This document shows positions 1-64,000 of a DNA stretch of 64,000 nt, one piece after another. The stretch is from assembly GCF_025996515.1 (NCBI RefSeq), contig NZ_BLRH01000035.1:372001-436000 (forward strand). Direction: 5' to 3'. The notes below the pieces were generated by a model, which saw only the letters and a list, made by a program, of their open reading frames with translations, was not told the DNA's origin and made no database searches. Position 1 is the first letter of the stretch, and the number at the start of each line of letters is the position of its first letter. Source of the stretch: Rhizohabitans arisaemae (GTDB lineage: Bacteria; Actinomycetota; Actinomycetes; Streptosporangiales; Streptosporangiaceae). Both the position numbers and the translations under genes were made by a program.

Positions 1-4
1 AGGC

Positions 5-36
5 TTAGCCCGTACCGGATGGCTTGTACGGGCTAA
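5..36. terminator. hairpin terminator
   Basis: Perfect inverted repeat with 11-nt arms (TTAGCCCGTAC at 5-15, GTACGGGCTAA at 26-36) and a 10-nt loop. It lies beyond the end of the leftward transporter gene. No U-tract is visible, as is usual in high-GC actinobacteria. Confidence 0.6.
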
Positions 37-96
37 ACCGGATGGTCGCCCTGCGGTGGGCTCGGTCCGTCGCGCCGATTCCGCGTAGCCCGGATT

Positions 97-134
97 AGCC
101 CGTACCGGGCGGTTTGTCGGTGTGTGTACGGGCT
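97..134. terminator. hairpin terminator
   Basis: AGCCCGTAC at 97-105 pairs with GTACGGGCT at 126-134. The arm is the same as in the hairpin at 5-36, so two related hairpins stand in tandem downstream of the leftward EamA gene. Confidence 0.6.
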
Positions 135-186
135 TGGCCTGTCAGCGCGGAGGCCAACGGGTCCGGCCGGCTCCGGGTGCGGGAGG

Positions 187-1023
187 TCAGGCGGCGGCGA
201 TGAGGCCGACGGCGCCGAGGGCCAGGGCGACCCCGCCCATCTGCATGAGGCGGAGGCGTTCGCCGAGGATGTATCGGGCGAGCAGGAGGGTGCTCGCCGG
301 GTAGAGGGAGGCGAGGACCGCGATCAGGCTGAGGAGGCCGCCCTGCTGGACCGCGAGCAGGTAGAAGATGTTCGCCCCCATGTCCAGAACACCGGCGGAC
401 GCGATGACCCGGAGCGATCCGGCGCCGGGGCGCAGACTGCGGGCGGTGACCAGGGCGATGGTGACGACGAGGGCGATCGAGCTGAATCGGGCGCCGAGCA
501 GGGGCCACAGCCCGGCGTCGGCCGGGGCGACCTTGAGCAGGATGAAGAAGCCGCCGAATCCGGCGCCCGCGGCGAGCGCGGCCAGGACGGGGGCGAGGGT
601 GACGCGGCCTCCGCCGCCGGGCTCCCGGCTGATCAGGGCGACGGCGAGGATCGCCAGCGCGATCCCGAGCAGGGCGAGCGGCTTGGGCCGTTCGCCGGTG
701 ATCAGCCCGTACACAACGGGGATCGCGGCCGAGGCGATCGCGGTGGTGGGCGCGACCACGGACATCACCCCGGAGGCGAGGGCCCGGTAGAAGATGACGA
801 GGCCGCCGCCCCCGGCGAGTCCGGCGAGGGCGCCCCAGGCGAGTGCGGCGGGGCTGAAGCTGCCGGGGAGGAACGGGATGAGGGCGACCAGAAGTGCGAC
901 CCCGGCGATCTGGGATATCGCGACGACGGCGTAGACGGGGGAGCGTTTGCTGGCGAGTCCGCCGAAGAAGTCGGCCATGCCGTAGACGGCCGCGGAAGCC
1001 GTCGCGAGTACCACTGCCGTCAC
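187..1023 (-). CDS. EamA/DMT-superfamily transporter
   Basis: 278-residue polytopic membrane protein with about ten hydrophobic segments and the two-fold EamA layout of the drug/metabolite transporter superfamily. It begins MTAVVLATASAAVYGMADFF and most of the chain is Ala/Leu/Val/Gly-rich helices. Members export or import small metabolites such as amino acids, but the substrate cannot be read from sequence. It is a single gene, followed by two tandem hairpins at 5-134. The family call is firm and the substrate is unknown. Confidence 0.85.
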   Translation of the reverse strand: MTAVVLATASAAVYGMADFFGGLASKRSPVYAVVAISQIAGVALLVALIPFLPGSFSPAALAWGALAGLAGGGGLVIFYRALASGVMSVVAPTTAIASAAIPVVYGLITGERPKPLALLGIALAILAVALISREPGGGGRVTLAPVLAALAAGAGFGGFFILLKVAPADAGLWPLLGARFSSIALVVTIALVTARSLRPGAGSLRVIASAGVLDMGANIFYLLAVQQGGLLSLIAVLASLYPASTLLLARYILGERLRLMQMGGVALALGAVGLIAAA

Positions 1024-1111
1024 GAGTTATCCCTTACCTTTTCATGCTGTATCTGTAGGATTAACCACGGCAAATCACCTCTAGTGCGACAAACCATTCA
1101 CAAGGGGTCAA

Positions 1112-1270
1112 TTGCCTATCAAGTCAGTTGGTTATCTCAGGAATGCCGGGAACTCCCCGGCGCTCCGCGTGGACATCGACGCGACCTCCATGCCGGTCAG
1201 GCGTGCGGGCGCTCGCACGACACGGCCTGGGTACATCTCTGGAGAGCACCTCTTCATCGACGGGCGGTGA
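1112..1270 (+). CDS. possible small ORF, unknown
   Basis: A 52-codon frame from a TTG at 1112, preceded by AAGGGG at about 1102, running to TGA at 1268-1270. The next ORF starts 3 nt later (GTG 1274), which suggests translational coupling. The product is Arg-rich near its C-terminus and ends GEHLFIDGR. No family was recognised. The codon bias is weak, so this could also be the remnant of a longer gene. Confidence 0.3.
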   Translation: MPIKSVGYLRNAGNSPALRVDIDATSMPVRRAGARTTRPGYISGEHLFIDGR

Positions 1271-1273
1271 CCG

Positions 1274-1579
1274 GTGACCGATTCGGGTGCGGCGATCGAC
1301 AAGCTACAAGCCGAACTCGCTGCGCTTGGGGTGGCCGAAGCGTACGCCATAGGGGATAACTTCACGCTTTCCGTATGGATCGGACTTGTTATTTCTTATC
1401 AGGATGGATTCTATCGATGGAAAGAAGGGGCGGTGAAATGCCGCCATCTGGGTACTGATCCGGTTGGCTGCGCCACGCGGGTCGCACGCCGCTATCACGA
1501 ATTAAAAGCGGATGCTCCGCGTTGGTGGAAGAAGCACGTGAAAGGTCTTCCCGGTAGCGACGTCGGGGGTGATCGCTAG
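1274..1579 (+). CDS. hypothetical protein
   Basis: 101-residue unknown protein starting at a GTG just after a possible upstream small ORF. It has an amphipathic N-terminal helix, a central stretch rich in aromatics (FYRWKEG) and a C-terminal basic helix with WWKKH. Its base composition is less GC-rich than its neighbours (for example at 1361-1440), so it may be acquired or rapidly evolving. The length and domain style resemble small lineage-specific actinomycete proteins. No function is assigned. Confidence 0.55.
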   Translation: MTDSGAAIDKLQAELAALGVAEAYAIGDNFTLSVWIGLVISYQDGFYRWKEGAVKCRHLGTDPVGCATRVARRYHELKADAPRWWKKHVKGLPGSDVGGDR

Positions 1580-1599
1580 CAGTTTAGCCGGGGGGCGAA

Positions 1600-2412
1600 A
1601 TGTTGAGGTGCATGGGGTTTCGTTGTGCTGCCATCGGGGTGTTACTCGCGGTACCCGTCGTCAGCACGGTCTGTGCGTGCGGGGCCGCGCCGACGGTCCG
1701 GAAGATGAAGTCGATCGCGTCCCCGTTACCGGTCGCCACTCCTCAACCGAGTCCGAGTGACGCCCTGGCGATGCCCGTACCACCTCCCGAGCGGGACATC
1801 AACTGCATGAAGAGTAAGTGTATCGCCCTGACATTTGATGACGGACCGGGCAAATACACCAACCTTCTCCTGACGATGCTGGCGAAGCACCAGGCCCGGG
1901 CGACGTTCTTCGTGGTCGGCGCGAACGTGGTCGAATCACCTCGGGGGCTGTTGCTCCGGATGGTCCGCGAGGGCCATGAACTGGCCAATCACACCTGGGA
2001 CCACCCCTCGCTCCCGTCGCTGCCCCCGCTCGCCCTGCGAAGTCAGCTGCGCCGTACCCAGGAGGTCGTGATGTCGCTCTCCGGGGTGCGGATGACCCTC
2101 ATGCGCCCGCCGTACGGCGCCACCGACGCCAGGGTCGCCGCCGAGGCCCGCCGCCAGGGCCTGGCCGAGGTGATGTGGAGCATCGACACCATGGATTGGC
2201 GCGACCGGGACTCCTCGTTGGTGGCGCGGCGGACACTCCGCAATCCCAAGCCCGGTGCAATCGTGCTTTATCACGATATTCACCCGACGACGATCTACGC
2301 CATTCCGCGAATACTCCAAGGACTGGAGCGACAAGGTTTCACCTTCGTCACGGTTTCCGAACTCTACGGGGAGCGTAAGCCGCAGCCCGGCGCACGCTAC
2401 TTCAAACGGTGA
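1600..2412 (+). CDS. polysaccharide deacetylase, lipoprotein
   Basis: 270-residue NodB-homology (carbohydrate esterase 4) enzyme. It removes N- or O-acetyl groups from wall glycans such as peptidoglycan or chitin, outside the membrane. The N-terminus has a short basic start, a hydrophobic core and Cys residues in VCACG, consistent with a lipobox. CE4 motifs are intact: TFDDGPG (catalytic base and metal Asp), HTWDHPSL (metal His residues), RPPYGATD, DTMDWRD and LYHDIH. Its stop overlaps the next gene's start by 4 nt, so the two are translationally coupled. Confidence 0.9.
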   Translation: MLRCMGFRCAAIGVLLAVPVVSTVCACGAAPTVRKMKSIASPLPVATPQPSPSDALAMPVPPPERDINCMKSKCIALTFDDGPGKYTNLLLTMLAKHQARATFFVVGANVVESPRGLLLRMVREGHELANHTWDHPSLPSLPPLALRSQLRRTQEVVMSLSGVRMTLMRPPYGATDARVAAEARRQGLAEVMWSIDTMDWRDRDSSLVARRTLRNPKPGAIVLYHDIHPTTIYAIPRILQGLERQGFTFVTVSELYGERKPQPGARYFKR

Positions 2413-3956
2413 ACGCGCCCGCGGACATCGTCGGCGAGGTGATCCGGGGATACACCTTCGACGGTCCCACACTCGACCTCGGCGCGCTCGTCGTCGACGG
2501 GGCGGCCGACCCCCGGGCCCGGATCCGGATCCCGCTCGGCATGCTCAACCGGCACGGCCTGGTCGCCGGGGCGACCGGGACCGGGAAGACCAAAACCCTG
2601 CAGGTCATGGCCGAGCAGATCGCCGCCGCCGGAGTCCCGGTCTTCCTCGCCGACATCAAGGGCGATCTCTCCGGTATGGCGGAACCCGCCGAGCCCGGTT
2701 CGGCCGCGAGCGCGCGGGCCGCCGAGGTCGGCCAAACCTGGACACCCACCGGTTTTCCCGTCGAGTTCTACGCGCTCGGCGGGACCGGGACCGGGGTTCC
2801 GCTCCGTGCCACGATGTCGTCGTTCGGCCCGACGCTGCTCGCCAAGGTCCTCGGGCTCAACGAGACCCAGGAGTCCTCCCTCGGGCTGATCTTCCACTTC
2901 GCGGACCGGAACGGCCTGGCCCTGCTCGACCTGAAGGACCTGCGCGCGGTCATCCAGTACCTCGTCGGCGACGAGGGGAGTGAGGCGCTCAAGAACATCG
3001 GCGGACTCTCCCGCCAGACGGCCGGGGTGATTCTTCGCGCCCTGGTCAACTTCGAGGACCAGGGGGCGGACGCCTTCTTCGGCGAACCGGAGTTCGACAC
3101 CAGGGACCTGCTCCGGGTCACCCCGGACGGACGCGGAGTGGTCTCCGTGGTCGAACTCGCCGCGCTGCAGACCCAGCCGGCGCTCTTCTCCACATTCCTG
3201 ATGTGGCTGCTCGCCGACCTTTTCCAGGAGTTGCCGGAGGTCGGCGATCTGGACCGGCCCAAGCTGGTGTTCTTCTTCGACGAGGCGCACCTGCTCTTCG
3301 CCGGCGCCTCCAAGGCGTTCCTGCAGGCGATCACCCAGACGGTCCGGTTGATCCGCTCCAAGGGGGTCGGCGTCTTCTTCGTCACGCAGACCCCCAAGGA
3401 CGTGCCGCCGGACGTGCTCGCGCAGCTGGGCTCCCGGGTCCAGCACGCCGTCCGGGCGTTCACCCCGCAGGACGCCAAATCGCTGAAGGCGACGGTGTCG
3501 ACCTTCCCGAACTCCGCGTACGACCTGGAGGAGGTCCTCACCCGGCTGGGCATCGGCGAGGCGGTCGTCACCGTGCTCTCCGAACGGGGCGTGCCGACCC
3601 CGGTCGCCTGGACCCGGCTGCGTGCTCCGGAGTCGCGGATGGGGCCCGCCGACCCCCAGAAGATCGCGGAGATGGTACGGGCCTCGCCGCTGGAGGCCAA
3701 GTACGGCGAGGCGGTCGACCGTGACTCGGCCTACGAGCGGCTCACGGCCAAGCTCGCCCCGCCGCCGGAGCAGGCACCCGAGGCGCCCGCGCCCGCCGCG
3801 CCCGAGCGGGGCGGGTTCGACGAACGCGCGGAGCCGTCGATGCTGGAGAACGTCCTGGAATCGAAGCTGCTCCGGTCTTTCGCCAGGTCGGCGGCGTCCT
3901 CACTGGGCCGCGAGATCTCCAGGTCCATCTTCGGCACCGGCAAACGCCGCCGGTGA
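2409..3956 (+). CDS. HerA-like ATPase (DUF853 family)
   Basis: 515-residue protein of the HerA/DUF853 (YjgR-type) P-loop ATPase family. Walker A is GATGTGKTKT near residue 52 and Walker B is LVFFFDEAHLLF near residue 285. HerA-type ATPases translocate DNA or act in NTP-driven processes; the YjgR branch has no settled role. The C-terminal tail is charged and Pro-rich, ending in a basic GKRRR. The GTG start lies inside the last codons of the deacetylase. The partnership with a wall deacetylase is conserved only by operon inference here. Confidence 0.88.
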   Translation: MNAPADIVGEVIRGYTFDGPTLDLGALVVDGAADPRARIRIPLGMLNRHGLVAGATGTGKTKTLQVMAEQIAAAGVPVFLADIKGDLSGMAEPAEPGSAASARAAEVGQTWTPTGFPVEFYALGGTGTGVPLRATMSSFGPTLLAKVLGLNETQESSLGLIFHFADRNGLALLDLKDLRAVIQYLVGDEGSEALKNIGGLSRQTAGVILRALVNFEDQGADAFFGEPEFDTRDLLRVTPDGRGVVSVVELAALQTQPALFSTFLMWLLADLFQELPEVGDLDRPKLVFFFDEAHLLFAGASKAFLQAITQTVRLIRSKGVGVFFVTQTPKDVPPDVLAQLGSRVQHAVRAFTPQDAKSLKATVSTFPNSAYDLEEVLTRLGIGEAVVTVLSERGVPTPVAWTRLRAPESRMGPADPQKIAEMVRASPLEAKYGEAVDRDSAYERLTAKLAPPPEQAPEAPAPAAPERGGFDERAEPSMLENVLESKLLRSFARSAASSLGREISRSIFGTGKRRR

Positions 3957-3987
3957 CCGCGGAGCCGCGGCTCCGGTACGGCCGGGG

Positions 3988-4599
3988 TCAGCGGCGGGGG
4001 ATGACGCCGCAGACGATGCGGTCGCCCGCGTCGCCGGTCTTGTTGGTGGCCTCGTCGGGCCCGGCTTTGCCGCCGGGTCCGGTGTACCGCGGGGGGATGT
4101 GGGCGTAGTTGTCCCGGGCCACGTGCACGATCACGGCGCTGCCGTCCGCGTCCCTGAGATCCTCGGGGTGGAATCGATCGGTGAACGAGGCCGCCTCGGC
4201 CGACCCGTCCTCGCCGGCGAGCAGCGTGGGCAGGTCGCCGGTGTGCTCACCGTGGAGGTGTCCGCCGACGTCGGCGTGCGGACCGGCGGAGAAGAAGGGG
4301 GTGACCTTTCCGGTCGCCGGGTCGACGGATTTGGGGTCGCAGATCCCGACGGAGTGGATGTGAAATCCGTGGTAGCCGGGAGACAGTTTCCAAACCCGCC
4401 CGGTTATCCGTGTTTTTCCATTCTTGGCCAGATTTATGGACACCCAGCCCGCGGAATTCCCGTTCACATCCTTGAGCTGGACCTGGAGGGGCTCCTTGTC
4501 GGTGTCCGTCGCCTGCATCGCCATCGTGGAGGCCGCGATTCCGCCGATCACCGCCACCGAGACCGCCGCGATCACCAAGCGCTTGATATTACGTGCCAC
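3988..4599 (-). CDS. sodC: Cu/Zn superoxide dismutase, secreted
   Basis: 203-residue Cu,Zn superoxide dismutase that converts superoxide to O2 and H2O2 outside the membrane. The chosen start is GTG at 4599, preceded by GAAGGAGA; an upstream ATG would add 34 unlikely residues. An N-terminal hydrophobic segment (LVIAAVSVAVIGGIAAS) is a signal or anchor. Copper and zinc ligand motifs are present: GFHIHSVG, GGHLHGEH and, near the C-terminus, VIVHVARDN. Cysteines in GICDP and RIVCGV can form the family disulfide. It appears to be monocistronic. Confidence 0.88.
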   Translation of the reverse strand: MARNIKRLVIAAVSVAVIGGIAASTMAMQATDTDKEPLQVQLKDVNGNSAGWVSINLAKNGKTRITGRVWKLSPGYHGFHIHSVGICDPKSVDPATGKVTPFFSAGPHADVGGHLHGEHTGDLPTLLAGEDGSAEAASFTDRFHPEDLRDADGSAVIVHVARDNYAHIPPRYTGPGGKAGPDEATNKTGDAGDRIVCGVIPRR

Positions 4600-4791
4600 G
4601 GGATTCTCCTTCAACCAGACGGCCCGCTGAAGAACGAGCATGCCGCATTGCGGAGGGAAATCCGCAGATGCCCGTGGCGTGGCGCCGCGCAAGCCGTACA
4701 TTCCCGTGGACGTTTATTCATAAGAGCCGATTTTTCGGCAACCAATAAATTGGCGGGCTATTCGGGGTGGACAGACGCGCCGGAAACGGGT

Positions 4792-4827
4792 GACGGCCCG
4801 CCGGTGGGGTGCACCGGGCGGGCCGTC
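4792..4827. terminator. terminator of typA
   Basis: GACGGCCCGCC at 4792-4802 pairs with GGCGGGCCGTC at 4817-4827. The stem extends inward through GGTG/CACC with one bulge. It lies 23 nt beyond the stop of the leftward typA gene. Confidence 0.7.
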
Positions 4828-4849
4828 GGGACAGCGGTGAAGCGGGGCG

Positions 4850-6706
<1,857 letters not shown>

Positions 6707-6946
6707 GTAAGGCTGTGCTCCTGTCGAGGGGCGCTCTGATTCGCCGGGGACGACCGCCAGACTTGTGCGGCTTAACCAGTCTAGTTGACGCGTTCACACC
6801 GAAGACCCGGCCGTCAAGGTCTGTCGCGCACCGGACTTCGCATCAGCCAGAACAGCAAAAAGTGATCCGAAATTTCCGAGCAGATCATGTTTTTTCGCTC
6901 GCATTGGGTATGCGGGGGGTCGCGCAGCGGATTTAGCCTTGAGTCC

Positions 6947-7894
6947 ATGCGACTGATCACCATGGAGGACGTCCGGACGGCGTCCGAGGCCATCAGAGGG
7001 ACGGCCGTCCGGACCCCGCTGCTCCCCGTCCCCACACTGAGCGGAGCGAGCGGCGGGTTCTGGGTCAAACCGGAGAACCTCCAGCCGATCGGCGCCTTCA
7101 AGATCCGCGGTGCGCACAACGCGCTCGTCGCTCTCGGGCCGTCCCGGGCCGCCCGCGGCGTGGTGACCCACTCCTCCGGCAACCACGGCCAGGCCCTGGC
7201 CTACGCGGCCCGTGTCCTCGGCGTCCCGTGCGTGGTCGTCTCCCCGGAGAACGCGGCGCCGGTGAAGGTCGCGGCGATGCGTGACCTCGGCGCCGAGGTC
7301 GTCCTGGTCGGGTTGGACGAGCGCCTGGACACCGCCGAGGAGATCGCCGCCGATCGCGGCATGGCGTTGATCCCGCCCTTCGACCACCCCGACGTCATCG
7401 CCGGTCAGGGCACGGTCGGCCTGGAGATCCTCGAAGACCTCCCCGACGTCGACGTGGTGCTGGTCCCGGTCGGCGGCGGTGGACTCGCCGCGGGCGTGAG
7501 CACGGCCGTCAAGGCGCTGCGCCCCCGCACCGTGGTGCTCGGCGTGGAGCCCGGGCTCGCCGCGGACGCGCAGGAGAGCCTGGTGGCGGGCGAGCTGATG
7601 GCCTGGCCGGCCGCGCGCACCTCACGCACCGTCGCCGACGGGCTGCGGTCGACCTCGCTGTCGGAGCTGACCTTCGCCCACCTCAAGGAGCACCTCGACG
7701 GGATCGTCACCGTCTCCGAGGAGGAGATCAAATCGGCGATGCGGGAGCTGGTCAGGGCGGCGAGGCTCGTCGCGGAACCCAGCGGCGCGGTGACCACGGC
7801 CGCCTACCTGGCCGGGCGGACGCCCCCCGGCCGTACCGTCGCGGTGGTCTCCGGCGGGAACACCGATCCGGCTTTCCTGGCCACACTGCTGTAG
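6947..7894 (+). CDS. threonine/serine dehydratase (PLP)
   Basis: 315-residue fold-type II PLP enzyme. It resembles threonine dehydratases and the serine racemase / 3-hydroxyaspartate ammonia-lyase group, which eliminate the beta-hydroxyl of amino acids to give keto acids and ammonia. The PLP lysine is in GAFKIRGA, the substrate loop is SSGNHGQA, and the phosphate-binding loop is PVGGGGLAAG. It lacks the C-terminal ACT regulatory domain of biosynthetic IlvA, so it is probably catabolic. I chose ATG 6947; TAGCCT lies 7 nt upstream, which suggests a leaderless transcript. Confidence 0.88.
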   Translation: MRLITMEDVRTASEAIRGTAVRTPLLPVPTLSGASGGFWVKPENLQPIGAFKIRGAHNALVALGPSRAARGVVTHSSGNHGQALAYAARVLGVPCVVVSPENAAPVKVAAMRDLGAEVVLVGLDERLDTAEEIAADRGMALIPPFDHPDVIAGQGTVGLEILEDLPDVDVVLVPVGGGGLAAGVSTAVKALRPRTVVLGVEPGLAADAQESLVAGELMAWPAARTSRTVADGLRSTSLSELTFAHLKEHLDGIVTVSEEEIKSAMRELVRAARLVAEPSGAVTTAAYLAGRTPPGRTVAVVSGGNTDPAFLATLL

Positions 7895-8070
7895 AGAGGC
7901 CACGCTCCGCAGGGCCGCACTCCGGTGGCCGGGCTCCTGTAAAAAGCTCGTGGCCGCCCCGAGGGGTTGGCCGGGCGCCGATCGGCGCAGGGGAGGATAA
8001 GGGGGTTTCCCGGCGGGCGGTGGAGCCCGGCGGACGACGAGCGGGATCGCTTCAGATCGGAGGGACGCAG

Positions 8071-8916
8071 GTGGCGCCGTACTTCTCGGTGATTCTCCGT
8101 ACGCGGGACGGGGTGCACATCGACGCCGCGCATACGCCGTACCGGTCGGCCCTGCACGCCGGTGAGCCTCCGGTGGCGTCCCTCAGACACACCGGGGTGG
8201 TCTCCCACGGGGCGCCGGCCGGTCGCGAGCGCGTGGGCGGCGAGCAGCCCAGGCTGGGGATCGTGCTCGCCCACGGCTTCACCGGGTCGTGGCGGGAGCA
8301 GACCACGCGGCGGATCACCCATGCGCTGAGCGCGTTCGGCGGCGTGCTCTCCTTCGACTTCCGCGGACACGGCCGGTCCGCGGGCGAGTCGACGGTGGGG
8401 GACTCGGAGGTCTTCGACGTCGAGGCGGCGGTCCGCCACGTCCGGGGGCTGGACTACGACCGGGTGGCCGTGGTCGGCTTCTCGATGGGCGCCGCGACCG
8501 CCGTACGCCATGCCGCCCTGCACGGCGGTGTCGACGCGGTCGTCGCGGTCAGCGGGCCGAGCCGCTGGTACTACCGGGGGACCCGGTCCATGCGCCGGGT
8601 GCACTGGGCGATCGAGCAGCCGCTCGGCCGGGCGGTGGCGCGCCTGGTCAAGGGGACGCGGGTCCGGTCGGCGAGCTGGGATCCGGTGCCCGCCGCCCCG
8701 CACGAGGTGGCCGGGCTGATCGCGCCGACCCCGCTGCTGGTGGTGCACGGGGACGCCGACGCGTTCTTCCCCGTCGAGCACGCCTATCAGCTGTACGGCG
8801 CGGCGCGCGAGCCGAAGGAGCTGTGGATCGAGCAGGGGTACGGGCACGCCGAGTCCGCGGCCACCCCCGCTTTGATCAACAAGATCGGGCGGTGGATTCA
8901 CCACCGGATACCGTGA
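8071..8916 (+). CDS. alpha/beta hydrolase
   Basis: 281-residue alpha/beta-hydrolase fold enzyme. An oxyanion-region HGFTGSW is followed by nucleophile elbow GFSMGAA, acid HGDADAFFP and histidine GYGHAES, so the catalytic triad is complete. The GTG at 8071 was chosen because CGGAGGGA lies 6-12 nt upstream. The most similar named groups are esterases and peptidase-like S9/S15 relatives. The substrate is unknown, and it is a stand-alone gene between the dehydratase and pta. Confidence 0.82.
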   Translation: MAPYFSVILRTRDGVHIDAAHTPYRSALHAGEPPVASLRHTGVVSHGAPAGRERVGGEQPRLGIVLAHGFTGSWREQTTRRITHALSAFGGVLSFDFRGHGRSAGESTVGDSEVFDVEAAVRHVRGLDYDRVAVVGFSMGAATAVRHAALHGGVDAVVAVSGPSRWYYRGTRSMRRVHWAIEQPLGRAVARLVKGTRVRSASWDPVPAAPHEVAGLIAPTPLLVVHGDADAFFPVEHAYQLYGAAREPKELWIEQGYGHAESAATPALINKIGRWIHHRIP

Positions 8917-9048
8917 AGATCCCCAGCTCAGGACAGAGAAGCATAAACAAAGACATGGAGAAGTAATAGGCGAAAACTCGACGTTTATCGGGTAGATGTG
9001 GGGCACCGGCGCGATCGGTACAGCTATCGGCGCAGTGAGGAGCTCCAG

Positions 9049-11121
9049 GTGACGAAGAGCATCTACGTAGCGGGGATCGGACGCCGCGACGGCCGCCAGA
9101 TCGTGGAACTCGGCCTCGCGGAGCTCCTGTCCACCCGGGTCGACCGGGTCGGCGTCTTCCGCCCCATCACCCACGACGGCGAGGACGTCCCCTGGGGTGA
9201 CCGCACCCTGGAACTCCTGCACGAGCGCTACCGGCTCGTCACGCCCGCCCCGGACGCGCGGGGGATCTCCAGCGCCGAGGCCGCCGAGCTCTACACCGCA
9301 CAGGGCACCGAAGCGCTCATCAGCCGGATCGTCACCCGCTTCCACACCCTGGAGCAGGAGTGCGACGGGGTCCTCATCCTCGGCAGCCACTTCGAATCCG
9401 ACGACCTGCCGCGGGAGCTCGGCTTCAACGCCCGGCTCGCGGCCGAGTGCGGGGCCCCGGTGATCGCCGTCGTCGGCGGGCTGAACCGCGACGCCGACGA
9501 GATCAACATGCAGCTGCGCAGCGCGTACCAGACCTTCACCGACCTGCGGTGCGAGGTGCTCGCCGTGATCGCCAACCGGATCGGGGACGGACTGGACATC
9601 GATCCCGGCCTTCCCGTGCCCTGCTACGTCATCCCGGAGAACCCCGTGCTCTCCGCGCCCACGATCGCCCAGGTCGTGGCGGCCGTACGCGGCACACTGC
9701 TGCTCGGGGACGACGAGTCGCTCCTGCGGGACGTCCGGGGGTACGTCTTCGGGGGCGCCACCATCCCCGTCTTCCTCGACCACCTCACCGAGGGGTCGCT
9801 GGTCATCGCGCCCGGCGACCGATCCGACATCCTGATCGCCGCGATGTCCGCGCACGCCGCCTCGTCCCCACCGCTGGCCGGGGTCGTGCTCACCCTGGGG
9901 GAGAAGCCGAACGCCCTCGTCACCAAACTCGCCAAACGCCTGGCCCCGGGTGTCCCGGTACTGTCCAGCGCGAAGAACAGCTTCACGGTCGCCAATACGC
10001 TCGGCGGGCTCGAAGGGCGGCTCGACCCCGAGAACCCCCGCAAGGTCGAGATCGCGCTCGGCCACTTCGACCGGCACGTCGACACCGCGGACCTGTCCGG
10101 CCGCATCGAGCTCGCGACCTCCGACCACGTCACCCCGATGATGTTCGAGTACGCGCTGCTGGAGCGGGCCAGGGCCGTCCGCCGCCACATCGTGCTGCCG
10201 GAGGGGACCGAGGAGCGGATCCTGCGCGCCGCGGAGATCCTGCTCCGGCGCGGGGTGTGCGAGCTGACCCTGCTCGGCGCGGAACCGGACGTCCGGCGGC
10301 GGATCGCCGACCTCGGTCTGGACCTGCCCGGGGTCAGGTTCACCGATCCGGCGGACTCGCTCCTGCGCGACCAGTTCGCCGAGCGGTACGCCAAACTCCG
10401 CGCGCACCGCGGGGTGACCCTGGAGCTCGCCAGGGACGTGATGAGCGATCCCAACTACTTCGGGACGATGATGGTCGAGGTCGGCATGGCCGACGGCATG
10501 GTCTCCGGCTCGGTCCACACCACCGCGGCGACGATCCGGCCCGCCTTCGAGATCATCAAGACCTCGGAGGGCACGTCGACCGTCTCCAGCGTCTTCTTCA
10601 TGCTGCTGCCCAAGCAGGTGCTGGTGTACGGCGACTGCGCGGTCAACCCCGATCCCACGGCCGACCAGCTCGCCGACATCGCGATCTCGTCGGCGGCCAC
10701 GGCGGCGCTGTTCGGCGTGGAGCCCCGGGTCGCGATGCTCTCCTACTCCACCGGTGCCTCCGGGACCGGCGCCGACGTGGAGAAGGTACGGGACGCCACC
10801 CAGATCATCCGGGAGCGGGCACCGGAGCTGCTCGTGGAGGGGCCGCTTCAGTACGACGCCGCGGTCGACCCCACGGTCGCGGCGACCAAAGTGGCCGACT
10901 CCGCGGTGGCCGGCCACGCAACGGTCCTGATATTTCCGGATTTGAACAGGGGGAACAACACGTACAAGGCGGTTCAGCGTTCCGCCGGGGCGATCGCCGT
11001 CGGGCCCGTCCTGCAGGGGCTGCGCAAACCCGTCAACGACCTCTCCCGGGGCGCGCTCGTCTCCGACATCGTCAACACGATCGCCATCACCGCCATCCAG
11101 GCCCAGCGCCCCGGCTTCTGA
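9049..11121 (+). CDS. pta: phosphate acetyltransferase
   Basis: 690-residue long-form Pta, interconverting acetyl-CoA and acetyl phosphate. The N-terminal P-loop-like/DRTGG part starts SIYVAGIGRRDG. The C-terminal phosphotransacetylase domain has VLPEGTEERILRAAE, the GMADGMVSG segment and a conserved end (LSRGALVSDIVN). GTG 9049 follows a GAGGAG at 9037-9042. The usual partner acetate kinase gene (ackA) does not follow: the next gene is a TetR regulator on the other strand. Confidence 0.94.
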   Translation: MTKSIYVAGIGRRDGRQIVELGLAELLSTRVDRVGVFRPITHDGEDVPWGDRTLELLHERYRLVTPAPDARGISSAEAAELYTAQGTEALISRIVTRFHTLEQECDGVLILGSHFESDDLPRELGFNARLAAECGAPVIAVVGGLNRDADEINMQLRSAYQTFTDLRCEVLAVIANRIGDGLDIDPGLPVPCYVIPENPVLSAPTIAQVVAAVRGTLLLGDDESLLRDVRGYVFGGATIPVFLDHLTEGSLVIAPGDRSDILIAAMSAHAASSPPLAGVVLTLGEKPNALVTKLAKRLAPGVPVLSSAKNSFTVANTLGGLEGRLDPENPRKVEIALGHFDRHVDTADLSGRIELATSDHVTPMMFEYALLERARAVRRHIVLPEGTEERILRAAEILLRRGVCELTLLGAEPDVRRRIADLGLDLPGVRFTDPADSLLRDQFAERYAKLRAHRGVTLELARDVMSDPNYFGTMMVEVGMADGMVSGSVHTTAATIRPAFEIIKTSEGTSTVSSVFFMLLPKQVLVYGDCAVNPDPTADQLADIAISSAATAALFGVEPRVAMLSYSTGASGTGADVEKVRDATQIIRERAPELLVEGPLQYDAAVDPTVAATKVADSAVAGHATVLIFPDLNRGNNTYKAVQRSAGAIAVGPVLQGLRKPVNDLSRGALVSDIVNTIAITAIQAQRPGF

Positions 11122-11390
11122 CCTGGGCTTACGGCTCACATCCTGATCGGGTACGGGTGCAGCCGGGCCGGTCCGCGCTTCGCACCCGAGCAGGCGCCGC
11201 CTGAGGCTGTACGGCTGTCGCGGCGTTCGCCGTACGACGGCATGGCCCGGCGGCTGCGCCGCGACCTCCGGCCCCGTCCGATCCGGTACGGCTGCCGCGA
11301 GGGCGGGCCGGTGGCTCGCCTGGAGGTGTGGCCGCCCTGTGGCGGTACCGGCCGCTTCGATCCCCTATCGGGGTGAGCACACCTCGGGTC

Positions 11391-12146
11391 TCAGCGGGAC
11401 TCCATGAGTTTCCGCAGGCCGTCGAGGATCGTGGTCAGGCCGAAGGTGAAGTCGGTGTCGGGGACCTCGTCGGGCATGGAGAGCACCCCGGAGGCGACCA
11501 CGTCGGCCAGCGCGGGAAAGCGCTCCGGATCGGTGAGCTTCTCGTAGAGCCGCTGGCTGGCGAGCATCATCTCATCGGTCAGCTGCCCGGTCTCCTGCTC
11601 GGCCCTGGAGAGATCACGGCTGAGCCGTACCTCGCTCCAGACGTGGCCGGTGACGAGCAGGAGAACCGAGAGCTTCTCCTCGGGGCGCAGCGGTGTGCCG
11701 ACGAGGGTGCGTAGCCCGGCGTCCATCCACATCATGTGGTTCGGCCCGACCGGCGGGCCGCTGATCGGGATCTGGATGAGCCACGGGTGGCGGCGGTAGA
11801 CGGCGAGATGCCCCCAGGCCCAGCTTTCCATCGCGGTTCGCCAGCTTTCCCCGGGTTCCGGGAGGGGTGGTTTGTCGCCGAGGGCCGTGTCCACCATGAG
11901 CAGGAGGAGTTCCTCCTTGTTCGCCACGTGCCGGTAGAGGGACATGGTGGTGAAGCCGAGCCGTTCGGCGACCCGGGCCATGGAGAGTGCCCCCAGGCCG
12001 TCGGCGTCGACCAGCTCGATGGCCGCCGCGACGATGCCGCCCAGGCTGAGGCCGGGCTTGGGTCCGCGCCGAGGCCGCTCCCGCAGGCCCCAGAGGAGCT
12101 CGATGCTCGCGGGCAGCCCGTCGTCGCTCTGGTCGTCTTTCGTCAC
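11391..12146 (-). CDS. TetR-family regulator of the adjacent ABC exporter
   Basis: 251-residue TetR repressor. The N-terminal HTH reads LSMARVAERLGFTTMSLYRHVANKEE, and a helical ligand-binding C-terminal domain with the tetracycline-repressor-like signature follows. GTG 12146 was preferred because GAGGAG lies just upstream; longer starts would run into the operator. It is divergent from the ABC transporter genes, a classical arrangement in which the regulator represses itself and an exporter until a drug or metabolite binds. Confidence 0.88.
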   Translation of the reverse strand: MTKDDQSDDGLPASIELLWGLRERPRRGPKPGLSLGGIVAAAIELVDADGLGALSMARVAERLGFTTMSLYRHVANKEELLLLMVDTALGDKPPLPEPGESWRTAMESWAWGHLAVYRRHPWLIQIPISGPPVGPNHMMWMDAGLRTLVGTPLRPEEKLSVLLLVTGHVWSEVRLSRDLSRAEQETGQLTDEMMLASQRLYEKLTDPERFPALADVVASGVLSMPDEVPDTDFTFGLTTILDGLRKLMESR

Positions 12147-12184
12147 CCGGTGCTCCTCGTCGTTCGTTGACAGCCATCCTAAAG

Positions 12185-12224
12185 CTGTGTATATGATAAA
12201 CATATTGGTATGCGAGATACACAG
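12185..12224. promoter_or_regulatory. TetR operator region
   Basis: The AT-rich divergent spacer holds a perfect inverted repeat, ATATG at 12191-12195 and CATAT at 12201-12205 with a 5-nt centre. It is flanked by a second pair, CTGTGTAT at 12185-12192 and ATACACAG at 12217-12224. This is the natural binding place for the divergently encoded TetR protein. The assignment is inference from position and symmetry. Confidence 0.6.
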
Positions 12225-12403
12225 TTTGCTGGATACGCAGTGAGCTGGTGTGTCGCGTCCACTGATCGATGCCCCGGCGGCGGGGCGTCATGTGCGCCGG
12301 CGGATACGCGGTCCGCCGGGCATCCGGCTCGACCGCGCGAGGGAGACGTCCCGATGCCACGGCCGGGCACCGGAGGAAGGTTCACCGTGGAAGGGCGGAA
12401 GGT

Positions 12404-13381
12404 GTGAACGACGACGTCGTCATCGAGGCGACCGGGGTCGAGAAATCGTACGGTCGCGTGAGAGTGCTCACCGGCGTGGATCTCCGCGTGGAGAAGGGGA
12501 CGATCTTCTCGCTCCTCGGCCCGAACGGCGCGGGAAAGACCACGATGGTGCGGATCCTGGCCACCCTTATCAAGGCCGACGCCGGTTCGGTCCTGGTCGC
12601 GGGGCACGACGTGGCGCGCAACCCTGTGCGGGTCCGCCGGTCGATCAGCCTGACCGGGCAGTACGCCGCCGTCGACGAACTGCTCACCGGCGAGGAGAAC
12701 CTGCGCATGATGGGCCGCCTCTACCACCTGGGCCGGAAGGCCGCCTGGAGGCGGACCGACGAATTGCTGGAGGCGTTCGACCTCGTCAAGGCGAGCCGGC
12801 GGCCGGTCAAGACCTACTCGGGGGGCATGCGGCGCCGACTGGACCTGGCGGTGAGTCTGATGACCAGACCACCGGTCCTCTTCCTCGACGAGCCGACCAC
12901 CGGACTCGATCCGCGGAGCCGCCAGGCCATGTGGGACGTGGTACGGGACCTCACCGTCACCGGCACCACGATTCTGCTGACCACCCAGTACCTGGAGGAG
13001 GCCGATCGGCTGGCCGACCGGATCGCGGTGATCGACCACGGGAAGGTGGTGGCCCAGGGCACGCCCGACGAGCTGAAACGGCAGGTCGCGAGCGAGTACG
13101 TGGAGCTGGTTCTCGACGACGGGGAGAACTACGACCGGGCGTTGCGTGGCCTGGGCGCCGCCGCCGTACACACCGATCCGCAGCTGAGAAGTGTGAGCGT
13201 GGCCTCGGACGGGAGCCCCGGGGGGTTCCGGCGGATCCTCGAATGGGTGGAAGGTCAGGGGCTGGCCGTCACCCGGGTCCGGGTCAAGAGCCCCTCCATG
13301 GACGACGTCTTCCTGGCGCTCACCGACAACCCCGACAAGTCCACACGGTCCGACAGCGTTTCCCGGAAGGTGGGAATCTGA
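12404..13381 (+). CDS. ABC exporter ATP-binding protein (DrrA-like)
   Basis: 325-residue ABC ATPase of the daunorubicin-resistance DrrA family, powering export through the adjacent permease. Walker A is GPNGAGKTT, the signature is YSGGMRRR, and Walker B is LFLDEPTTGLD followed by the switch His region (TTQYLEEAD). The C-terminal extension after residue 220 is typical of DrrA. GTG 12404 follows GGAAGG. The stop TGA overlaps the permease ATG (13379-13383), so subunit synthesis is coupled. Confidence 0.93.
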   Translation: MNDDVVIEATGVEKSYGRVRVLTGVDLRVEKGTIFSLLGPNGAGKTTMVRILATLIKADAGSVLVAGHDVARNPVRVRRSISLTGQYAAVDELLTGEENLRMMGRLYHLGRKAAWRRTDELLEAFDLVKASRRPVKTYSGGMRRRLDLAVSLMTRPPVLFLDEPTTGLDPRSRQAMWDVVRDLTVTGTTILLTTQYLEEADRLADRIAVIDHGKVVAQGTPDELKRQVASEYVELVLDDGENYDRALRGLGAAAVHTDPQLRSVSVASDGSPGGFRRILEWVEGQGLAVTRVRVKSPSMDDVFLALTDNPDKSTRSDSVSRKVGI

Positions 13382-14157
13382 TGGCCACCCATTCCCGGCT
13401 CTACTGGGCGTTCAGCGATTCCCTTACCATGATCGCCCGGAGTCTCCGGCACATCACCCGGAACTTCGAACTGCTCTTCCTCACGGTCGTGCTGCCGGTG
13501 TTTCTGCTCCTGCTGTTCGTCTACGTGTTCGGCGGGGTCATCGACGTCGGGAGCGCCTACGTCGACTACGTCGTACCCGGGCTCATCCTGATGTGCGCCG
13601 GATACGGGGCATCCATGACGACGGTCACCGTCGCCCACGACATGGTCAACGGCATCGTCGAGCGGTTCCGCTCGCTGCCCATCGTCAGCTCGGCGATGCT
13701 CACCGGGCACGTGGTCGCCAGCCTCGTCCGCAACATGATCTCGGTGACCCTCGTGGTCGCGGTGGCGCTGCTGATCGGTTTCGGCCCGACCGCCGGACCG
13801 CTCGGCTGGCTGGCGGCGCTCGGCATGATCGCCCTGTACATCCTGGCGATCTCCTGGGCCGCGGTCGCGCTCGGGCTGATCGCCAAGACCGTGGAAGGCG
13901 CGAACGGATTCAGCTTCTTCATCCTGTTCATCCCTTATCTGAGCAGCGCGTTCGTGCCCGCTGAGTCCCTTCCGTCCTGGCTCCGGCCGATCGCCGAGAA
14001 CCAGCCGATCACCCCCACGGTGGAGGCCGTCCGCGGATTCCTGATGGGGACCCCCCTCGGGAACAGCGTCTGGCTCTCCTTCGCCTGGTGCGGCGGGATC
14101 CTCCTGATCTCCGTGATCGGCGGCACCTACCTCTTCAAGCGCCGCACCTCCCGCTGA
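13381..14157 (+). CDS. ABC-2 exporter permease (DrrB-like)
   Basis: 258-residue ABC-2-type permease with six hydrophobic helices: FLTVVLPVFLLLLFVYVFGG, the YVVPGLILMCAGYG region, and four more to LISVIGGTYLF. The cytoplasmic N-terminus and the ERFRSLPI coupling segment are typical of DrrB. Together with the ATPase and the divergent TetR gene it forms a regulated drug or metabolite efflux cassette. The operon is closed by the hairpin at 14208-14255. Confidence 0.92.
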   Translation: MATHSRLYWAFSDSLTMIARSLRHITRNFELLFLTVVLPVFLLLLFVYVFGGVIDVGSAYVDYVVPGLILMCAGYGASMTTVTVAHDMVNGIVERFRSLPIVSSAMLTGHVVASLVRNMISVTLVVAVALLIGFGPTAGPLGWLAALGMIALYILAISWAAVALGLIAKTVEGANGFSFFILFIPYLSSAFVPAESLPSWLRPIAENQPITPTVEAVRGFLMGTPLGNSVWLSFAWCGGILLISVIGGTYLFKRRTSR

Positions 14158-14207
14158 CCCGCGTGTACGGCGGGCGTGAGGCGCGGCAGCCGTACCGGAT
14201 CACCGGG

Positions 14208-14255
14208 GGCCGTCCCGATTCGAATCCCACAGGGGCGATTCGAATCGGGACGGCC
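14208..14255. terminator. long perfect hairpin, exporter operon end
   Basis: Arms of 18 nt at 14208-14225 and 14238-14255 are perfectly complementary (GGCCGTCCCGATTCGAAT and its complement) around a 12-nt loop. It lies 51 nt past the permease stop, between convergent genes, so it can serve both strands. Confidence 0.8.
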
Positions 14256-14350
14256 TTCGCCGTGGCGACGGCGTCGCCTTCGGTACGGCGTGCGCGGGCC
14301 GGCGCCGCGGTGGCCGTACCCCTTCACCGCCGGTACGGGACACGGCGCCG

Positions 14351-14389
14351 CCCCGGTCCGATACCCGTGGGGGTGGTATCGGACCGGGG
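14351..14389. terminator. perfect hairpin, carboxypeptidase gene end
   Basis: CCCCGGTCCGATACC at 14351-14365 pairs perfectly with 14375-14389 around a 9-nt loop. It sits 32 nt beyond the stop of the leftward M14 peptidase gene. Confidence 0.8.
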
Positions 14390-14420
14390 CGGTCGTCTGG
14401 GTGCGGGGCGTGCCCGCGGG

Positions 14421-17400
14421 TCAGCCCAGGAGGTGCTTGAGCGCACGCTTCATGAAGTCGGTGCGCATCGCCTGGGTGGTCAGGCCTTCGACCCCGAATC
14501 CGGCGAAGACGGTGTCCTTGGTGGTGAGGACGCTGCCTTCCTGGAACGGCTGGTCGCTCCTGGCCCAGTCGCCGACCGAGGAGGCGGAGCCGGGCGGCGG
14601 GCCGCTCACGGTCCAGCCGCCGAGGTCGGTCTCGAACGAGGTTTCCGCGGCCGTCGCGCCGTCCGCGGTGACCTTGAAGTCGTCGAGGAAGACGCCGAGG
14701 CCCTGGGTGCTCCAGTCGCTGATGTAGGCGATCGAGATCTCCACCTGCTTGCCCGCGTAGGCGGTCAGGTCGATCGACCACTGCTGCCAGCCGCCGGAGG
14801 CGCCGGAGGCGGCGTGCCAGGCACCGCTGGTCCCGGTCGGCTCACAGTTGACGCCCTGGTAGCGCTGGGTGAACGGGTGGATCTCCCGCCAGCCGCCGCT
14901 GTTCGCGGTCAGGCAGCTCTCCCCGGTGTTCTGGGTGGTGTGCCCGTTCTGGTCGGGGAGGGTGGTCCAGTCGTCCTGTCCGGCGGTGCGCGCCTCGACG
15001 GTGAGGAAGTCCCAGTTGGCCTCGGTGTCGTAGGAGGTCCAGAAGGAGAGGTTTCCGCTGGACTTCCCGGTCAGGTCGATGCTCCGGCTGAGCCGCTTGT
15101 AGGAGATGTCGGCGAGGCCGCTCGGGACGAACCAGCTCCCGGTGTGCGGGGAGAACGGCGCCCCAGGGCGGTCCCACTGTACGGCCGCGCCCGTCGCGAA
15201 CTGCGGGAACCGGTCCGGCGGCAGGATCGCCGAGGTGGAGACGAGGGAGGCGGTGTGGTCCTGGTTGTTCGCCGAGTCGCCGCCGTTGAGAGATCCGTTG
15301 AACCCGGCGAACCCGTTCGCCGCGCCCTTGAGCGGGAACGGCGTGCCGGTGTTGCCGTCGGTGCCGCCGTCGCTCACGTTGACGTAGGCGCCCAGGTAGT
15401 ACTGCTGGAAGTCGTTGAGCACCGGAAGGCAGGGCGGATCGGAGGGGACGGCGCACTCGGGCTGGGCGGTGTCGGGCTGGAAGTAGTAGCCGCCGTCGGC
15501 CGCCTGGGCGAACGAGGCGTACTTCCCGGAGTGGACGAGTTTGCCGCCTTCGTTGAGGTAGTCGCGTACGGCCAGTTCGATGTCGATGCCGAGCCTGGCC
15601 ACGGTCCCGCCGACCTGGGTGGTCTCCCGCGGGATGATGTCGTCGCCGGTCTCCCAGACCACCGCCTTGTAGTGGCTCAGCACACCGAGCGGGTGGGGGG
15701 CCTTGCGGCCTGCGGCGTCCACGTCGTAGACGTCCGAGGTGTATCCGGCGGCGGTGAGCGCGGTGGCGTGGTCGTCGGCGTACTTGGCGGTCGTCACGCC
15801 CTGTACGGGGCTGAGCCCGGTCACGTCCTCGGCGGCGAGGATGAGCACCTTGCCCCCGATGTCGGCGGCGACCCGGTAGGTGAAGTTCGCACTGGTCTTC
15901 CGTTTCACCGGGGCGGTGAACCAGACCTTGACGCTGTCACCCGGTTTGGCGTTCTGCACCGTGCCGCGGCGGTAGTGGTAATAGGTGTCGTAGTCCTTGC
16001 CGTACCGTTCCCCGCCCTGCCAGGCACGGGTGGTCGTGGTCTTCGTCCTGCCGCCGTTGATCTGGTAGTGCATGAGGACCGGGCCGAGCGACCGCTTCAC
16101 GTTGACCTGGACGGGCTGGTCGCGGCCGTGGCTGACCTCGAAGGCGTCGACGACGAAGTCGGGCGTGGTGTTGCCGAGGTGGCTGACCGGTTCGGTGGGG
16201 TTCGGCGCGGACTTCGCGACGTCCAGGGCGAAGGGGAGGTTCTTCACGAACTGCTCCTGGACCAGGTTCTCGTCGTCGGGGAAGACGAAGCCGCAGCCGT
16301 CGCACCCTTCCTCAAGCTCGGGGGTCCACGCCAGGGTGCCGTAGGCGGCGTGCGCGTGGTCGGTCGTCTCCCCGTTCGTGGTGTAGAGCTCGGCCCCGAG
16401 GTCGGGGTCGAAGCCCGGCACCGCGGGGTTGGCGTCGGAGCCGGTCAGCGCCTGGTAGATCGGGTCGTCCGCGGTGGCGGTGTTGACCTGCCAGCCCATC
16501 GGGTAGAGCAGGAGCGCCCCGTAGGAGTGGTAGTTGACCTGCGCGCGGAACTTGATCCGCCGCAGCAGCCCGTCCATCGCCTTGGTCTCGGGTTCGGAGG
16601 CCGGCCCGGGGCCGCGGTAGGTCTCGCTGCTCGGGATCGCGCTCGACCCCTCCTCGTCGTACCCGAAGTTGGTGGGGAAGTTGCGGTTCGGGTCGACGCC
16701 GTCGACGCTGGTGATCTGCCCGTCGTTGTTGTTGTCCCGCAGGGTCTTGCGCCAGAGCCGGTTGTCCGGGGAGGCGAAGGTGTAGTCGTACCCGTCGGGG
16801 TTGGCCACCGGGACGAACCAGAGCTCGGTCCGGTTGAGCAGGCTCTTGATCTCGCCGGTGTTCTTGTTGGCGATCAGGTACTTCAGCAGCCGCATGTCCA
16901 CCTCGGTGGAGATCCATTCGCGGGCGTGCTGGGTCGCCGAGTAGAGCACGGCGGGCCGGATTCCGTCGGGGAGGTGCCGCGCGCCCCTGGTCACCTTGAC
17001 CGCGAGGATGTCCTTGCCCTGTGTCGTCTTACCGATCCGCCGCAGCTCGGTGACGTCCGGATTGGCCCGGGTGATGCCACGGAGCTGGTCGGCGATGCCG
17101 CCCGGCTCGGAGTAGGACCGCCACACGTTGAACCCGGAGGCCGCCATGGTCCGCGCGGCCTCAAGCTGGGTCTGACCCGCCTCGTTCCGTACGGGCGACG
17201 GCCGCAGACCCCGGCGCTCGAGCTTTTTGACGTCGGCGGGACGCAGGGTGAGCTCCAGGTGCTCCCGGTTGTTCGCGACCCGCTTCTGAATGATCTCCAA
17301 CCCGGTGAGCTCCAGCTCCTCCGCGGTACCGGGCGCGGCGTCCAGCTGGTACAGCTCGATCCGCTCGTCCTGCGGGAGCGGGTTCACCGGCGCCGCCTGG

Positions 17401-17504
17401 GGTTGGTTCTGTTTGGCGTCCGCTCCGGTGGCGAAGATCATACTGAGACAGAGCGACACGGCTGCGGCGGCGGACAGGGCCGTTCTTCGGGGGGTTTGGA
17501 ACAC
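14421..17504 (-). CDS. secreted M14 zinc carboxypeptidase, multidomain
   Basis: 1027-residue exported metallopeptidase. A Sec signal peptide (RRTALSAAAAVSLCLSMIFA, cut near ATGADA) precedes a propeptide-like region. The M14 carboxypeptidase domain covers about residues 110-420: zinc ligands in QHAREW near residue 193, the third ligand in NYHSYG near 323, and the catalytic Glu in TPELEEG near 396. The following 600 residues include a jelly-roll/MAM-like part resembling immune inhibitor A peptidases (SFWTSYDTEANWDF). It probably degrades extracellular proteins. It diverges from the riboswitch-controlled gene at 17948. Confidence 0.9.
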   Translation of the reverse strand: MFQTPRRTALSAAAAVSLCLSMIFATGADAKQNQPQAAPVNPLPQDERIELYQLDAAPGTAEELELTGLEIIQKRVANNREHLELTLRPADVKKLERRGLRPSPVRNEAGQTQLEAARTMAASGFNVWRSYSEPGGIADQLRGITRANPDVTELRRIGKTTQGKDILAVKVTRGARHLPDGIRPAVLYSATQHAREWISTEVDMRLLKYLIANKNTGEIKSLLNRTELWFVPVANPDGYDYTFASPDNRLWRKTLRDNNNDGQITSVDGVDPNRNFPTNFGYDEEGSSAIPSSETYRGPGPASEPETKAMDGLLRRIKFRAQVNYHSYGALLLYPMGWQVNTATADDPIYQALTGSDANPAVPGFDPDLGAELYTTNGETTDHAHAAYGTLAWTPELEEGCDGCGFVFPDDENLVQEQFVKNLPFALDVAKSAPNPTEPVSHLGNTTPDFVVDAFEVSHGRDQPVQVNVKRSLGPVLMHYQINGGRTKTTTTRAWQGGERYGKDYDTYYHYRRGTVQNAKPGDSVKVWFTAPVKRKTSANFTYRVAADIGGKVLILAAEDVTGLSPVQGVTTAKYADDHATALTAAGYTSDVYDVDAAGRKAPHPLGVLSHYKAVVWETGDDIIPRETTQVGGTVARLGIDIELAVRDYLNEGGKLVHSGKYASFAQAADGGYYFQPDTAQPECAVPSDPPCLPVLNDFQQYYLGAYVNVSDGGTDGNTGTPFPLKGAANGFAGFNGSLNGGDSANNQDHTASLVSTSAILPPDRFPQFATGAAVQWDRPGAPFSPHTGSWFVPSGLADISYKRLSRSIDLTGKSSGNLSFWTSYDTEANWDFLTVEARTAGQDDWTTLPDQNGHTTQNTGESCLTANSGGWREIHPFTQRYQGVNCEPTGTSGAWHAASGASGGWQQWSIDLTAYAGKQVEISIAYISDWSTQGLGVFLDDFKVTADGATAAETSFETDLGGWTVSGPPPGSASSVGDWARSDQPFQEGSVLTTKDTVFAGFGVEGLTTQAMRTDFMKRALKHLLG

Positions 17505-17725
17505 AGGGGTCCTCTCCGTTGTACTCCGGCCTCGTCGCCGGAGTCACGGCTGGCACGATCATCCGAAATATCCGCCTAACTTGCTGTTTGGGCAAGGTCC
17601 ACGGGATGGCCGGATGCGGACAGCCCGTCCGCCGATTGCGGGCCGGTCGGATTCGTGGCGTAGGAAACCCGCTGGTGCTGTTGATTTTTAAGTGGTATCG
17701 GTGGCAGCACCTCATGATCACCTTC

Positions 17726-17731
17726 TATAGT
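17726..17731 (+). promoter_or_regulatory. possible -10 box for the riboswitch transcript
   Basis: TATAGT at 17726-17731, with a weak TGGCAG 18 nt upstream, stands about 35 nt before the riboswitch in an otherwise AT-richer stretch. It is a plausible promoter only. Confidence 0.35.
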
Positions 17732-17764
17732 TCGCTCTGTTCTGTCGGTGCACCGCCCCTGATC

Positions 17765-17931
17765 GGGGCAGCCGGCAGCCGCCGAATCCCGTACGCGGGA
17801 ACCGGGGACCCAAGGCGTCATGTGCCGGTGCTAGGGACTTCCCCAGACCAGCACGGTGGGGTGAGTCGGTGCGCTTGCGTGCCGTAGGGCGACTCCTGGC
17901 CCGAACCCGTCAGCTAACCCGGTAGGCGTAC
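17765..17931 (+). promoter_or_regulatory. c-di-AMP riboswitch (ydaO/yuaA class)
   Basis: The leader carries the conserved blocks of the ydaO-type c-di-AMP riboswitch in order: GCCGCCGAATCCC, GGGAACCGGGGACCCA, GGGGTGAGTCGG, CGTAGGGCGACTCCT, and near the 3' end CCCGAACCCGTCAGC followed by TAACCCGGTAGGCG. It ends about 5 nt before a GAGGAGAGGAG Shine-Dalgarno tract. In actinobacteria this class controls wall-remodelling genes, typically switching them off when c-di-AMP is high. This fits the downstream secreted coiled-coil protein. Confidence 0.9.
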
Positions 17932-17947
17932 GAGGAGAGGAGAGCGA

Positions 17948-18856
17948 GTGAAGCTGGGCCGGGCATGCGCCTTGGCGGTGTCGGTGCTGACGGTGCTCCT
18001 GGTGGCGGTCGGACCCGGGGCGGCCGAGCGGCTGGCACCACCGAGCAGGCAGGATCAACTGCGCCAACTCACCAAGGAAGCCGCGGCCCTCTCCAAGGCG
18101 TACCGCGGCGAGATCCAAGCCCTCGAAGAGGCCAAGCTGGCCGCGAAGAGGGCCGACGCCCGGGCCGAGAAGGTCGCCAAGGACCTCAAGTCCGCCCGTG
18201 TTCAGGTCGCCCAGATCGCCCAGACCACCTACATGGGGGCGAAGGTCGACACCACCATGCTCCTCGCCTTCAACGGCGACGTGCAGGAGGTCCTCGGCCA
18301 GGTCGCCACCCTGGAACACCTGGCCCGCAACAAACGCGAACAGATCTCCAGGATGCACAGCCTCTCCCAGCAGGCGATCCAGGCCCAGGAGGCCGCCGAC
18401 GAGCGGGTCGTCCAGCTCAAGAAGGACATCGCCGAACTCCGCGCCAAGAAGAACGAGGTCGAACGGTATCTCGCCAAGCACGGATACCAGTCCCCGTCCG
18501 GCGCGAACGGCCTCACCGCCCGGATGCAGCTCGTCCGCGACCTCACCCTCCAGCAGTTCCCGATGCCCTACGGGTACGGCTGCCTGCGGCCCGGCGACAG
18601 CGGCGAACACGGGGTCGGCCGGGCGTGCGACTTCATGCTGAGCTCCGGCGGGCGCGTGCCGAACGCCGCCGACAACGCCCGCGGCGACGCGATCGCCCAG
18701 TACTACATCGAGAACGGGCAGCGGCTCGGCATCATGTACATCATCTGGCGGCAGCGCTACTACGACATCCGCACCGGCACCGGCTGGAAAATGATGAGCA
18801 ACCGCGGCGGCAACACCGCCAACCACATCGACCACGTCCACGTCTCGGTGCTCTAG
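17948..18856 (+). CDS. secreted coiled-coil, wall-associated protein
   Basis: 302-residue exported protein. The signal peptide is VKLGRACALAVSVLTVLLV. A long coiled coil covers about residues 30-180 (heptads such as LEEAKLAAKRADARAEKVAK). A C-terminal domain of about 115 residues contains GYGCLRPGDSGEHGVGRACDFM and ends in a His-rich NHIDHVHVSVL. The layout matches actinobacterial coiled-coil wall hydrolase-like proteins, and the terminal HxxHVH and RACDFM residues resemble M15/M23-like metal sites. Catalysis is inferred, not shown. Control by the upstream c-di-AMP riboswitch supports a cell-wall role. Confidence 0.85.
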   Translation: MKLGRACALAVSVLTVLLVAVGPGAAERLAPPSRQDQLRQLTKEAAALSKAYRGEIQALEEAKLAAKRADARAEKVAKDLKSARVQVAQIAQTTYMGAKVDTTMLLAFNGDVQEVLGQVATLEHLARNKREQISRMHSLSQQAIQAQEAADERVVQLKKDIAELRAKKNEVERYLAKHGYQSPSGANGLTARMQLVRDLTLQQFPMPYGYGCLRPGDSGEHGVGRACDFMLSSGGRVPNAADNARGDAIAQYYIENGQRLGIMYIIWRQRYYDIRTGTGWKMMSNRGGNTANHIDHVHVSVL

Positions 18857-18868
18857 CCGACCTTCGTC

Positions 18869-18901
18869 CCGGTACGGCCGGCACGGCGCGAGCCGTACCG
18901 G
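18869..18901. terminator. hairpin terminator
   Basis: CCGGTACGGC at 18869-18878 pairs with GCCGTACCGG at 18892-18901, starting 12 nt after the stop of the coiled-coil gene. It shares its GTACGG core with other terminators in the window. Confidence 0.65.
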
Positions 18902-19246
18902 CTTAGGCGCCGCACGGTCTTAGGTGCGGGCCCGATCGTCCCGGAGCTCGGGTCGCTCCGGGAAACACCGGGGTGGACACGGACCCTCGCAAAGGATGCG
19001 ACATCCGGCCCAGCCGCATTGCCGGGCTCCGGCGGGCTCCCGGGGAGATCGGGTGCCCGCCGATTCACGACTGCTTCGGAAACAGGCGGCGGGGCCGGAA
19101 CCCCCGTCGAGGATCCGTGTCCAGGCTTCATACAGCTCAGAGGCTGAGGGCGGATGCAGAGACTGGGGGCGGATTCGTCCGCATCTGCTGTGATACGGCG
19201 GGTACGGCCCGCGGGCGCACCGGTTGCGGTGGGACACCCCCCGGTC
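18902..19246. other. no convincing gene
   Basis: Open frames exist on both strands but show no recognisable family, ribosome site or coding bias. I see nothing beyond the terminator at its left edge. Confidence 0.5.
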
Positions 19247-19477
19247 TCAGCCGGGTGGCTCCCCACCGTCGACGTTGATGGGGAGGACGACGCCGGGCCC
19301 GTAGACGTACCGCGTCGATCCCGGGACCCGCCGGGCCTCGCGGCGCCGGAGCCGGGCGGAACGCTCCTCCTGCTTGATCCCTTCGGCGTCCGCCCGTACC
19401 GCTGCGTCCGCCCGTACCGGCGAAGGACGCCGTTCGAAACCTATCCAGATCAGGAGCCGCCGGGTTAGCGTGCTCAC
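19247..19477 (-). CDS. possible small protein coupled to aldo/keto reductase
   Basis: 76-codon frame whose GTG start overlaps the reductase stop by 4 nt (GTGA), the usual geometry of translational coupling. The product begins VSTLTRRLLIWIGFERR, has an Arg/Glu-rich middle (EERSARLRRREARR) and ends with a Gly/Pro-rich tail. No family was recognised. The second reductase copy at 21276 keeps the overlapping GTG but not a comparable reading frame. That argues either for a real gene lost in one copy or for chance. Confidence 0.35.
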   Translation of the reverse strand: MSTLTRRLLIWIGFERRPSPVRADAAVRADAEGIKQEERSARLRRREARRVPGSTRYVYGPGVVLPINVDGGEPPG

Positions 19478-20448
19478 GCCGGGGTGTCCATGCGCCGCCG
19501 GACCTCCTCGTCGAGCGTGAGGTCGAAGGCCCCCAAAACCTCCTCCAGCTGCTCCACCCCGCTCACCCCCACGATCGGGATGATCGGCGGGTCGCCTCCG
19601 GCGAGCCAGGCCAGCACGAGCTGGTTCGGGGTCACCCCGAGCTCGGCGGAGAGATCGCGCAGTAAGGCGAGACGCCGCGTGGTCCCCGGATGGTCGTACG
19701 CCTCAGGCAGGGGCCGGTCCCGCCTGGTGTAGGCGCCGCTGATCAGCGATGTGTAGACCCAGAGGACCAGGTCGGGCTCGTGGCGTACGTAGTCGAGCGT
19801 CTCCTCGCCGACCTGTCCCACCGCGCCCTCCGGCAGCGCGGCCCCGGGGCGGGGGCGGATGTAGGAGTGGCGGAGCTGGAGGTTGGTGTAGCCGGTCCGG
19901 CCCTGTGCCGCCGAGTAGGCCCGTGCCCGTTCGACCAGCCACGTCCGGTGGTTGCTCGCGCCGAGCAGCCGTACCCTTCCCAGCTTGGTCAGCGAGTCGA
20001 ACGCGTCCAGCGTCTCATCCAGCGGGACGCGACGATCTTCGATGTGGGCCCAGTAGACGTCGACGTGGTCGGTGCCCAGGCGGCGCAGGCTCCCCTCTAT
20101 CCCCTGCTTGATCGCGGTGGCCGAGAGTCCCTCCGCGAAGTCCATGGTGCGGTCGCCCGGGACGGTGGGGCGGGCACCCACCTTGGTGCTCAGCACGACC
20201 CGGTCCCGGGCTCCCCGGCTCGCCAGCCACTTGCCGATCACGGTCTCGCTTTCGTCCCCGGTCGCGCCCTCATGCCAGAACGCGTAGCTGTTGGCGGTGT
20301 CGACAAGCGTGCCCCCGGCGTCGGCGAACCGGTCGAGGATCGCGAACGCGGTCTTCTCCTCGATCAACGTCCCGAACGACATCGCCCCCAGCGCGAGCCT
20401 GCTCGCCGGGAAGGACGTCCGGCTGTTTCCCAACGTGATCTGCTGCAT
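19474..20448 (-). CDS. aldo/keto reductase, copy 1
   Basis: 324-residue AKR that reduces aldehydes or ketones with NADPH in the cytoplasm. The tetrad is present: Asp in VDTANSYAF, Tyr in the same block, Lys in STKVGARP and His in YWAHIED. ATG 20448 (MQQITLGNS) was chosen over a longer start because the MerR-type promoter at 20455-20485 leaves it with virtually no leader. It is very similar over its full 324 residues to copy 2 at 21276. It is probably induced by electrophiles or aldehydes sensed by the MerR protein between the two copies. Confidence 0.9.
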   Translation of the reverse strand: MQQITLGNSRTSFPASRLALGAMSFGTLIEEKTAFAILDRFADAGGTLVDTANSYAFWHEGATGDESETVIGKWLASRGARDRVVLSTKVGARPTVPGDRTMDFAEGLSATAIKQGIEGSLRRLGTDHVDVYWAHIEDRRVPLDETLDAFDSLTKLGRVRLLGASNHRTWLVERARAYSAAQGRTGYTNLQLRHSYIRPRPGAALPEGAVGQVGEETLDYVRHEPDLVLWVYTSLISGAYTRRDRPLPEAYDHPGTTRRLALLRDLSAELGVTPNQLVLAWLAGGDPPIIPIVGVSGVEQLEEVLGAFDLTLDEEVRRRMDTPA

Positions 20449-20454
20449 GGCCGC

Positions 20455-20485
20455 AGTCAACAATCTGGAGTGCACTCCAGGTCAA
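20455..20485 (-). promoter_or_regulatory. MerR-type promoter of AKR copy 1
   Basis: Reading leftward: TTGACC (20485-20480), a 19-nt spacer holding the palindrome CTGGAGTGCACTCCAG (20465-20480, overlapping the -35), then TTGACT (20460-20455) and the ATG 6 nt later. The 19-nt spacer with a centred dyad is the hallmark of MerR-family activation. The transcript would be leaderless. Confidence 0.8.
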
Positions 20486-20550
20486 GCCGCGACCGCCGAC
20501 CCTTCTCCGGTACGGCGCCGACGCGCGTCGCCTGTGTGGCAGGGAACCTG

Positions 20551-20602
20551 GTGATCGTTGTGCTGTGCGTACCCGTTGTGGGTCGCAGAGCGCAACGATC
20601 AC
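20551..20602. repeat. 52-bp palindromic extragenic repeat, copy A
   Basis: Begins GTGATCGTTG and ends CAACGATCAC, perfect 10-nt outer arms with a variable GC-rich centre. The same 52-bp unit recurs at 20696 and 33980. Copies A and B also share about 45 nt of upstream flank, including TGTGGCAGGGAACCTG. Confidence 0.8.
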
Positions 20603-20695
20603 GCTGGAGTGGGTGTCGGTGGTTGTTCCGGGTTGAGTCGTGGTTGAGGGTCCGGTACGGCGTCGGCGCGCGTCGCCCGTGTGGCAGGGAACCTG

Positions 20696-20747
20696 GTGAT
20701 CGTTGCGGTGTGTGCGCCACCGGGGGGTCACACATCGCAGCGATCAT
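20696..20747. repeat. 52-bp palindromic extragenic repeat, copy B
   Basis: Starts GTGATCGTTG and ends CAGCGATCAT; the outer arms match at 8 of 10 positions, and an inner GTGTG/CACAC pair extends the stem. It is exactly the same length as copies A and C. Confidence 0.75.
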
Positions 20748-20768
20748 GCTTGGGAGGGCGTCGGAGCG

Positions 20769-20807
20769 TTGACCTGGAGTGCACTCCAGGTGCCAAGATG
20801 AGGGTCT
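20769..20807 (+). promoter_or_regulatory. MerR-type promoter of merR
   Basis: TTGACC at 20769-20774, a 19-nt spacer containing CTGGAGTGCACTCCAG (20774-20789), then CAAGAT at 20794-20799. The ATG at 20808 falls where transcription should begin, so the mRNA is probably leaderless. It indicates autoregulation. Confidence 0.8.
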
Positions 20808-21173
20808 ATGAGCCTCTATTCGCCGGGGGAGACTGCGGAAGAGACCGGGTTCAGTCTCGACACGCTGCGCTATTACGAGAAGATCGGCCTGCTGCCGCGG
20901 GTGCACCGGAACGCCTCCGGCCAGCGCCGGTTCAGCGATTCCGACCTGTACTGGCTGGCCCTGCTCCGGTGTCTTCGGGTCACCGGTATGCCGATCGCGG
21001 AGATGCTCACCTTCGCCGAGCTCACCCGCGACGGCGGCGACGACACCTTCGTCGAGCGCATGGCCCTGCTGAAAGCCCATGACCGCCGCATCGAATCCCA
21101 GATCGCCGAGATGCGGGAGAAGCAGCGCGCCATCCGCGAAAAGATCGCCTGGTACGAGGACAACATCCCGTAA
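20808..21173 (+). CDS. MerR-family regulator
   Basis: 121-residue MerR protein. The N-terminal winged HTH reads YSPGETAEETGFSLDTLRYYEKIGLLP, with the RFSDSDLYWLALLRCLRVTGMP second half. A dimerisation coiled coil ends KIAWYEDNIP. There are no metal-binding cysteines in the C-terminal part, so it belongs with the aldehyde/electrophile-type sensors (AdhR/NmlR-like) rather than metal sensors. It lies between two aldo/keto reductase genes, all three with the same operator, so they form one small regulon. Confidence 0.92.
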   Translation: MSLYSPGETAEETGFSLDTLRYYEKIGLLPRVHRNASGQRRFSDSDLYWLALLRCLRVTGMPIAEMLTFAELTRDGGDDTFVERMALLKAHDRRIESQIAEMREKQRAIREKIAWYEDNIP

Positions 21174-21275
21174 GCCCAGGTGAAGGCCACTCAGGCCCGA
21201 TGGCGCCCCCGCGGACATCGGCCTGAGCGCCTTTCCGCGATGGCCCGCTGCCATCCGGTCACCGGGCTGGCGTGC

Positions 21276-22250
21276 TCACGCCGGGGTGTCCATGCGCCGC
21301 CGCACCTCCTCGTCGAGCGTGAGGTCGAAGGCCTCCAGGGTCTGCTCCAGTTGCTCCACCCCGCTCACCCCCACGATCGGGATGATCGGCGGGTCGCCCC
21401 CGGCGAGCCAGGCCAGCACGAGCTGGTTCGGGGTCACCCCGAGCTCGGCGGACAGGTCGCGCAGTACGGCGAGACGCCGCGTGGTCCCCGGATGGTCGTA
21501 CACCTCGGCCAAGGGGCGGTCCGGACGGGTGTAGGAGCCGCTGATCAGCGATGTGTAGACCCAGAGGACCAGGTCGGGCTCGTGGCGTACGTAGTCGAGC
21601 GTCTCCTCGCCGACCTGCACATGCGCACTCTCCGGCAGCGTGGCCCCGGGGCGTGGGCGGATGTAGGAGTGCCGGAGCTGGAGGTTGGTGTAGCCGACCC
21701 GGCCCTGCGCCGCCGAGTAGGCCCGCGCCCGCTCGACCAGCCACGTCCGGTGGTTGCTCGCACCGAGCAGCTGTACCTTCCCTTCGTCGGTCAGCGCGTG
21801 GAAGGCGTCCAGCGTTTCGTGGAAGGGCACCCCGCGGTCCTCGATGTGCGCCCAGTAGACGTCGACGTGGTCGGTGCCCAGGCGGCGCAGGCTCCCTTCG
21901 ATGCCCTGCTTGATCGCGGTGGCCGAGAGCCCTTCCGCGGAGTCCAGCGTGCGGTCACCGGGGACGGTGGGGCGGGCGCCCACCTTGGTGCTCAAGACCA
22001 CCCGGTCCCGGGCTCCCCGGCTCGCCAGCCACTTCCCGACGACCGTCTCGCTCTCGTCCCCGGTCGCGCCCTCATGCCAGAACGCGTAGTTGTTCGAGGT
22101 GTCGATGAGCATCCCCCCGGCGTCGGCGAACCGGTCGAGGATCGCGAACGCGATCTTCTCCTCGATCAACGTCCCGAACGACATCGCCCCCAGCGCGAAC
22201 CTGCTCGCCGGGGAGGACGTCCGGCTGTTTCCCAATGTGATCTGCTGCAT
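21276..22250 (-). CDS. aldo/keto reductase, copy 2
   Basis: 324-residue paralogue of the reductase at 19474, equal in length and near-identical over most of the chain. Differences cluster in short patches, for example residues around VPFHETLDAFHALTDEGKVQ. The catalytic Asp/Tyr (DTSNNYAF), Lys (STKVGARP) and His (WAHIED) are retained. It has its own copy of the MerR-type promoter at 22257-22287. A duplication of gene plus promoter explains the pair. Confidence 0.9.
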   Translation of the reverse strand: MQQITLGNSRTSSPASRFALGAMSFGTLIEEKIAFAILDRFADAGGMLIDTSNNYAFWHEGATGDESETVVGKWLASRGARDRVVLSTKVGARPTVPGDRTLDSAEGLSATAIKQGIEGSLRRLGTDHVDVYWAHIEDRGVPFHETLDAFHALTDEGKVQLLGASNHRTWLVERARAYSAAQGRVGYTNLQLRHSYIRPRPGATLPESAHVQVGEETLDYVRHEPDLVLWVYTSLISGSYTRPDRPLAEVYDHPGTTRRLAVLRDLSAELGVTPNQLVLAWLAGGDPPIIPIVGVSGVEQLEQTLEAFDLTLDEEVRRRMDTPA

Positions 22251-22256
22251 GGGCCC

Positions 22257-22287
22257 AGCCAACAATCTGGAGTGCACTCCAGGTCAA
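22257..22287 (-). promoter_or_regulatory. MerR-type promoter of AKR copy 2
   Basis: Leftward TTGACC (22287-22282), a 19-nt spacer with CTGGAGTGCACTCCAG (22267-22282), and TTGGCT (22262-22257); the ATG is 6 nt further. It has the same geometry as the copy 1 promoter. Confidence 0.8.
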
Positions 22288-22348
22288 GCCCTTGCCGGAC
22301 CCCGTCCGGTACGCCGGTCGGCTTGGCCGGGCCGCGATCCCGCAGCCC

Positions 22349-22795
22349 TCAGAGCCGTACGGCGGGGGCGGGGTTGAGGGGGGACAACGCGGCGGAGAGG
22401 TCCGGGTGGGCGGTGAGGAAGTCGCGGGCGACGGGGTCGGTTTCGGCGAGCCAGGCCAGGTGCCGTACGGCGTGCGCGGCGACGTCGTCGAGGTGGATGC
22501 GGGCCGGGGAGGGGGACGTGGGGGTCTCGGCGTGCGCGGTGGACGTGTGGGGGACGGGGCGGCCGGGGAGGTCGGGCCGGGGGTCGGGGCACATCGCGTA
22601 GGTGAGGACGATGTGGCCGGCCGGGTCGTACCGCCAGCTGGTGGAGTGCAGAAGCGGGTCGCCCGACGGGCCGAGGCCGAGGGCCGCCTGGTCGGGGTGG
22701 GTGCCGGGGCGGAGCTCGGTCTGCTGCTGCCGGTAGGTGAGGGCTCCCGCGTCTACCCGGATGAACAGCACTTCCACCACTGGATGCGAACTCAT
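22349..22795 (-). CDS. conserved hypothetical protein
   Basis: 148-residue soluble protein of unknown function. The N-terminal part has a beta pattern (SSHPVVEVLFIRVDAGALTYRQQ), followed by TSWRYDPAGHIVLTYAMCPD. A Pro/Thr-rich linker and a C-terminal helix pair (DDVAAHAVRHLAWLAETDP) complete it. The coding bias is strong and the start ATG 22795 is clear. No catalytic motif was recognised. It is divergent from the NB-ARC/LuxR regulator. Confidence 0.7.
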   Translation of the reverse strand: MSSHPVVEVLFIRVDAGALTYRQQQTELRPGTHPDQAALGLGPSGDPLLHSTSWRYDPAGHIVLTYAMCPDPRPDLPGRPVPHTSTAHAETPTSPSPARIHLDDVAAHAVRHLAWLAETDPVARDFLTAHPDLSAALSPLNPAPAVRL

Positions 22796-22927
22796 TGCAG
22801 CAGCATTCTAGAGGCAGGAGTGATTTCCCTTCGGAACCTCCGCACAAAGTCGTCGACTTAACGACACAATCTGTCGACTGATGTCACACTTTCCGTGACG
22901 ATCGGACGAGGTACCCCCTAAGAGGCC

Positions 22928-25717
22928 ATGGCAGCCAACAACCTCCCGCTTGAGCCCAACGCCTTCGTCGGCCGTGGGCCTGATGTGGACGAACTCCTGC
23001 AGCTGGTGACGGTGTCCAGGATGGTGACGCTCTGCGGGACCGGAGGCATCGGGAAGAGCCGGCTCGCGCTCCGCGTCGCCACCCGGCTGACCGAGGGGTT
23101 CCCCGACGGCGTCTGGCTGGTCGAACTCGCCGGGCTCACCGGCACGGATTCGGTGACCGCGCAGCTCGCGGCCGTGCTGCACATCCGGGAGGAGGGCACC
23201 CGGCCCCTGGTGGAGACCGTCGTCGACGCGCTGGACGACCGGCACCTGCTGATCGTGCTGGACAACTGCGAATCCATGATCGACGAGTCCGCGCGGCTGG
23301 GGATCACGCTGCTCACCCGCTGCCCGCGGGTGTGGATCCTCACCACCAGCCGGGAGCCGCTCCGGGTACCGGGGGAGACGGTGTGGCGGGTGCCGCCCCT
23401 GGAGACGTCGGAGGACCTCACCCCGTCGCGGCTCCTCCGATCCGAGGCGGTACGGCTCTTCGCCGCCCGGGCCGCCGCGGCTCGCCCGGACTTCGAGGTG
23501 ACCGCGGAGAACGTGGTGGAGGTGGCCGGCCTCTGCCGGGCCCTCGACGGGATGCCGCTCGCGATCGAGCTCGCCGCGCCCATGATCCGGTTCCTGTCGG
23601 TGGATCAGATCGCCGCGCGGCTCCGCGACCGGTTTCAGCTGCTCGCCGGAGGCGACCGCGGTGCGCCCGAGCGGCAGCGGACGCTGCGGGCCACCGTCGA
23701 CTGGAGCCACGAGCTGCTCACCGAGGCGGAACGGGTGCTGCTCCGCCGCCTCACCGTGTTCACCGGCGGCTGGACGCTCACCCTGGCCGAGGGGGTGTGC
23801 TCCGGCGCGGGGGTCTGGCCGCAGGACGTACTCCGCCTCATGTCCGCGCTGGTCGACAAGTCGCTCGTGGTGGTGGACGGCGAGGCGGGGGGCGAGGCCC
23901 GCTACCGGATGCTGAACACCGTCCGGGAGTACGCGGCCGAGCGGCTCGCCGCCTCCGGCGAGGAGGACGGTCTGCGCAGGCGGCACCACGCCAGGCTCGC
24001 CGAGCTGGCGGAGCGGGTCAGCTGGGCGATCAGCCCGCGGGCCAAGCAGCCGTGGCCGGTCGTCCGCCGGCTCATCGAGGGGCTGGACGCGATGCGGACC
24101 AACGGGAACACGGTGCTCCGCCTGGCGCTCGCGGCCGGAGACCACGAGGCGGCGCTCCGGATCATCCTCGCCCTCCGCCTGCTCTACCTGGGCAGCGGCC
24201 GGTACACCGACATCGTCGACTGGCTCGACCGAGTGCTCGCCGACGCCGCGGCCGAGCTCCCGCCGGGGCTCCGCGCCCAGGCCGTGGTGTTCCGCGCCGA
24301 ACTCGCCCTCGCCCAGGGTGACACCGCGACGGCGCTGGCGTACGGCGAGACGGGCCTCGCCCTGTGCCGCGCGGCGGGGGAGCGGCTGGGGGTCGCCTCG
24401 GCCCTCATCCTCCTCGCGACGGTCGCTCCCCGAATGCGGGGCCCGGCGACGGGGGAGGTCCGCAGCGGTACGGACATCGAGTCGCGATCGGCGCCTCGGC
24501 GCGAGGTCGTCGAAGACCGGGATGGCTCCGGCGTCTCAGCCGAGAGCGGTGTGCGGACCTCGGTCGGGGGACGCGGCGGGGTCAGGCGCGATCCGCCGGT
24601 GGCCGGATCATCGGCCGGTACGGACGACGGGTCCGACCGCCGACCTCGGCACGAGGCCGCCTGCCGCGAATCGGGGACGGGTGCCGGGGTATCCGCGTCC
24701 GCCGAGGCGGGGCCCGATCCGCTGGCGGAGGCGATCGAGATCGCCCGTGAGCTGGACGACCCGCGGATCGAGGCGTTCGCGTACGAGGCGCGGGCCAGGC
24801 TCGCCTTGGCGGCGGGGCGGCTGCGGGAGGCGCGGGACGCGTACCGGACGGTTCTGGGGATCTCCGACCGGCTGGACAACCGGTGGGGGACGAGCCGCGG
24901 GCTGCTCGGGCTGGCCCGGGTGGCGGAGCGGCGGGGGGACTCAGGCGGTGCCCGGGCGCGCTACGAGCAGGCGCTGACCATGATCGACGGGCTGGATGCC
25001 CGCGCCGAGATCGTCAACTGTGTGGCGGGCCTGGGGCGGATCGACCTCGCCGAGGGGGCCTGCGACGCGGCGCGGCGCCGGTTCGCCGAGGCGCTCCGGC
25101 TGAGCCTCAACACCGGGCAGCGGACGGGCGTCGCCCGGCGGCTGGGGGAGTTCGCCCGGCTCGCCTCCCGGGAGGGGGACCATCGGCGGGCGGTACGGCT
25201 CGCCGCCGCCGCCGAGGCGCTCCGCGAGGCGGCGGGGGCCGGACGGGGCCTGAGGGCGGGGGCCGATCTCGATCTGCTGCTCGAACCGGCGCGGAAGGCG
25301 CTCGGGGGGCCGCTGGTCACGGTCCTCTGGGACTCCGGGAGTGGGATGACGTTGCGGGAGGCGGTCACCTTCGCACTGGACCCGTCGGCCGGGGACCATG
25401 CTGTGGCGGGGCCGGAGTACGGAGCACGCGGATCGGCGTCGCTTGAGCCGGCCCCGGTGGAGGCGGCCTCCGCGGACCGTCCGGCCGATCGGCGGCTGAA
25501 GCCCGACAGGTCCGGAAACATCCTGACGAGAAGGGAGCGAGAGGTCGTCGCCTTGATCGCCCGTGGGTTGAGCAACCGCGGCATCGCCGCCGAGCTCGTC
25601 ATCAGCCCCGCGACCGCCGCCCGGCACGTCGCCAACATCCTCGGCAAACTGGGGTTCGCCTCGCGGACCCAGGCCGCCGCCTGGGCGATCGAACGCGGGA
25701 TCTCCGATCGCGGTTGA
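22928..25717 (+). CDS. NB-ARC / LuxR-family transcriptional regulator
   Basis: 929-residue STAND-type regulator. An N-terminal NB-ARC ATPase has Walker A GTGGIGKS near residue 36, Walker B LLIVLDNCE near 105, and GMPLAIELA. A winged-helix and TPR-like region follows, and a C-terminal LuxR HTH ends the chain (LTRREREVVALIARGLSNRGIAAELV, residues about 860-885). Residues about 497-590 are an odd Gly/Arg/Ser/Asp-rich stretch breaking the TPR region. Such proteins switch secondary metabolism or efflux genes on in response to an unknown signal. The target is unknown. It has no SARP (BTAD) domain. Confidence 0.9.
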   Translation: MAANNLPLEPNAFVGRGPDVDELLQLVTVSRMVTLCGTGGIGKSRLALRVATRLTEGFPDGVWLVELAGLTGTDSVTAQLAAVLHIREEGTRPLVETVVDALDDRHLLIVLDNCESMIDESARLGITLLTRCPRVWILTTSREPLRVPGETVWRVPPLETSEDLTPSRLLRSEAVRLFAARAAAARPDFEVTAENVVEVAGLCRALDGMPLAIELAAPMIRFLSVDQIAARLRDRFQLLAGGDRGAPERQRTLRATVDWSHELLTEAERVLLRRLTVFTGGWTLTLAEGVCSGAGVWPQDVLRLMSALVDKSLVVVDGEAGGEARYRMLNTVREYAAERLAASGEEDGLRRRHHARLAELAERVSWAISPRAKQPWPVVRRLIEGLDAMRTNGNTVLRLALAAGDHEAALRIILALRLLYLGSGRYTDIVDWLDRVLADAAAELPPGLRAQAVVFRAELALAQGDTATALAYGETGLALCRAAGERLGVASALILLATVAPRMRGPATGEVRSGTDIESRSAPRREVVEDRDGSGVSAESGVRTSVGGRGGVRRDPPVAGSSAGTDDGSDRRPRHEAACRESGTGAGVSASAEAGPDPLAEAIEIARELDDPRIEAFAYEARARLALAAGRLREARDAYRTVLGISDRLDNRWGTSRGLLGLARVAERRGDSGGARARYEQALTMIDGLDARAEIVNCVAGLGRIDLAEGACDAARRRFAEALRLSLNTGQRTGVARRLGEFARLASREGDHRRAVRLAAAAEALREAAGAGRGLRAGADLDLLLEPARKALGGPLVTVLWDSGSGMTLREAVTFALDPSAGDHAVAGPEYGARGSASLEPAPVEAASADRPADRRLKPDRSGNILTRREREVVALIARGLSNRGIAAELVISPATAARHVANILGKLGFASRTQAAAWAIERGISDRG

Positions 25718-25780
25718 TCGGCGATCTACACATGTGCAGGGTGGCGGAATGCACCGGTGAATGGGTGATTCAGGGCATGT

Positions 25781-25849
25781 GCCCGGGTGGTCCCGGGCCT
25801 AGTTTGGAGCGTGTGCTCAGCCGTCCACCCCCTGGGCCGCCAGGGGTGG
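25781..25849. terminator. two hairpins after the LuxR gene
   Basis: GCCCGGG (25781-25787) pairs with CCCGGGC (25792-25798). CCCCTGG (25829-25835) pairs with CCAGGGG (25840-25846), with CCAC/GTGG extending the stem. They lie 64-130 nt beyond the LuxR stop. Confidence 0.5.
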
Positions 25850-26197
25850 TTGCCGCGTACAACGGCTGATCATGCACGTTGCGTGCCCCGCGGGAAAGCC
25901 GGACGTCACCTCGGAGGGGGGGTGGCCGAAGGCGCGGGGTACGCGGCGGCGGGTCCGGGTCGCGCAGGACCCGGGCCCGCACCCACGGGCCCGGACGGTG
26001 TTTCAGCGAGGCCACCGGGCCGGTCCGGGAGACGACGCGCCGGCGCGCTCCGCGGACCGGAAGGACACCGGCCCAGGCATGACACGACGACCCGGCCGAT
26101 GCCCTGATTCCTCATGGACACGACCCTCGCCCGGATACATCGGTACCTACATGGTTCTGCGCATGCGCCGCCCCCGCGGCGCCCGTACAGTCCGGGC
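25850..26197. other. no convincing gene
   Basis: Arg/Pro-rich open frames occur but lack a ribosome site or recognisable domain. TACAGT at 26186-26191 lies 6 nt before the next ATG and may be its -10 box. Confidence 0.45.
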
Positions 26198-27037
26198 ATG
26201 ACATCCGGGGCGCGGGGCTGTCCGGCGAGTGGCGCGGTGCTCGGCCGGGCGTACGAGCTGGGCGATCGGCCCGCTCTCATCGAGATCGGCGGCGGTGGCG
26301 TCCTCGGCGGCCGGACGCTCGCCACGACCGTCGTCCGCGCGGCCTCCGGGCTCCTGCGGTGCGGTGTCTTCCCCGGCTACACCGCGGGTGTGTACGTCGA
26401 CACGGTGACCGCGCACCTCCTCGCGACCTGGCCGGTCCTGGCGGCCGGAGGCACCGCCGCGACGCTTCCCGCCGCGGCCCCCGCCGAGTGGCTCACCCGG
26501 CGGCTGACCCGGTGCGACGCCCGAATGCTGATCACGACCCCGCGGCTCGCCGCCACGGCGCTCCGGCTGGCCGACCGTTCCCGGGTCCGCCGGGTGGTCG
26601 TGATCGGCTCGGACCCGGTCCCCGAGACCTGCGCCTACGCCGAACTGCTCACCGGGCCCGGCGAACCGGCCGTCCCCGGCCCCGGGTCCGTACCGCTCCG
26701 CGATCCGGCGGCGCACCCGGCCCTGCTCACCGTGGAGGGCCCGCTCAGCCGTGCGGAGCTGGTCGCCGGCGGCCCGGCATCCGGGTTCGCGCTCGGGGAG
26801 CTCGGGGAGAAGGACGTGCTCCTGGCGACGTGGCCGCTGGACGGCGGCGCCGCCGTCACCGCGCTGCTGACCGCGGCGCTGACCCGTGGCACCCTGATCG
26901 TCGCCGCTCCGGGCCTGCCCGCCGCGAAGCTCCCCGGCGCGCTCCACGACCACGGCGTGACCGTTGCCGCGCTCACCGAACCGATCCCCGCCGAGCACTC
27001 CCGCCCCGGCCTTCGGACCCTGCTCCGACCTCGGTGA
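26198..27037 (+). CDS. degenerate AMP-binding-like protein
   Basis: 280-residue protein resembling the N-terminal half of acyl-CoA synthetases/adenylation enzymes (AGVYVDTVTAHLLATWPVLAAGGTAA, then ARMLITTPRLAATALR). It lacks the P-loop core motif TSGTTGxPK, the later adenylation motifs and the small C-terminal domain, which in active enzymes bring the length to about 500. It is therefore probably non-catalytic or decaying. ATG 26198 sits 6 nt after TACAGT and is probably leaderless. No partner gene reveals its job. Confidence 0.65.
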   Translation: MTSGARGCPASGAVLGRAYELGDRPALIEIGGGGVLGGRTLATTVVRAASGLLRCGVFPGYTAGVYVDTVTAHLLATWPVLAAGGTAATLPAAAPAEWLTRRLTRCDARMLITTPRLAATALRLADRSRVRRVVVIGSDPVPETCAYAELLTGPGEPAVPGPGSVPLRDPAAHPALLTVEGPLSRAELVAGGPASGFALGELGEKDVLLATWPLDGGAAVTALLTAALTRGTLIVAAPGLPAAKLPGALHDHGVTVAALTEPIPAEHSRPGLRTLLRPR

Positions 27038-27074
27038 TCCGGTACGGCCTACGGCCGCGAAGGCCCGTACCGGA
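27038..27074. terminator. bidirectional hairpin terminator
   Basis: TCCGGTACGG at 27038-27047 pairs with CCGTACCGGA at 27065-27074, filling the gap between two convergent stops. Confidence 0.7.
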
Positions 27075-27078
27075 CGGG

Positions 27079-27588
27079 TCAGGCCAGGGCCTGCGCGGCG
27101 AGGGGGCGCAGTTCGTCGGCGTAGCTGACCGAGACGCGGCGCATCACCCCGTCGTCGCCGATGGAGTACTGGCCGAGCCGCCAGAGCGGGGGCGAGTACG
27201 CGTGGATGGAGACGGTGCCGTCGACGCGTCCGCTGAGCCGGTGGATGTGGTCCGGGCCGAACGAGAAGGACTCCCCGGCGGGCACCACGGTCTCCACGTG
27301 ATCGCCGCCGATCCTGGGGTTGCACTCGGTGAGCGACCCCGAGACGACCTTCACCGCGCCGGAGGAGGTGTCGTGGTCGTGCCAGCCGGTGTCGTCCTCG
27401 GGGCGCCAGCAGAGCAGCCAGACGTCCACGTGGGCGTCCCGGTAGAGCGAGGCGTAGTGGCGGCCGTCGCCGTCGGCGTTGAACGCGACGTGGTGCGCCC
27501 AGAGGTCGGGCTGCGCCGCCAGGTCTTCGACGAGCGTGCGTAACTCGCGTCGGTGCAGTTCCCTGGCGGGAAGCGTGTCCCAGCTCAT
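27079..27588 (-). CDS. cysteine dioxygenase-family cupin
   Basis: 169-residue cupin of the cysteine dioxygenase type, which oxidises cysteine to cysteine sulfinate with non-heme iron. The iron-binding cupin motifs are visible: WHDHDTSSGAV (two His, HxH) and the later DHIHRLSG His. Length fits bacterial CDO-like enzymes (about 165-200). Its ATG overlaps the amidohydrolase stop (ATGA), so the two genes are coupled and probably controlled by the LacI-type boxes at 28790-28840. Related thiol dioxygenases acting on 3-mercaptopropionate cannot be excluded. Confidence 0.82.
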   Translation of the reverse strand: MSWDTLPARELHRRELRTLVEDLAAQPDLWAHHVAFNADGDGRHYASLYRDAHVDVWLLCWRPEDDTGWHDHDTSSGAVKVVSGSLTECNPRIGGDHVETVVPAGESFSFGPDHIHRLSGRVDGTVSIHAYSPPLWRLGQYSIGDDGVMRRVSVSYADELRPLAAQALA

Positions 27589-28745
27589 GATGGTGTTCCT
27601 CTCCGCGTGAGCAGCCGGGCCGGATTGTTCACTCGCAGGGCGTGCCCGGCGGCTTCGCCGAGACCGTGCCCGTGGCCGAGTTCGAGCGGGGAGGCGTAGG
27701 GGCGGTCGGAGCCGTTGACGATCACGTCGATGCCGAGGACCCGGATCGCCGCGTCGACCGCGCGGGGCCCGTACGAGGAGGTTTCGAGGTAGACGCCGCC
27801 GTCCACGACGCCGCGCGGATCGCCGCCGCGGGCGCCGAGCCGTTCCTCGTGCAGGGGCGCGAGCCCGGCGAGCAGGGCGAAGCACACCCGGAGCCGGGGG
27901 TGGCGGGGCCGGCCGTAGGCGTGGAAGGCGAACCAGGCCGCGTGCATCTGCTGGACGTACGGCACCATCGCGGCCCACCACACCGGTGTGCCGGTCTGGG
28001 GGGAGTCGTCCGGCTTGCCGCCGGTTTCGACGGCGCGGTACGGCGCGCGGCCCCGGCGGGGATCGGGAACCGGCGTGCCGCCCGTACCCGCGTCCGCGTA
28101 GTGGAGGCCGTAGAGGCTGGGTGACTGCCTGTGTTCCGGGCTTTCGCGGTTGGCCACGCCGTCGGGGCTCAGGCCGGTGTTTGGCAATGCCACCCCGCCT
28201 TCTCCCGATAAATCGGGATTCTTCGGCAGGCGCGGCGCACGAACCGGTCCGGGGTGCACGAAAAGCGGCAGGTCGCGGGCTTCCAGGAGGCCGAGGAGGG
28301 GGGCGCAGTGGGCGTACCCGGCGTCGTCGGCGAGCGCGGTGGCCGGGAGCTGGAGCCCGGCGAAGCCCTGGTCGAGCCGGTCGGCGAGCCCGGGTGCGTC
28401 GATCTCGCGGAGCCCGGCGGCGGCCCAGGCGCCGAACGGGGCGCCGAGTCCGGCGGCGTCGTCGTGGTAGGCGGCAAGGAGCGGCGCCGCCTCCTCGGGC
28501 GGGAGGTACTCGATCCCGAGCGGGCTGGAGAGGGAGATCAGCGCGCGGTCGACCCCGTCGGCCCGGACCAGGGCGGCCCGCCGGTCCGGGTCGTGGGCGA
28601 CGGGGTCGAGGTCGCTCGGGGGTTCGCCGTCGAGGTGGAGGGTCCAGCCGTCGAGCCTGGGGGGCCTCCTGCGGCGGCGCAGCGCGGCGACGAAGGACTC
28701 CGTCCACAGATGCTGATGGACGTCGACCCCACCCCCGCTCACCAC
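27585..28745 (-). CDS. amidohydrolase (metal-dependent, TIM barrel)
   Basis: 386-residue amidohydrolase-2 family protein, of the type that hydrolyses or decarboxylates small ring or amide substrates. Visible are the N-terminal metal motif VDVHQHLW, the later FVHPGP, an internal HAAWFAFHAYGR segment, and the C-terminal NGSDRPYASP with the catalytic Asp. Between VHPGP and VWWAAMV lies an unusual Pro/Gly/Ser-rich insertion of about 80 residues (27990-28240) that looks unlike the family. GTG start at 28745. First gene of an operon with the thiol dioxygenase. Confidence 0.78.
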   Translation of the reverse strand: MVSGGGVDVHQHLWTESFVAALRRRRRPPRLDGWTLHLDGEPPSDLDPVAHDPDRRAALVRADGVDRALISLSSPLGIEYLPPEEAAPLLAAYHDDAAGLGAPFGAWAAAGLREIDAPGLADRLDQGFAGLQLPATALADDAGYAHCAPLLGLLEARDLPLFVHPGPVRAPRLPKNPDLSGEGGVALPNTGLSPDGVANRESPEHRQSPSLYGLHYADAGTGGTPVPDPRRGRAPYRAVETGGKPDDSPQTGTPVWWAAMVPYVQQMHAAWFAFHAYGRPRHPRLRVCFALLAGLAPLHEERLGARGGDPRGVVDGGVYLETSSYGPRAVDAAIRVLGIDVIVNGSDRPYASPLELGHGHGLGEAAGHALRVNNPARLLTRRGTPS

Positions 28746-28789
28746 GTCATCTCCCTGTTCCTAAGCTTGTTTTGGCTGGTCAAGTTAGG

Positions 28790-28840
28790 TGAATCGGTTC
28801 ACTGAACCGATTCAGTAACCAATCTTAGTGAACCGGTTCA
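28790..28840. promoter_or_regulatory. LacI-type operator cluster
   Basis: TGAATCGGTTCA (28790-28801) and its exact reverse complement TGAACCGATTCA (28803-28814) form a 25-bp palindrome. A third box, the self-palindromic TGAACCGGTTCA, lies at 28829-28840. All fit the central-CG dyads bound by LacI-family repressors. They sit between the divergent LacI gene and the amidohydrolase operon. Confidence 0.85.
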
Positions 28841-28916
28841 CCCCGCGCGCTGTCAAGGCGACGACATCCGCGACGTCCGCCCCCGGACCGCGGGTGGCGA
28901 CGACTAGGCTGTTCGC

Positions 28917-29924
28917 GTGCCCCAGCCGAGGAAGCGCGCGACGATACGCGAGGTGGCCAAGGCGACCGGCCTGTCCCCCGCCGCGGTCTCCTACGCCCTC
29001 CGCGGGATGCAGGTCTCCGAGGAGACGATGGAGCGGGTCCGCCAGGCCGCCGCCGAGCTGGGCTACGAGGCCGACCCGATCGCCCGCGCGCTCGCCAGCG
29101 GGCGGACCGGGATGATCGGCCTGCTCTGCGGCTCACTGGAGGACCTCTGGCAGCAGTCGCTCGCCGTGGGCATCGGCCGGGAGCTGCTGGACCGCGATCG
29201 GTACGCCCTCATCCTGGACGCCGGAGGCGACCCCGCGCGGGAGATCCTCCTCGCCCAGCGCCTGCGCGACCAGCGGGTGGACGGGCTGATCGTGCAGCCG
29301 CTGGACCCCTCCGCCGCCCTCTGGCGCGACCTCGCCCAGGCGCTCCCCGTCGTCTCCGTCGGCGACTCGCTCGACGCCGGGGCCACCGTGGGCGAGGTGG
29401 TGTTCGACAACCAGCTGGGCGTCGCGCTCTCCCTTGACCATCTGCACGAGCTCGGCCACCGCCGGCTGGCCGTGCTCACCCCCACCCGCCCCGGCACCCC
29501 TGATCGGCCCGCCGACCGATACGTGCTCGCGGCGGCGGAGCGGCTCGGGCTCGACGTCGCCCTGTGCACCTCGCCGCAGGCGCTGGGGGAGGCCACCTCG
29601 GTGGCCCGCCGGGTGCTCGCCGGCCCGTCCCGGCCGACCGCGGTGTTCTGCCTCTCCGATTCGATCGCGTACGGCGTCTACGCGGCGGCGGCCGAGCTCG
29701 GGCTCGCCGTCCCGGGCGACGTCTCCGTGATGGGATACGACGACCATCCGATGTCCGGGCTGCTCAGCCCCGCCCTCACCACGGTCGACTGGGACATCGC
29801 GGGTATCGTGCGCACCGCGGTCGAACTCGTGCTCGCGGCGGCGGACGGCGAGCCCCGCGCCCGCCGTACCGTCCAGGTCCCCTCGCTCCGCAGGCGCGGA
29901 TCGACCGCCCACCCCGCCCGCTGA
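28917..29924 (+). CDS. LacI-family repressor
   Basis: 335-residue repressor. The N-terminal HTH reads TIREVAKATGLSPAAVSYALRG, with hinge helix PIARALASGRT. The periplasmic-binding-like sensor domain includes RVDGLIVQPLD, GVALSLDHLHELGHRRLA and SVMGYDDHPMSGLLSPALTTV. Its GTG start lies 6 nt after TAGGCT (28905-28910), suggesting a leaderless transcript. Three operator boxes just upstream argue that it represses itself and the divergent amidohydrolase/dioxygenase operon. The inducer is unknown. Confidence 0.92.
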   Translation: MPQPRKRATIREVAKATGLSPAAVSYALRGMQVSEETMERVRQAAAELGYEADPIARALASGRTGMIGLLCGSLEDLWQQSLAVGIGRELLDRDRYALILDAGGDPAREILLAQRLRDQRVDGLIVQPLDPSAALWRDLAQALPVVSVGDSLDAGATVGEVVFDNQLGVALSLDHLHELGHRRLAVLTPTRPGTPDRPADRYVLAAAERLGLDVALCTSPQALGEATSVARRVLAGPSRPTAVFCLSDSIAYGVYAAAAELGLAVPGDVSVMGYDDHPMSGLLSPALTTVDWDIAGIVRTAVELVLAAADGEPRARRTVQVPSLRRRGSTAHPAR

Positions 29925-30009
29925 GGTTTTGGGGGGCGTCGCGCCGTGTGATGAGCGGCTTGGCGAGGTGGGAGTGGCATGATCGATATTTGCCGTTGAA
30001 GGAGCGACG

Positions 30010-30918
30010 ATGAATGATCCCCGTGAGGTGCTGACCCGGTCGGCACCCCCACCCGACCTGGTGATTCGATACGGTTCCTGGCCTGATCACATAATCGACG
30101 TACGGCTGCCGCACACCGAGGCGCCGGCCCCTTTGGTCGTCTTGCTGCACGGGGGGTTCTGGCGGGCGGAGTACGACCGCACCCATACCTGGCCCATGGC
30201 CGCGGCTTTGGCGGAGCGGGGATACGTGGTCTGCACCCCGGAGTTTCGGCGGATCGGGCACGAGGGCGGCGGTTGGCCGGGCACCTTCGACGACGTCGCC
30301 GCGGCGGTGGACGCCCTGCTCGGCCAGGAGGCCGAGGACGCGGAGGCGCCGCAGGGCGAGGCGGAGGCCGAGGGTGAGCCGAGGCGGACGGGTGGGCTGC
30401 TGATCCGCGCGGTGGGACGGGACCGGGTGGACCTGCAGCGTGCCGTGGTCATCGGGCACTCGGCCGGCGGCCATCTGGCGTTGTGGTCCGCGGCGCGGCA
30501 CCGGCTGCCGAAGGGGTCTCCGGGGTTTCGGGAGGAGCCGCTCCCGATCCGCGGGGTCGTCGCGCTGGCGGCGGTGTGCGATCTGGGGGCCGGAAGCGCC
30601 CTGGGGTTGGACGACGGGGCGGTCGACGAGCTGCTGGGCGGGTCGCCCGAGGAGCGCGGGGAGCGGTACGACGCGGCGGATCCGTCGCGGCTGGTCCCGT
30701 ACGACCTTCCGGTGGTCCTGGTGCACGGGGCGCTGGACGAGCAGGTCCCGGTGGGGCAGAGCCGGGGTTTCGCCGCGGCGGCCGGCGGCCTGGTGGAGCT
30801 GCGGGAACTTCCGGCGACCGAGCACTTCGGGGTGATCGACCCGCTCTCGCCGGCCTGGCCGCACGTGCTGGCCGCGGTCGCGGAGGCCTGCGACAGGTCA
30901 CCGTCCGCGCGGCGGTGA
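30010..30918 (+). CDS. alpha/beta hydrolase, kynurenine formamidase-like
   Basis: 302-residue alpha/beta hydrolase with the HGG oxyanion motif (LLHGGFW), nucleophile GHSAGGHLA, and acid and base in VHGALDEQVP and TEHFGVID. This arrangement is that of BD-FAE/kynurenine formamidase-like enzymes. A loop around residues 105-135 is Glu/Ala/Gly-rich (AEDAEAPQGEAEAEGEP) and looks like an expansion. No kynureninase or tryptophan dioxygenase neighbour is present, so the substrate is uncertain. ATG 30010 with GGAGCG upstream. Confidence 0.8.
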   Translation: MNDPREVLTRSAPPPDLVIRYGSWPDHIIDVRLPHTEAPAPLVVLLHGGFWRAEYDRTHTWPMAAALAERGYVVCTPEFRRIGHEGGGWPGTFDDVAAAVDALLGQEAEDAEAPQGEAEAEGEPRRTGGLLIRAVGRDRVDLQRAVVIGHSAGGHLALWSAARHRLPKGSPGFREEPLPIRGVVALAAVCDLGAGSALGLDDGAVDELLGGSPEERGERYDAADPSRLVPYDLPVVLVHGALDEQVPVGQSRGFAAAAGGLVELRELPATEHFGVIDPLSPAWPHVLAAVAEACDRSPSARR

Positions 30919-30976
30919 GGGGCCGTGGCCCGCGGCCGAGGAGGTCGGCCGCGAACCGGTTCCCCGTCGGTGCGGT

Positions 30977-31348
30977 CTAGTCGTCGCCGAGCACCAGGCT
31001 GAGCAGCCAGCTCACGATGCCGATGATGAGCGCGCCCCAGAAGGCGGCCATGAATCCCTCGACGGCGAACGGGATGTCCAGCCCGTCGGCGATCCAGCTC
31101 GTCAGCCAGAGCAGGCCCGCGTTGACCACCAGGGCGATCAGGCCCAGGGTGAGTATGTAGAACGCGCAGCCGATGGTCTTCACGATCGGCTTGATGATCG
31201 CGTTGACCAGTCCGAAGATCAGGGCGACCGCGAGGAGGGTGCCGATCTTGGTCGCCGTGGTGTCCGCGTCGACCGTGATCCCGTCGACGAGTTCGGTCGC
31301 GGCCCACAGCGCGGCGGCGACGACCACAATCCTGATGAGGATCTTCAT
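30977..31348 (-). CDS. phage holin family 4 / DUF360 membrane protein
   Basis: 123-residue protein with four transmembrane helices. The family signature IFGLVNAIIKPIVKTIG and the WGALIIGIVSWLLSLVLG C-terminus place it in the widespread bacterial "phage holin family" (YvlD-like). Despite the name these are chromosomal proteins of unknown, possibly envelope-stress, function. No phage genes lie nearby. Confidence 0.9.
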   Translation of the reverse strand: MKILIRIVVVAAALWAATELVDGITVDADTTATKIGTLLAVALIFGLVNAIIKPIVKTIGCAFYILTLGLIALVVNAGLLWLTSWIADGLDIPFAVEGFMAAFWGALIIGIVSWLLSLVLGDD

Positions 31349-31491
31349 GCTTCCGATCCTGGCACGTATTCGGGGTCTCGTGGAGTGGTGAACGGGGTTC
31401 GGTCGCCGGATCCGCCGTCGGTTCGGGGGCGCCGGGCGAGGTCCTCCGGTGTTTCACGGAGAAGGTGGTGTTTCGTGCCCATGCCTCCACG

Positions 31492-32310
31492 CTAAGCGCT
31501 GGGACGGTACGGCGTGCGGTCCGCCGGTGAACCCGCGGGGAAAGCCACGGCGGTGGCGCCCAGGAATCCGCGGTTCCCCCGCGGGCAGGACGGACGGCCG
31601 CGACCGTGTACGGCGAGCCGCCGGAACGTCCGGCCGTCCCGGGCCGGGCGGGTGGGGGTCCCGCGTCCGCCCGATACGGTGCCGCGCGGCCGGGCCGGCC
31701 GTACGGCGGGGGAGTCCGCGGCGGGCTCGTCGCCCTTGGCCGGTCCCCGGCGGCCGAGCAGGGACGCGGCCAGGACGAGCATGAGGATGATCTCCGCGAA
31801 GAGCACGGTCCGCTGGGCCAGTCCGTCACTGGTGAGCAGGAGCCCGGCCACGCCGAGCAGGCATCCCCCCGCGATCCAGGTCACGATTCGCGCGGTCGCC
31901 TCCAGCTCCGGGATTCCGGCGAGCCTCCGCGCGACCAGCAGCCCGGCGCCCGGGATGCCGAGCAGGGCGGCGCCCGCGCCGTACCGGTGGATGTATCCAC
32001 TCAAACTCACCACGTCGGCACCGGGGTCGGTGGGGAAGTACGCGGCCAGGAGCAGTCCGAGCGCGGCGAGGGCGAGCAGCCACTGCGCCAGGGGGTGTAC
32101 CCCCGGGCGGAGTTTGGAGAGCGCCAGCCCGAGCGCGACCAGCCCGGCGGCGAGGGAGGCCATGCTCGCCCCGAGCACGGCGGCCCCGTCCGGGTGGTGC
32201 GCGTACACGCTGATGAGCCCGGTGGTGCCGATGGCCATGTGGAGGTAGATCATAAACGCGAAGGCCAGCACCGTCCCGGTGACGGTCAGGCGGGCGTAGG
32301 TGCGGGTCAC
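31492..32310 (-). CDS. DUF998 integral membrane protein
   Basis: 272-residue membrane protein with six helices in the first 190 residues (MTRTYARLTVTGTVLAFAF and on) and the DUF998 pattern, including FPTDPGADVVSLSGYIHRYGA. After residue about 190 the chain becomes Arg/Pro/Gly-rich and uninformative for about 80 residues. This suggests the normal stop was lost and translation runs into former non-coding DNA. Function unknown. Confidence 0.8.
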   Translation of the reverse strand: MTRTYARLTVTGTVLAFAFMIYLHMAIGTTGLISVYAHHPDGAAVLGASMASLAAGLVALGLALSKLRPGVHPLAQWLLALAALGLLLAAYFPTDPGADVVSLSGYIHRYGAGAALLGIPGAGLLVARRLAGIPELEATARIVTWIAGGCLLGVAGLLLTSDGLAQRTVLFAEIILMLVLAASLLGRRGPAKGDEPAADSPAVRPARPRGTVSGGRGTPTRPARDGRTFRRLAVHGRGRPSCPRGNRGFLGATAVAFPAGSPADRTPYRPSA

Positions 32311-32671
32311 TGCGGCGGTCCTCTTCTTCGTTCGGGGTGTGCATCGAACGTACGGACCGCGAGGGGGGTGAATCGTCCGGCCAGGTGGGGATCTTCCCCC
32401 TGCGACTCCGGAGGGAGAACCCCTAGCTCCGCACTGCGTCCCAGGGCGTCGGCGGAGCGGAGGAGTGGTACCTGAGGAGGAGGCGATCTGGGCCGTCGGG
32501 AGGGTTGACCACGCCGACCTGCGGCGATGCGGCCGCTTCGGATCGGCGGGACGTCATCTGGGGGAGTATGCCCCTAAGGGGGGTCACCCCCCGGGTTCAT
32601 GGTCGAGGAGTGAGTAAGCCCCGTACCCGTTCCACGGCGTCCGATCGGCGGGCCACCTGGGGCAAAGGCAA
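32311..32671. other. no convincing gene
   Basis: Contains G-rich/C-rich self-complementary tracts, for example CCCCTAAGGGGGG at 32572-32584 and the following CCCCCC run. No coding region with a start, ribosome site and family match is visible. Confidence 0.45.
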
Positions 32672-32698
32672 GACCCGGCCTGCGGGGCAGGCCGGGTC
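32672..32698. terminator. hairpin terminator
   Basis: GACCCGGCCT (32672-32681) pairs with AGGCCGGGTC (32689-32698) around a 7-nt loop, 7 nt from the stop of the leftward gene. Confidence 0.75.
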
Positions 32699-32704
32699 AC
32701 GGGG

Positions 32705-33757
32705 TCAGCGGAGGGATTTCAGCGAGGAGATCACCGTGGTGATGTCCCGCCAATGGCGGCGGTGGGTGTCGGGAATGCTCATGAAGATCATGGCGGGCCG
32801 CTTCTTGCCCACGTTGACCAGGCCGACGGCGGAGACGGACTCCCTGCTCTTCCCCTTGACCGTGTACTTCGCGGTGAAGACCAGGAGCCAGCCCTTGCGC
32901 TTGCCCGCCTTGAGCTCCTGGGAGGCGCGCCAGGAGACGGTGGTGCCCTTGGGGTGGAAGCGGAGCGTCCAGCGGGCGATGTCGGCGGCGGCCAGCCGGA
33001 GGTTCTTCTGCGGCTCCAGCGGCATCGGGGCCGAGGCGATCCAGGCGGGGGCCTTGTCGCGCAGGGTGCCCTTGAGGAAGCGCTTGTGCGCGAACGGCGA
33101 GGGCGGCGCGGTGCCCCAGGGGCTGACCAGTTTGGCGTAGGAGATGCCGGTGCGCCGGTCGGTGATCCGCCCCTTGGCCTTGGTGGCCTTGCCGGGCAGG
33201 GCGCCCAGCCGCTTCTTCGCCGGCGGCGGGGGAAGCTTCTCCACACCCGGGGGCTTGGCGGGGGTGACGGTCGGGGTCGGCGTGGGCCCGAGGCCGCCGG
33301 CCGAGCCCGGGGGGAGGGTCACGGTGGCGATCGGCGTCAGGGTCACCGAGGTGCCCGGCGAGGGAACCCCCGCGGCCAGCGGCACCGGGGTCGCCTGGGG
33401 CGGGGCGTCGGTGGGCGACGGGGGGACCGAGCCCGCGGACGGGGAGGGCAGGGCCCTGTTGCCCAGCGGCGCGGCGGCGACCTTGTCGTCGGCGGACGGC
33501 CGGTTGATCAAGAAGAAGGCGACACCGACCACGGCGACCACGGCCACCCCGCCCGCGACGAGGCGGTAGATGACCCGCATGGGCAGATCGCCGATTCGAG
33601 TCCGCTTTGAGCTGCGGGGATCCGGCTGGGGCGCCGGCTGCGGCGGTTCTTCGACCTTGATCCGGGGAAGCGGGGTGGTCTCCGCTTCGGCGAGCACGTA
33701 GGTCGGCTGCCATTTGGATCGGTCGGTGTTGTTCCATTCACCCGGCTCGTCTGACAC
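32705..33757 (-). CDS. membrane-anchored protein of unknown function
   Basis: 350-residue protein with a cytoplasmic N-terminus (about 60 residues, charged and Pro-rich). It has one transmembrane helix near residues 64-85 (LVAGGVAVVAVVGVAFFLI), then a long Pro/Thr/Ser/Val linker (about 95-175). A C-terminal extracytoplasmic domain of about 160 residues contains SYAKLVSPWGTAP and AMIFMSIPDTHRRHWRD. The layout is that of actinomycete surface proteins. No enzyme motif was recognised. Confidence 0.8.
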   Translation of the reverse strand: MSDEPGEWNNTDRSKWQPTYVLAEAETTPLPRIKVEEPPQPAPQPDPRSSKRTRIGDLPMRVIYRLVAGGVAVVAVVGVAFFLINRPSADDKVAAAPLGNRALPSPSAGSVPPSPTDAPPQATPVPLAAGVPSPGTSVTLTPIATVTLPPGSAGGLGPTPTPTVTPAKPPGVEKLPPPPAKKRLGALPGKATKAKGRITDRRTGISYAKLVSPWGTAPPSPFAHKRFLKGTLRDKAPAWIASAPMPLEPQKNLRLAAADIARWTLRFHPKGTTVSWRASQELKAGKRKGWLLVFTAKYTVKGKSRESVSAVGLVNVGKKRPAMIFMSIPDTHRRHWRDITTVISSLKSLR

Positions 33758-33979
33758 GGCGGGAGCTTACGGCAATCCGACCTCATTCCGGGCCTGGTCA
33801 AATCACGCTTTGAGAACGAAGAACCCGACGAACAGTGGCAGAGGTGGCTAACCCCACCTTTCACTTCAACCTCATGAGATACCACCACGAATCGTCAATT
33901 TGGGTGTCAGTGCCCTCCTCGCGGTCGGCGTCGGTCGGCGTGTGGTGGTTTGGGTGACGGCGGCGGGTGCGGTGTGTGG

Positions 33980-34031
33980 GTGATCGTTGTGGTGTGCGGC
34001 CCCCAAGGGGTGCGGACAGCGCAACGATCAC
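33980..34031. repeat. 52-bp palindromic extragenic repeat, copy C
   Basis: GTGATCGTTG at 33980-33989 and CAACGATCAC at 34022-34031, perfect arms. The centre has CCCC/GGGG pairing. Length is identical to copies A and B at about 20.6 kb. Confidence 0.8.
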
Positions 34032-34247
34032 TGGGCCGTACGGCTGGGGCGGCGGCTGGGTCGGGTGGTGGTGGCCTGTGCTTCGGCGGTTGGCGCGGTG
34101 GTCTGCGGGGTGCGTTTCGCGGCAGGCCGGCGGCGGAAGGTAGCACGGTGATTACGTGGTGAAGTCGCCGGGTTTGGTCGGGCGTGGGACCGGCGGTCCG
34201 GTGGGGCGGGAAGCAGGCGTGTCAGGGGGCCTTTGGGGGGTGCGTAG

Positions 34248-34292
34248 GGAACGCGTCAAGGTTCATGTGGTTCGCATATGGAACGCGTTAAG
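34248..34292 (+). promoter_or_regulatory. direct repeats upstream of kdp
   Basis: GGAACGCGTCAAG (34248-34260) and GGAACGCGTTAAG (34280-34292) differ at one base and are offset by 32 bp, about three helical turns, 140 nt before the first operon ORF. They are candidate binding sites for the response regulator KdpE encoded in the same operon. Confidence 0.45.
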
Positions 34293-34429
34293 ACAAGGCA
34301 AATGTCCCTTTTGAGGATGTTTGCTCAGTCTGGGCCCATGGGGGACGGGCTCGGGAGCGGTCGTCCGGCCACTCCCGTCGTGGCGCATCCGGGGCGCCTT
34401 CCCACACAAGACAAGGACTGAAGAACCAG

Positions 34430-34513
34430 ATGGGTGACGTGATCTTCATCGTCCTGACAGTGGCGATCTTCGCCCTGTTCGGGCTGGTCGTGAAGGCGGT
34501 GGAACGGCTGTGA
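34430..34513 (+). CDS. 27-residue membrane ORF at the head of kdp
   Basis: MGDVIFIVLTVAIFALFGLV and seven more residues: one hydrophobic helix with a basic C-terminal end (KAVERL). It precedes kdpF in the same orientation. Its size and style resemble KdpF, but a separate KdpF follows at 34566, so this is a second mini-subunit candidate. Too short for homology to be decisive. Confidence 0.55.
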   Translation: MGDVIFIVLTVAIFALFGLVVKAVERL

Positions 34514-34565
34514 GGAGTAAGCACGCCGACTCACGCCCCGCCTCGCTCCGGGATCGGAGCGTTCG

Positions 34566-34655
34566 ATGACACCGGACAACCTGATCGGCCTCGTGCTCGC
34601 CGTGGGCCTGGTGGTCTTCCTGGTCGCTGCCCTGCTGTTCCCGGAGCGGTTTTGA
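34566..34655 (+). CDS. kdpF: K+-transporting ATPase subunit KdpF
   Basis: 29-residue single-helix protein (MTPDNLIGLVLAVGLVVFLV, ending FPERF), located directly before kdpA as in other kdp operons. KdpF stabilises the KdpABC complex in the membrane. Confidence 0.8.
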   Translation: MTPDNLIGLVLAVGLVVFLVAALLFPERF

Positions 34656-34670
34656 AATGAGTACAGCCTG

Positions 34671-36332
34671 ATGAACCCCACACTGGCAGGGATCCTCTTC
34701 ATCGGATCCCTCGTCCTCGCCCTGGCGCTCGTGTACCGCCCCTTCGGCGGCTACATGTACCGGGTCTACACCGGAACCGGGCACCTCGCTCCCGAGAAGT
34801 TCATCTACCGCCTCATCGGCGTCAAAGCGGACTCCGAGCAGCGGTGGGGCACCTACGTCCGGAGCATCCTCGCCTTCTCCCTGGTCTCCGTTCTCCTCCT
34901 GTACGGCCTCCAGCGGCTCCAGGACAAGCTGCTGTTCAACCTCGGCTTCGACCCCGTGGTCGACCACGTCGCGTGGAACACCGCGATCAGCTTCGTCACC
35001 AACACCAACTGGCAGGCCTACTCCGGTGAGTCCACCATGGGGTACCTCGTCCAGATGGCCGGGCTCGCCGTCCAGAACTTCGTCTCCGCGGCGGTCGGCA
35101 TGTCCGTGGCGATCGCCCTGGTCCGGGGCTTCGCCCGGAGCAAGACCGACCTGCTCGGCAACTTCTGGGTGGACCTGGTCCGGGGGACGGTCCGGATCCT
35201 GCTGCCGATCGCCTTCGTCGGCGCGCTCGTCCTGGTGGCGGGCGGCCTGATCCAGAACTTCAACGGAATCCAGACGGTCGCCACCCTGGCGGGCGGCGAG
35301 CAGAGCATCACCGGCGGTCCGGTCGCCTCCCAGGAGGTCATCAAGGAGCTCGGCACCAACGGCGGCGGCTTCTACAACGCCAACTCCGCCCACCCGTTCG
35401 AGAACACCACGAGCTGGACCAACTGGTTTGAGATCTTCCTGATCCTGGTGATCCCGTTCACGCTCACCCGGACCTTCGGCCTCATGGTCAAGGACAAGCG
35501 CCAGGGCTACGCGATCCTCGCCGTCATGGCGACCCTCGCCATCGCCAGCGTCACCCTGGTCAACCTCGCCGAGATCTCCCACAACGGGACCGTGCCGCAG
35601 GCGGTGGGCGCCGCGACCGAGGGCAAGGAGGTCCGGTTCGGCGTCTCCAACTCGGCGACGTTCGGCGCGGCCACCACCCTGACCAGCACCGGCGCGGTCA
35701 ACTCCTTCCACGACTCCTACACCGCGCTCGGCGGCGGCATGCTCATGTTCAACATGATGCTGGGCGAGGTCGCGCCCGGCGGGGTCGGCGCGGGCCTGTA
35801 CGGCATGCTCATCCTCGCCGTGATCGCGGTCTTCGTCGCGGGGCTCATGGTCGGCCGGACCCCCGAGTACCTGGGCAAGCGGATCGGTGCCCGCGAGATC
35901 AAGTTCGCGGCGCTGTACTTCCTGGTCACCCCGGCCCTGGTGCTGATCGGTACGGCGGCCGCGATGGCCTCGCCGGAGCAGCGGGCGAGCATGCTCAACA
36001 CCGGCCCGCACGGTTTCTCCGAGGTCCTCTACGCCTTCACCTCGGCGGCCAACAACAACGGTTCGGCCTTCGCGGGCATCACGGTGAACACCCCGTGGTA
36101 CGACACCGCGCTCGGCCTGGCCATGGTGTTCGGCCGCTTCCTGCCGATCATCTTCGTGCTCGCCCTCGCGGGCTCCCTCGCCGCCCAGCAGCCGGTGCCG
36201 GTCTCCGCGGGCACGCTCCCCACCTATCGGCCGCAGTTCGTCGGCCTGGTCGTCGGCGTGACGGTCATCCTCGTCGCCCTGACGTACCTGCCGGCGCTCG
36301 CCCTCGGCCCGCTCGCAGAAGGAATTCGCTGA
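34671..36332 (+). CDS. kdpA: K+-transporting ATPase subunit A
   Basis: 553-residue channel-like subunit that binds and carries K+ across the membrane. It has about ten helices and four selectivity-filter-like loops, including [26 protein letters not shown] and [10 protein letters not shown]. The length is normal. It ends in a stop that precedes the kdpB ATG by 2 nt. Confidence 0.96.
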
Positions 36333-36334
36333 CC

Positions 36335-38509
<2,175 letters not shown>

Positions 38510-38510
38510 C

Positions 38511-39380
38511 ATGCGCATGAACAGTTGGATTCGTCAGCACTTGGCAGCATTGCGGGCGTTGCTCGTGCTCACCGTGCTGCTCGGAGTCGCCTACCCGGCG
38601 GCGGTCTGGGCCGTCGCCAGGGTCCCCGGCCTCAACCACAAGGCCGAAGGCTCCCTCATCTCGGTCGACGGGAAGACCGTCGGCAGCGAGATCATCGGCC
38701 AGTCCTTCACCGACGCGGAGGGCAATCCCCTCAAGCAGTACTTCCAGAGCAGGCCGTCGGCCGCAGGAGCCGGCTACGACCCGCTCTCCACCGCCGCGAG
38801 CAACCTCGGCCCCGAGGACGTCCTCGACACGCTCCCCATCCCGGGTGCCAAGGACGATGAGGGCAACCCGGACGAGGGCAAGCAGAGCCTGCTCACCCAG
38901 GTGTGCGCCCGGAGCAAGGCGATCGGCGAGCTCGAAGGCGTCGACGGCGGGCGCCCGTACTGCACGCAGGACGGGGTCGGCGCGGTGCTCAAGGTCTTCC
39001 CGGACCGAGCCGTCAGCGTCAACCAGGCCTGTCCGGCCACGCCGTTCGTCGCCGCCTACCAGGGGCGCCCGGTGGAATGCGGTAAACCTGGCGAAGACTA
39101 CGCGAGCGGCCGTACTGTACCGATAAGGGGGAACATCAAGGCTGTGGTCCCGCCCGACGCGGTCACCGCGAGCGGCAGCGGCCTCGACCCGCACATCACC
39201 CCGGCCTACGCCGAGCTGCAGGCCCCCCGGGTCGCCACGGCGCGGGGGATGGACGTCGGCAAGGTGCGGGAGCTCATCGCCGAGCACACCGTCACCCGGA
39301 CGCTCGGCTTCATGGGCGAACCCGCCGTCAACGTCCTGGAGCTCAACCTCGCCCTGGACCGGGCGAAGGCCGGCTCCTGA
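38511..39380 (+). CDS. kdpC: K+-transporting ATPase subunit C, with insertion
   Basis: 289-residue subunit with one N-terminal helix (LVLTVLLGVAYPAAVWAV) and an extracytoplasmic domain. Family blocks QYFQSRPSAAG, TASGSGLDPHITP, VRELIAEHT and VNVLELNLALD are present. Enterobacterial KdpC is about 190 residues; here about 95 extra residues lie between SNLG and VTASGSG (roughly residues 100-205). They contain four Cys that could form disulfides. Confidence 0.94.
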   Translation: MRMNSWIRQHLAALRALLVLTVLLGVAYPAAVWAVARVPGLNHKAEGSLISVDGKTVGSEIIGQSFTDAEGNPLKQYFQSRPSAAGAGYDPLSTAASNLGPEDVLDTLPIPGAKDDEGNPDEGKQSLLTQVCARSKAIGELEGVDGGRPYCTQDGVGAVLKVFPDRAVSVNQACPATPFVAAYQGRPVECGKPGEDYASGRTVPIRGNIKAVVPPDAVTASGSGLDPHITPAYAELQAPRVATARGMDVGKVRELIAEHTVTRTLGFMGEPAVNVLELNLALDRAKAGS

Positions 39381-39486
39381 CCGGCGGGACACCGGCGGGT
39401 CGAGTAGAGGAGGAGATCGACCGGAGGGGAAACCGGACACCGGTGTACCCTCCGAGGCTCCAGAGCACCGAGGCACGGAGGTGTGA

Positions 39487-42024
39487 GTGGCACGGGGACG
39501 GCTCAGGATCTACCTCGGCGCGGCGCCGGGGGTGGGAAAGACCTACGCCATGCTCGGCGAGGGCCACCGGCGCCTGCACCGCGGTACGGACGTCGTCGTG
39601 GGACTCGTGGAGACCCACGACCGTCCGCTCACCGCCCAGCTGATCGAAGGGCTGGAGGTCGTCCCCCGCAAGACCATGGTCCACCGGGGGGCGACCTTCA
39701 CCGAGCTCGACGTCGACGCCGTGATCGACAGAAGACCCCAGGTCGCGATCATCGACGAGCTCGCGCACACCAACGTCCCCGGCTCCCGCAACGCCAAGCG
39801 CTGGCAGGACATCGACGAGATCCTCGACGCGGGGATCGACGTGCTCTCCACCGTCAACATCCAGCACCTGGAGTCGCTCAACGACGTCGTCGAACAGATC
39901 ACCGGGGTCCCCCAGCGGGAGACCGTCCCCGACGAGGTGGTCCGGCGGGCCGAGCAGGTCGAACTGATCGACCAGACGCCCGAGGCGCTCCGCCGCAGGA
40001 TGGCGCACGGCAACGTCTACCCGCCGGAGAAGGTCGACGCGGCGCTCCGCAACTACTTCAGGGTCGGCAACCTCACCGCGCTGCGCGAACTCGCCCTGCT
40101 CTGGCTCGCCAACAAAGTCGACGACCAGCTGGACAAGTACCGGGCCGACCACGGGATCGCCGGCACTTGGGAGGCCCGGGAACGGGTCGTCGTCGCGCTC
40201 ACCGGCGGCCCCGAAGGCGACACCCTCGTCCGCCGGGCCGCCCGCATCGCCGCCCGGGGCAAGGGCGCCGACCTGATGGCCGTGCACGTCACCCGGAGCG
40301 ACGGCCTCGCCGACGCCGGCCACGCCAACCTCGTCCGCCAGCGGACCCTCGTCGAAGACATGGGCGGGACCTACCACCAGGTCGTCGGGGACGACGTCCC
40401 CCGGGCGCTCATCGACTTCGCCCGCGGGGTCAACGCCACCCAGCTCGTGCTCGGGGCGTCCCGGCACGGGCGGCTCGCCCAGCTGTTCACCCGGGGAGTC
40501 GGGGTGACCACCACGGCGCTGTCCGGGCCGATCGACGTGCACCTGGTCACCCACGAGGAAGTGGGCAAACGCTCCCGGCACAGCCCGCACGGGGCGCTCA
40601 CCCGCCGCCGCCGGCAGATGGGGTTCCTGCTCGCCCTGATCGGGGTTCCGCTGCTCACCATGGGCCTGTGGTGGTTCCGCGAACCGCTCTCCCTGCCCAG
40701 CGAGATCCTGCTGTACCTCTGCCTGGTGATCGCCGTCGCGCTGACCGGGGGAGTGTGGCCCGCCGTCTTCGCCGCGGTGGCGGGCTCGCTGGCGCTCAAC
40801 TACTACTTCACGCCTCCGATGATGGAGTTCACCATCGCGGAGACCGAGAACGTGCTCGCCCTCCTGGTGTTCGTCCTGGTCGCCGTGGCGGTGAGCTACG
40901 TGGTCGACCTGGCGTCCCGCCGGACCCGGGAGGCCGCCAGGGCGGGCGCGGACGCCGAGGTGCTCTTCACGCTGGCCAGCAGCGTCCTGCGCGGGGAGGG
41001 CGCCCTCAACCAGCTGCTGGAACGCCTCCGCGAGACCTTCCGGCTGGACGGGGTCACCCTGCTGGAGCGCCGCCAGGAGAACCACGCCTCGGCCGACGAC
41101 CCGCTGGACTGGCAGATCCTGGCCACCGCCGGACCCGCCGCCAGCACCTGCCCGGCCGAGGACGACACCGACATCGTCATCGACGAACATCTCGTGCTCG
41201 GCCTGCGCGGCCGTACCCTGCGCGCCGAGGACCGCCGGGTGGTCGAGGCGTTCGCCGCCCAGGCCGCGGTGGCCTTGCGGCAGCAGCGGCTCACCGCGGA
41301 GGCGCGCACCGCCCGGCCGCTCGCCGAGGCGGACCGGATGCGCACCGCGCTGCTCGCCGCGGTCAGCCATGACCTGCGGACCCCGCTCGCCTCGGCCAAG
41401 GCCGCGGTGGACAGCCTGCGCAGCACCGAGATCGACTGGAGCGAGGAGGACCGCAAGGAGCTCCTCGCCACCGCCGAGGAGTCGCTGGACCGGCTGGACC
41501 GGCTCGTCGCCAACCTGCTCGACATGTCCCGGCTCCAGGCCGGGGTCCTCGGTATGGCCGTCGCCCCGCTCGCCGTCGAGGAGGTGATCCCCCGCGCCCT
41601 GGACGAGCTGGGCCGGGCGGCCGTCGGAGTCCGGATCACCATCCCGGACGGGCTCCCCGAGGTCCAGGCCGACCCGGCGCTGCTGGAACGAGTCCTGGTC
41701 AACCTGATCTCCAACGCCCTGCGCTACAGCCCCGAGGGGCGGGCCGTGTACGTGACCGCCTCCGCGCTCGGCGACCGGGTGGAGATCCGGGTCATCGACC
41801 GCGGGCCGGGGATCCCGACCGCCGATCGCGAGCGGGTCTTCCTGCCGTTCCAGCGGCTCGGCGACCGGGACAACGACACCGGGGTCGGTCTCGGGCTCGC
41901 CCTCTCCCGGGGCCTGGCCGAGGCGATGGGCGGCGCCCTCACCCCGGAGGAGACCCCCGGCGGCGGCCTCACCATGGTCGTCGCCCTGCCGGTCATGCCG
42001 CGATCCATCAAGGGGCGCCGATGA
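39487..42024 (+). CDS. kdpD: sensor histidine kinase KdpD
   Basis: 845-residue membrane kinase sensing potassium limitation. It starts GTG with RIYLGAAPGVGKTYAMLGEG (the KdpD nucleotide-binding block). A Usp-like domain follows, then four membrane helices near residues 380-470, a GAF-like linker, the phospho-acceptor His in VSHDLRTPLASAK near residue 627, and the HATPase with VNLISNALRYSPEG and GPGIP. Its stop overlaps the kdpE ATG by 4 nt. Confidence 0.96.
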   Translation: MARGRLRIYLGAAPGVGKTYAMLGEGHRRLHRGTDVVVGLVETHDRPLTAQLIEGLEVVPRKTMVHRGATFTELDVDAVIDRRPQVAIIDELAHTNVPGSRNAKRWQDIDEILDAGIDVLSTVNIQHLESLNDVVEQITGVPQRETVPDEVVRRAEQVELIDQTPEALRRRMAHGNVYPPEKVDAALRNYFRVGNLTALRELALLWLANKVDDQLDKYRADHGIAGTWEARERVVVALTGGPEGDTLVRRAARIAARGKGADLMAVHVTRSDGLADAGHANLVRQRTLVEDMGGTYHQVVGDDVPRALIDFARGVNATQLVLGASRHGRLAQLFTRGVGVTTTALSGPIDVHLVTHEEVGKRSRHSPHGALTRRRRQMGFLLALIGVPLLTMGLWWFREPLSLPSEILLYLCLVIAVALTGGVWPAVFAAVAGSLALNYYFTPPMMEFTIAETENVLALLVFVLVAVAVSYVVDLASRRTREAARAGADAEVLFTLASSVLRGEGALNQLLERLRETFRLDGVTLLERRQENHASADDPLDWQILATAGPAASTCPAEDDTDIVIDEHLVLGLRGRTLRAEDRRVVEAFAAQAAVALRQQRLTAEARTARPLAEADRMRTALLAAVSHDLRTPLASAKAAVDSLRSTEIDWSEEDRKELLATAEESLDRLDRLVANLLDMSRLQAGVLGMAVAPLAVEEVIPRALDELGRAAVGVRITIPDGLPEVQADPALLERVLVNLISNALRYSPEGRAVYVTASALGDRVEIRVIDRGPGIPTADRERVFLPFQRLGDRDNDTGVGLGLALSRGLAEAMGGALTPEETPGGGLTMVVALPVMPRSIKGRR

Positions 42025-42683
42025 CCCGGGTCCTCGTCGTCGACGACGAACCACAGATCCTGCGGGCCCTTCGGATCAACCTCGCCGCGCGGCGCTACGA
42101 GGTCGCGGTCGCCCGGGACGGCGCCGACGCGCTCCGGCAGGCCGACGCGTGGCACCCCGACCTGGTCCTGCTCGACCTCGGCCTGCCCGACGTCGCGGGA
42201 ACCCAGGTGATCCGCGGGCTGCGGGCGCGGCTCGCCGTACCGATCATCGTGCTCTCCGGCCGGGTCGGCAGCCGGGACAAGGTGGAGGCGCTCGACGCCG
42301 GAGCCGACGACTACATCACCAAGCCGTTCGCCGTCGACGAGCTGTTCGCCCGGATCCGGGCGGTCACCCGGCGCGGCGGCCGGCACACCACGGAGACGCG
42401 GATCGGCGAGCACATCGTGGACTTCGTCCGTCGGACCGTCTCGGGAGGGGTACGGCTGACGCCGACCGAGTGGCGGCTGCTGGAGGTCCTGTCCCGCGAT
42501 CCCGGCACGCTGATCGCGCACGACCGGCTCCTCACCGAGGTCTGGGGCCAGGCCTGGGTCGGCCAGACCGGCCATCTGCGCCAGTACATGGCCCGGCTCC
42601 GCCGCAAGCTGGAGCCCGATCCCGCGCACCCCCGCCACCTGCTCACCGAGCCCGGGATGGGGTACCGCTTCCAGCAGCAGTGA
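42021..42683 (+). CDS. kdpE: response regulator KdpE
   Basis: 220-residue OmpR-type regulator. The receiver has acidic pocket VDDEPQ, phospho-Asp in LVLLDLGLPD and Lys in TKPFAVDEL. The C-terminal winged helix recognises DNA (LTPTEWRLLEVLSRDPG, HLRQYMARLRRKLE). It is co-translated with kdpD and probably activates the kdp operon. Confidence 0.96.
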   Translation: MTRVLVVDDEPQILRALRINLAARRYEVAVARDGADALRQADAWHPDLVLLDLGLPDVAGTQVIRGLRARLAVPIIVLSGRVGSRDKVEALDAGADDYITKPFAVDELFARIRAVTRRGGRHTTETRIGEHIVDFVRRTVSGGVRLTPTEWRLLEVLSRDPGTLIAHDRLLTEVWGQAWVGQTGHLRQYMARLRRKLEPDPAHPRHLLTEPGMGYRFQQQ

Positions 42684-42689
42684 GCCCGG

Positions 42690-42739
42690 CCGCTCCCGGG
42701 GGAGGCGCCGCGTGGGCTCGGCGCCTCCCCCGGGAGCGG
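42690..42739. terminator. 21-bp perfect hairpin after kdpE
   Basis: Positions 42690-42710 are perfectly complementary to 42719-42739, leaving an 8-nt loop. The stem is very GC-rich and lies between the convergent ends of kdpE and a methyltransferase gene, so it probably stops both transcripts. Confidence 0.85.
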
Positions 42740-42759
42740 ACCGAAGCCCTCCGGGAAGG

Positions 42760-43416
42760 TCAGCGCCGGGCGACGCCCAGAACGTGGGTGACGTGGGAAT
42801 GCCGGAAGCGTTCCAGGGACTCCACGACGAGTCCCGCGCTCTCCACGGCGGCGATCGTGTCCCGGTTGGGGTGGCATCCTCCGCTCACCCGCCACCAGAG
42901 CGGGGTGGCGAGGTCCTCGGCGAACGCGGTGACGGGGTTGGCCGAGCGGACGTGCTCGTAGAGGCGCAGGGACCCGCCGGGCCGGAGCACCCGGGCGATC
43001 TCGCGCATCGTGAGGTCGGGCCGCGGCGCCGTACAGAGCACCAGGGAGCAGACCACCGCGTCGAATCCGCCGCTCGGGAACGGCAACCGGTCGAAGCCTC
43101 CCAGCACGACGGTGGCGGCGGGGGCGACCGAGGCCGCGAGCCGGGCCAGGGTCGAGTCGGGTTCCACCGCGACGATCTCGGTGACGGTCGCCGGGTATCG
43201 GGTGAGCTTGACGCCGTCGGCGGAGCCGAGCTCCAGGATCCGGCCGGCGAGGCCGTCGACGAGCCGGGCGCGTTCCGGGCTCCGGGCCGAGCGGGGGTGG
43301 TGCAGCTGCTCCATGCCGTCGCCGTGCTCCATGGTGACCGTTACGGTGCGGGGCGTCGCGCGGCGGTGATCGGGAGGCTCCTCGGCCGGTTCGCCGGCGC
43401 TGGGTAAGGCGGACAT
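42760..43416 (-). CDS. class I SAM-dependent methyltransferase
   Basis: 218-residue methyltransferase of the type-11 group. SAM-binding motif I is ILELGSADGVKL, acidic motif II is IVAVEPD, and the FDAVVCSLVLCTAPRPDLTM and VLRPGGSLRLYEHV blocks follow. It most resembles METTL7/UbiE-like small-molecule methyltransferases. ATG 43416 is preceded by AAGGAG. The substrate is unknown, and no pathway partner is adjacent. Confidence 0.85.
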   Translation of the reverse strand: MSALPSAGEPAEEPPDHRRATPRTVTVTMEHGDGMEQLHHPRSARSPERARLVDGLAGRILELGSADGVKLTRYPATVTEIVAVEPDSTLARLAASVAPAATVVLGGFDRLPFPSGGFDAVVCSLVLCTAPRPDLTMREIARVLRPGGSLRLYEHVRSANPVTAFAEDLATPLWWRVSGGCHPNRDTIAAVESAGLVVESLERFRHSHVTHVLGVARR

Positions 43417-43538
43417 CGGACTCCTTGCGAGATGTACATCATCAAATATCTACCGGCGAGGTGGATTGTGTGGGTTTCTTGACGTTTTCCTGACGCCTGT
43501 CCTGATAATCGCTATGCGCTGTTGACAAGGTCCGGGGC

Positions 43539-45677
43539 GTGAAGCCGCGGCCTGCGGGCAGTCGATGCTGTGTGACTCAGGTTTGGCCGGGGGAGGCGTA
43601 TCCGCTCGGCGCCCACTACGACGGCGTCGGGACGAACTTCGCGCTCTTCTCCGAGGTCGCCGGCCGGGTCGAACTCTGCCTCTTCGCCGACGACGGGACG
43701 GAGAGCCGGATCGACCTGCGGGAGACGGACGGATTCGTCTGGCACGGGTACCTGCCGGGGGTGGGGGCCGGGCAGCGGTACGGCTACCGCGTGCACGGCC
43801 CCGACAAACCGGAGAACGGGCACCGCTGCAACCCGGCCAAGCTCCTGCTCGATCCCTACGCCAAGGCGATCGAGGGCACCCTGGACTGGGACGAGGCGCT
43901 GTTCGGCTACCGGTTCGGGCGTCCGAACGTGCGCAACGACCTGGACTCCGCACCGCACGCGATGCGCTCGGTGGTGACAAACCCGTACTTCGACTGGGGG
44001 GTGGACCGGCCGCCGCGGACGCCGTACCAGGACACCGTCATCTACGAGGCCCACGTCCGCGGGTTCACCATGCGCCACCCCGGCGTCCCCGAGGAGCTCC
44101 GCGGCACCTACGCCGGGCTCGGGCACCCCGCGGTCGTCGACCACCTCACCTCGCTCGGGGTCACCGCGCTGGAGCTGATGCCGGTCCACCAGTTCGTGCA
44201 CGACGACGTACTCCTGGAGCGCGGGCTCGTCAACTACTGGGGGTACAACACGATCGGCTTCTTCGCGCCGCACAACGACTACGCCTCATCGGCCCGGCGG
44301 GGGACACAGGTCCAGGAGTTCAAGGCCATGGTGAAGGCGCTGCACAAAGCCGACATCGAGGTGATCCTCGACGTCGTCTACAACCACACCGCCGAAGGCA
44401 ACCACCTCGGGCCCACCCTCTCCTTCCGGGGGATCGACAACGCCTCCTACTACCGGCTCGTCGACGACGACCCGCGCTACTACGCCGACACCACCGGGAC
44501 CGGCAACAGCCTGCTCATGCGCAACCCGCACGTCCTCCAGCTGATCATGGACTCGCTCCGCTACTGGGTGGAGGAGATGCACGTGGACGGCTTCCGGTTC
44601 GACCTGGCGGCCACCCTCGCCCGGCAGTTCCACGAGGTCGACCGGCTCTCCGCCTTCTTCGACCTCGTCCAGCAGGACCCGGTGATCTCCCAGGTGAAGC
44701 TGATCGCCGAGCCGTGGGACGTCGGCGAAGGCGGCTACCAGGTCGGCAACTTCCCCCCGCCGTGGACCGAGTGGAACGGCAAACACCGCGACACCGTCCG
44801 CGACTTCTGGCGGGGCGAACCGGGCACCGTCCCCGAGTTCGCCTTCCGTCTCACCGGCTCCAGCGACCTCTACCAGGACGACGGCCGCCGACCCGTGGCC
44901 TCGATCAACTTCGTCACCTGCCACGACGGGTTCACCCTCACCGACCTGGTGTCCTACGACCGCAAGCACAACGAGGCCAACGGGGAGCTGGGCCGGGACG
45001 GCACCGACGACAACCGCTCCTGGAACACCGGCATCGAGGGACCCGCCGCCGACCCCGACATCACGGCGCTGCGGGAACGCCGCAAACGCACCTTCATCGC
45101 CACCCTCCTGCTCTCCCAAGGCGTGCCGATGCTCTCCCACGGCGACGAACTCGGGCGCACCCAGCGCGGCAACAACAACGGGTACTGCCAGGACAACGAG
45201 CTCACCTGGGTGGACTGGACCGCGCTGGACCGGGACCGTTCGCTGATGGAGTTCACCCGCGGGCTCACCGCGTTCCGCCGGAAACACCCGGTGTTCCGGC
45301 GGCGGCGCTTCTTCCGGGGGGACGCCTCCACCGGCGAGCTCAGCGACCTGGCCTGGTTCACCGCCGGGGGGCGTGAGATGGCCGACGAGGACTGGAACGC
45401 CGACCACGTCAAATCACTGGGCGTCTTCATGAACGGGGACGCCATCACCGAACCCGGCCGCCGGGGCGAGACGGTCCGGGACGACTCGTTCCTGCTCCTG
45501 TTCAACGCCCATCGGGAGACGGTCCGGTTCACCCTCCCCGCCCAGCGGATCGGCGAACGTTGGATCAAGGAGATCGACACCGCCCTCCCGTTCCTCCTCG
45601 ACGACGGCCTGCTCAGCAAGGTCGGCGACGTGGTCGACGTCGAACCCCACTCCCTCCAGGTCCTCCGCCGCGTCTGA
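43539..45677 (+). CDS. glgX: glycogen debranching enzyme GlgX
   Basis: 712-residue GH13 isoamylase-type enzyme that cleaves alpha-1,6 branches from glycogen limit dextrins. A CBM48-like N-terminus (YPLGAHYDGVGTNFALFSEV) precedes the barrel. Catalytic residues sit in GFRFDLAATL (nucleophile), LIAEPWDVGEGGYQVG (acid/base Glu) and CHDGFTLTDLVSY (Asp). An alternative GTG at about 43572 (VTQVWPGE) fits the usual N-terminus better. The length is family-typical. Confidence 0.95.
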   Translation: MKPRPAGSRCCVTQVWPGEAYPLGAHYDGVGTNFALFSEVAGRVELCLFADDGTESRIDLRETDGFVWHGYLPGVGAGQRYGYRVHGPDKPENGHRCNPAKLLLDPYAKAIEGTLDWDEALFGYRFGRPNVRNDLDSAPHAMRSVVTNPYFDWGVDRPPRTPYQDTVIYEAHVRGFTMRHPGVPEELRGTYAGLGHPAVVDHLTSLGVTALELMPVHQFVHDDVLLERGLVNYWGYNTIGFFAPHNDYASSARRGTQVQEFKAMVKALHKADIEVILDVVYNHTAEGNHLGPTLSFRGIDNASYYRLVDDDPRYYADTTGTGNSLLMRNPHVLQLIMDSLRYWVEEMHVDGFRFDLAATLARQFHEVDRLSAFFDLVQQDPVISQVKLIAEPWDVGEGGYQVGNFPPPWTEWNGKHRDTVRDFWRGEPGTVPEFAFRLTGSSDLYQDDGRRPVASINFVTCHDGFTLTDLVSYDRKHNEANGELGRDGTDDNRSWNTGIEGPAADPDITALRERRKRTFIATLLLSQGVPMLSHGDELGRTQRGNNNGYCQDNELTWVDWTALDRDRSLMEFTRGLTAFRRKHPVFRRRRFFRGDASTGELSDLAWFTAGGREMADEDWNADHVKSLGVFMNGDAITEPGRRGETVRDDSFLLLFNAHRETVRFTLPAQRIGERWIKEIDTALPFLLDDGLLSKVGDVVDVEPHSLQVLRRV

Positions 45678-45743
45678 CCCCGCCCGGCGGGGTACGGCCG
45701 CGGAGCGGCTCGGTTTGTGCCGGTACGGTCACCTGGTCAAGGC

Positions 45744-46703
45744 TCAGGAGCCGGTTTCGGCCGCGACCAGGAGCCCGTCGCGTCGGACGGTTTTGGCGAA
45801 GACGAGCAGGATCGTCCCCACGAGGTAGCAGATCCCGGCCGCGAGCGACAGCCACCAGGGGAAGTCCGCGTACCAGCCCACATGCTCTTCGCGTAATCCG
45901 TCTCCCGCCCACGGGCCGTAGAGCAGGAGCATCGTGTACGGGGCGACGGCCAGCGCCACGGCGGTCCGCACGCCCGGGGTCCCGCCCCGCAGCCACACCA
46001 GGGCCGCCAGGGCCAGCGCGATCACACCGGCCGCGGCGTAGACCCACAGTTGAGCTTGGAGGGCTTCCAGGGCGCGTTCCACGACGAAGCCGTCGAGGGC
46101 CGACTCGGGGTCGGCCGCCCGCCGCCGGACGGAGGGCAGGAACACGAGCGAGCCCGCAGCGACCAGCAGCCCGCACACCGACGCCACCAGCAGACACGCG
46201 ACGGCCCACCCCGGCCCCGGCCTTCCCCGCTCCCGTACCGCCGCGCCCCCGTCCCTCGGGCGGTTCGGTCCGGTGAAGAAGAGCAGGCCCGTCCCCACGA
46301 GGTGGCAGAGCGCGGCCGCGCCCGCCAGCACCAGCACCGCGTCCCACCACAGGCCGGGCTGATCCTTGTTCGCGGCATCCGCCAGCACCAAGCCCAGGAA
46401 CAGGTAGAACGGCGCGTACGGCGCGAGCACCAGAGTCGCGACAGTCTGTACCGCCCGGGTGCCGCCCCGCCACCACGCCCAGGCAGCCACGGCGAGTGTG
46501 ATCACACCGGCCGGGGTGTACCCCCATGCGAACAACTGCAGGGAGAGGGGCACACTGTCGGGGAGTTCCACCAGGGCTTTCGGGTCACGCTGCAGGTCCA
46601 GCAGGAGAACGAGCGCGCCGATCCCGATCACCAGCTCGCACAGGGACGCCGCCAGCAGACACCCGGCGGCACGCCCCATGCGCCATGTCTTGAGGCCTTT
46701 CAT
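45744..46703 (-). CDS. duplicated membrane protein, paralogue 1
   Basis: 319-residue protein with about eight helices, made of two homologous halves of about 155 residues. WWRGGTRAVQTVATLVLAPY in half 1 matches WLRGGTPGVRTAVALAVAPY in half 2, and both halves end in a LVGTGLLFFT/LVGTILLVFA helix. It is the last of four tandem paralogues. ATG 46703 (MKGLKTWRMGRA) aligns with the start of its siblings. Its own SARP-like promoter is at 46810-46840, and the leader is about 100 nt. Function unknown. Confidence 0.82.
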   Translation of the reverse strand: MKGLKTWRMGRAAGCLLAASLCELVIGIGALVLLLDLQRDPKALVELPDSVPLSLQLFAWGYTPAGVITLAVAAWAWWRGGTRAVQTVATLVLAPYAPFYLFLGLVLADAANKDQPGLWWDAVLVLAGAAALCHLVGTGLLFFTGPNRPRDGGAAVRERGRPGPGWAVACLLVASVCGLLVAAGSLVFLPSVRRRAADPESALDGFVVERALEALQAQLWVYAAAGVIALALAALVWLRGGTPGVRTAVALAVAPYTMLLLYGPWAGDGLREEHVGWYADFPWWLSLAAGICYLVGTILLVFAKTVRRDGLLVAAETGS

Positions 46704-46809
46704 CGCCCCCACCCTTCCACGGCCGACGCGCCGCCGGTACGGCTGCCGCGCGCCGAAGCCTGAGGCCGTACCGTACCTTCGGTCTCTCATCGCATCGGGC
46801 GATCAATCG

Positions 46810-46840
46810 ATCATGGACGGGTCCACTTGGGAACCACTTG
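46810..46840 (-). promoter_or_regulatory. SARP-like repeat promoter, paralogue 1
   Basis: Reading leftward: CAAGTGG (46840-46834), 4 nt, CAAGTGG (46829-46823), 7 nt, then CATGAT as -10 (46815-46810). Two heptamers at 11-bp period close to the -10 is the classic SARP activator layout. Confidence 0.65.
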
Positions 46841-47162
46841 CGGTCGCGGCGGAGGAACGCGACTCCTCCACCGCGTGTGAACCCCTCTGAGGTCTGGGTA
46901 CGGCCTGGGCCGATTCGGCGGATGTCCGGTACGGCCCCGGCGGCCCGGACGCAGCCCGTACGACATACCTCCGGTCGAGTGACCGGGTGGCGGTGGCCGC
47001 TCAAGGCGGTGGTGCGGGCCGCCGGCCGTGTCCGTCGTGGTGGTCGAGGGCGAAAGCCCAGGTGACGAGGGAGGAAGCCGTCCGGAACGGGGTGTCGTCA
47101 CCCGCTTCCGGATCGGAACGATCACCGTTTTGGAGGGGTGGGGAGGGGTACCCACCCTGATC
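46841..47162. other. no convincing gene
   Basis: GC-rich stretch with several GTACGG motifs and no frame with a good start and bias. GGAGGGG tracts just before 47163 serve the next gene as ribosome site. Confidence 0.45.
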
Positions 47163-47429
47163 ATGAGGGACTATGAATCGCTCTCGTCGGAGGAGCTGCA
47201 CGATCTCGCGGTACGGCGGGCGGTCCGCCACGCCGACTTCGGTTTCCTGTGGGAGCTGCTCAAGGCGATACCGGCCGCCGAGGCGGTGTCCGGCCATCCG
47301 GACGCGACCACCCGCGATCTGACCAAACTCGCCGGGCTGATCAGCGACGCCATGACCTCCGGCAAAGGCGACATCGCGGAGGCGCTCCGGCCGTTCTACC
47401 TGCACTACCTGATGGAGAACGGGTCCTGA
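47163..47429 (+). CDS. small conserved-looking hypothetical protein
   Basis: 88-residue helical protein, acidic (MRDYESLSSEELHDLAVRRA ... LHYLMENGS). Start chosen at ATG 47163 because GGAGGGGTGGGGAGGGG precedes it. A run of amphipathic helices with ATTRDLTKLAGLI suggests a small regulatory or binding protein. No family was recognised. It interrupts the leftward paralogue array on the opposite strand. Confidence 0.6.
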   Translation: MRDYESLSSEELHDLAVRRAVRHADFGFLWELLKAIPAAEAVSGHPDATTRDLTKLAGLISDAMTSGKGDIAEALRPFYLHYLMENGS

Positions 47430-47434
47430 ACCGG

Positions 47435-47614
47435 CTACGCGCCCGGGAAGACCTCCCACTCGGTGCACGGCTGCAGCGCGTAGTGGTGAAAGATCATGCC
47501 GACCTGTGCCGCCGCGGAGTTGATCTGCACGACCTCGTCCCCGGGCCCGCAGACGCACTCGGGCGTGCCCTCATGTGCCACCACATCCCCTAGTGGCATC
47601 ACATGAACGTTCAT
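47435..47614 (-). CDS. 59-residue His/Cys-containing small protein
   Basis: ATG 47614 is preceded by GGGAGG 5 nt upstream; the frame ends TAG at 47437-47435. The product begins MNVHVMPLGDVVAHEGTPEC and contains CVCGPGDE and HHYALQPCTEWEVFPGA. It has three Cys and four His residues, so metal binding is possible. Resembles short actinomycete/actinophage proteins carrying an acidic C-x-C motif, but the homology is not certain. Convergent with the gene at 47163. Confidence 0.6.
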   Translation of the reverse strand: MNVHVMPLGDVVAHEGTPECVCGPGDEVVQINSAAAQVGMIFHHYALQPCTEWEVFPGA

Positions 47615-47731
47615 GAAAACCTCCCAATTGCCCCATTCTGGGATAAATACGACTTTAAGTCCTTTGGGGTGGGTTGGCTAGTCCTTGGGGTGCGGACTCG
47701 GAATCCTTGACCTTTGCCGGGTCTTCGCAGC

Positions 47732-48745
47732 TCAGTCGTCGGCCTGTTGAGAACCGGTCTCGGCTACGTGGGGGAGTGCGACACGGTGGACGGCCTTGGT
47801 GAAGACGAGGAGGGTCGTCCCCACGAGGTAGCAGATCCCGGCCGTGATCGACAGCCACCAGGGGAGGTCCGCGTACCAGCCCACATGTTCTTCGTGCAGG
47901 TACGACCACAGGCTGAAGGATGTCCACGAACCGAAGACCAGAAGCGTCGTGTACGGGGCGACGGCCAGCGCCACGACGGTCCGCACGCGCGGGCTTCCGC
48001 CTCGCCGCCACACCAGGGCGGCCAGGGCCAGCGCGATCACGCCGACCGTGGTGAATATCCACAGGTGCGCATGGAGGGTTTCCAGGGTGTCGCTCGCGTT
48101 GTAGTCGTCGACCAGGCCCGACTCGTGGTCGGCCGCCCTGCGCCGGACGGACGGCAGGAAGACGAGTGAGAACCCCGCGGCCACCAGCCCGCAGATGGAC
48201 GCGGCCAGCAGGGACGCGACGGCCCACCCCGGCCCGAGCCTTCCCCGCTCCTGTACCGCCGTGTCCCCGCCATCCGGGCGGTTCTGCGCGGTGTGGAAGA
48301 GCAGGCCCGTCCCCGCGAGCTGGCAGAGCAAAGCCGCGCCCGCCAGCACCAGCACCACGTCCCACCACAGGCTGCCATGCCAGTTCTTGTCCGTGTAAAT
48401 CGGCGCTATCAGCCCCAGGTACAGGTAGACCGGCATGGACGGCGCGAGCACCAGTGTCGCGAAAACCCGCACTCCCGGGGTCCCGCCGCGCCACCGCGCC
48501 AAGGCCGCCAAGGCCAGCCGGATCGCACCGACCACGAGGTAGGCCCAGATGTCCCAAGGCAGGGCATCCACCGTGGTGTCAATGTAGACGCCTAGACCGT
48601 CGCCGCCCGCTTCCTGGGCCTTCAGCTCCCGTCGAAGGCCGAGGAAGACGACGAGCGTGCCGGTCGCGATCAGCAGTTCGCATACGGCCGCCGTCAGCAG
48701 GCACCCCACGGCGAGCCCCGTACGCCACGTCCTGAGGCATTTCAT
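47732..48745 (-). CDS. duplicated membrane protein, paralogue 2
   Basis: 337-residue paralogue with the same two-half, eight-helix design (RWRGGTPGVRVFATLVLAPS and VWRRGGSPRVRTVVALAVAPY). It begins MKCLRTWRTGLAVGCLLTAA. The C-terminal HVGWYADLPWWLSITAGIC segment is nearly identical to that of paralogues 1 and 4. A long leader with hairpin and a SARP-like promoter (48846-48876) precede it. Confidence 0.82.
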   Translation of the reverse strand: MKCLRTWRTGLAVGCLLTAAVCELLIATGTLVVFLGLRRELKAQEAGGDGLGVYIDTTVDALPWDIWAYLVVGAIRLALAALARWRGGTPGVRVFATLVLAPSMPVYLYLGLIAPIYTDKNWHGSLWWDVVLVLAGAALLCQLAGTGLLFHTAQNRPDGGDTAVQERGRLGPGWAVASLLAASICGLVAAGFSLVFLPSVRRRAADHESGLVDDYNASDTLETLHAHLWIFTTVGVIALALAALVWRRGGSPRVRTVVALAVAPYTTLLVFGSWTSFSLWSYLHEEHVGWYADLPWWLSITAGICYLVGTTLLVFTKAVHRVALPHVAETGSQQADD

Positions 48746-48845
48746 CGCCCACGCCCCTTCCGTGATCGACACAGCGCCGGTACGGCGCCGCGCGCCGGGG
48801 CCTGAGGTCGTACCGTCGGCCCCTTGCCGTGTCGGGCAAAAATCG

Positions 48846-48876
48846 ATCATGGAGGGGTTCGCTTGGGAACCGCTTG
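48846..48876 (-). promoter_or_regulatory. SARP-like repeat promoter, paralogue 2
   Basis: Leftward CAAGCGG (48876-48870), 4 nt, CAAGCGA (48865-48859), 7 nt, CATGAT (48851-48846). The geometry is identical to the other three copies. Confidence 0.65.
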
Positions 48877-48913
48877 CGGTCGCTGCTCTTTGTCCGGGAC
48901 GAATCAACCGCGG

Positions 48914-49924
48914 TCAGTGTTGAGGACCGGGGTCGGCGGCGTGGGCGAGCTCGCCACGGCGGACGGCCTTGGTGAAGACGAGCAGGGCCGTCCCCGCGAG
49001 GTAACAGAGAGCGGCCGTGATCGACATCCACCAGGGGAAGTCCACGTACCAGCCCACGTGCTCCACCCACAGGCCGTATCCCGGCCACAGGCTTAAGGAC
49101 GCCGACGGACCGAAGAGTAGAAGCGTGGCGTACGGGGCGACGGCCAGCGCCACGAGGGTCCGTACGCGCGGGGTTCCGCCCCGCCGCCACACCAGGGCGG
49201 CCAGGGCCAGCGCGATCACGCCGGCCGCGGCGTAGACCCACAGCTGCCCCTGGAGGGCGTCCAAGGTGTTGTCCGCGAAGGAGTCGACGAGGAGGCCCGA
49301 CCGGTGGTCGGCCAGCCTGCGCCAGACGGAGGGCAGGAACACCAGGGAGGACGCCGCGACCGCCAGCCCGCACAGCGACGCGGCCAGCAGGCACGCGACG
49401 GCCCACCTCGACCGGAGTCTTTCCCGCCCTCGCCTCGTGTCCCCGATCTTCGGGCGGTTCGGTCCGGTGAAGAGGAGCAGGCCCGTCCCCACGAGATGGC
49501 AGAGCAAAGCCGCACCCGCCAGCACCAGCACCAGGTCCCACCACAGGCTTGGACGCAGTTTGTCCGCGTAATCCGTCCCCAGCAGGCCCAGGAACACGTA
49601 GAACAGCGTGTACGGGGCGAGCACCAGCACCGAGAAGACCCGTACCCCCGGCGTCCCGCCCCGCCCCGCCGAGGCCGCCAAAGCCAGCCGGATCAAACCG
49701 ACCGCGAAGAGGACCCAGATGAGCGAGGGCAGGGTGTTCACCGTTTCGTCCAGCCAGCCGTCATCACCTAGGCCGTCGTAGAGCGATGCTCTCTGGGCCT
49801 TCAGCTCCCGTTGGAAGCCCAGCAGGAGAAGGAGCGCGCCGACGCAGATCAGCAGTTCGCATACGGCCGCCGTCAGCAGGAATCCCACGGCACGTCGTGC
49901 GAGCCGCGTCATCCGACTTCCCAT
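48914..49924 (-). CDS. duplicated membrane protein, paralogue 3
   Basis: 336-residue member of the tandem family. It starts MGSRMTRLARRAVGFLLTAA, has the matched half motifs AGRGGTPGVRVFSVLVLAPY and VWRRGGTPRVRTLVALAVAPY, and ends in the WYVDFPWWMSITAALCYL helix. Its leader is short (about 17 nt). It has a SARP-like promoter at 49949-49979. Function unknown. Confidence 0.82.
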   Translation of the reverse strand: MGSRMTRLARRAVGFLLTAAVCELLICVGALLLLLGFQRELKAQRASLYDGLGDDGWLDETVNTLPSLIWVLFAVGLIRLALAASAGRGGTPGVRVFSVLVLAPYTLFYVFLGLLGTDYADKLRPSLWWDLVLVLAGAALLCHLVGTGLLLFTGPNRPKIGDTRRGRERLRSRWAVACLLAASLCGLAVAASSLVFLPSVWRRLADHRSGLLVDSFADNTLDALQGQLWVYAAAGVIALALAALVWRRGGTPRVRTLVALAVAPYATLLLFGPSASLSLWPGYGLWVEHVGWYVDFPWWMSITAALCYLAGTALLVFTKAVRRGELAHAADPGPQH

Positions 49925-49948
49925 CGCCTTCGCCCCCTCCATGAACCG

Positions 49949-49979
49949 ATCATGGAGGGGTTCGCTTGGGACCCACTTG
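49949..49979 (-). promoter_or_regulatory. SARP-like repeat promoter, paralogue 3
   Basis: Leftward CAAGTGG (49979-49973), 4 nt, CAAGCGA (49968-49962), 7 nt, CATGAT (49954-49949). Confidence 0.65.
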
Positions 49980-50222
49980 CGGCCACTGCGACGATGTCGG
50001 CGTTCATGCTTGCACCGCGAAGGCACCGGCGTGATGAGGTCGGCGTCTTCGACCGATGGGAGTGTCAGGCTTTGGCTCGTCGGTGGCGGTACCCTCGTCG
50101 CCTGCTCCGGATCAACCTCACCTGCGGACTGAAGAGGGTTCGTCGTACCCCACCGGTGGCTCACACGGGGCGTTGCCGCAGAGCGGTTCCGGTTGGTGGG
50201 GCCGCGGTAGCCGTACGGCCCG

Positions 50223-51266
50223 TCAGGCCGGGATCGTCGGTACACACTCGCCCGGGTCGGTGCCACTACGGGGCGAAGCCGGTGTTTCGGTTGCGTGGGG
50301 GCGGACGGGTTTGGTGAAGACAAGCAGGGTCGTCCCTGCGAGGTAGCAGATCCAGGCCGTGAGCGACAGCCACCAGGGCAGGTCCGCGTACCAGCCCACA
50401 TGCTCTTCGCGCAAGCCGTTTCCCGGGTCCGGGTTTATGGATGCCCACGGGCCGAAGACCAGGAGCATCGTGTACGGGGCGACGGCCAGCGCCACCAAGG
50501 TCCGCACGCCAGGGGTTCCGCCACGCCGCCACACCAGGACGGCCAGGGCCAGCGCGATCACGCCGGCCGCGGTGTAGACCCACAGGTGCGCATGGAGGGC
50601 GTCCAGGGTGTGGCTCACGTTGTAGTCGTCGACCAGGCCCGACTCGTGGTCGGCCGCCCTGCGCCGGACGGACGGCAGGAAGACGAGTGAGAACCCCGCG
50701 GCCACCAGCCCGCACAGCGACGCGGCCAGCAGGCACGCGACGACCCACCCCGGCCCGAGCCTTCCCCGCTCCCGCCCCGCCGTGTCCCCGCCCTTCGGCC
50801 GGTTCGGCGCGGTGCGGAAGAGCAGGCCCGTCCCCGCGAGCTGGCAGAGCAAAGCCGCACCCGCCAGCACCAGCACCAGGTCCCACCACAGGCTTTGATG
50901 GTAGTACGAGTCCACGTAAATCGTCCCGAGCAGGGCCAGGTGCGGGTAGACCAGCATGGATGGCGCGAGTACCAGCACGGCGAAGACCCGGACCCCCGGT
51001 GTCCCGCCGCGCCGCCACGCCAAGGCCGCCACGGCCAGTCGGATCGCACCGACCACGGTGCAGCCCCAGATGAACCAGGGCAGGGCGTTCAGCGTGAAGC
51101 CAAGGAAGGTGGCAACATCGCCCTCGCTCGCTATCTGGGCCTTCGCCTCCCGTTGAAGGCCCAGGTAGACGACGAGTGTGCCGATCACCATCAGCAGGTC
51201 GCATAAGGCCGCCGTCAGCAGGCACCCGACGGCGCGTCCCATGCGCCACGTTTCTCGGCTCCGCAT
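50223..51266 (-). CDS. duplicated membrane protein, paralogue 4
   Basis: 347-residue first member of the leftward series, beginning MRSRETWRMGRAVGCLLTAA. The two halves again match (AWRRGGTPGVRVFAVLVLAP and VWRRGGTPGVRTLVALAVAPY). The chain extends about 20 residues past the family end (ETPASPRSGTDPGE). Short leader of about 17 nt; SARP-like promoter at 51291-51321. Confidence 0.82.
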   Translation of the reverse strand: MRSRETWRMGRAVGCLLTAALCDLLMVIGTLVVYLGLQREAKAQIASEGDVATFLGFTLNALPWFIWGCTVVGAIRLAVAALAWRRGGTPGVRVFAVLVLAPSMLVYPHLALLGTIYVDSYYHQSLWWDLVLVLAGAALLCQLAGTGLLFRTAPNRPKGGDTAGRERGRLGPGWVVACLLAASLCGLVAAGFSLVFLPSVRRRAADHESGLVDDYNVSHTLDALHAHLWVYTAAGVIALALAVLVWRRGGTPGVRTLVALAVAPYTMLLVFGPWASINPDPGNGLREEHVGWYADLPWWLSLTAWICYLAGTTLLVFTKPVRPHATETPASPRSGTDPGECVPTIPA

Positions 51267-51290
51267 CGCCCACACCTCTTCCACGGATCG

Positions 51291-51321
51291 ATCATGGAAG
51301 AGGCTGCTTGCGGAACACTTG
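51291..51321 (-). promoter_or_regulatory. SARP-like repeat promoter, paralogue 4
   Basis: Leftward CAAGTGT (51321-51315), 4 nt, CAAGCAG (51310-51304), 7 nt, CATGAT (51296-51291). This is the most diverged copy, but spacing is exact. Confidence 0.55.
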
Positions 51322-51358
51322 TGGTCGACAGCGCGGACCACGCGCTCCGGAGCCGCTG

Positions 51359-52522
51359 CTAGCTGCCCGGATACTTCGCGAACCACTCGGTGGAGTACGA
51401 CACCATCCCGCCCTGGAGCATCTGGGTGGCGAAGTCGTCGGCGAGTTCGGCGACGGCGGCGCGGCCCTCCAGGGCGACGAGCCACTCGCCGGGGAGAACG
51501 GATTCGCCGTGGAGCACACCCAGGATGTTTCCGCAGATCGCGCCGGTGGAGTCGCTGTCCCCGGAGTGGTTCACCGCCAGCAGGAGCGCCTGCTGGAACG
51601 GGGAAAACCCGGCGTAGGCTCCCATGCCCTGCCCGCGTGGCGGCGCGGGCGGCTGCTCCACCAGCGCGCAGTAGACCGCGATGGCGAGTGCCTCCTCGGC
51701 GACCCAGGCCCCGCCGAGCGTCTCGATCTTCTCCGGACCCGGGTCGCCCTCGTCGACCAGGACCAGGGCGGCTCGGAGTGCTCGCGAGGTCTCCTCGTGG
51801 CCCGGGTACTCGGCGAGCAGTTTCATCGAGTCCACCACGGCCTGGCGCAGCGGCAGCCCTTCCACCAGCAGGTGGATGAGCACGGCGAAAGCCCCGGCGG
51901 CGAGATAGCCGGTGGGATGGCCGTGCGTGAACTGCGAGCATTCGGCGGCGAGCCGGAAGACCTCCCGCGGGTCGCCCCCGATCAAGCCGAACGGCGCGGA
52001 GCGCATGACCGTGCCGCACCCCTTGGAGTTCGAGTTGATCGGGCCGGCCTCACCCAGCGGGGCGGGGTTCGCGGCCGGGGCGCGCAGCCCGGACATGCAG
52101 GCGTTGCCCGGTGCCCGCTGCGAGTACAGCCAGGTCTGCTCGCGAAGCCATCCGGTCCGGAAGAACGTGTCGTCGCCGGACGGTGGAGCCTTGTGGTTCT
52201 GAGTATCCAGCCAGCGCAGATAGGCGTTGTGGATCACGGAGGGGACGTGAGCCTGACCTCTGGTGATGACTCGGACGTTGGCCCGCAGCAGACCCTCCAC
52301 CGTGAACAACGTCATCTGGGTGTCATCGGTGATCAGCCCGGTCGAACCCCGCCAGGTGTGGACGAAGCCGGTGACCCCCTCCGGCCCGTGCAGGTCGCGG
52401 ATCCGGGCTATCGACTCGAACTCGATCGGCGCGCCCAGCGCGTCCCCGATGGCCCCGCCGAGCAGGCACCCCCTGACCCGGCTCCGGTACACCGCCGACC
52501 CCTCAGCAGAGTGATCTCTCAC
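51359..52522 (-). CDS. ADP-ribosylglycohydrolase family protein
   Basis: 387-residue DraG-type hydrolase, which removes ADP-ribose from proteins or small molecules using Mg2+/Mn2+. Family motifs: GGAIGDALGAPIEF, the TDDTQMT metal site, the GCGTVMRSAPFGL block, FTHGHPTGYLAAG, and the C-terminal HSGDSDSTGAICGNI. GTG 52522 was preferred because GGGGAGGGG lies about 5 nt upstream. It lies between the membrane-protein array and the lanthipeptide genes, divergent from the latter. Confidence 0.9.
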   Translation of the reverse strand: MRDHSAEGSAVYRSRVRGCLLGGAIGDALGAPIEFESIARIRDLHGPEGVTGFVHTWRGSTGLITDDTQMTLFTVEGLLRANVRVITRGQAHVPSVIHNAYLRWLDTQNHKAPPSGDDTFFRTGWLREQTWLYSQRAPGNACMSGLRAPAANPAPLGEAGPINSNSKGCGTVMRSAPFGLIGGDPREVFRLAAECSQFTHGHPTGYLAAGAFAVLIHLLVEGLPLRQAVVDSMKLLAEYPGHEETSRALRAALVLVDEGDPGPEKIETLGGAWVAEEALAIAVYCALVEQPPAPPRGQGMGAYAGFSPFQQALLLAVNHSGDSDSTGAICGNILGVLHGESVLPGEWLVALEGRAAVAELADDFATQMLQGGMVSYSTEWFAKYPGS

Positions 52523-52974
52523 AGATACCCCTCCCCGTGTGACAGAGATCAACATACGCCCAAAGCCACCCCTTGGCACCTATTTGTCGTACGACGTGAG
52601 CTGCGCGACGCTCCGTTCACCACTGGGAAGGGAGGCATCCGCCATACGAGGGATCGCCCCGCTGATCGTCGTTTGGGCACGTGGGCACGCAGGATTGCCG
52701 GGTAGTGGCTCCATCGAGGCTTGGACGCCGAGACGAGGGAACCACTCCTGTGGATGGATGCCCAACGTGAGCGGGGCAGCAAATGTAACGCGGTGCTAGT
52801 TACATTTGAGGGCTCGCTGGTTACATTTCAGCGCTTGCGACGTCGGCGGCGCTCGGGTCCCGGGGGTGCAAGATTGGTCGTGTCATGCCGTACGGGCATG
52901 CTTTTGTCGGTCTCGGGTGGGTATCGACCTTCCGCGGGATGCCCGAGCAGCTCCCGATGCGGAAGGAGCCGACC
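52523..52974. other. divergent regulatory region before the RiPP locus
   Basis: No protein gene is recognised. The notable content is the GTTACATTT operator array at 52781-52828. GGAAGGAG lies just ahead of the precursor ATG at 52975. Confidence 0.55.
52781..52828. promoter_or_regulatory. AAATGTAAC operator array
   Basis: AAATGTAAC (52781-52789) and GTTACATTT (52799-52807) form a perfect 9-bp inverted repeat with a 9-nt centre. A third GTTACATTT at 52820-52828 repeats the second with a 21-bp offset, two helical turns. These AT-rich words stand out in GC-rich DNA, about 150-195 nt upstream of the precursor gene. They are likely sites of an unidentified repressor or activator. Confidence 0.65.
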
Positions 52975-53262
52975 ATGAGCAGCCACTACGCGGAGGAGAT
53001 GCGGAGAAAGGCCGAGGAGATCCTGTCCCGGGCGCGGGAGGACTCCGCGTTCGCCGACCGGCTCAAAGCCGATCCGCGTGCGGTGCTCGCGGAGATCGGG
53101 GTGCCGGAGAACGCCCGGCTGGTCGACCTCCCGGTGGTGCTGCCCCAGGAGTGCGAACAGACGTGTGTGGACTTCACCTGCATCTTCACCCCGTCGCTCT
53201 GCCCGGAGACCTGCCTGCCGTTCGGGACCATCGTGTTCTGCGATGTCGCCACCCACGTCTGA
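52975..53262 (+). CDS. NHLP-leader lanthipeptide-type precursor peptide
   Basis: 95-residue RiPP precursor. Residues 1-58 resemble the nitrile hydratase-like leader (NHLP) family: helical EEMRRKAEEILSRA, AFADRLKADPRAVLAEIGVP and the terminal LVDLPVVLPQ. The putative core from about residue 59 has six Cys (60, 64, 69, 76, 80, 89) and seven Ser/Thr, ending ATHV. ATG 52975 was chosen on GGAAGGAG. The LanL synthetase gene starts 36 nt after the stop, so the core is presumably dehydrated and cyclised by it. The cleavage site is inferred only. Confidence 0.85.
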   Translation: MSSHYAEEMRRKAEEILSRAREDSAFADRLKADPRAVLAEIGVPENARLVDLPVVLPQECEQTCVDFTCIFTPSLCPETCLPFGTIVFCDVATHV

Positions 53263-53298
53263 TTCGGTCGCAGGTCCGGACCGCTCCGCGTATGCCCG

Positions 53299-56004
53299 AT
53301 GAGTGCGGGTACGGCCGAGGTTCCCCTGCTTCCCGTCGTCCTCGCGGCGCTGGCCGGCGCTCCGGACCGGGACGCCTGGGAGGCCGTGCGCTGGGAACAC
53401 GGGAACGGCTTCTGGATCCGCGTCCGCCACCTCGCCACGCGGGTGCCGTACCAGGGCTGGAAAATCCACGTGTCGAGCTGGGCGGGTTCCGCGGAGGACG
53501 TACTCCGGCGGGCGCTGGCGGTGTTGATCGGGGAGCGGGCGACCTTCAAGGTCGCCGGATCGAACGCCGTGCTCCACTACCTCAACTCCGGTAGGGGAGG
53601 GGCGAGCCAGGTAGGTAAGTTCATCACGGTCTATCCACAAGACGATGGGCATGCGGTACGGCTCGCGCGGGCCCTTGACGACGCCGTCGGCGGGCTGCGG
53701 GGACCCGGGATCCCCTCGGACCGGCCGGTACGGGCGGGCAGCCTGGTCCACTACCGCTACGGCGCCTTCGTCGGGGGACGGGAGTTGCAGACGCCGATCG
53801 GTGAGATCGTCTCCGCCCTGGTCGACGGCGACGGGCGGCTCGTCCCGGATTCGCGTCAGGAGTTCTACGTCGCGCCCGCCTGGGTGGCCGACCCGTTCCT
53901 CGACGCCAGGGTCTCGGCCGACCCGCCGGAACCCAGCCCGCTGATCGACGGGCGCTACCTGGTGCTGGGCACGCTGCACCGGTCGCAGAGTTCAAGCGTC
54001 CACCTGGGCGTCGACCTGGACGCCAAGACACGCGTCGTGGTCAAGCGGGCCCGGCGCGACAGCCTGATGGGCATGGACGGCCGGGACGGCCGCGACCGGC
54101 TCCGCACCGAGGCCGCGCTGCTGCGCCGCCTGGACCGGGTGGCCGCCGTCCCGCGCGTCCGCGACCTCGTCGCCGCGGACGACGAGGTCATGCTGGTCCT
54201 GGAGGACGTCCCCGGCATGACCCTGGAGGAGCGGGTGGCCGAGCTCCAGCGGTACGGCCGTCGCCTCCCGGTCGAACTCGCGGTCCGATGGGGGCGCGCG
54301 CTCGCCGCGACGCTGCACGACGTCCACCGGGCGGGGGTCGTGCACAGCGACGTCAAACCGGCCAACATCCTGGTCTCCTCCGACGAGTCGCTCCACCTGA
54401 TCGACTTCAACATCGCGGTGGATCCGGCCGAGGAGGCCGGACGGGCCGGCGACCGGGGCGGGACCCGGGGATACGTGTCCCCCCAGCAGCTGGCGGGCGA
54501 GGCGGCCACCGTCGCCGACGACGTCTACGGACTCGGCTGCGTCCTCTACTACGCCGTCACCGGCGCGCAGCCGTCGCACACCCCCACCGGTGCCCGGCCG
54601 CGTCCGATCTCCCTGCTCAACCCCGCGGTTCCCGCCGGTTTCCGCGAGGTCGTGGACCGTTGCCTGGACGCGGACCCGGCGCTTCGCTTCCCGTCCATGG
54701 CCGACCTGGGCCGGGCGCTCGCCGCCGGCCACGGGTCCCCGGCGGCCGACGAGGTCCCCGCGGAGGCGGCCGAACGACGTCGATCCCGGGAACTGGCGAG
54801 CCGTCTCGCCGAGACCCTGTGCGCCGCCGGGCGACCCAGTCCCCACGGCGACGGGTTGGTCTGGCTCAGCGCCCACGCCTCGGGCCGGGGCACGCTCTCC
54901 CGCGACCTGTGCCTGGGCGGCGCGGGAGCCGTACTCGCGCTGGCCGAGCTGACCGCCGAGTTCGGCCGCCCCGAGCTCGCGGACGCGCTCGCGGCGGGCG
55001 CACGCTGGCTGGAGATCGCCCCGGCCCCGGGCGGCGACCCGCTGCCGGGGCTCTACGTCGGCGAGTCGGGCATCGGCGCCGCGCTGCTCCGGGCCGGACA
55101 GGTCCTCGGGGACGATCGGCTGGTCGACGCGGCGCTGGCGCGCGGCCGGGCGGTCGCCGCGCTGCCGCACGCCTCCCCCGACCTCTACAACGGAACCGCC
55201 GGCCGACTCCGATTCCACCTCCTGCTGTACGACGCCACCGGCGAAGACGAATGCCTGCGTGCGGCTCGGGCCGCGGCCGACGTCGTGGCCGGACGCGCCG
55301 AACGGTCCGCCGCCGGCGGGTGCTTCTGGACGTTCCCCGACGGTTACGGGGAGATGAGCGGGCACGCGTATCTCGGCTACGCCCACGGAGCGGCGGGGAT
55401 CGCCGACGCGCTGATCGATCTCGTCGAGATCACGGGGGATACCCGCCACGTTCCCGTGGTGGCGGGCGCCGCGGCCTGGATCGCCGATTCGGCGGTCGAC
55501 GTGCTGGACGACGGACAGGGACTGGGCTGGCCCGCCCGGCCGGGGACGGCGCCGTCGGTCCCGTTCTGGTGTCACGGCGCCGCGGGCATCGGCCACTTCC
55601 TGCTCCGGAGCGCGGCCCGCGGCCTGGTGCCGGGTGCGCGGGACTTGGCGGAACGGGCTGCGCTCGCCACGGCCTGGGGAGCGCGCTTCGCCGGTCCGAG
55701 CCGGTGCCACGGGCTCGCCGGCAACATCGAGTTTCTCCTGGACGCGTACCAGGCGACAGGTGAGGTACGGCGCCTGCGTGAGGCCCGCGTGCTCGCCCGG
55801 TTGCTCGACGCGTTCGCCGTGGACCGTGACGGGCGGCTCGCCTGGTCCGCCGACGTGCCCGACCTGATCACCCCCGACTACATGGTCGGCTATCCGGGGA
55901 TCGCGCTCACCCTGCTCCGGCTCGCCGACCCGGACCGGCGGCCCGGCCAGCTCGGCCTGGCCGGGTTCCGGCACGCCGCGGCTCCCGCCGGGCCCGCCCG
56001 CTGA
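53299..56004 (+). CDS. class IV lanthipeptide synthetase (LanL-like)
   Basis: 901-residue three-domain enzyme. The N-terminal lyase domain has GWKIHVSS near residue 54 and HYRYGAF near 152. The Ser/Thr kinase domain has VVKRARRD near 245, HSDVKPANI near 349 and DFN near 369. The LanC-type cyclase has AHGAAGI near 694, WCHGAAG near 757 and RCHGLAG near 802. The two Cys and a His of the zinc site are present, which separates class IV (LanL) from zinc-less class III (LanKC). It phosphorylates, eliminates and cyclises Ser/Thr with Cys in a precursor, here presumably the one encoded 36 nt upstream. No transporter or protease gene is adjacent. Confidence 0.93.
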   Translation: MSAGTAEVPLLPVVLAALAGAPDRDAWEAVRWEHGNGFWIRVRHLATRVPYQGWKIHVSSWAGSAEDVLRRALAVLIGERATFKVAGSNAVLHYLNSGRGGASQVGKFITVYPQDDGHAVRLARALDDAVGGLRGPGIPSDRPVRAGSLVHYRYGAFVGGRELQTPIGEIVSALVDGDGRLVPDSRQEFYVAPAWVADPFLDARVSADPPEPSPLIDGRYLVLGTLHRSQSSSVHLGVDLDAKTRVVVKRARRDSLMGMDGRDGRDRLRTEAALLRRLDRVAAVPRVRDLVAADDEVMLVLEDVPGMTLEERVAELQRYGRRLPVELAVRWGRALAATLHDVHRAGVVHSDVKPANILVSSDESLHLIDFNIAVDPAEEAGRAGDRGGTRGYVSPQQLAGEAATVADDVYGLGCVLYYAVTGAQPSHTPTGARPRPISLLNPAVPAGFREVVDRCLDADPALRFPSMADLGRALAAGHGSPAADEVPAEAAERRRSRELASRLAETLCAAGRPSPHGDGLVWLSAHASGRGTLSRDLCLGGAGAVLALAELTAEFGRPELADALAAGARWLEIAPAPGGDPLPGLYVGESGIGAALLRAGQVLGDDRLVDAALARGRAVAALPHASPDLYNGTAGRLRFHLLLYDATGEDECLRAARAAADVVAGRAERSAAGGCFWTFPDGYGEMSGHAYLGYAHGAAGIADALIDLVEITGDTRHVPVVAGAAAWIADSAVDVLDDGQGLGWPARPGTAPSVPFWCHGAAGIGHFLLRSAARGLVPGARDLAERAALATAWGARFAGPSRCHGLAGNIEFLLDAYQATGEVRRLREARVLARLLDAFAVDRDGRLAWSADVPDLITPDYMVGYPGIALTLLRLADPDRRPGQLGLAGFRHAAAPAGPAR

Positions 56005-56259
56005 AGCCTTTTGTCCTTGAGCTCTCTCCCTGGCGTTCACGGCGGCTCGGCCTCGGGGCGGTGTTTCTCAAACCCCGTGGAGCTCGGCCCATCCGAATTT
56101 CGATCGATCGGGCGGGACCGTGACGAATTCCAGCGGATTCACCGTCGTACGAGCCCGCACAGCGCATGATCTGAGCGTGCGGGCCGATCGCCGGAGAGGG
56201 TTTCCATCGCCGTGGCGCCGTACGAACTCCGTATGTCCGCCCGCATAACGCTGTGAGTC
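56005..56259. other. intergenic, no gene seen
   Basis: Contains no frame with convincing start and bias. AT-richer words occur towards the promoter at 56260. Confidence 0.45.
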
Positions 56260-56288
56260 TTGATATTTCTGACTACACAGAGCATTGT
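56260..56288 (+). promoter_or_regulatory. sigma-70-like promoter of the coiled-coil gene
   Basis: TTGATA (56260-56265), a 17-nt spacer and CATTGT (56283-56288), giving a leader of about 30 nt before GTG 56324. Confidence 0.6.
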
Positions 56289-56323
56289 GCGGACCGCAGG
56301 TAGGGACAGAGAGGCGGGGCATC

Positions 56324-58285
56324 GTGGTGCGTGTCTACCAAGCGATGATCCGGGACGCCGCGGATCGCCTCGGCCCGCGGTTGCGCGGTACGTTCGCCAC
56401 CTGGTTCCGGTACGCCGACGACGGCGCGGCGGAGGTCGAGCTGAACACCGGCGGGGTACGCGTCCGGCTGCACGACGGCCCGGTCTGCGGCCGCTACATC
56501 GCCGACACCCCCGACCGGTTCAAGACCACCGTCAGCTGGGGACGCGGCACCAAACACCGGGCCGACTGGTGCACGATCGCCGTGGACAGCCTCGACGAAG
56601 CGGACCCGGAGCTGGACGGCGCCCCCGGCTTCGTCCCCGCGTTCCTGCGGACCAGCCGCGCCACCGACGGGTCCGTCCCGCTGGAGAGCACGCCGCACGA
56701 GATCGACGTGTCCAACCTCGGCGAACTGCTCGCCTGGCTGACCGATCAGAACCGCCGGGTCCCCGTGGTCGTCCTCACCCCCGATCCCCGCACCCCGAAC
56801 ATCCCCGCGGTGAACGCGGCCCGCCTCGCCGAGGCCCTGTCCGGGATCGCACTGATCGCGCGCCTGCGGGACCAGGCCACCCAGGACAAGATGAACGCGG
56901 CGCTCGGCGAGAGCCTGGTGGTCTTCGGCGGCGGACTCCGCACCTATCTGCCGGAGCTGCGGGTGGGCGGGGAGACCTATCCGCACCGGCACGCCGTGCG
57001 CAGCGGCAACGCGCTGCGGGAGCTGGGCCCCCGCGCCCTCGACGTGGTGATCAGCGCCGTCACCCGGGAGTCGGTACGGCGTGCGCTGCCCGAGGACGTC
57101 AAACAGGCCACCCGCTTGATCACCGGTGTCCTCGCCGGGAAGCTCAGCCTGGAGCAGATCGCCAAGAACGCGCCGTCGCCCGCCCAGCTCGCCCAGTCCA
57201 GGCTCCGCGATCGGCTGATGGCCGTCACGGTCCCCGCACCCGCGGCGGCCCGCACGCCCGTACCGGAACAAAGGGCTCCCGAGCCGTCACCTGAGGCGGT
57301 CGCCGAGCCCGCACCCGTGGTGACCGAACCCCCGGTTCCCGCCACGGCCGACCCGCACAGCGTGCTCACCGATCCGGCCGAGATGGCCGACCGGATCGCC
57401 GCCCGGGTGGCGGTCGAGCTCCGCGGTGAGATCCTCGCCGCGCTGGAGATGGCCTCCGGCGAGACGGCTGCCACCGGCGTGGAAACGCGGCGTTCGATTC
57501 AGACGATGTCCGCACACATGTCGGCGCTCCGCCGCGAACTCGACCAGACCCGGCGGCAGGAACAGGCCGCCGCCTCCCGGCAGGCGGAGGCCGAAGACCA
57601 GACCGCGGTGCTCGAATCGGAGCTGGACCGCCTCCGGAAGGCCCACGACCAGCTGGAACTGGACTACGAGGAACTCGCCGACGAGGAACGACGCGCCAGG
57701 GAACGCATCCGCTGGCTGGAAGGGCGGCTCGCCGAACTGTCCCAGCCCGTGTACGACGTGGCGACCCCCAAGGAGGTCTGGCGGCCGGAGACCCTCATGG
57801 ACGTCCTGCTACGCGCCCGCGACACCCTCACCCGCCTCAACCTGCCCGAACCCCTCGACAACGAGGCCGCCAAACTCGACATCACCCACCCGGGCCGCTG
57901 CCGGCTCTGGGCCGGGAAGACCTGGGACGCGCTCCAGGCCCTGGACGCCTACGCCACCGCCCGGACCAGCGGCCGGTTCCACGGCGGGTTCTACGACTGG
58001 TGCGTCCAGCCTCCCCCGGGGCTGCCGTCCATCACGCTCACGATGCTGTCCATGCGGGAGTCCGAAGCCGTGTCGGGCCGGCCCAAGTTCCGGGACGCCC
58101 GCACCTTCCGCGTCCCCGCCGAGGTCGACCCCTCAGGCGGGGTCTTCATGCAGGCCCACGTCCGGCTCCAGCGCGTCGGCTACCCCGCCCCCCGCATGTA
58201 CTTCCACGACGACGCCGGCGGCCCCACCGGCAAGATCTGGATCGGCTACCTCGGCGAACACCTCCCCAACACCCGCACCAACTAA
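56324..58285 (+). CDS. coiled-coil protein of unknown function
   Basis: 653-residue soluble protein. An N-terminal alpha/beta domain of about 300 residues contains VPVVVLTPDPRTPNIP, then AARLAEALSGIALIARL and LVVFGGGLRTYLPEL. A Pro/Ala-rich linker covers about 310-350, a coiled coil about 395-490 (LESELDRLRKAHDQLELDYE). A distinctive C-terminal domain follows (QVYD-like PVYDVATPKEVW ... GKIWIGYLGEHLPNTRTN). The terminal ELGEHLPN-like signature recurs in uncharacterised, possibly defence-related proteins in my memory, but I cannot name the family. Start GTG 56324 is one of two adjacent GTGs. Confidence 0.7.
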   Translation: MVRVYQAMIRDAADRLGPRLRGTFATWFRYADDGAAEVELNTGGVRVRLHDGPVCGRYIADTPDRFKTTVSWGRGTKHRADWCTIAVDSLDEADPELDGAPGFVPAFLRTSRATDGSVPLESTPHEIDVSNLGELLAWLTDQNRRVPVVVLTPDPRTPNIPAVNAARLAEALSGIALIARLRDQATQDKMNAALGESLVVFGGGLRTYLPELRVGGETYPHRHAVRSGNALRELGPRALDVVISAVTRESVRRALPEDVKQATRLITGVLAGKLSLEQIAKNAPSPAQLAQSRLRDRLMAVTVPAPAAARTPVPEQRAPEPSPEAVAEPAPVVTEPPVPATADPHSVLTDPAEMADRIAARVAVELRGEILAALEMASGETAATGVETRRSIQTMSAHMSALRRELDQTRRQEQAAASRQAEAEDQTAVLESELDRLRKAHDQLELDYEELADEERRARERIRWLEGRLAELSQPVYDVATPKEVWRPETLMDVLLRARDTLTRLNLPEPLDNEAAKLDITHPGRCRLWAGKTWDALQALDAYATARTSGRFHGGFYDWCVQPPPGLPSITLTMLSMRESEAVSGRPKFRDARTFRVPAEVDPSGGVFMQAHVRLQRVGYPAPRMYFHDDAGGPTGKIWIGYLGEHLPNTRTN

Positions 58286-58711
58286 CCAACCCACCGGTAC
58301 GGGCATCCGCCAGGTCTGCGGAGCCCGGAGCCACCGCACACTTCTCAGAGGTCGGCGACCAGTACTTGATGTCGCGGCGGAGTTCGGTCGAGGAAGCGCA
58401 CGGTGAGCCGTACGGGATCGTTGCGGCCTTCCGGGACCTGTAACGGTAACCGCTGGGATCTGCTTCAGCTCACCGGGGCGGCGCCCACGCCGACCGTGGC
58501 GGATACCCCACCCGCCGATGTTCCGCATGGGCGGACGGCCTGGGGTGGGGTTCCGCGGATCGGCTGGGGTGGGATTTCGCGTGGCTCGGTGGGTGATGTC
58601 GATCGGTGGCAGGATCTGCGATGGCATCGGCCGGCCGAGGGCCCCGGGACGGAGACGCCCGGCGGCGCGTACCGGGCTCGGCGGCGGTCGCAGGGCGATG
58701 AGGAGGAAGTC
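58286..58711. other. no convincing gene
   Basis: Short frames only. TGGGGTGGGRTTYCGC-like near-repeats occur at 58530-58580. AGGAGGAAG at 58700-58708 is the ribosome site of the next gene. Confidence 0.45.
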
Positions 58712-59368
58712 GTGTCGGACAGTTTCATGCTGGCCACCCGGATCCCGATGACGCGGGAGGGCTTCGAGCGGTGGCTGGACACCCCCGCCCCGGATCCGGG
58801 CGCCATCGCCAATCCGGGCGACATGTTCGACGGCTGGTTCTGGAACGGACGCCGGGCGGACACCGAATGGGGGAGTGCCGAGGTAGGGGTGACACCACGG
58901 GACTTTTTCGGCGGGCTTGTCGTGCGGGCGTGTTCGGGTGCGTCCTCGGTGGGTGTGCTGCTGCACCGGGAGGACGCACTGGAGGCGTACCTGTTTCACC
59001 TCGGCTATGCGGAGTCGACGGTGCACACGGCGCTGCTGATGTTCGCCGCCGCCGGGGCGTTCAAGTCCGAGCCCGCCGAGGACACGGTGCTCTTCTGGGC
59101 GGAGGCCGGCGGAAGCCTGCGGGACGCCCGGTGGGACGGGTGGCTGGCCGTGCTGTCGGTGGGCAAGGACGGGGCGCGGTTCACCGGCACGGTCGACCTG
59201 GCCGATCCGATCGCCGGCCTGCGATCGGTCGAGGACCGCTTCTTCGCCATGGTCGACCGCCTGGCCGAGGAGGAGGAGTCGTGGGACTCGGACTCGGGTG
59301 CGCCTTACCGTACGGACACGCCTCGGGATCCGGCGTTCACGGATCCGGCGGTGCTGGAGCGGCGGTGA
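58712..59368 (+). CDS. hypothetical protein, possibly immunity-like
   Basis: 218-residue acidic soluble protein starting VSDSFMLATRIPMTREGFERW, preceded by AGGAGGAAG. Aromatic-rich blocks (FDGWFWNGRRADTEWG) and AEAGGSLRDARWDGW sit in an alpha/beta pattern. The style (small, acidic, Trp-rich, lineage-specific) resembles polymorphic-toxin immunity proteins. No toxin gene is adjacent, so this is only a comparison. Confidence 0.6.
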   Translation: MSDSFMLATRIPMTREGFERWLDTPAPDPGAIANPGDMFDGWFWNGRRADTEWGSAEVGVTPRDFFGGLVVRACSGASSVGVLLHREDALEAYLFHLGYAESTVHTALLMFAAAGAFKSEPAEDTVLFWAEAGGSLRDARWDGWLAVLSVGKDGARFTGTVDLADPIAGLRSVEDRFFAMVDRLAEEEESWDSDSGAPYRTDTPRDPAFTDPAVLERR

Positions 59369-59399
59369 AGGCCGTCACCTGCGTGGCGTGAGCCGCGGT

Positions 59400-59666
59400 T
59401 CAGCCGTACATGCGGAGCTCTGCCGGGCCTTTCCAGACGGCGGCGATCTCGTCGAGGGGGAGGTTCAGCGCCTCGCTCAGGGCCACGATCGTGCCGAACG
59501 CCGGTGAGGGGAGCCGCCCGGTCTCGATTTTGCGCAGCGTCTCCGGTGAGATGCCTGCGGCCAGCGCGATCTGGGCGAGTCCGGTTTCGCCCCGTGCCCG
59601 CCGGAGCAGGGAGCCGAGGCGTCGTCCGGCTTCGATCTGCTCCGGGGTCAACGGGTTGCGAACCAT
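59400..59666 (-). CDS. XRE-family HTH regulator
   Basis: 88-residue helix-turn-helix protein covering about one Cro/CI domain (IALAAGISPETLRKIETGRLPSP). ATG 59666 was chosen; TAGAGT lies 7 nt upstream, suggesting a leaderless message. Single-domain XRE proteins often regulate a neighbour. Here the convergent gene at 58712 and the VOC gene are the nearest. Confidence 0.85.
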   Translation of the reverse strand: MVRNPLTPEQIEAGRRLGSLLRRARGETGLAQIALAAGISPETLRKIETGRLPSPAFGTIVALSEALNLPLDEIAAVWKGPAELRMYG

Positions 59667-59737
59667 GGCCTCCACTCTACGGCCCTTCGCGTCCCCGGTC
59701 GCCGGATGGCGGAGGGCTGTCTTGCGGAGTGCGACGC

Positions 59738-60124
59738 TCAGTTCTGCGTGGAGATGCAGAACGGGTGGCCGGCGGGGTCCAGCAAGACCCTCCGCTCCTC
59801 GGGATGCGGTTGGGCCGGGGGCTCCACGGCGCCAAGGGCCAGCATCCGTGCCTGGGCCGCCTCCAGGTCGTCGACGCCCAGTTCCATGTGCGCCTGCTTC
59901 CCCTGGGACGGGTCCGGCCAGGTCGGACGCCGGTAGTCGGCGACCCGGATGAAACCCAGTCCCGGTGAACCCTCTCGGCCGAGCAGGACGAAGTCGTCGC
60001 TGGAGTAGACGACGGGCAGGCCGAGGGCTTCGCCGTAGAAGCGGGCCAGCTCGGCGGGGTCCGGGCAGTCGAAGTCGACGGACAGCAGACGGATCGCCGG
60101 TGCGGTTGTGGTTCCAGTGCTCAT
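59738..60124 (-). CDS. VOC-family (glyoxalase-like) protein
   Basis: 128-residue vicinal-oxygen-chelate protein with paired beta-alpha-beta-beta-beta modules. Typical blocks are VDFDCPDPAELARFYGEALG and VLLDPAGHPFCIST. HMELGVDDLEAA carries a conserved His/Glu metal candidate. Members are lyases, dioxygenases or drug-binding proteins. It is divergent from a WYL regulator, which may control it. Confidence 0.85.
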   Translation of the reverse strand: MSTGTTTAPAIRLLSVDFDCPDPAELARFYGEALGLPVVYSSDDFVLLGREGSPGLGFIRVADYRRPTWPDPSQGKQAHMELGVDDLEAAQARMLALGAVEPPAQPHPEERRVLLDPAGHPFCISTQN

Positions 60125-60187
60125 GGGAGGGACATTAGGACGAGACCAGGACAGCTCCGGTCCTGGTCATGGGGAACAATTCAGGAT

Positions 60188-61156
60188 GTGATCGGCACTT
60201 CCGCCCGCCTGCTGCGACTGGTCTCACTGCTGTCCACCCGGCCGGCCTGGACCTGCCGCGAGCTGGCGGAGCGGATGGCCGTCACCGGGCGCACGGTGCG
60301 GCGGGACATCGCCAGGCTGCGGGAACTCGGCTACGGCATCGAGTCCGACCCCGGGCCCTGGGGCGGCTACCGCCTCGGCGGCGGTACCCGGGTGCCGCCA
60401 CTGATCCTCGACGACGAGGAGGCGCTCGCCGTGGCCGTCGCACTACGCGAGGCCGCGTTCAGCGGCATCCTCGGCAGCGACCTGGCCGCGGTGTCTGCGC
60501 TCCTGAAACTGCGGCAGGTCCTCCCGCCCCGGATCGCGGACCGGCTGGGTGAGATGGACGCCGTCTTCGTCCACACCCCCAGGCCCGAGCGGCATCGGAT
60601 CTCCCCTGACGTGCTGCTGGAACTGGCCGCCGCCTGTCGCCGCGGTGAGCGCACCCGTCTGTCGTACCGCGATCACGCGGGCAAGGACAGCGTCCGGGAC
60701 GTCGACCCCTACCGCCTGGTGCGCACGGGTCTCCGCTGGTACTTCGTCGCCCGGGACGTGGCCCGGAACCAGTGGCGGACGTTCCGGGCCGACCGGGTGG
60801 TGCGGGTACGGCCGACCGGGCAGCCGGTCGAACTCGGCGACCCGCCCGACCCGGTCCTCCTCGTCTCCCAAGGCATCGCGAGCGTCGTGTACCCCCTCTA
60901 CGGGAGAGTCCGGCTCCCGCATCCGATGGAGGCGGCCCTGCTGCTGGTGCCACCGACGATCGGCACCCATCATCCGGACGGGCCGGATGCCACCGTCGTC
61001 GAGATCGGCGCCAACGACGCCGACGAGCTCGCCCGGTACCTCCTCGGCCTGGGCACCCCACTGCAAGTCCTATCCCCGGACGACGTCCGGGAGGCTCTGC
61101 TGCGCCGTATCCGGGAACTGTTCGAGGGCAACGGGGGCGGCCGGTCCTCGCCGTAG
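60188..61156 (+). CDS. HTH/WYL-domain transcriptional regulator
   Basis: 322-residue regulator. The N-terminal winged HTH reads CRELAERMAVTGRTVRRDIARLRELGY. A WYL sensor domain in the centre has RTRLSYRDHAGKDSVRDVDPYRLVRTGLRWYFVARD, and a WCX-like C-terminus follows. WYL proteins bind nucleic-acid or nucleotide ligands and regulate metabolism or defence. The start is GTG 60188. It is divergent from the VOC gene. Confidence 0.9.
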   Translation: MIGTSARLLRLVSLLSTRPAWTCRELAERMAVTGRTVRRDIARLRELGYGIESDPGPWGGYRLGGGTRVPPLILDDEEALAVAVALREAAFSGILGSDLAAVSALLKLRQVLPPRIADRLGEMDAVFVHTPRPERHRISPDVLLELAAACRRGERTRLSYRDHAGKDSVRDVDPYRLVRTGLRWYFVARDVARNQWRTFRADRVVRVRPTGQPVELGDPPDPVLLVSQGIASVVYPLYGRVRLPHPMEAALLLVPPTIGTHHPDGPDATVVEIGANDADELARYLLGLGTPLQVLSPDDVREALLRRIRELFEGNGGGRSSP

Positions 61157-61369
61157 GCGTTGCGCGGACCTGTGAGGTCTGAGACTCAACCGGTGTCACC
61201 GGGGGCCTTTACCGAGCGGCCGCCGGTGCGGAGGCGGAGCCGGTGCCAGGGCACCTCCGCGTGGCGGGCAGCAGGCCGTACAGGCGTCGGATCTTGGGTT
61301 TTCCGGAGTGGGTACGGCGCACGCGTGCCCGCTGCGGGCGGGGGTCGGGTGAATCGTCGAAGGGATTGG

Positions 61370-61375
61370 TATAAT
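61370..61375 (+). promoter_or_regulatory. -10 box ahead of the aminopeptidase
   Basis: TATAAT exactly, inside the symmetric word GGTATAATAATACC (61368-61381). It is about 30 nt before the TTG start. The symmetry could also be a regulator site. Confidence 0.5.
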
Positions 61376-61411
61376 AATACCGATAGTCGATCTCGCCCAT
61401 GGAGTCATACG

Positions 61412-62200
61412 TTGATCAACATCAAGTCCGCGCGGGAAATAGAGCAGATGCGGCCCGCCGGAGAATTCGTCGCCCAGACCCTCGCAGACCTCGCCGGCCG
61501 GGCGGCGGTCGGCGTCAACCTGATGGACCTCGAACACCACGCCCGCGAGCTGATCCGCCGCCGGGGCGCCACCTCCTGCTACTGGGACTACGCCCCCTCG
61601 TTCGGCAACGGGCCGTTCCGCAACGTGGTCTGCCTCTCGGTCAACGACGCGGTGCTGCACGGGCTGCCCTTCGACTACACCCTCCGCGACGGCGACCTGC
61701 TCAGTTTGGACTTCGCGGTGTCCGTCGACGGCTGGGTCGCCGACGCCGCGGTCAGTGTGGTCGTCGGCACTCCCGACGGCGAAGACCTCAGGCTCATCCG
61801 GGCCACCGAGGAGGCGCTCGCCGCCGGGATCGCGGCGGCCCAGCCCGGCAATCGCGTCGGCGACGTCTCGGCGGCCGTCTCCGCCGTGGCCGCCGCCCAC
61901 GGATATCCGGTGAACGACGAGTACGGCGGACACGGCGTCGGCCGGAGCATGCACGAAGAGCCACACATCTCCAACGTCGGACGCGCGGGCCGCGGCTACC
62001 GGCTCCGGCCGGGGATGACCTTCGCCATCGAACCGTGGTTCGCCAGGACGACCGACCGCGTCGTGCACGACCGCGACGGCTGGACCATCCGCTCCGCCGA
62101 CGGCTCCCGCACCGCCCACTCCGAACACACCGTCGCCGTCACCGAGACCGGCGCCCTGATCCTGACCGAAGGAGTCCCCCGGCTCTCCATGGCGACGTGA
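61412..62200 (+). CDS. map: methionine aminopeptidase, type I
   Basis: 262-residue enzyme removing the initiator Met from nascent proteins. Metal ligands are present: Asp in LDFAVSVDGWVAD, His in GGHGVGRSMHEEP, Glu in FAIEPWF and the C-terminal SEHTVAVTE. There is no N-terminal zinc-finger extension. I chose TTG 61412, giving LINIKSAREIEQM, because a GGAG lies 7 nt upstream and the frame before it has no family match. It is not in the usual secY-adk-map context, so it is probably an extra copy. Confidence 0.9.
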   Translation: MINIKSAREIEQMRPAGEFVAQTLADLAGRAAVGVNLMDLEHHARELIRRRGATSCYWDYAPSFGNGPFRNVVCLSVNDAVLHGLPFDYTLRDGDLLSLDFAVSVDGWVADAAVSVVVGTPDGEDLRLIRATEEALAAGIAAAQPGNRVGDVSAAVSAVAAAHGYPVNDEYGGHGVGRSMHEEPHISNVGRAGRGYRLRPGMTFAIEPWFARTTDRVVHDRDGWTIRSADGSRTAHSEHTVAVTETGALILTEGVPRLSMAT

Positions 62201-62373
62201 ACCGCGCCGTCACCCCGGGACGACAAGCACGGGGACTCGATTTCGGCAAGAGCGGTGCGGGAAACCATCCGGTCACGCTGTCCGGCGAGAGCGTGACCCC
62301 CGTCGATTTCGCGGTTCGGGCGTATCCGGAGGATCATTGACACGAGCCGTGGTTTCCCTCGACGATCTCATGT

Positions 62374-64000
62374 GTGGTGTCGCGGAGGTTCGTCTCCTTT
62401 GTCGTGGCCGCTCTTCTCGCCATCGGACTGATTGTCGCCATACGCTGGCTGAGTTCCGATGAGACCGAGCCGCAGGCGAGTAAGTGCTCAGGCGACGCCG
62501 TACAGGTGCGCCTGGCCTCCTCGCAGGACAAATTCGGGGTGCTCCAGCAGGCCGCCCGGGACTACAGCGGGCGTCAGGTCGGGGGGAAATGCGCCGAAGT
62601 CCTGGTGGAGTCGGCGAACTCCGGCACCGTGATGCAGGCCTTGGCCCGAGGCTGGAACGAGCAGACCGACGGACCTCGCCCCGACGTGTGGAGTCCGGCG
62701 GCGAACGCCTGGACGACCCTGGCCAGGCAGCGGGTCGGCACCGCCGACGGCACGCCGCCGATCCCGGAGGGCAAGGCGACCCCGATCGTCACCTCGCCGC
62801 TGGTGATCGCCATGCCCGAGCCCATGGCGCGGGCGATCGGGTGGCCGGACAAGGCGATCGGCTGGGCCGAGCTCGCCGAGCTCGCCGCCGACCCCCGGGG
62901 CTGGGCCCGGTTCGGCCGTCCGGAGTGGGGCGCGTTCAAGCTCGGCAAGACCAACCCAGAGTTCTCCACCAGCGGCCTGAACGCCACCATCGCCGCCTAC
63001 TTCGCCGCCGTCGGCTCCACCTCCGACCTCACCGTCCGCGACATCGAGAACGCCAAGGTCAAGGAGTTCGTCGGCAAGGTCGAGCGGTCGATCGTGCACT
63101 ACGGCGACATCACCTTGACGTTCCTGGCCAACCTGCAGCGGGCCGACGACAAGGGCGCCGCGCTGCGGTACATCTCCGCGGTCACCGTCGACGAGAACGG
63201 GGTCACCGACTACAACCGCGGCAATCCGTCCGGGGCGCCCGAGACCCTCGGCAAGCACGCTCCGCCGCGGACCAAGCTGGTGGCGATCTATCCCAAAGAG
63301 GGCACGCTCATCCATGACCATCCCTATGTACCGCTGACATGGATGGATTCCGGCAAGAAGGCCGTCGCCGACGATTTCCTGAAATATCTCCATTCAGCGC
63401 CGGTACAGAGCCTGTTCCAGTCGTACGGCTACCGCAGCCATGACGGTAAGCCGGGACCGCTGGCCACACCCGAGTACGGCCTGCGGCCCGACGCGAAGAT
63501 CGCCGAACTCAACGCGCCGTCGCCCCAGGTGCTCGCCAAGATCCTGGAGAGCTGGTCCGAACTGCGCAAACGGGCCAACGTCCTCATCGTGATCGACAAG
63601 TCCGGATCCATGGAACAGGAGGCGGCCGGCACCGGGAAGAACCGTCTGGAGGCGGCCAAGGACGCCGTGGTCAAGGCGTTGCCCCAGTTCCGCGCCGACG
63701 ACAAGGTCGGGCTGTGGGCCTTCTCCACCAAGCAGAACGGGGACCTGGACTACGTCGAGCTGGCCCCCGTCCAGGCGATAGCCCGGCACGGCACCGCGCT
63801 GCAGGACCGGACTCGGGAGCTGATCCCCGGCGGCGGGACCGGCCTGTACGACACCATGCTCGCCGCCGTGGAGAAGACCAAATCCACCTACGACCCTGAG
63901 GCGATCAACGCGGTCGTCTTCCTCACCGACGGCAAGAACGAGAAGAGCGGCGGGCTCTCCCTGGAGAACCTTCTGCCCAAACTGCAGCCCACCGGGGAGC
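62374..64000 (+). CDS. substrate-binding / VWA domain lipoprotein-like protein (cut by window end)
   Basis: At least 542 residues; the window ends before the stop. An N-terminal signal or anchor (VVAALLAIGLIVAIRWLSS) is followed by an extracellular solute-binding-protein-like region of about 350 residues (SANSGTVMQALARGWNEQ). A von Willebrand A domain then has a MIDAS start (VLIVIDKSGSME) and the following GGGTGLYDT. Two adjacent GTG codons could be the start. Binding of a ligand at the surface is inferred. Confidence 0.85.
   Translation, partial: MVSRRFVSFVVAALLAIGLIVAIRWLSSDETEPQASKCSGDAVQVRLASSQDKFGVLQQAARDYSGRQVGGKCAEVLVESANSGTVMQALARGWNEQTDGPRPDVWSPAANAWTTLARQRVGTADGTPPIPEGKATPIVTSPLVIAMPEPMARAIGWPDKAIGWAELAELAADPRGWARFGRPEWGAFKLGKTNPEFSTSGLNATIAAYFAAVGSTSDLTVRDIENAKVKEFVGKVERSIVHYGDITLTFLANLQRADDKGAALRYISAVTVDENGVTDYNRGNPSGAPETLGKHAPPRTKLVAIYPKEGTLIHDHPYVPLTWMDSGKKAVADDFLKYLHSAPVQSLFQSYGYRSHDGKPGPLATPEYGLRPDAKIAELNAPSPQVLAKILESWSELRKRANVLIVIDKSGSMEQEAAGTGKNRLEAAKDAVVKALPQFRADDKVGLWAFSTKQNGDLDYVELAPVQAIARHGTALQDRTRELIPGGGTGLYDTMLAAVEKTKSTYDPEAINAVVFLTDGKNEKSGGLSLENLLPKLQPTGE

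Follow-up and report, generated by a model that had tools for sequence, protein, structure and literature searches.

The established partners of proteusin-type leaders are YcaO, radical SAM, halogenase, and class II (LanM) enzymes. Nitrile hydratase-like leader peptides (NHLPs) are usually paired with TOMM, radical SAM, or LanM enzymes (PMC2887384, PMC7268733), and a large lanthipeptide survey names them for class II only (PMC7268733). Leaders of the TIGR04351, Os1348, and Frankia types belong to the same clan and serve azole (TOMM) and orphan RiPPs. The study reporting the NMR structure of the proteusin MprE7 (8TB1) relates the proteusin nucleus to the nitrile hydratase and borosin folds (PMC10858898). 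For class II enzymes, the structured nucleus of these leaders has been described as receiving inserted enzyme side chains (PMC12715784); the brominase SrpI needs just the disordered, Gly-Gly-ending tail (PMC10858898). An NHLP leader also serves a nonstandard dehydrating enzyme in the dehydrazoles (carnazolamide), which are azole-dependent and employ a LanM-dehydratase/class III cyclase hybrid with DUF4135 and YcaO, and no lyase/kinase LanL (PMC10676384).

Few class IV lanthipeptide products have been characterized. The SflA/CuvL-type systems (CuvL, PDB: 8car/8cav) combine a lyase-kinase-LanC enzyme with a short SflA-type precursor. In ALQxL-type systems (e.g., Kitasatospora sp. NBC_00039), the gene for a LanL with CHG zinc motifs adjoins that of an ALQxL-family precursor of ~39 amino acids. 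Here, we describe a locus in a 64,000-nt stretch of the Rhizohabitans arisaemae genome (hereafter, the window) where an NHLP-related precursor gene lies beside a class IV synthetase gene (Table 1). We regard this pairing as a new subfamily, genuine though rare, of peptide pathways with predicted ring formation; the locus is likely a minimal lanthipeptide pathway in which a class IV synthetase acts on a dedicated precursor of NHLP descent.

Table 1. Coordinates of the features of the precursor–synthetase locus (positions in the window)
Feature	Coordinates	Strand	Basis
LanA-type precursor, 95 aa	52975..53262	+	ORF, ATG 52975 to TGA 53262
Ribosome-binding site AAGGAG, 8 nt 5' of the precursor ATG	52961..52966	+	Sequence
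Predicted three-helix bundle, leader residues 2-40	52978..53094	+	AlphaFold2 blocks, pLDDT 69-86
Presumed core ECEQTCVDFTCIFTPSLCPETCLPFGTIVFCDVATHV, 6 Cys and 7 Ser/Thr	53149..53259	+	Motif common with G392 and G795 cores
Class IV lanthionine synthetase (LanL), 901 aa	53299..56004	+	NF038150 above cut-off; tree; Foldseek
Lyase domain RamC_N, residues 33-204	53395..53910	+	PF25816, E=3e-50
Ser/Thr kinase domain, residues 230-430 (K249, E271, HSD351, N356, D369-F-N)	53986..54588	+	PF00069, E=1.4e-26
LanC cyclase domain, residues 535-880, zinc ligands C758, C803, H804	54901..55938	+	PF05147, E=1.9e-31

The initial annotation of this DNA, made from sequence alone, described a 95-residue precursor with six Cys and seven Ser/Thr in its core, and both the coordinates and the residue counts agree with the open reading frame. 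The full precursor, MSSHYAEEMRRKAEEILSRAREDSAFADRLKADPRAVLAEIGVPENARLVDLPVVLPQECEQTCVDFTCIFTPSLCPETCLPFGTIVFCDVATHV, splits at a putative boundary into a leader of about residues 1-58 and a Cys/Thr-rich core of about residues 59-95. Cys residues occupy positions 60, 64, 69, 76, 80, and 89, and core Ser/Thr positions 63, 68, 72, 74, 79, 85, and 93, giving Thr-Cys pairs at 63-64, 68-69, and 79-80. The enzyme ATG (53299) follows the precursor stop codon after a gap of 36 nt, and third-position GC content is 0.92 for the precursor versus 0.90 for the enzyme.

Co-occurrence of this leader type with class IV enzymes, which the annotation had proposed as a check, was found at three further loci. Searching with the enzyme across 346 genomes of the phylum retrieved two enzymes 49-51% identical to it, and 346 genomes of the class yielded one further clade member. 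These three relatives (G646, G392, and G795; 47-51% identical) come from three other families, representing two other classes and one other order. A precursor gene with this leader type adjoins the clade LanL gene in all four genomes, upstream in the window and G646 and downstream in G392 and G795. The G646 precursor (107 aa) carries a core of approximately GCWQCYMSYYWYWDYYSQTYYE; that of G392 (101 aa, its gene starting 21 nt after that of the enzyme) carries CTDTTCWSSDCPGTCYLTTITD; and that of G795 (99 aa, directly downstream) carries CTDTTCWSSDCPGTCYLTIITD. Across two classes, the window core shares the pattern C-x-D-x-T-C...S-x-C-P-x-T-C with the cores of G392 and G795 (CTDTTCWSSDCPGTCYLT). 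G392 encodes a second, divergent LanL with an NHLP-like precursor 28 nt upstream (core DCTITSLTGCCVTLI; leader match weak, E about 0.02). The four G392 genes form a cassette (L113:2258-8289, minus strand) of NHLP-like precursor, divergent LanL, clade LanL, and NHLP-like precursor, in which the LanLs lie head to tail, each with its own precursor at the outer end. On the G646 contig, an S8 subtilase (L112:7708-8685, plus strand) lies ~4 kb after the clade LanL and is a possible leader protease.

The precursor and LanL might be neighbors rather than partners, with the precursor serving another RiPP enzyme (azole or radical SAM) or being a relic. The usual association of NHLP leaders with TOMM, radical SAM, or LanM enzymes (PMC2887384, PMC7268733) would favor this reading, as would the other LanL and LanKC genes in the window genome. 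We judge it very improbable, given that adjacency holds in four of four clade members, whichever of the two gene orders they show, that the gaps are just 36 nt in the window and 21 nt in G392, that the second LanL of G392 also adjoins a precursor, and that the core motif is common to two classes. In the neighbors scanned, moreover, we saw no additional RiPP enzyme. Upstream of the precursor lies an ADP-ribosylglycohydrolase gene on the opposite strand, and downstream of the LanL a gene for a protein of 666 aa that lacks any informative match in Pfam. Among the immediate neighbors scanned, we recognized neither a protease nor a transporter nor a second RiPP enzyme.

The enzyme was annotated as bearing lyase, kinase, and zinc-site-complete LanC domains, which profile searches bear out: PF25816, PF00069, and PF05147 occur in that order in one chain, each well over its cut-off, and C758, C803, and H804 are all present within a WC758HG and C803H804G triad. 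Grouping with the zinc-less class III enzymes, which would have spoken against this assignment, was not what we obtained. The window enzyme scores 679.8 bits against the LanL model NF038150 (curated cut-off, 650) versus 390.7 bits against the LanKC model NF038151, below the curated cut-off of 575; the clade enzymes of G646 and G392 are likewise over the LanL and under the LanKC cut-off. All four clade enzymes keep the zinc and LanC motifs unchanged, and the zinc motifs were not found in the LanKC proteins gathered for comparison. A maximum-likelihood tree (IQ-TREE, 15 LanKC rows as outgroup) places the window enzyme among the LanLs (100/100), and the four clade enzymes form a LanL branch of their own (100/99), apart from the SflA-type and ALQxL-containing groups; support is weak (86/67) for the order in which the LanL groups branch, including the placement of the clade against the SflA-type branch. 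By sequence, the window enzyme is thus assigned as a class IV lanthionine synthetase, with predicted catalysis on its partner precursor.

Foldseek returned CuvL (8cav/8car, E=1.6e-34) as the best match of the window enzyme, and CuvL is also its closest PDB structure by sequence. Reading 8car as a class III structure from its CQG/CCG motifs was considered and rejected, since the fold search identifies it as CuvL. Despite the common lyase-kinase-LanC architecture, the SflA/CuvL-type enzymes are about 27-34% identical to the window enzyme, fall on a separate branch, and (the SflA-type group and CuvL) carry CQG/CCG zinc motifs where the window enzyme has CHG/CHG; their short SflA-type precursors are not NHLP-like. 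ALQxL-type LanLs have CHG motifs and an adjacent precursor, as in the window, but sit on a different branch from the window clade. Among the loci collected, the SflA-type LanLs (L044-L082) have CQG/CCG motifs and a strongly supported branch of their own.

Turning to the leader, its sole NCBIfam matches are to NHLP-clan models, all below the curated cut-offs: TIGR04351 (E=5.8e-6), NF038399 (E=4.1e-5), TIGR03793 (E=5.6e-4), and TIGR04509 (E=0.01). Clan families of the TIGR04351, Os1348, and Frankia types are the best family matches of the clade leaders. Models of the SflA and ALQxL families did not match the window precursor; an SflA-type control matched SflA, below the cut-off. Because it scores 19.7 bits against TIGR03793 versus a curated cut-off of 50.9 bits, we call the leader NHLP-related rather than a member of TIGR03793, and because neither the Gly-Gly/Gly-Ala leader end nor the LXXXXL tail is present in the sequence, it is not an NHLP in the strict sense. 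No C39-type exporter was recognized among the neighboring ORFs listed and the proteins scanned. The nitrile hydratase-like leader proposed by the initial annotation therefore holds in part: the matches are exclusively to the NHLP clan, but they fall under every curated cut-off, and the Gly-Gly end and C39 exporter are missing. Nor does the leader score as one of the ordinary class III/IV type, and the SflA- and ALQxL-type precursors beside other LanLs differ from that of the window. When 347 genomes of the order were searched by plain protein comparison, the leader matched just two sequences outside its own genome, both genuine NHLPs; one, in a YcaO azole cluster (G026), is over the TIGR04351 cut-off and the other is over that of TIGR03793. 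The G026 cluster (L102:2874-7498, plus strand) encodes YcaO and nitroreductase-like proteins and two NHLP-clan precursors, one of them the sequence over the TIGR04351 cut-off. Compared with TIGR04351-type systems, no YcaO or dehydrogenase gene was seen beside the clade precursors, and the window, G392, and G795 cores are Cys/Thr-rich with the pattern CxDxTC...SxCPxTC.

An AlphaFold2 model of the leader, built from an alignment of four sequences, contains helices at residues 2-22, 24-32, and 34-40, with the remainder disordered. With this model as the query, Foldseek gave just three matches (E values up to 10). One is the proteusin structure 8tb1, at an rmsd of 0.6 over 38 columns; the others are the nitrile hydratase 7qoy and the borosin methyltransferase complex 7twm. 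The predicted helices fit the α1-α3 nucleus of MprE7 and of the nitrile hydratase α subunit; none of the matches is significant alone (E=4.6-9.7), but these are the very folds related to one another in the 8TB1 study (PMC10858898). On sequence grounds, the leader appears to descend from the NHLP/proteusin clan without being a standard NHLP. Class III/IV leaders probably bind as helices too, and the likeness could instead reflect convergence of short amphipathic helices in an ordinary class IV leader. Consistent with convergence are the sub-cut-off scores; the Foldseek E values and the weak resemblance of the G392 and G795 leaders to NHLP models (E about 0.004-0.02; the best match of the G392 leader is IniB_NTERM) also weigh against NHLP descent. 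We nevertheless hold convergence to be unlikely: all matches outside the genome in the 347-genome search are genuine NHLP-clan leaders, the structure search gives a proteusin and a nitrile hydratase first, and the precursors at other LanLs of the order are of other types, none of which was found by the leader model described below.

That leader model was built from the three relatives with the window left out. In a set of 15,261 stop-to-stop ORFs drawn from the loci assembled for this search, it found the window leader at E=6.5e-11, tying it to the G646 leader, which matches NF038399 (E=9.6e-7) and Pfam Frankia_peptide (E=1.6e-6). Given this value and the recurrence at three further loci, the NHLP-LanL pairing is more than chance. 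The next real matches were the NHLP genes of G026 and, weakly, the second precursor of G392. No precursor was found by this model at ~90 other LanL loci, some with 1.5-kb flanks from which distant precursors could escape. A search of the order with the LanL model, in which just two candidates were scored in each genome, did not list the window enzyme; beside other LanLs of the order, precursors are ~40-65 aa and of the SflA, EPRDAG, or ALQxL type, or none lies nearby. Across 267 genomes of the class, a model of the full precursor had strong matches in the window genome (G000) and G795 only. Its matches in ten other genomes of the class (E=0.0025-0.0085), two of which (G581 and G730) were inspected, were set aside as chance-like by E value. 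From the specificity of the leader model across LanL loci and of the precursor model across the 267 genomes, we conclude that this leader type accompanies the LanL clade and that each of them is rare.

The clade is also sporadically distributed. Searches with the enzyme found nothing above 38% identity in 201 genomes of the family, and on plasmids nothing above ~38% identity and no match covering 80% of the query. No further members emerged from class-wide searches around G646 (39 genomes) and G392 (24 genomes) or an order-wide search around G795 (35 genomes), and a DNA-pattern scan of contigs for relatives returned just two unrelated kinase loci. By eye, the G795 locus lies among transposase-like genes, and the G392 contig carries a recombinase-like gene; these mobile-type neighbors and the sporadic distribution fit horizontal transfer, of which the tree alone is no proof.

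The annotation remarked that NHLP leaders usually accompany LanM or radical/YcaO enzymes rather than LanL; published surveys name class II and TOMM partners. It further supposed a subclass described little, if at all, and we likewise found no published NHLP-LanL family or pairing in the open-access literature searched, an absence that is no proof. Relative to NHLP-LanM systems, which also join a nitrile hydratase-derived leader to a Ser/Thr/Cys core for lanthionine formation, the window locus has a LanL, its leader lacks the Gly-Gly end, and the flanks examined contain no C39 exporter.

In the proposed pathway, the helical leader would be held by the LanL while the kinase domain phosphorylates core Ser/Thr residues with a nucleotide triphosphate. 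The RamC-type lyase domain would then eliminate phosphate to give Dha/Dhb, to which the zinc LanC domain would add core Cys thiols, forming (methyl)lanthionine rings. Like other class III/IV systems, the pathway would depend for its finished product on a protease and exporter encoded elsewhere. Since six Cys and seven Ser/Thr are available in the core, up to six rings are possible. Adjacent Thr-Cys pairs, initially considered unusual for lanthionine rings, count neither for nor against ring formation; such pairs recur in the cores of two relatives, and mersacidin contains a ring formed between adjacent residues.

The enzyme might instead just dehydrate or phosphorylate its substrate, with few or no lanthionine rings formed. 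Its kinase motifs read HSD/DFN instead of HRD/DFG, Thr-Cys pairs are awkward for small rings, and the G646 core has just two Cys. Against these points, Cys residues abound in the other three cores, every clade enzyme retains its zinc ligands and LanC motifs, and the kinase keeps its metal-binding and catalytic Asp residues; K249, E271, D351, N356, and D369 are shared without exception by the clade enzymes and the second LanL of G392. We therefore give an outcome with few or no rings little credence and favor the full route to (methyl)lanthionine. The analysis establishes the two genes, the class of the enzyme, its domains with their catalytic and zinc residues, the relatedness of the leader to NHLPs, and the recurrence of the pair in four genomes; joint action of precursor and LanL, the leader binding mode, ring formation, ring number and pattern, processing, export, and the biological role of the product are inferred.

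The three-helix nucleus is kept, the Gly-Gly/LXXXXL tail is absent, and no C39 exporter lies nearby; for these reasons, the folded nucleus is probably what the LanL recognizes, with the protease and exporter supplied from outside the locus. A tentative extension, to which we assign slightly less than even chances, is that these are "class IV proteusins" in which the LanL swapped recognition of a short, unstructured leader for that of a folded NHLP nucleus and the tail was shed, the reverse of SrpI. A clade of zinc-type LanLs paired with this kind of leader would mean that the kinase/lyase pathway to dehydroamino acids has adopted the folded proteusin leader too, and its two genes would make a compact system in which to study the reading of a folded leader by a LanL. 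The CxDxTC...SxCPxTC cores are unlike those of the class IV precursors compared here, and mining tools that expect short class IV leaders probably miss such precursors.

Two further observations concern the same genome. Near position 977570 of contig C34 (L148:433-3099, minus strand), a weakly NHLP-like 103-aa ORF lies between two radical SAM-type genes. Within the window, positions 45744-51300 (minus strand) hold a tandem array of about four paralogous genes for multi-pass membrane proteins, one of which (45747-46790) has no Pfam match; upstream of the array is a kdp-like operon that includes KdpD/KdpE-like genes at ~34.6-42.7 kb, recognized by eye.
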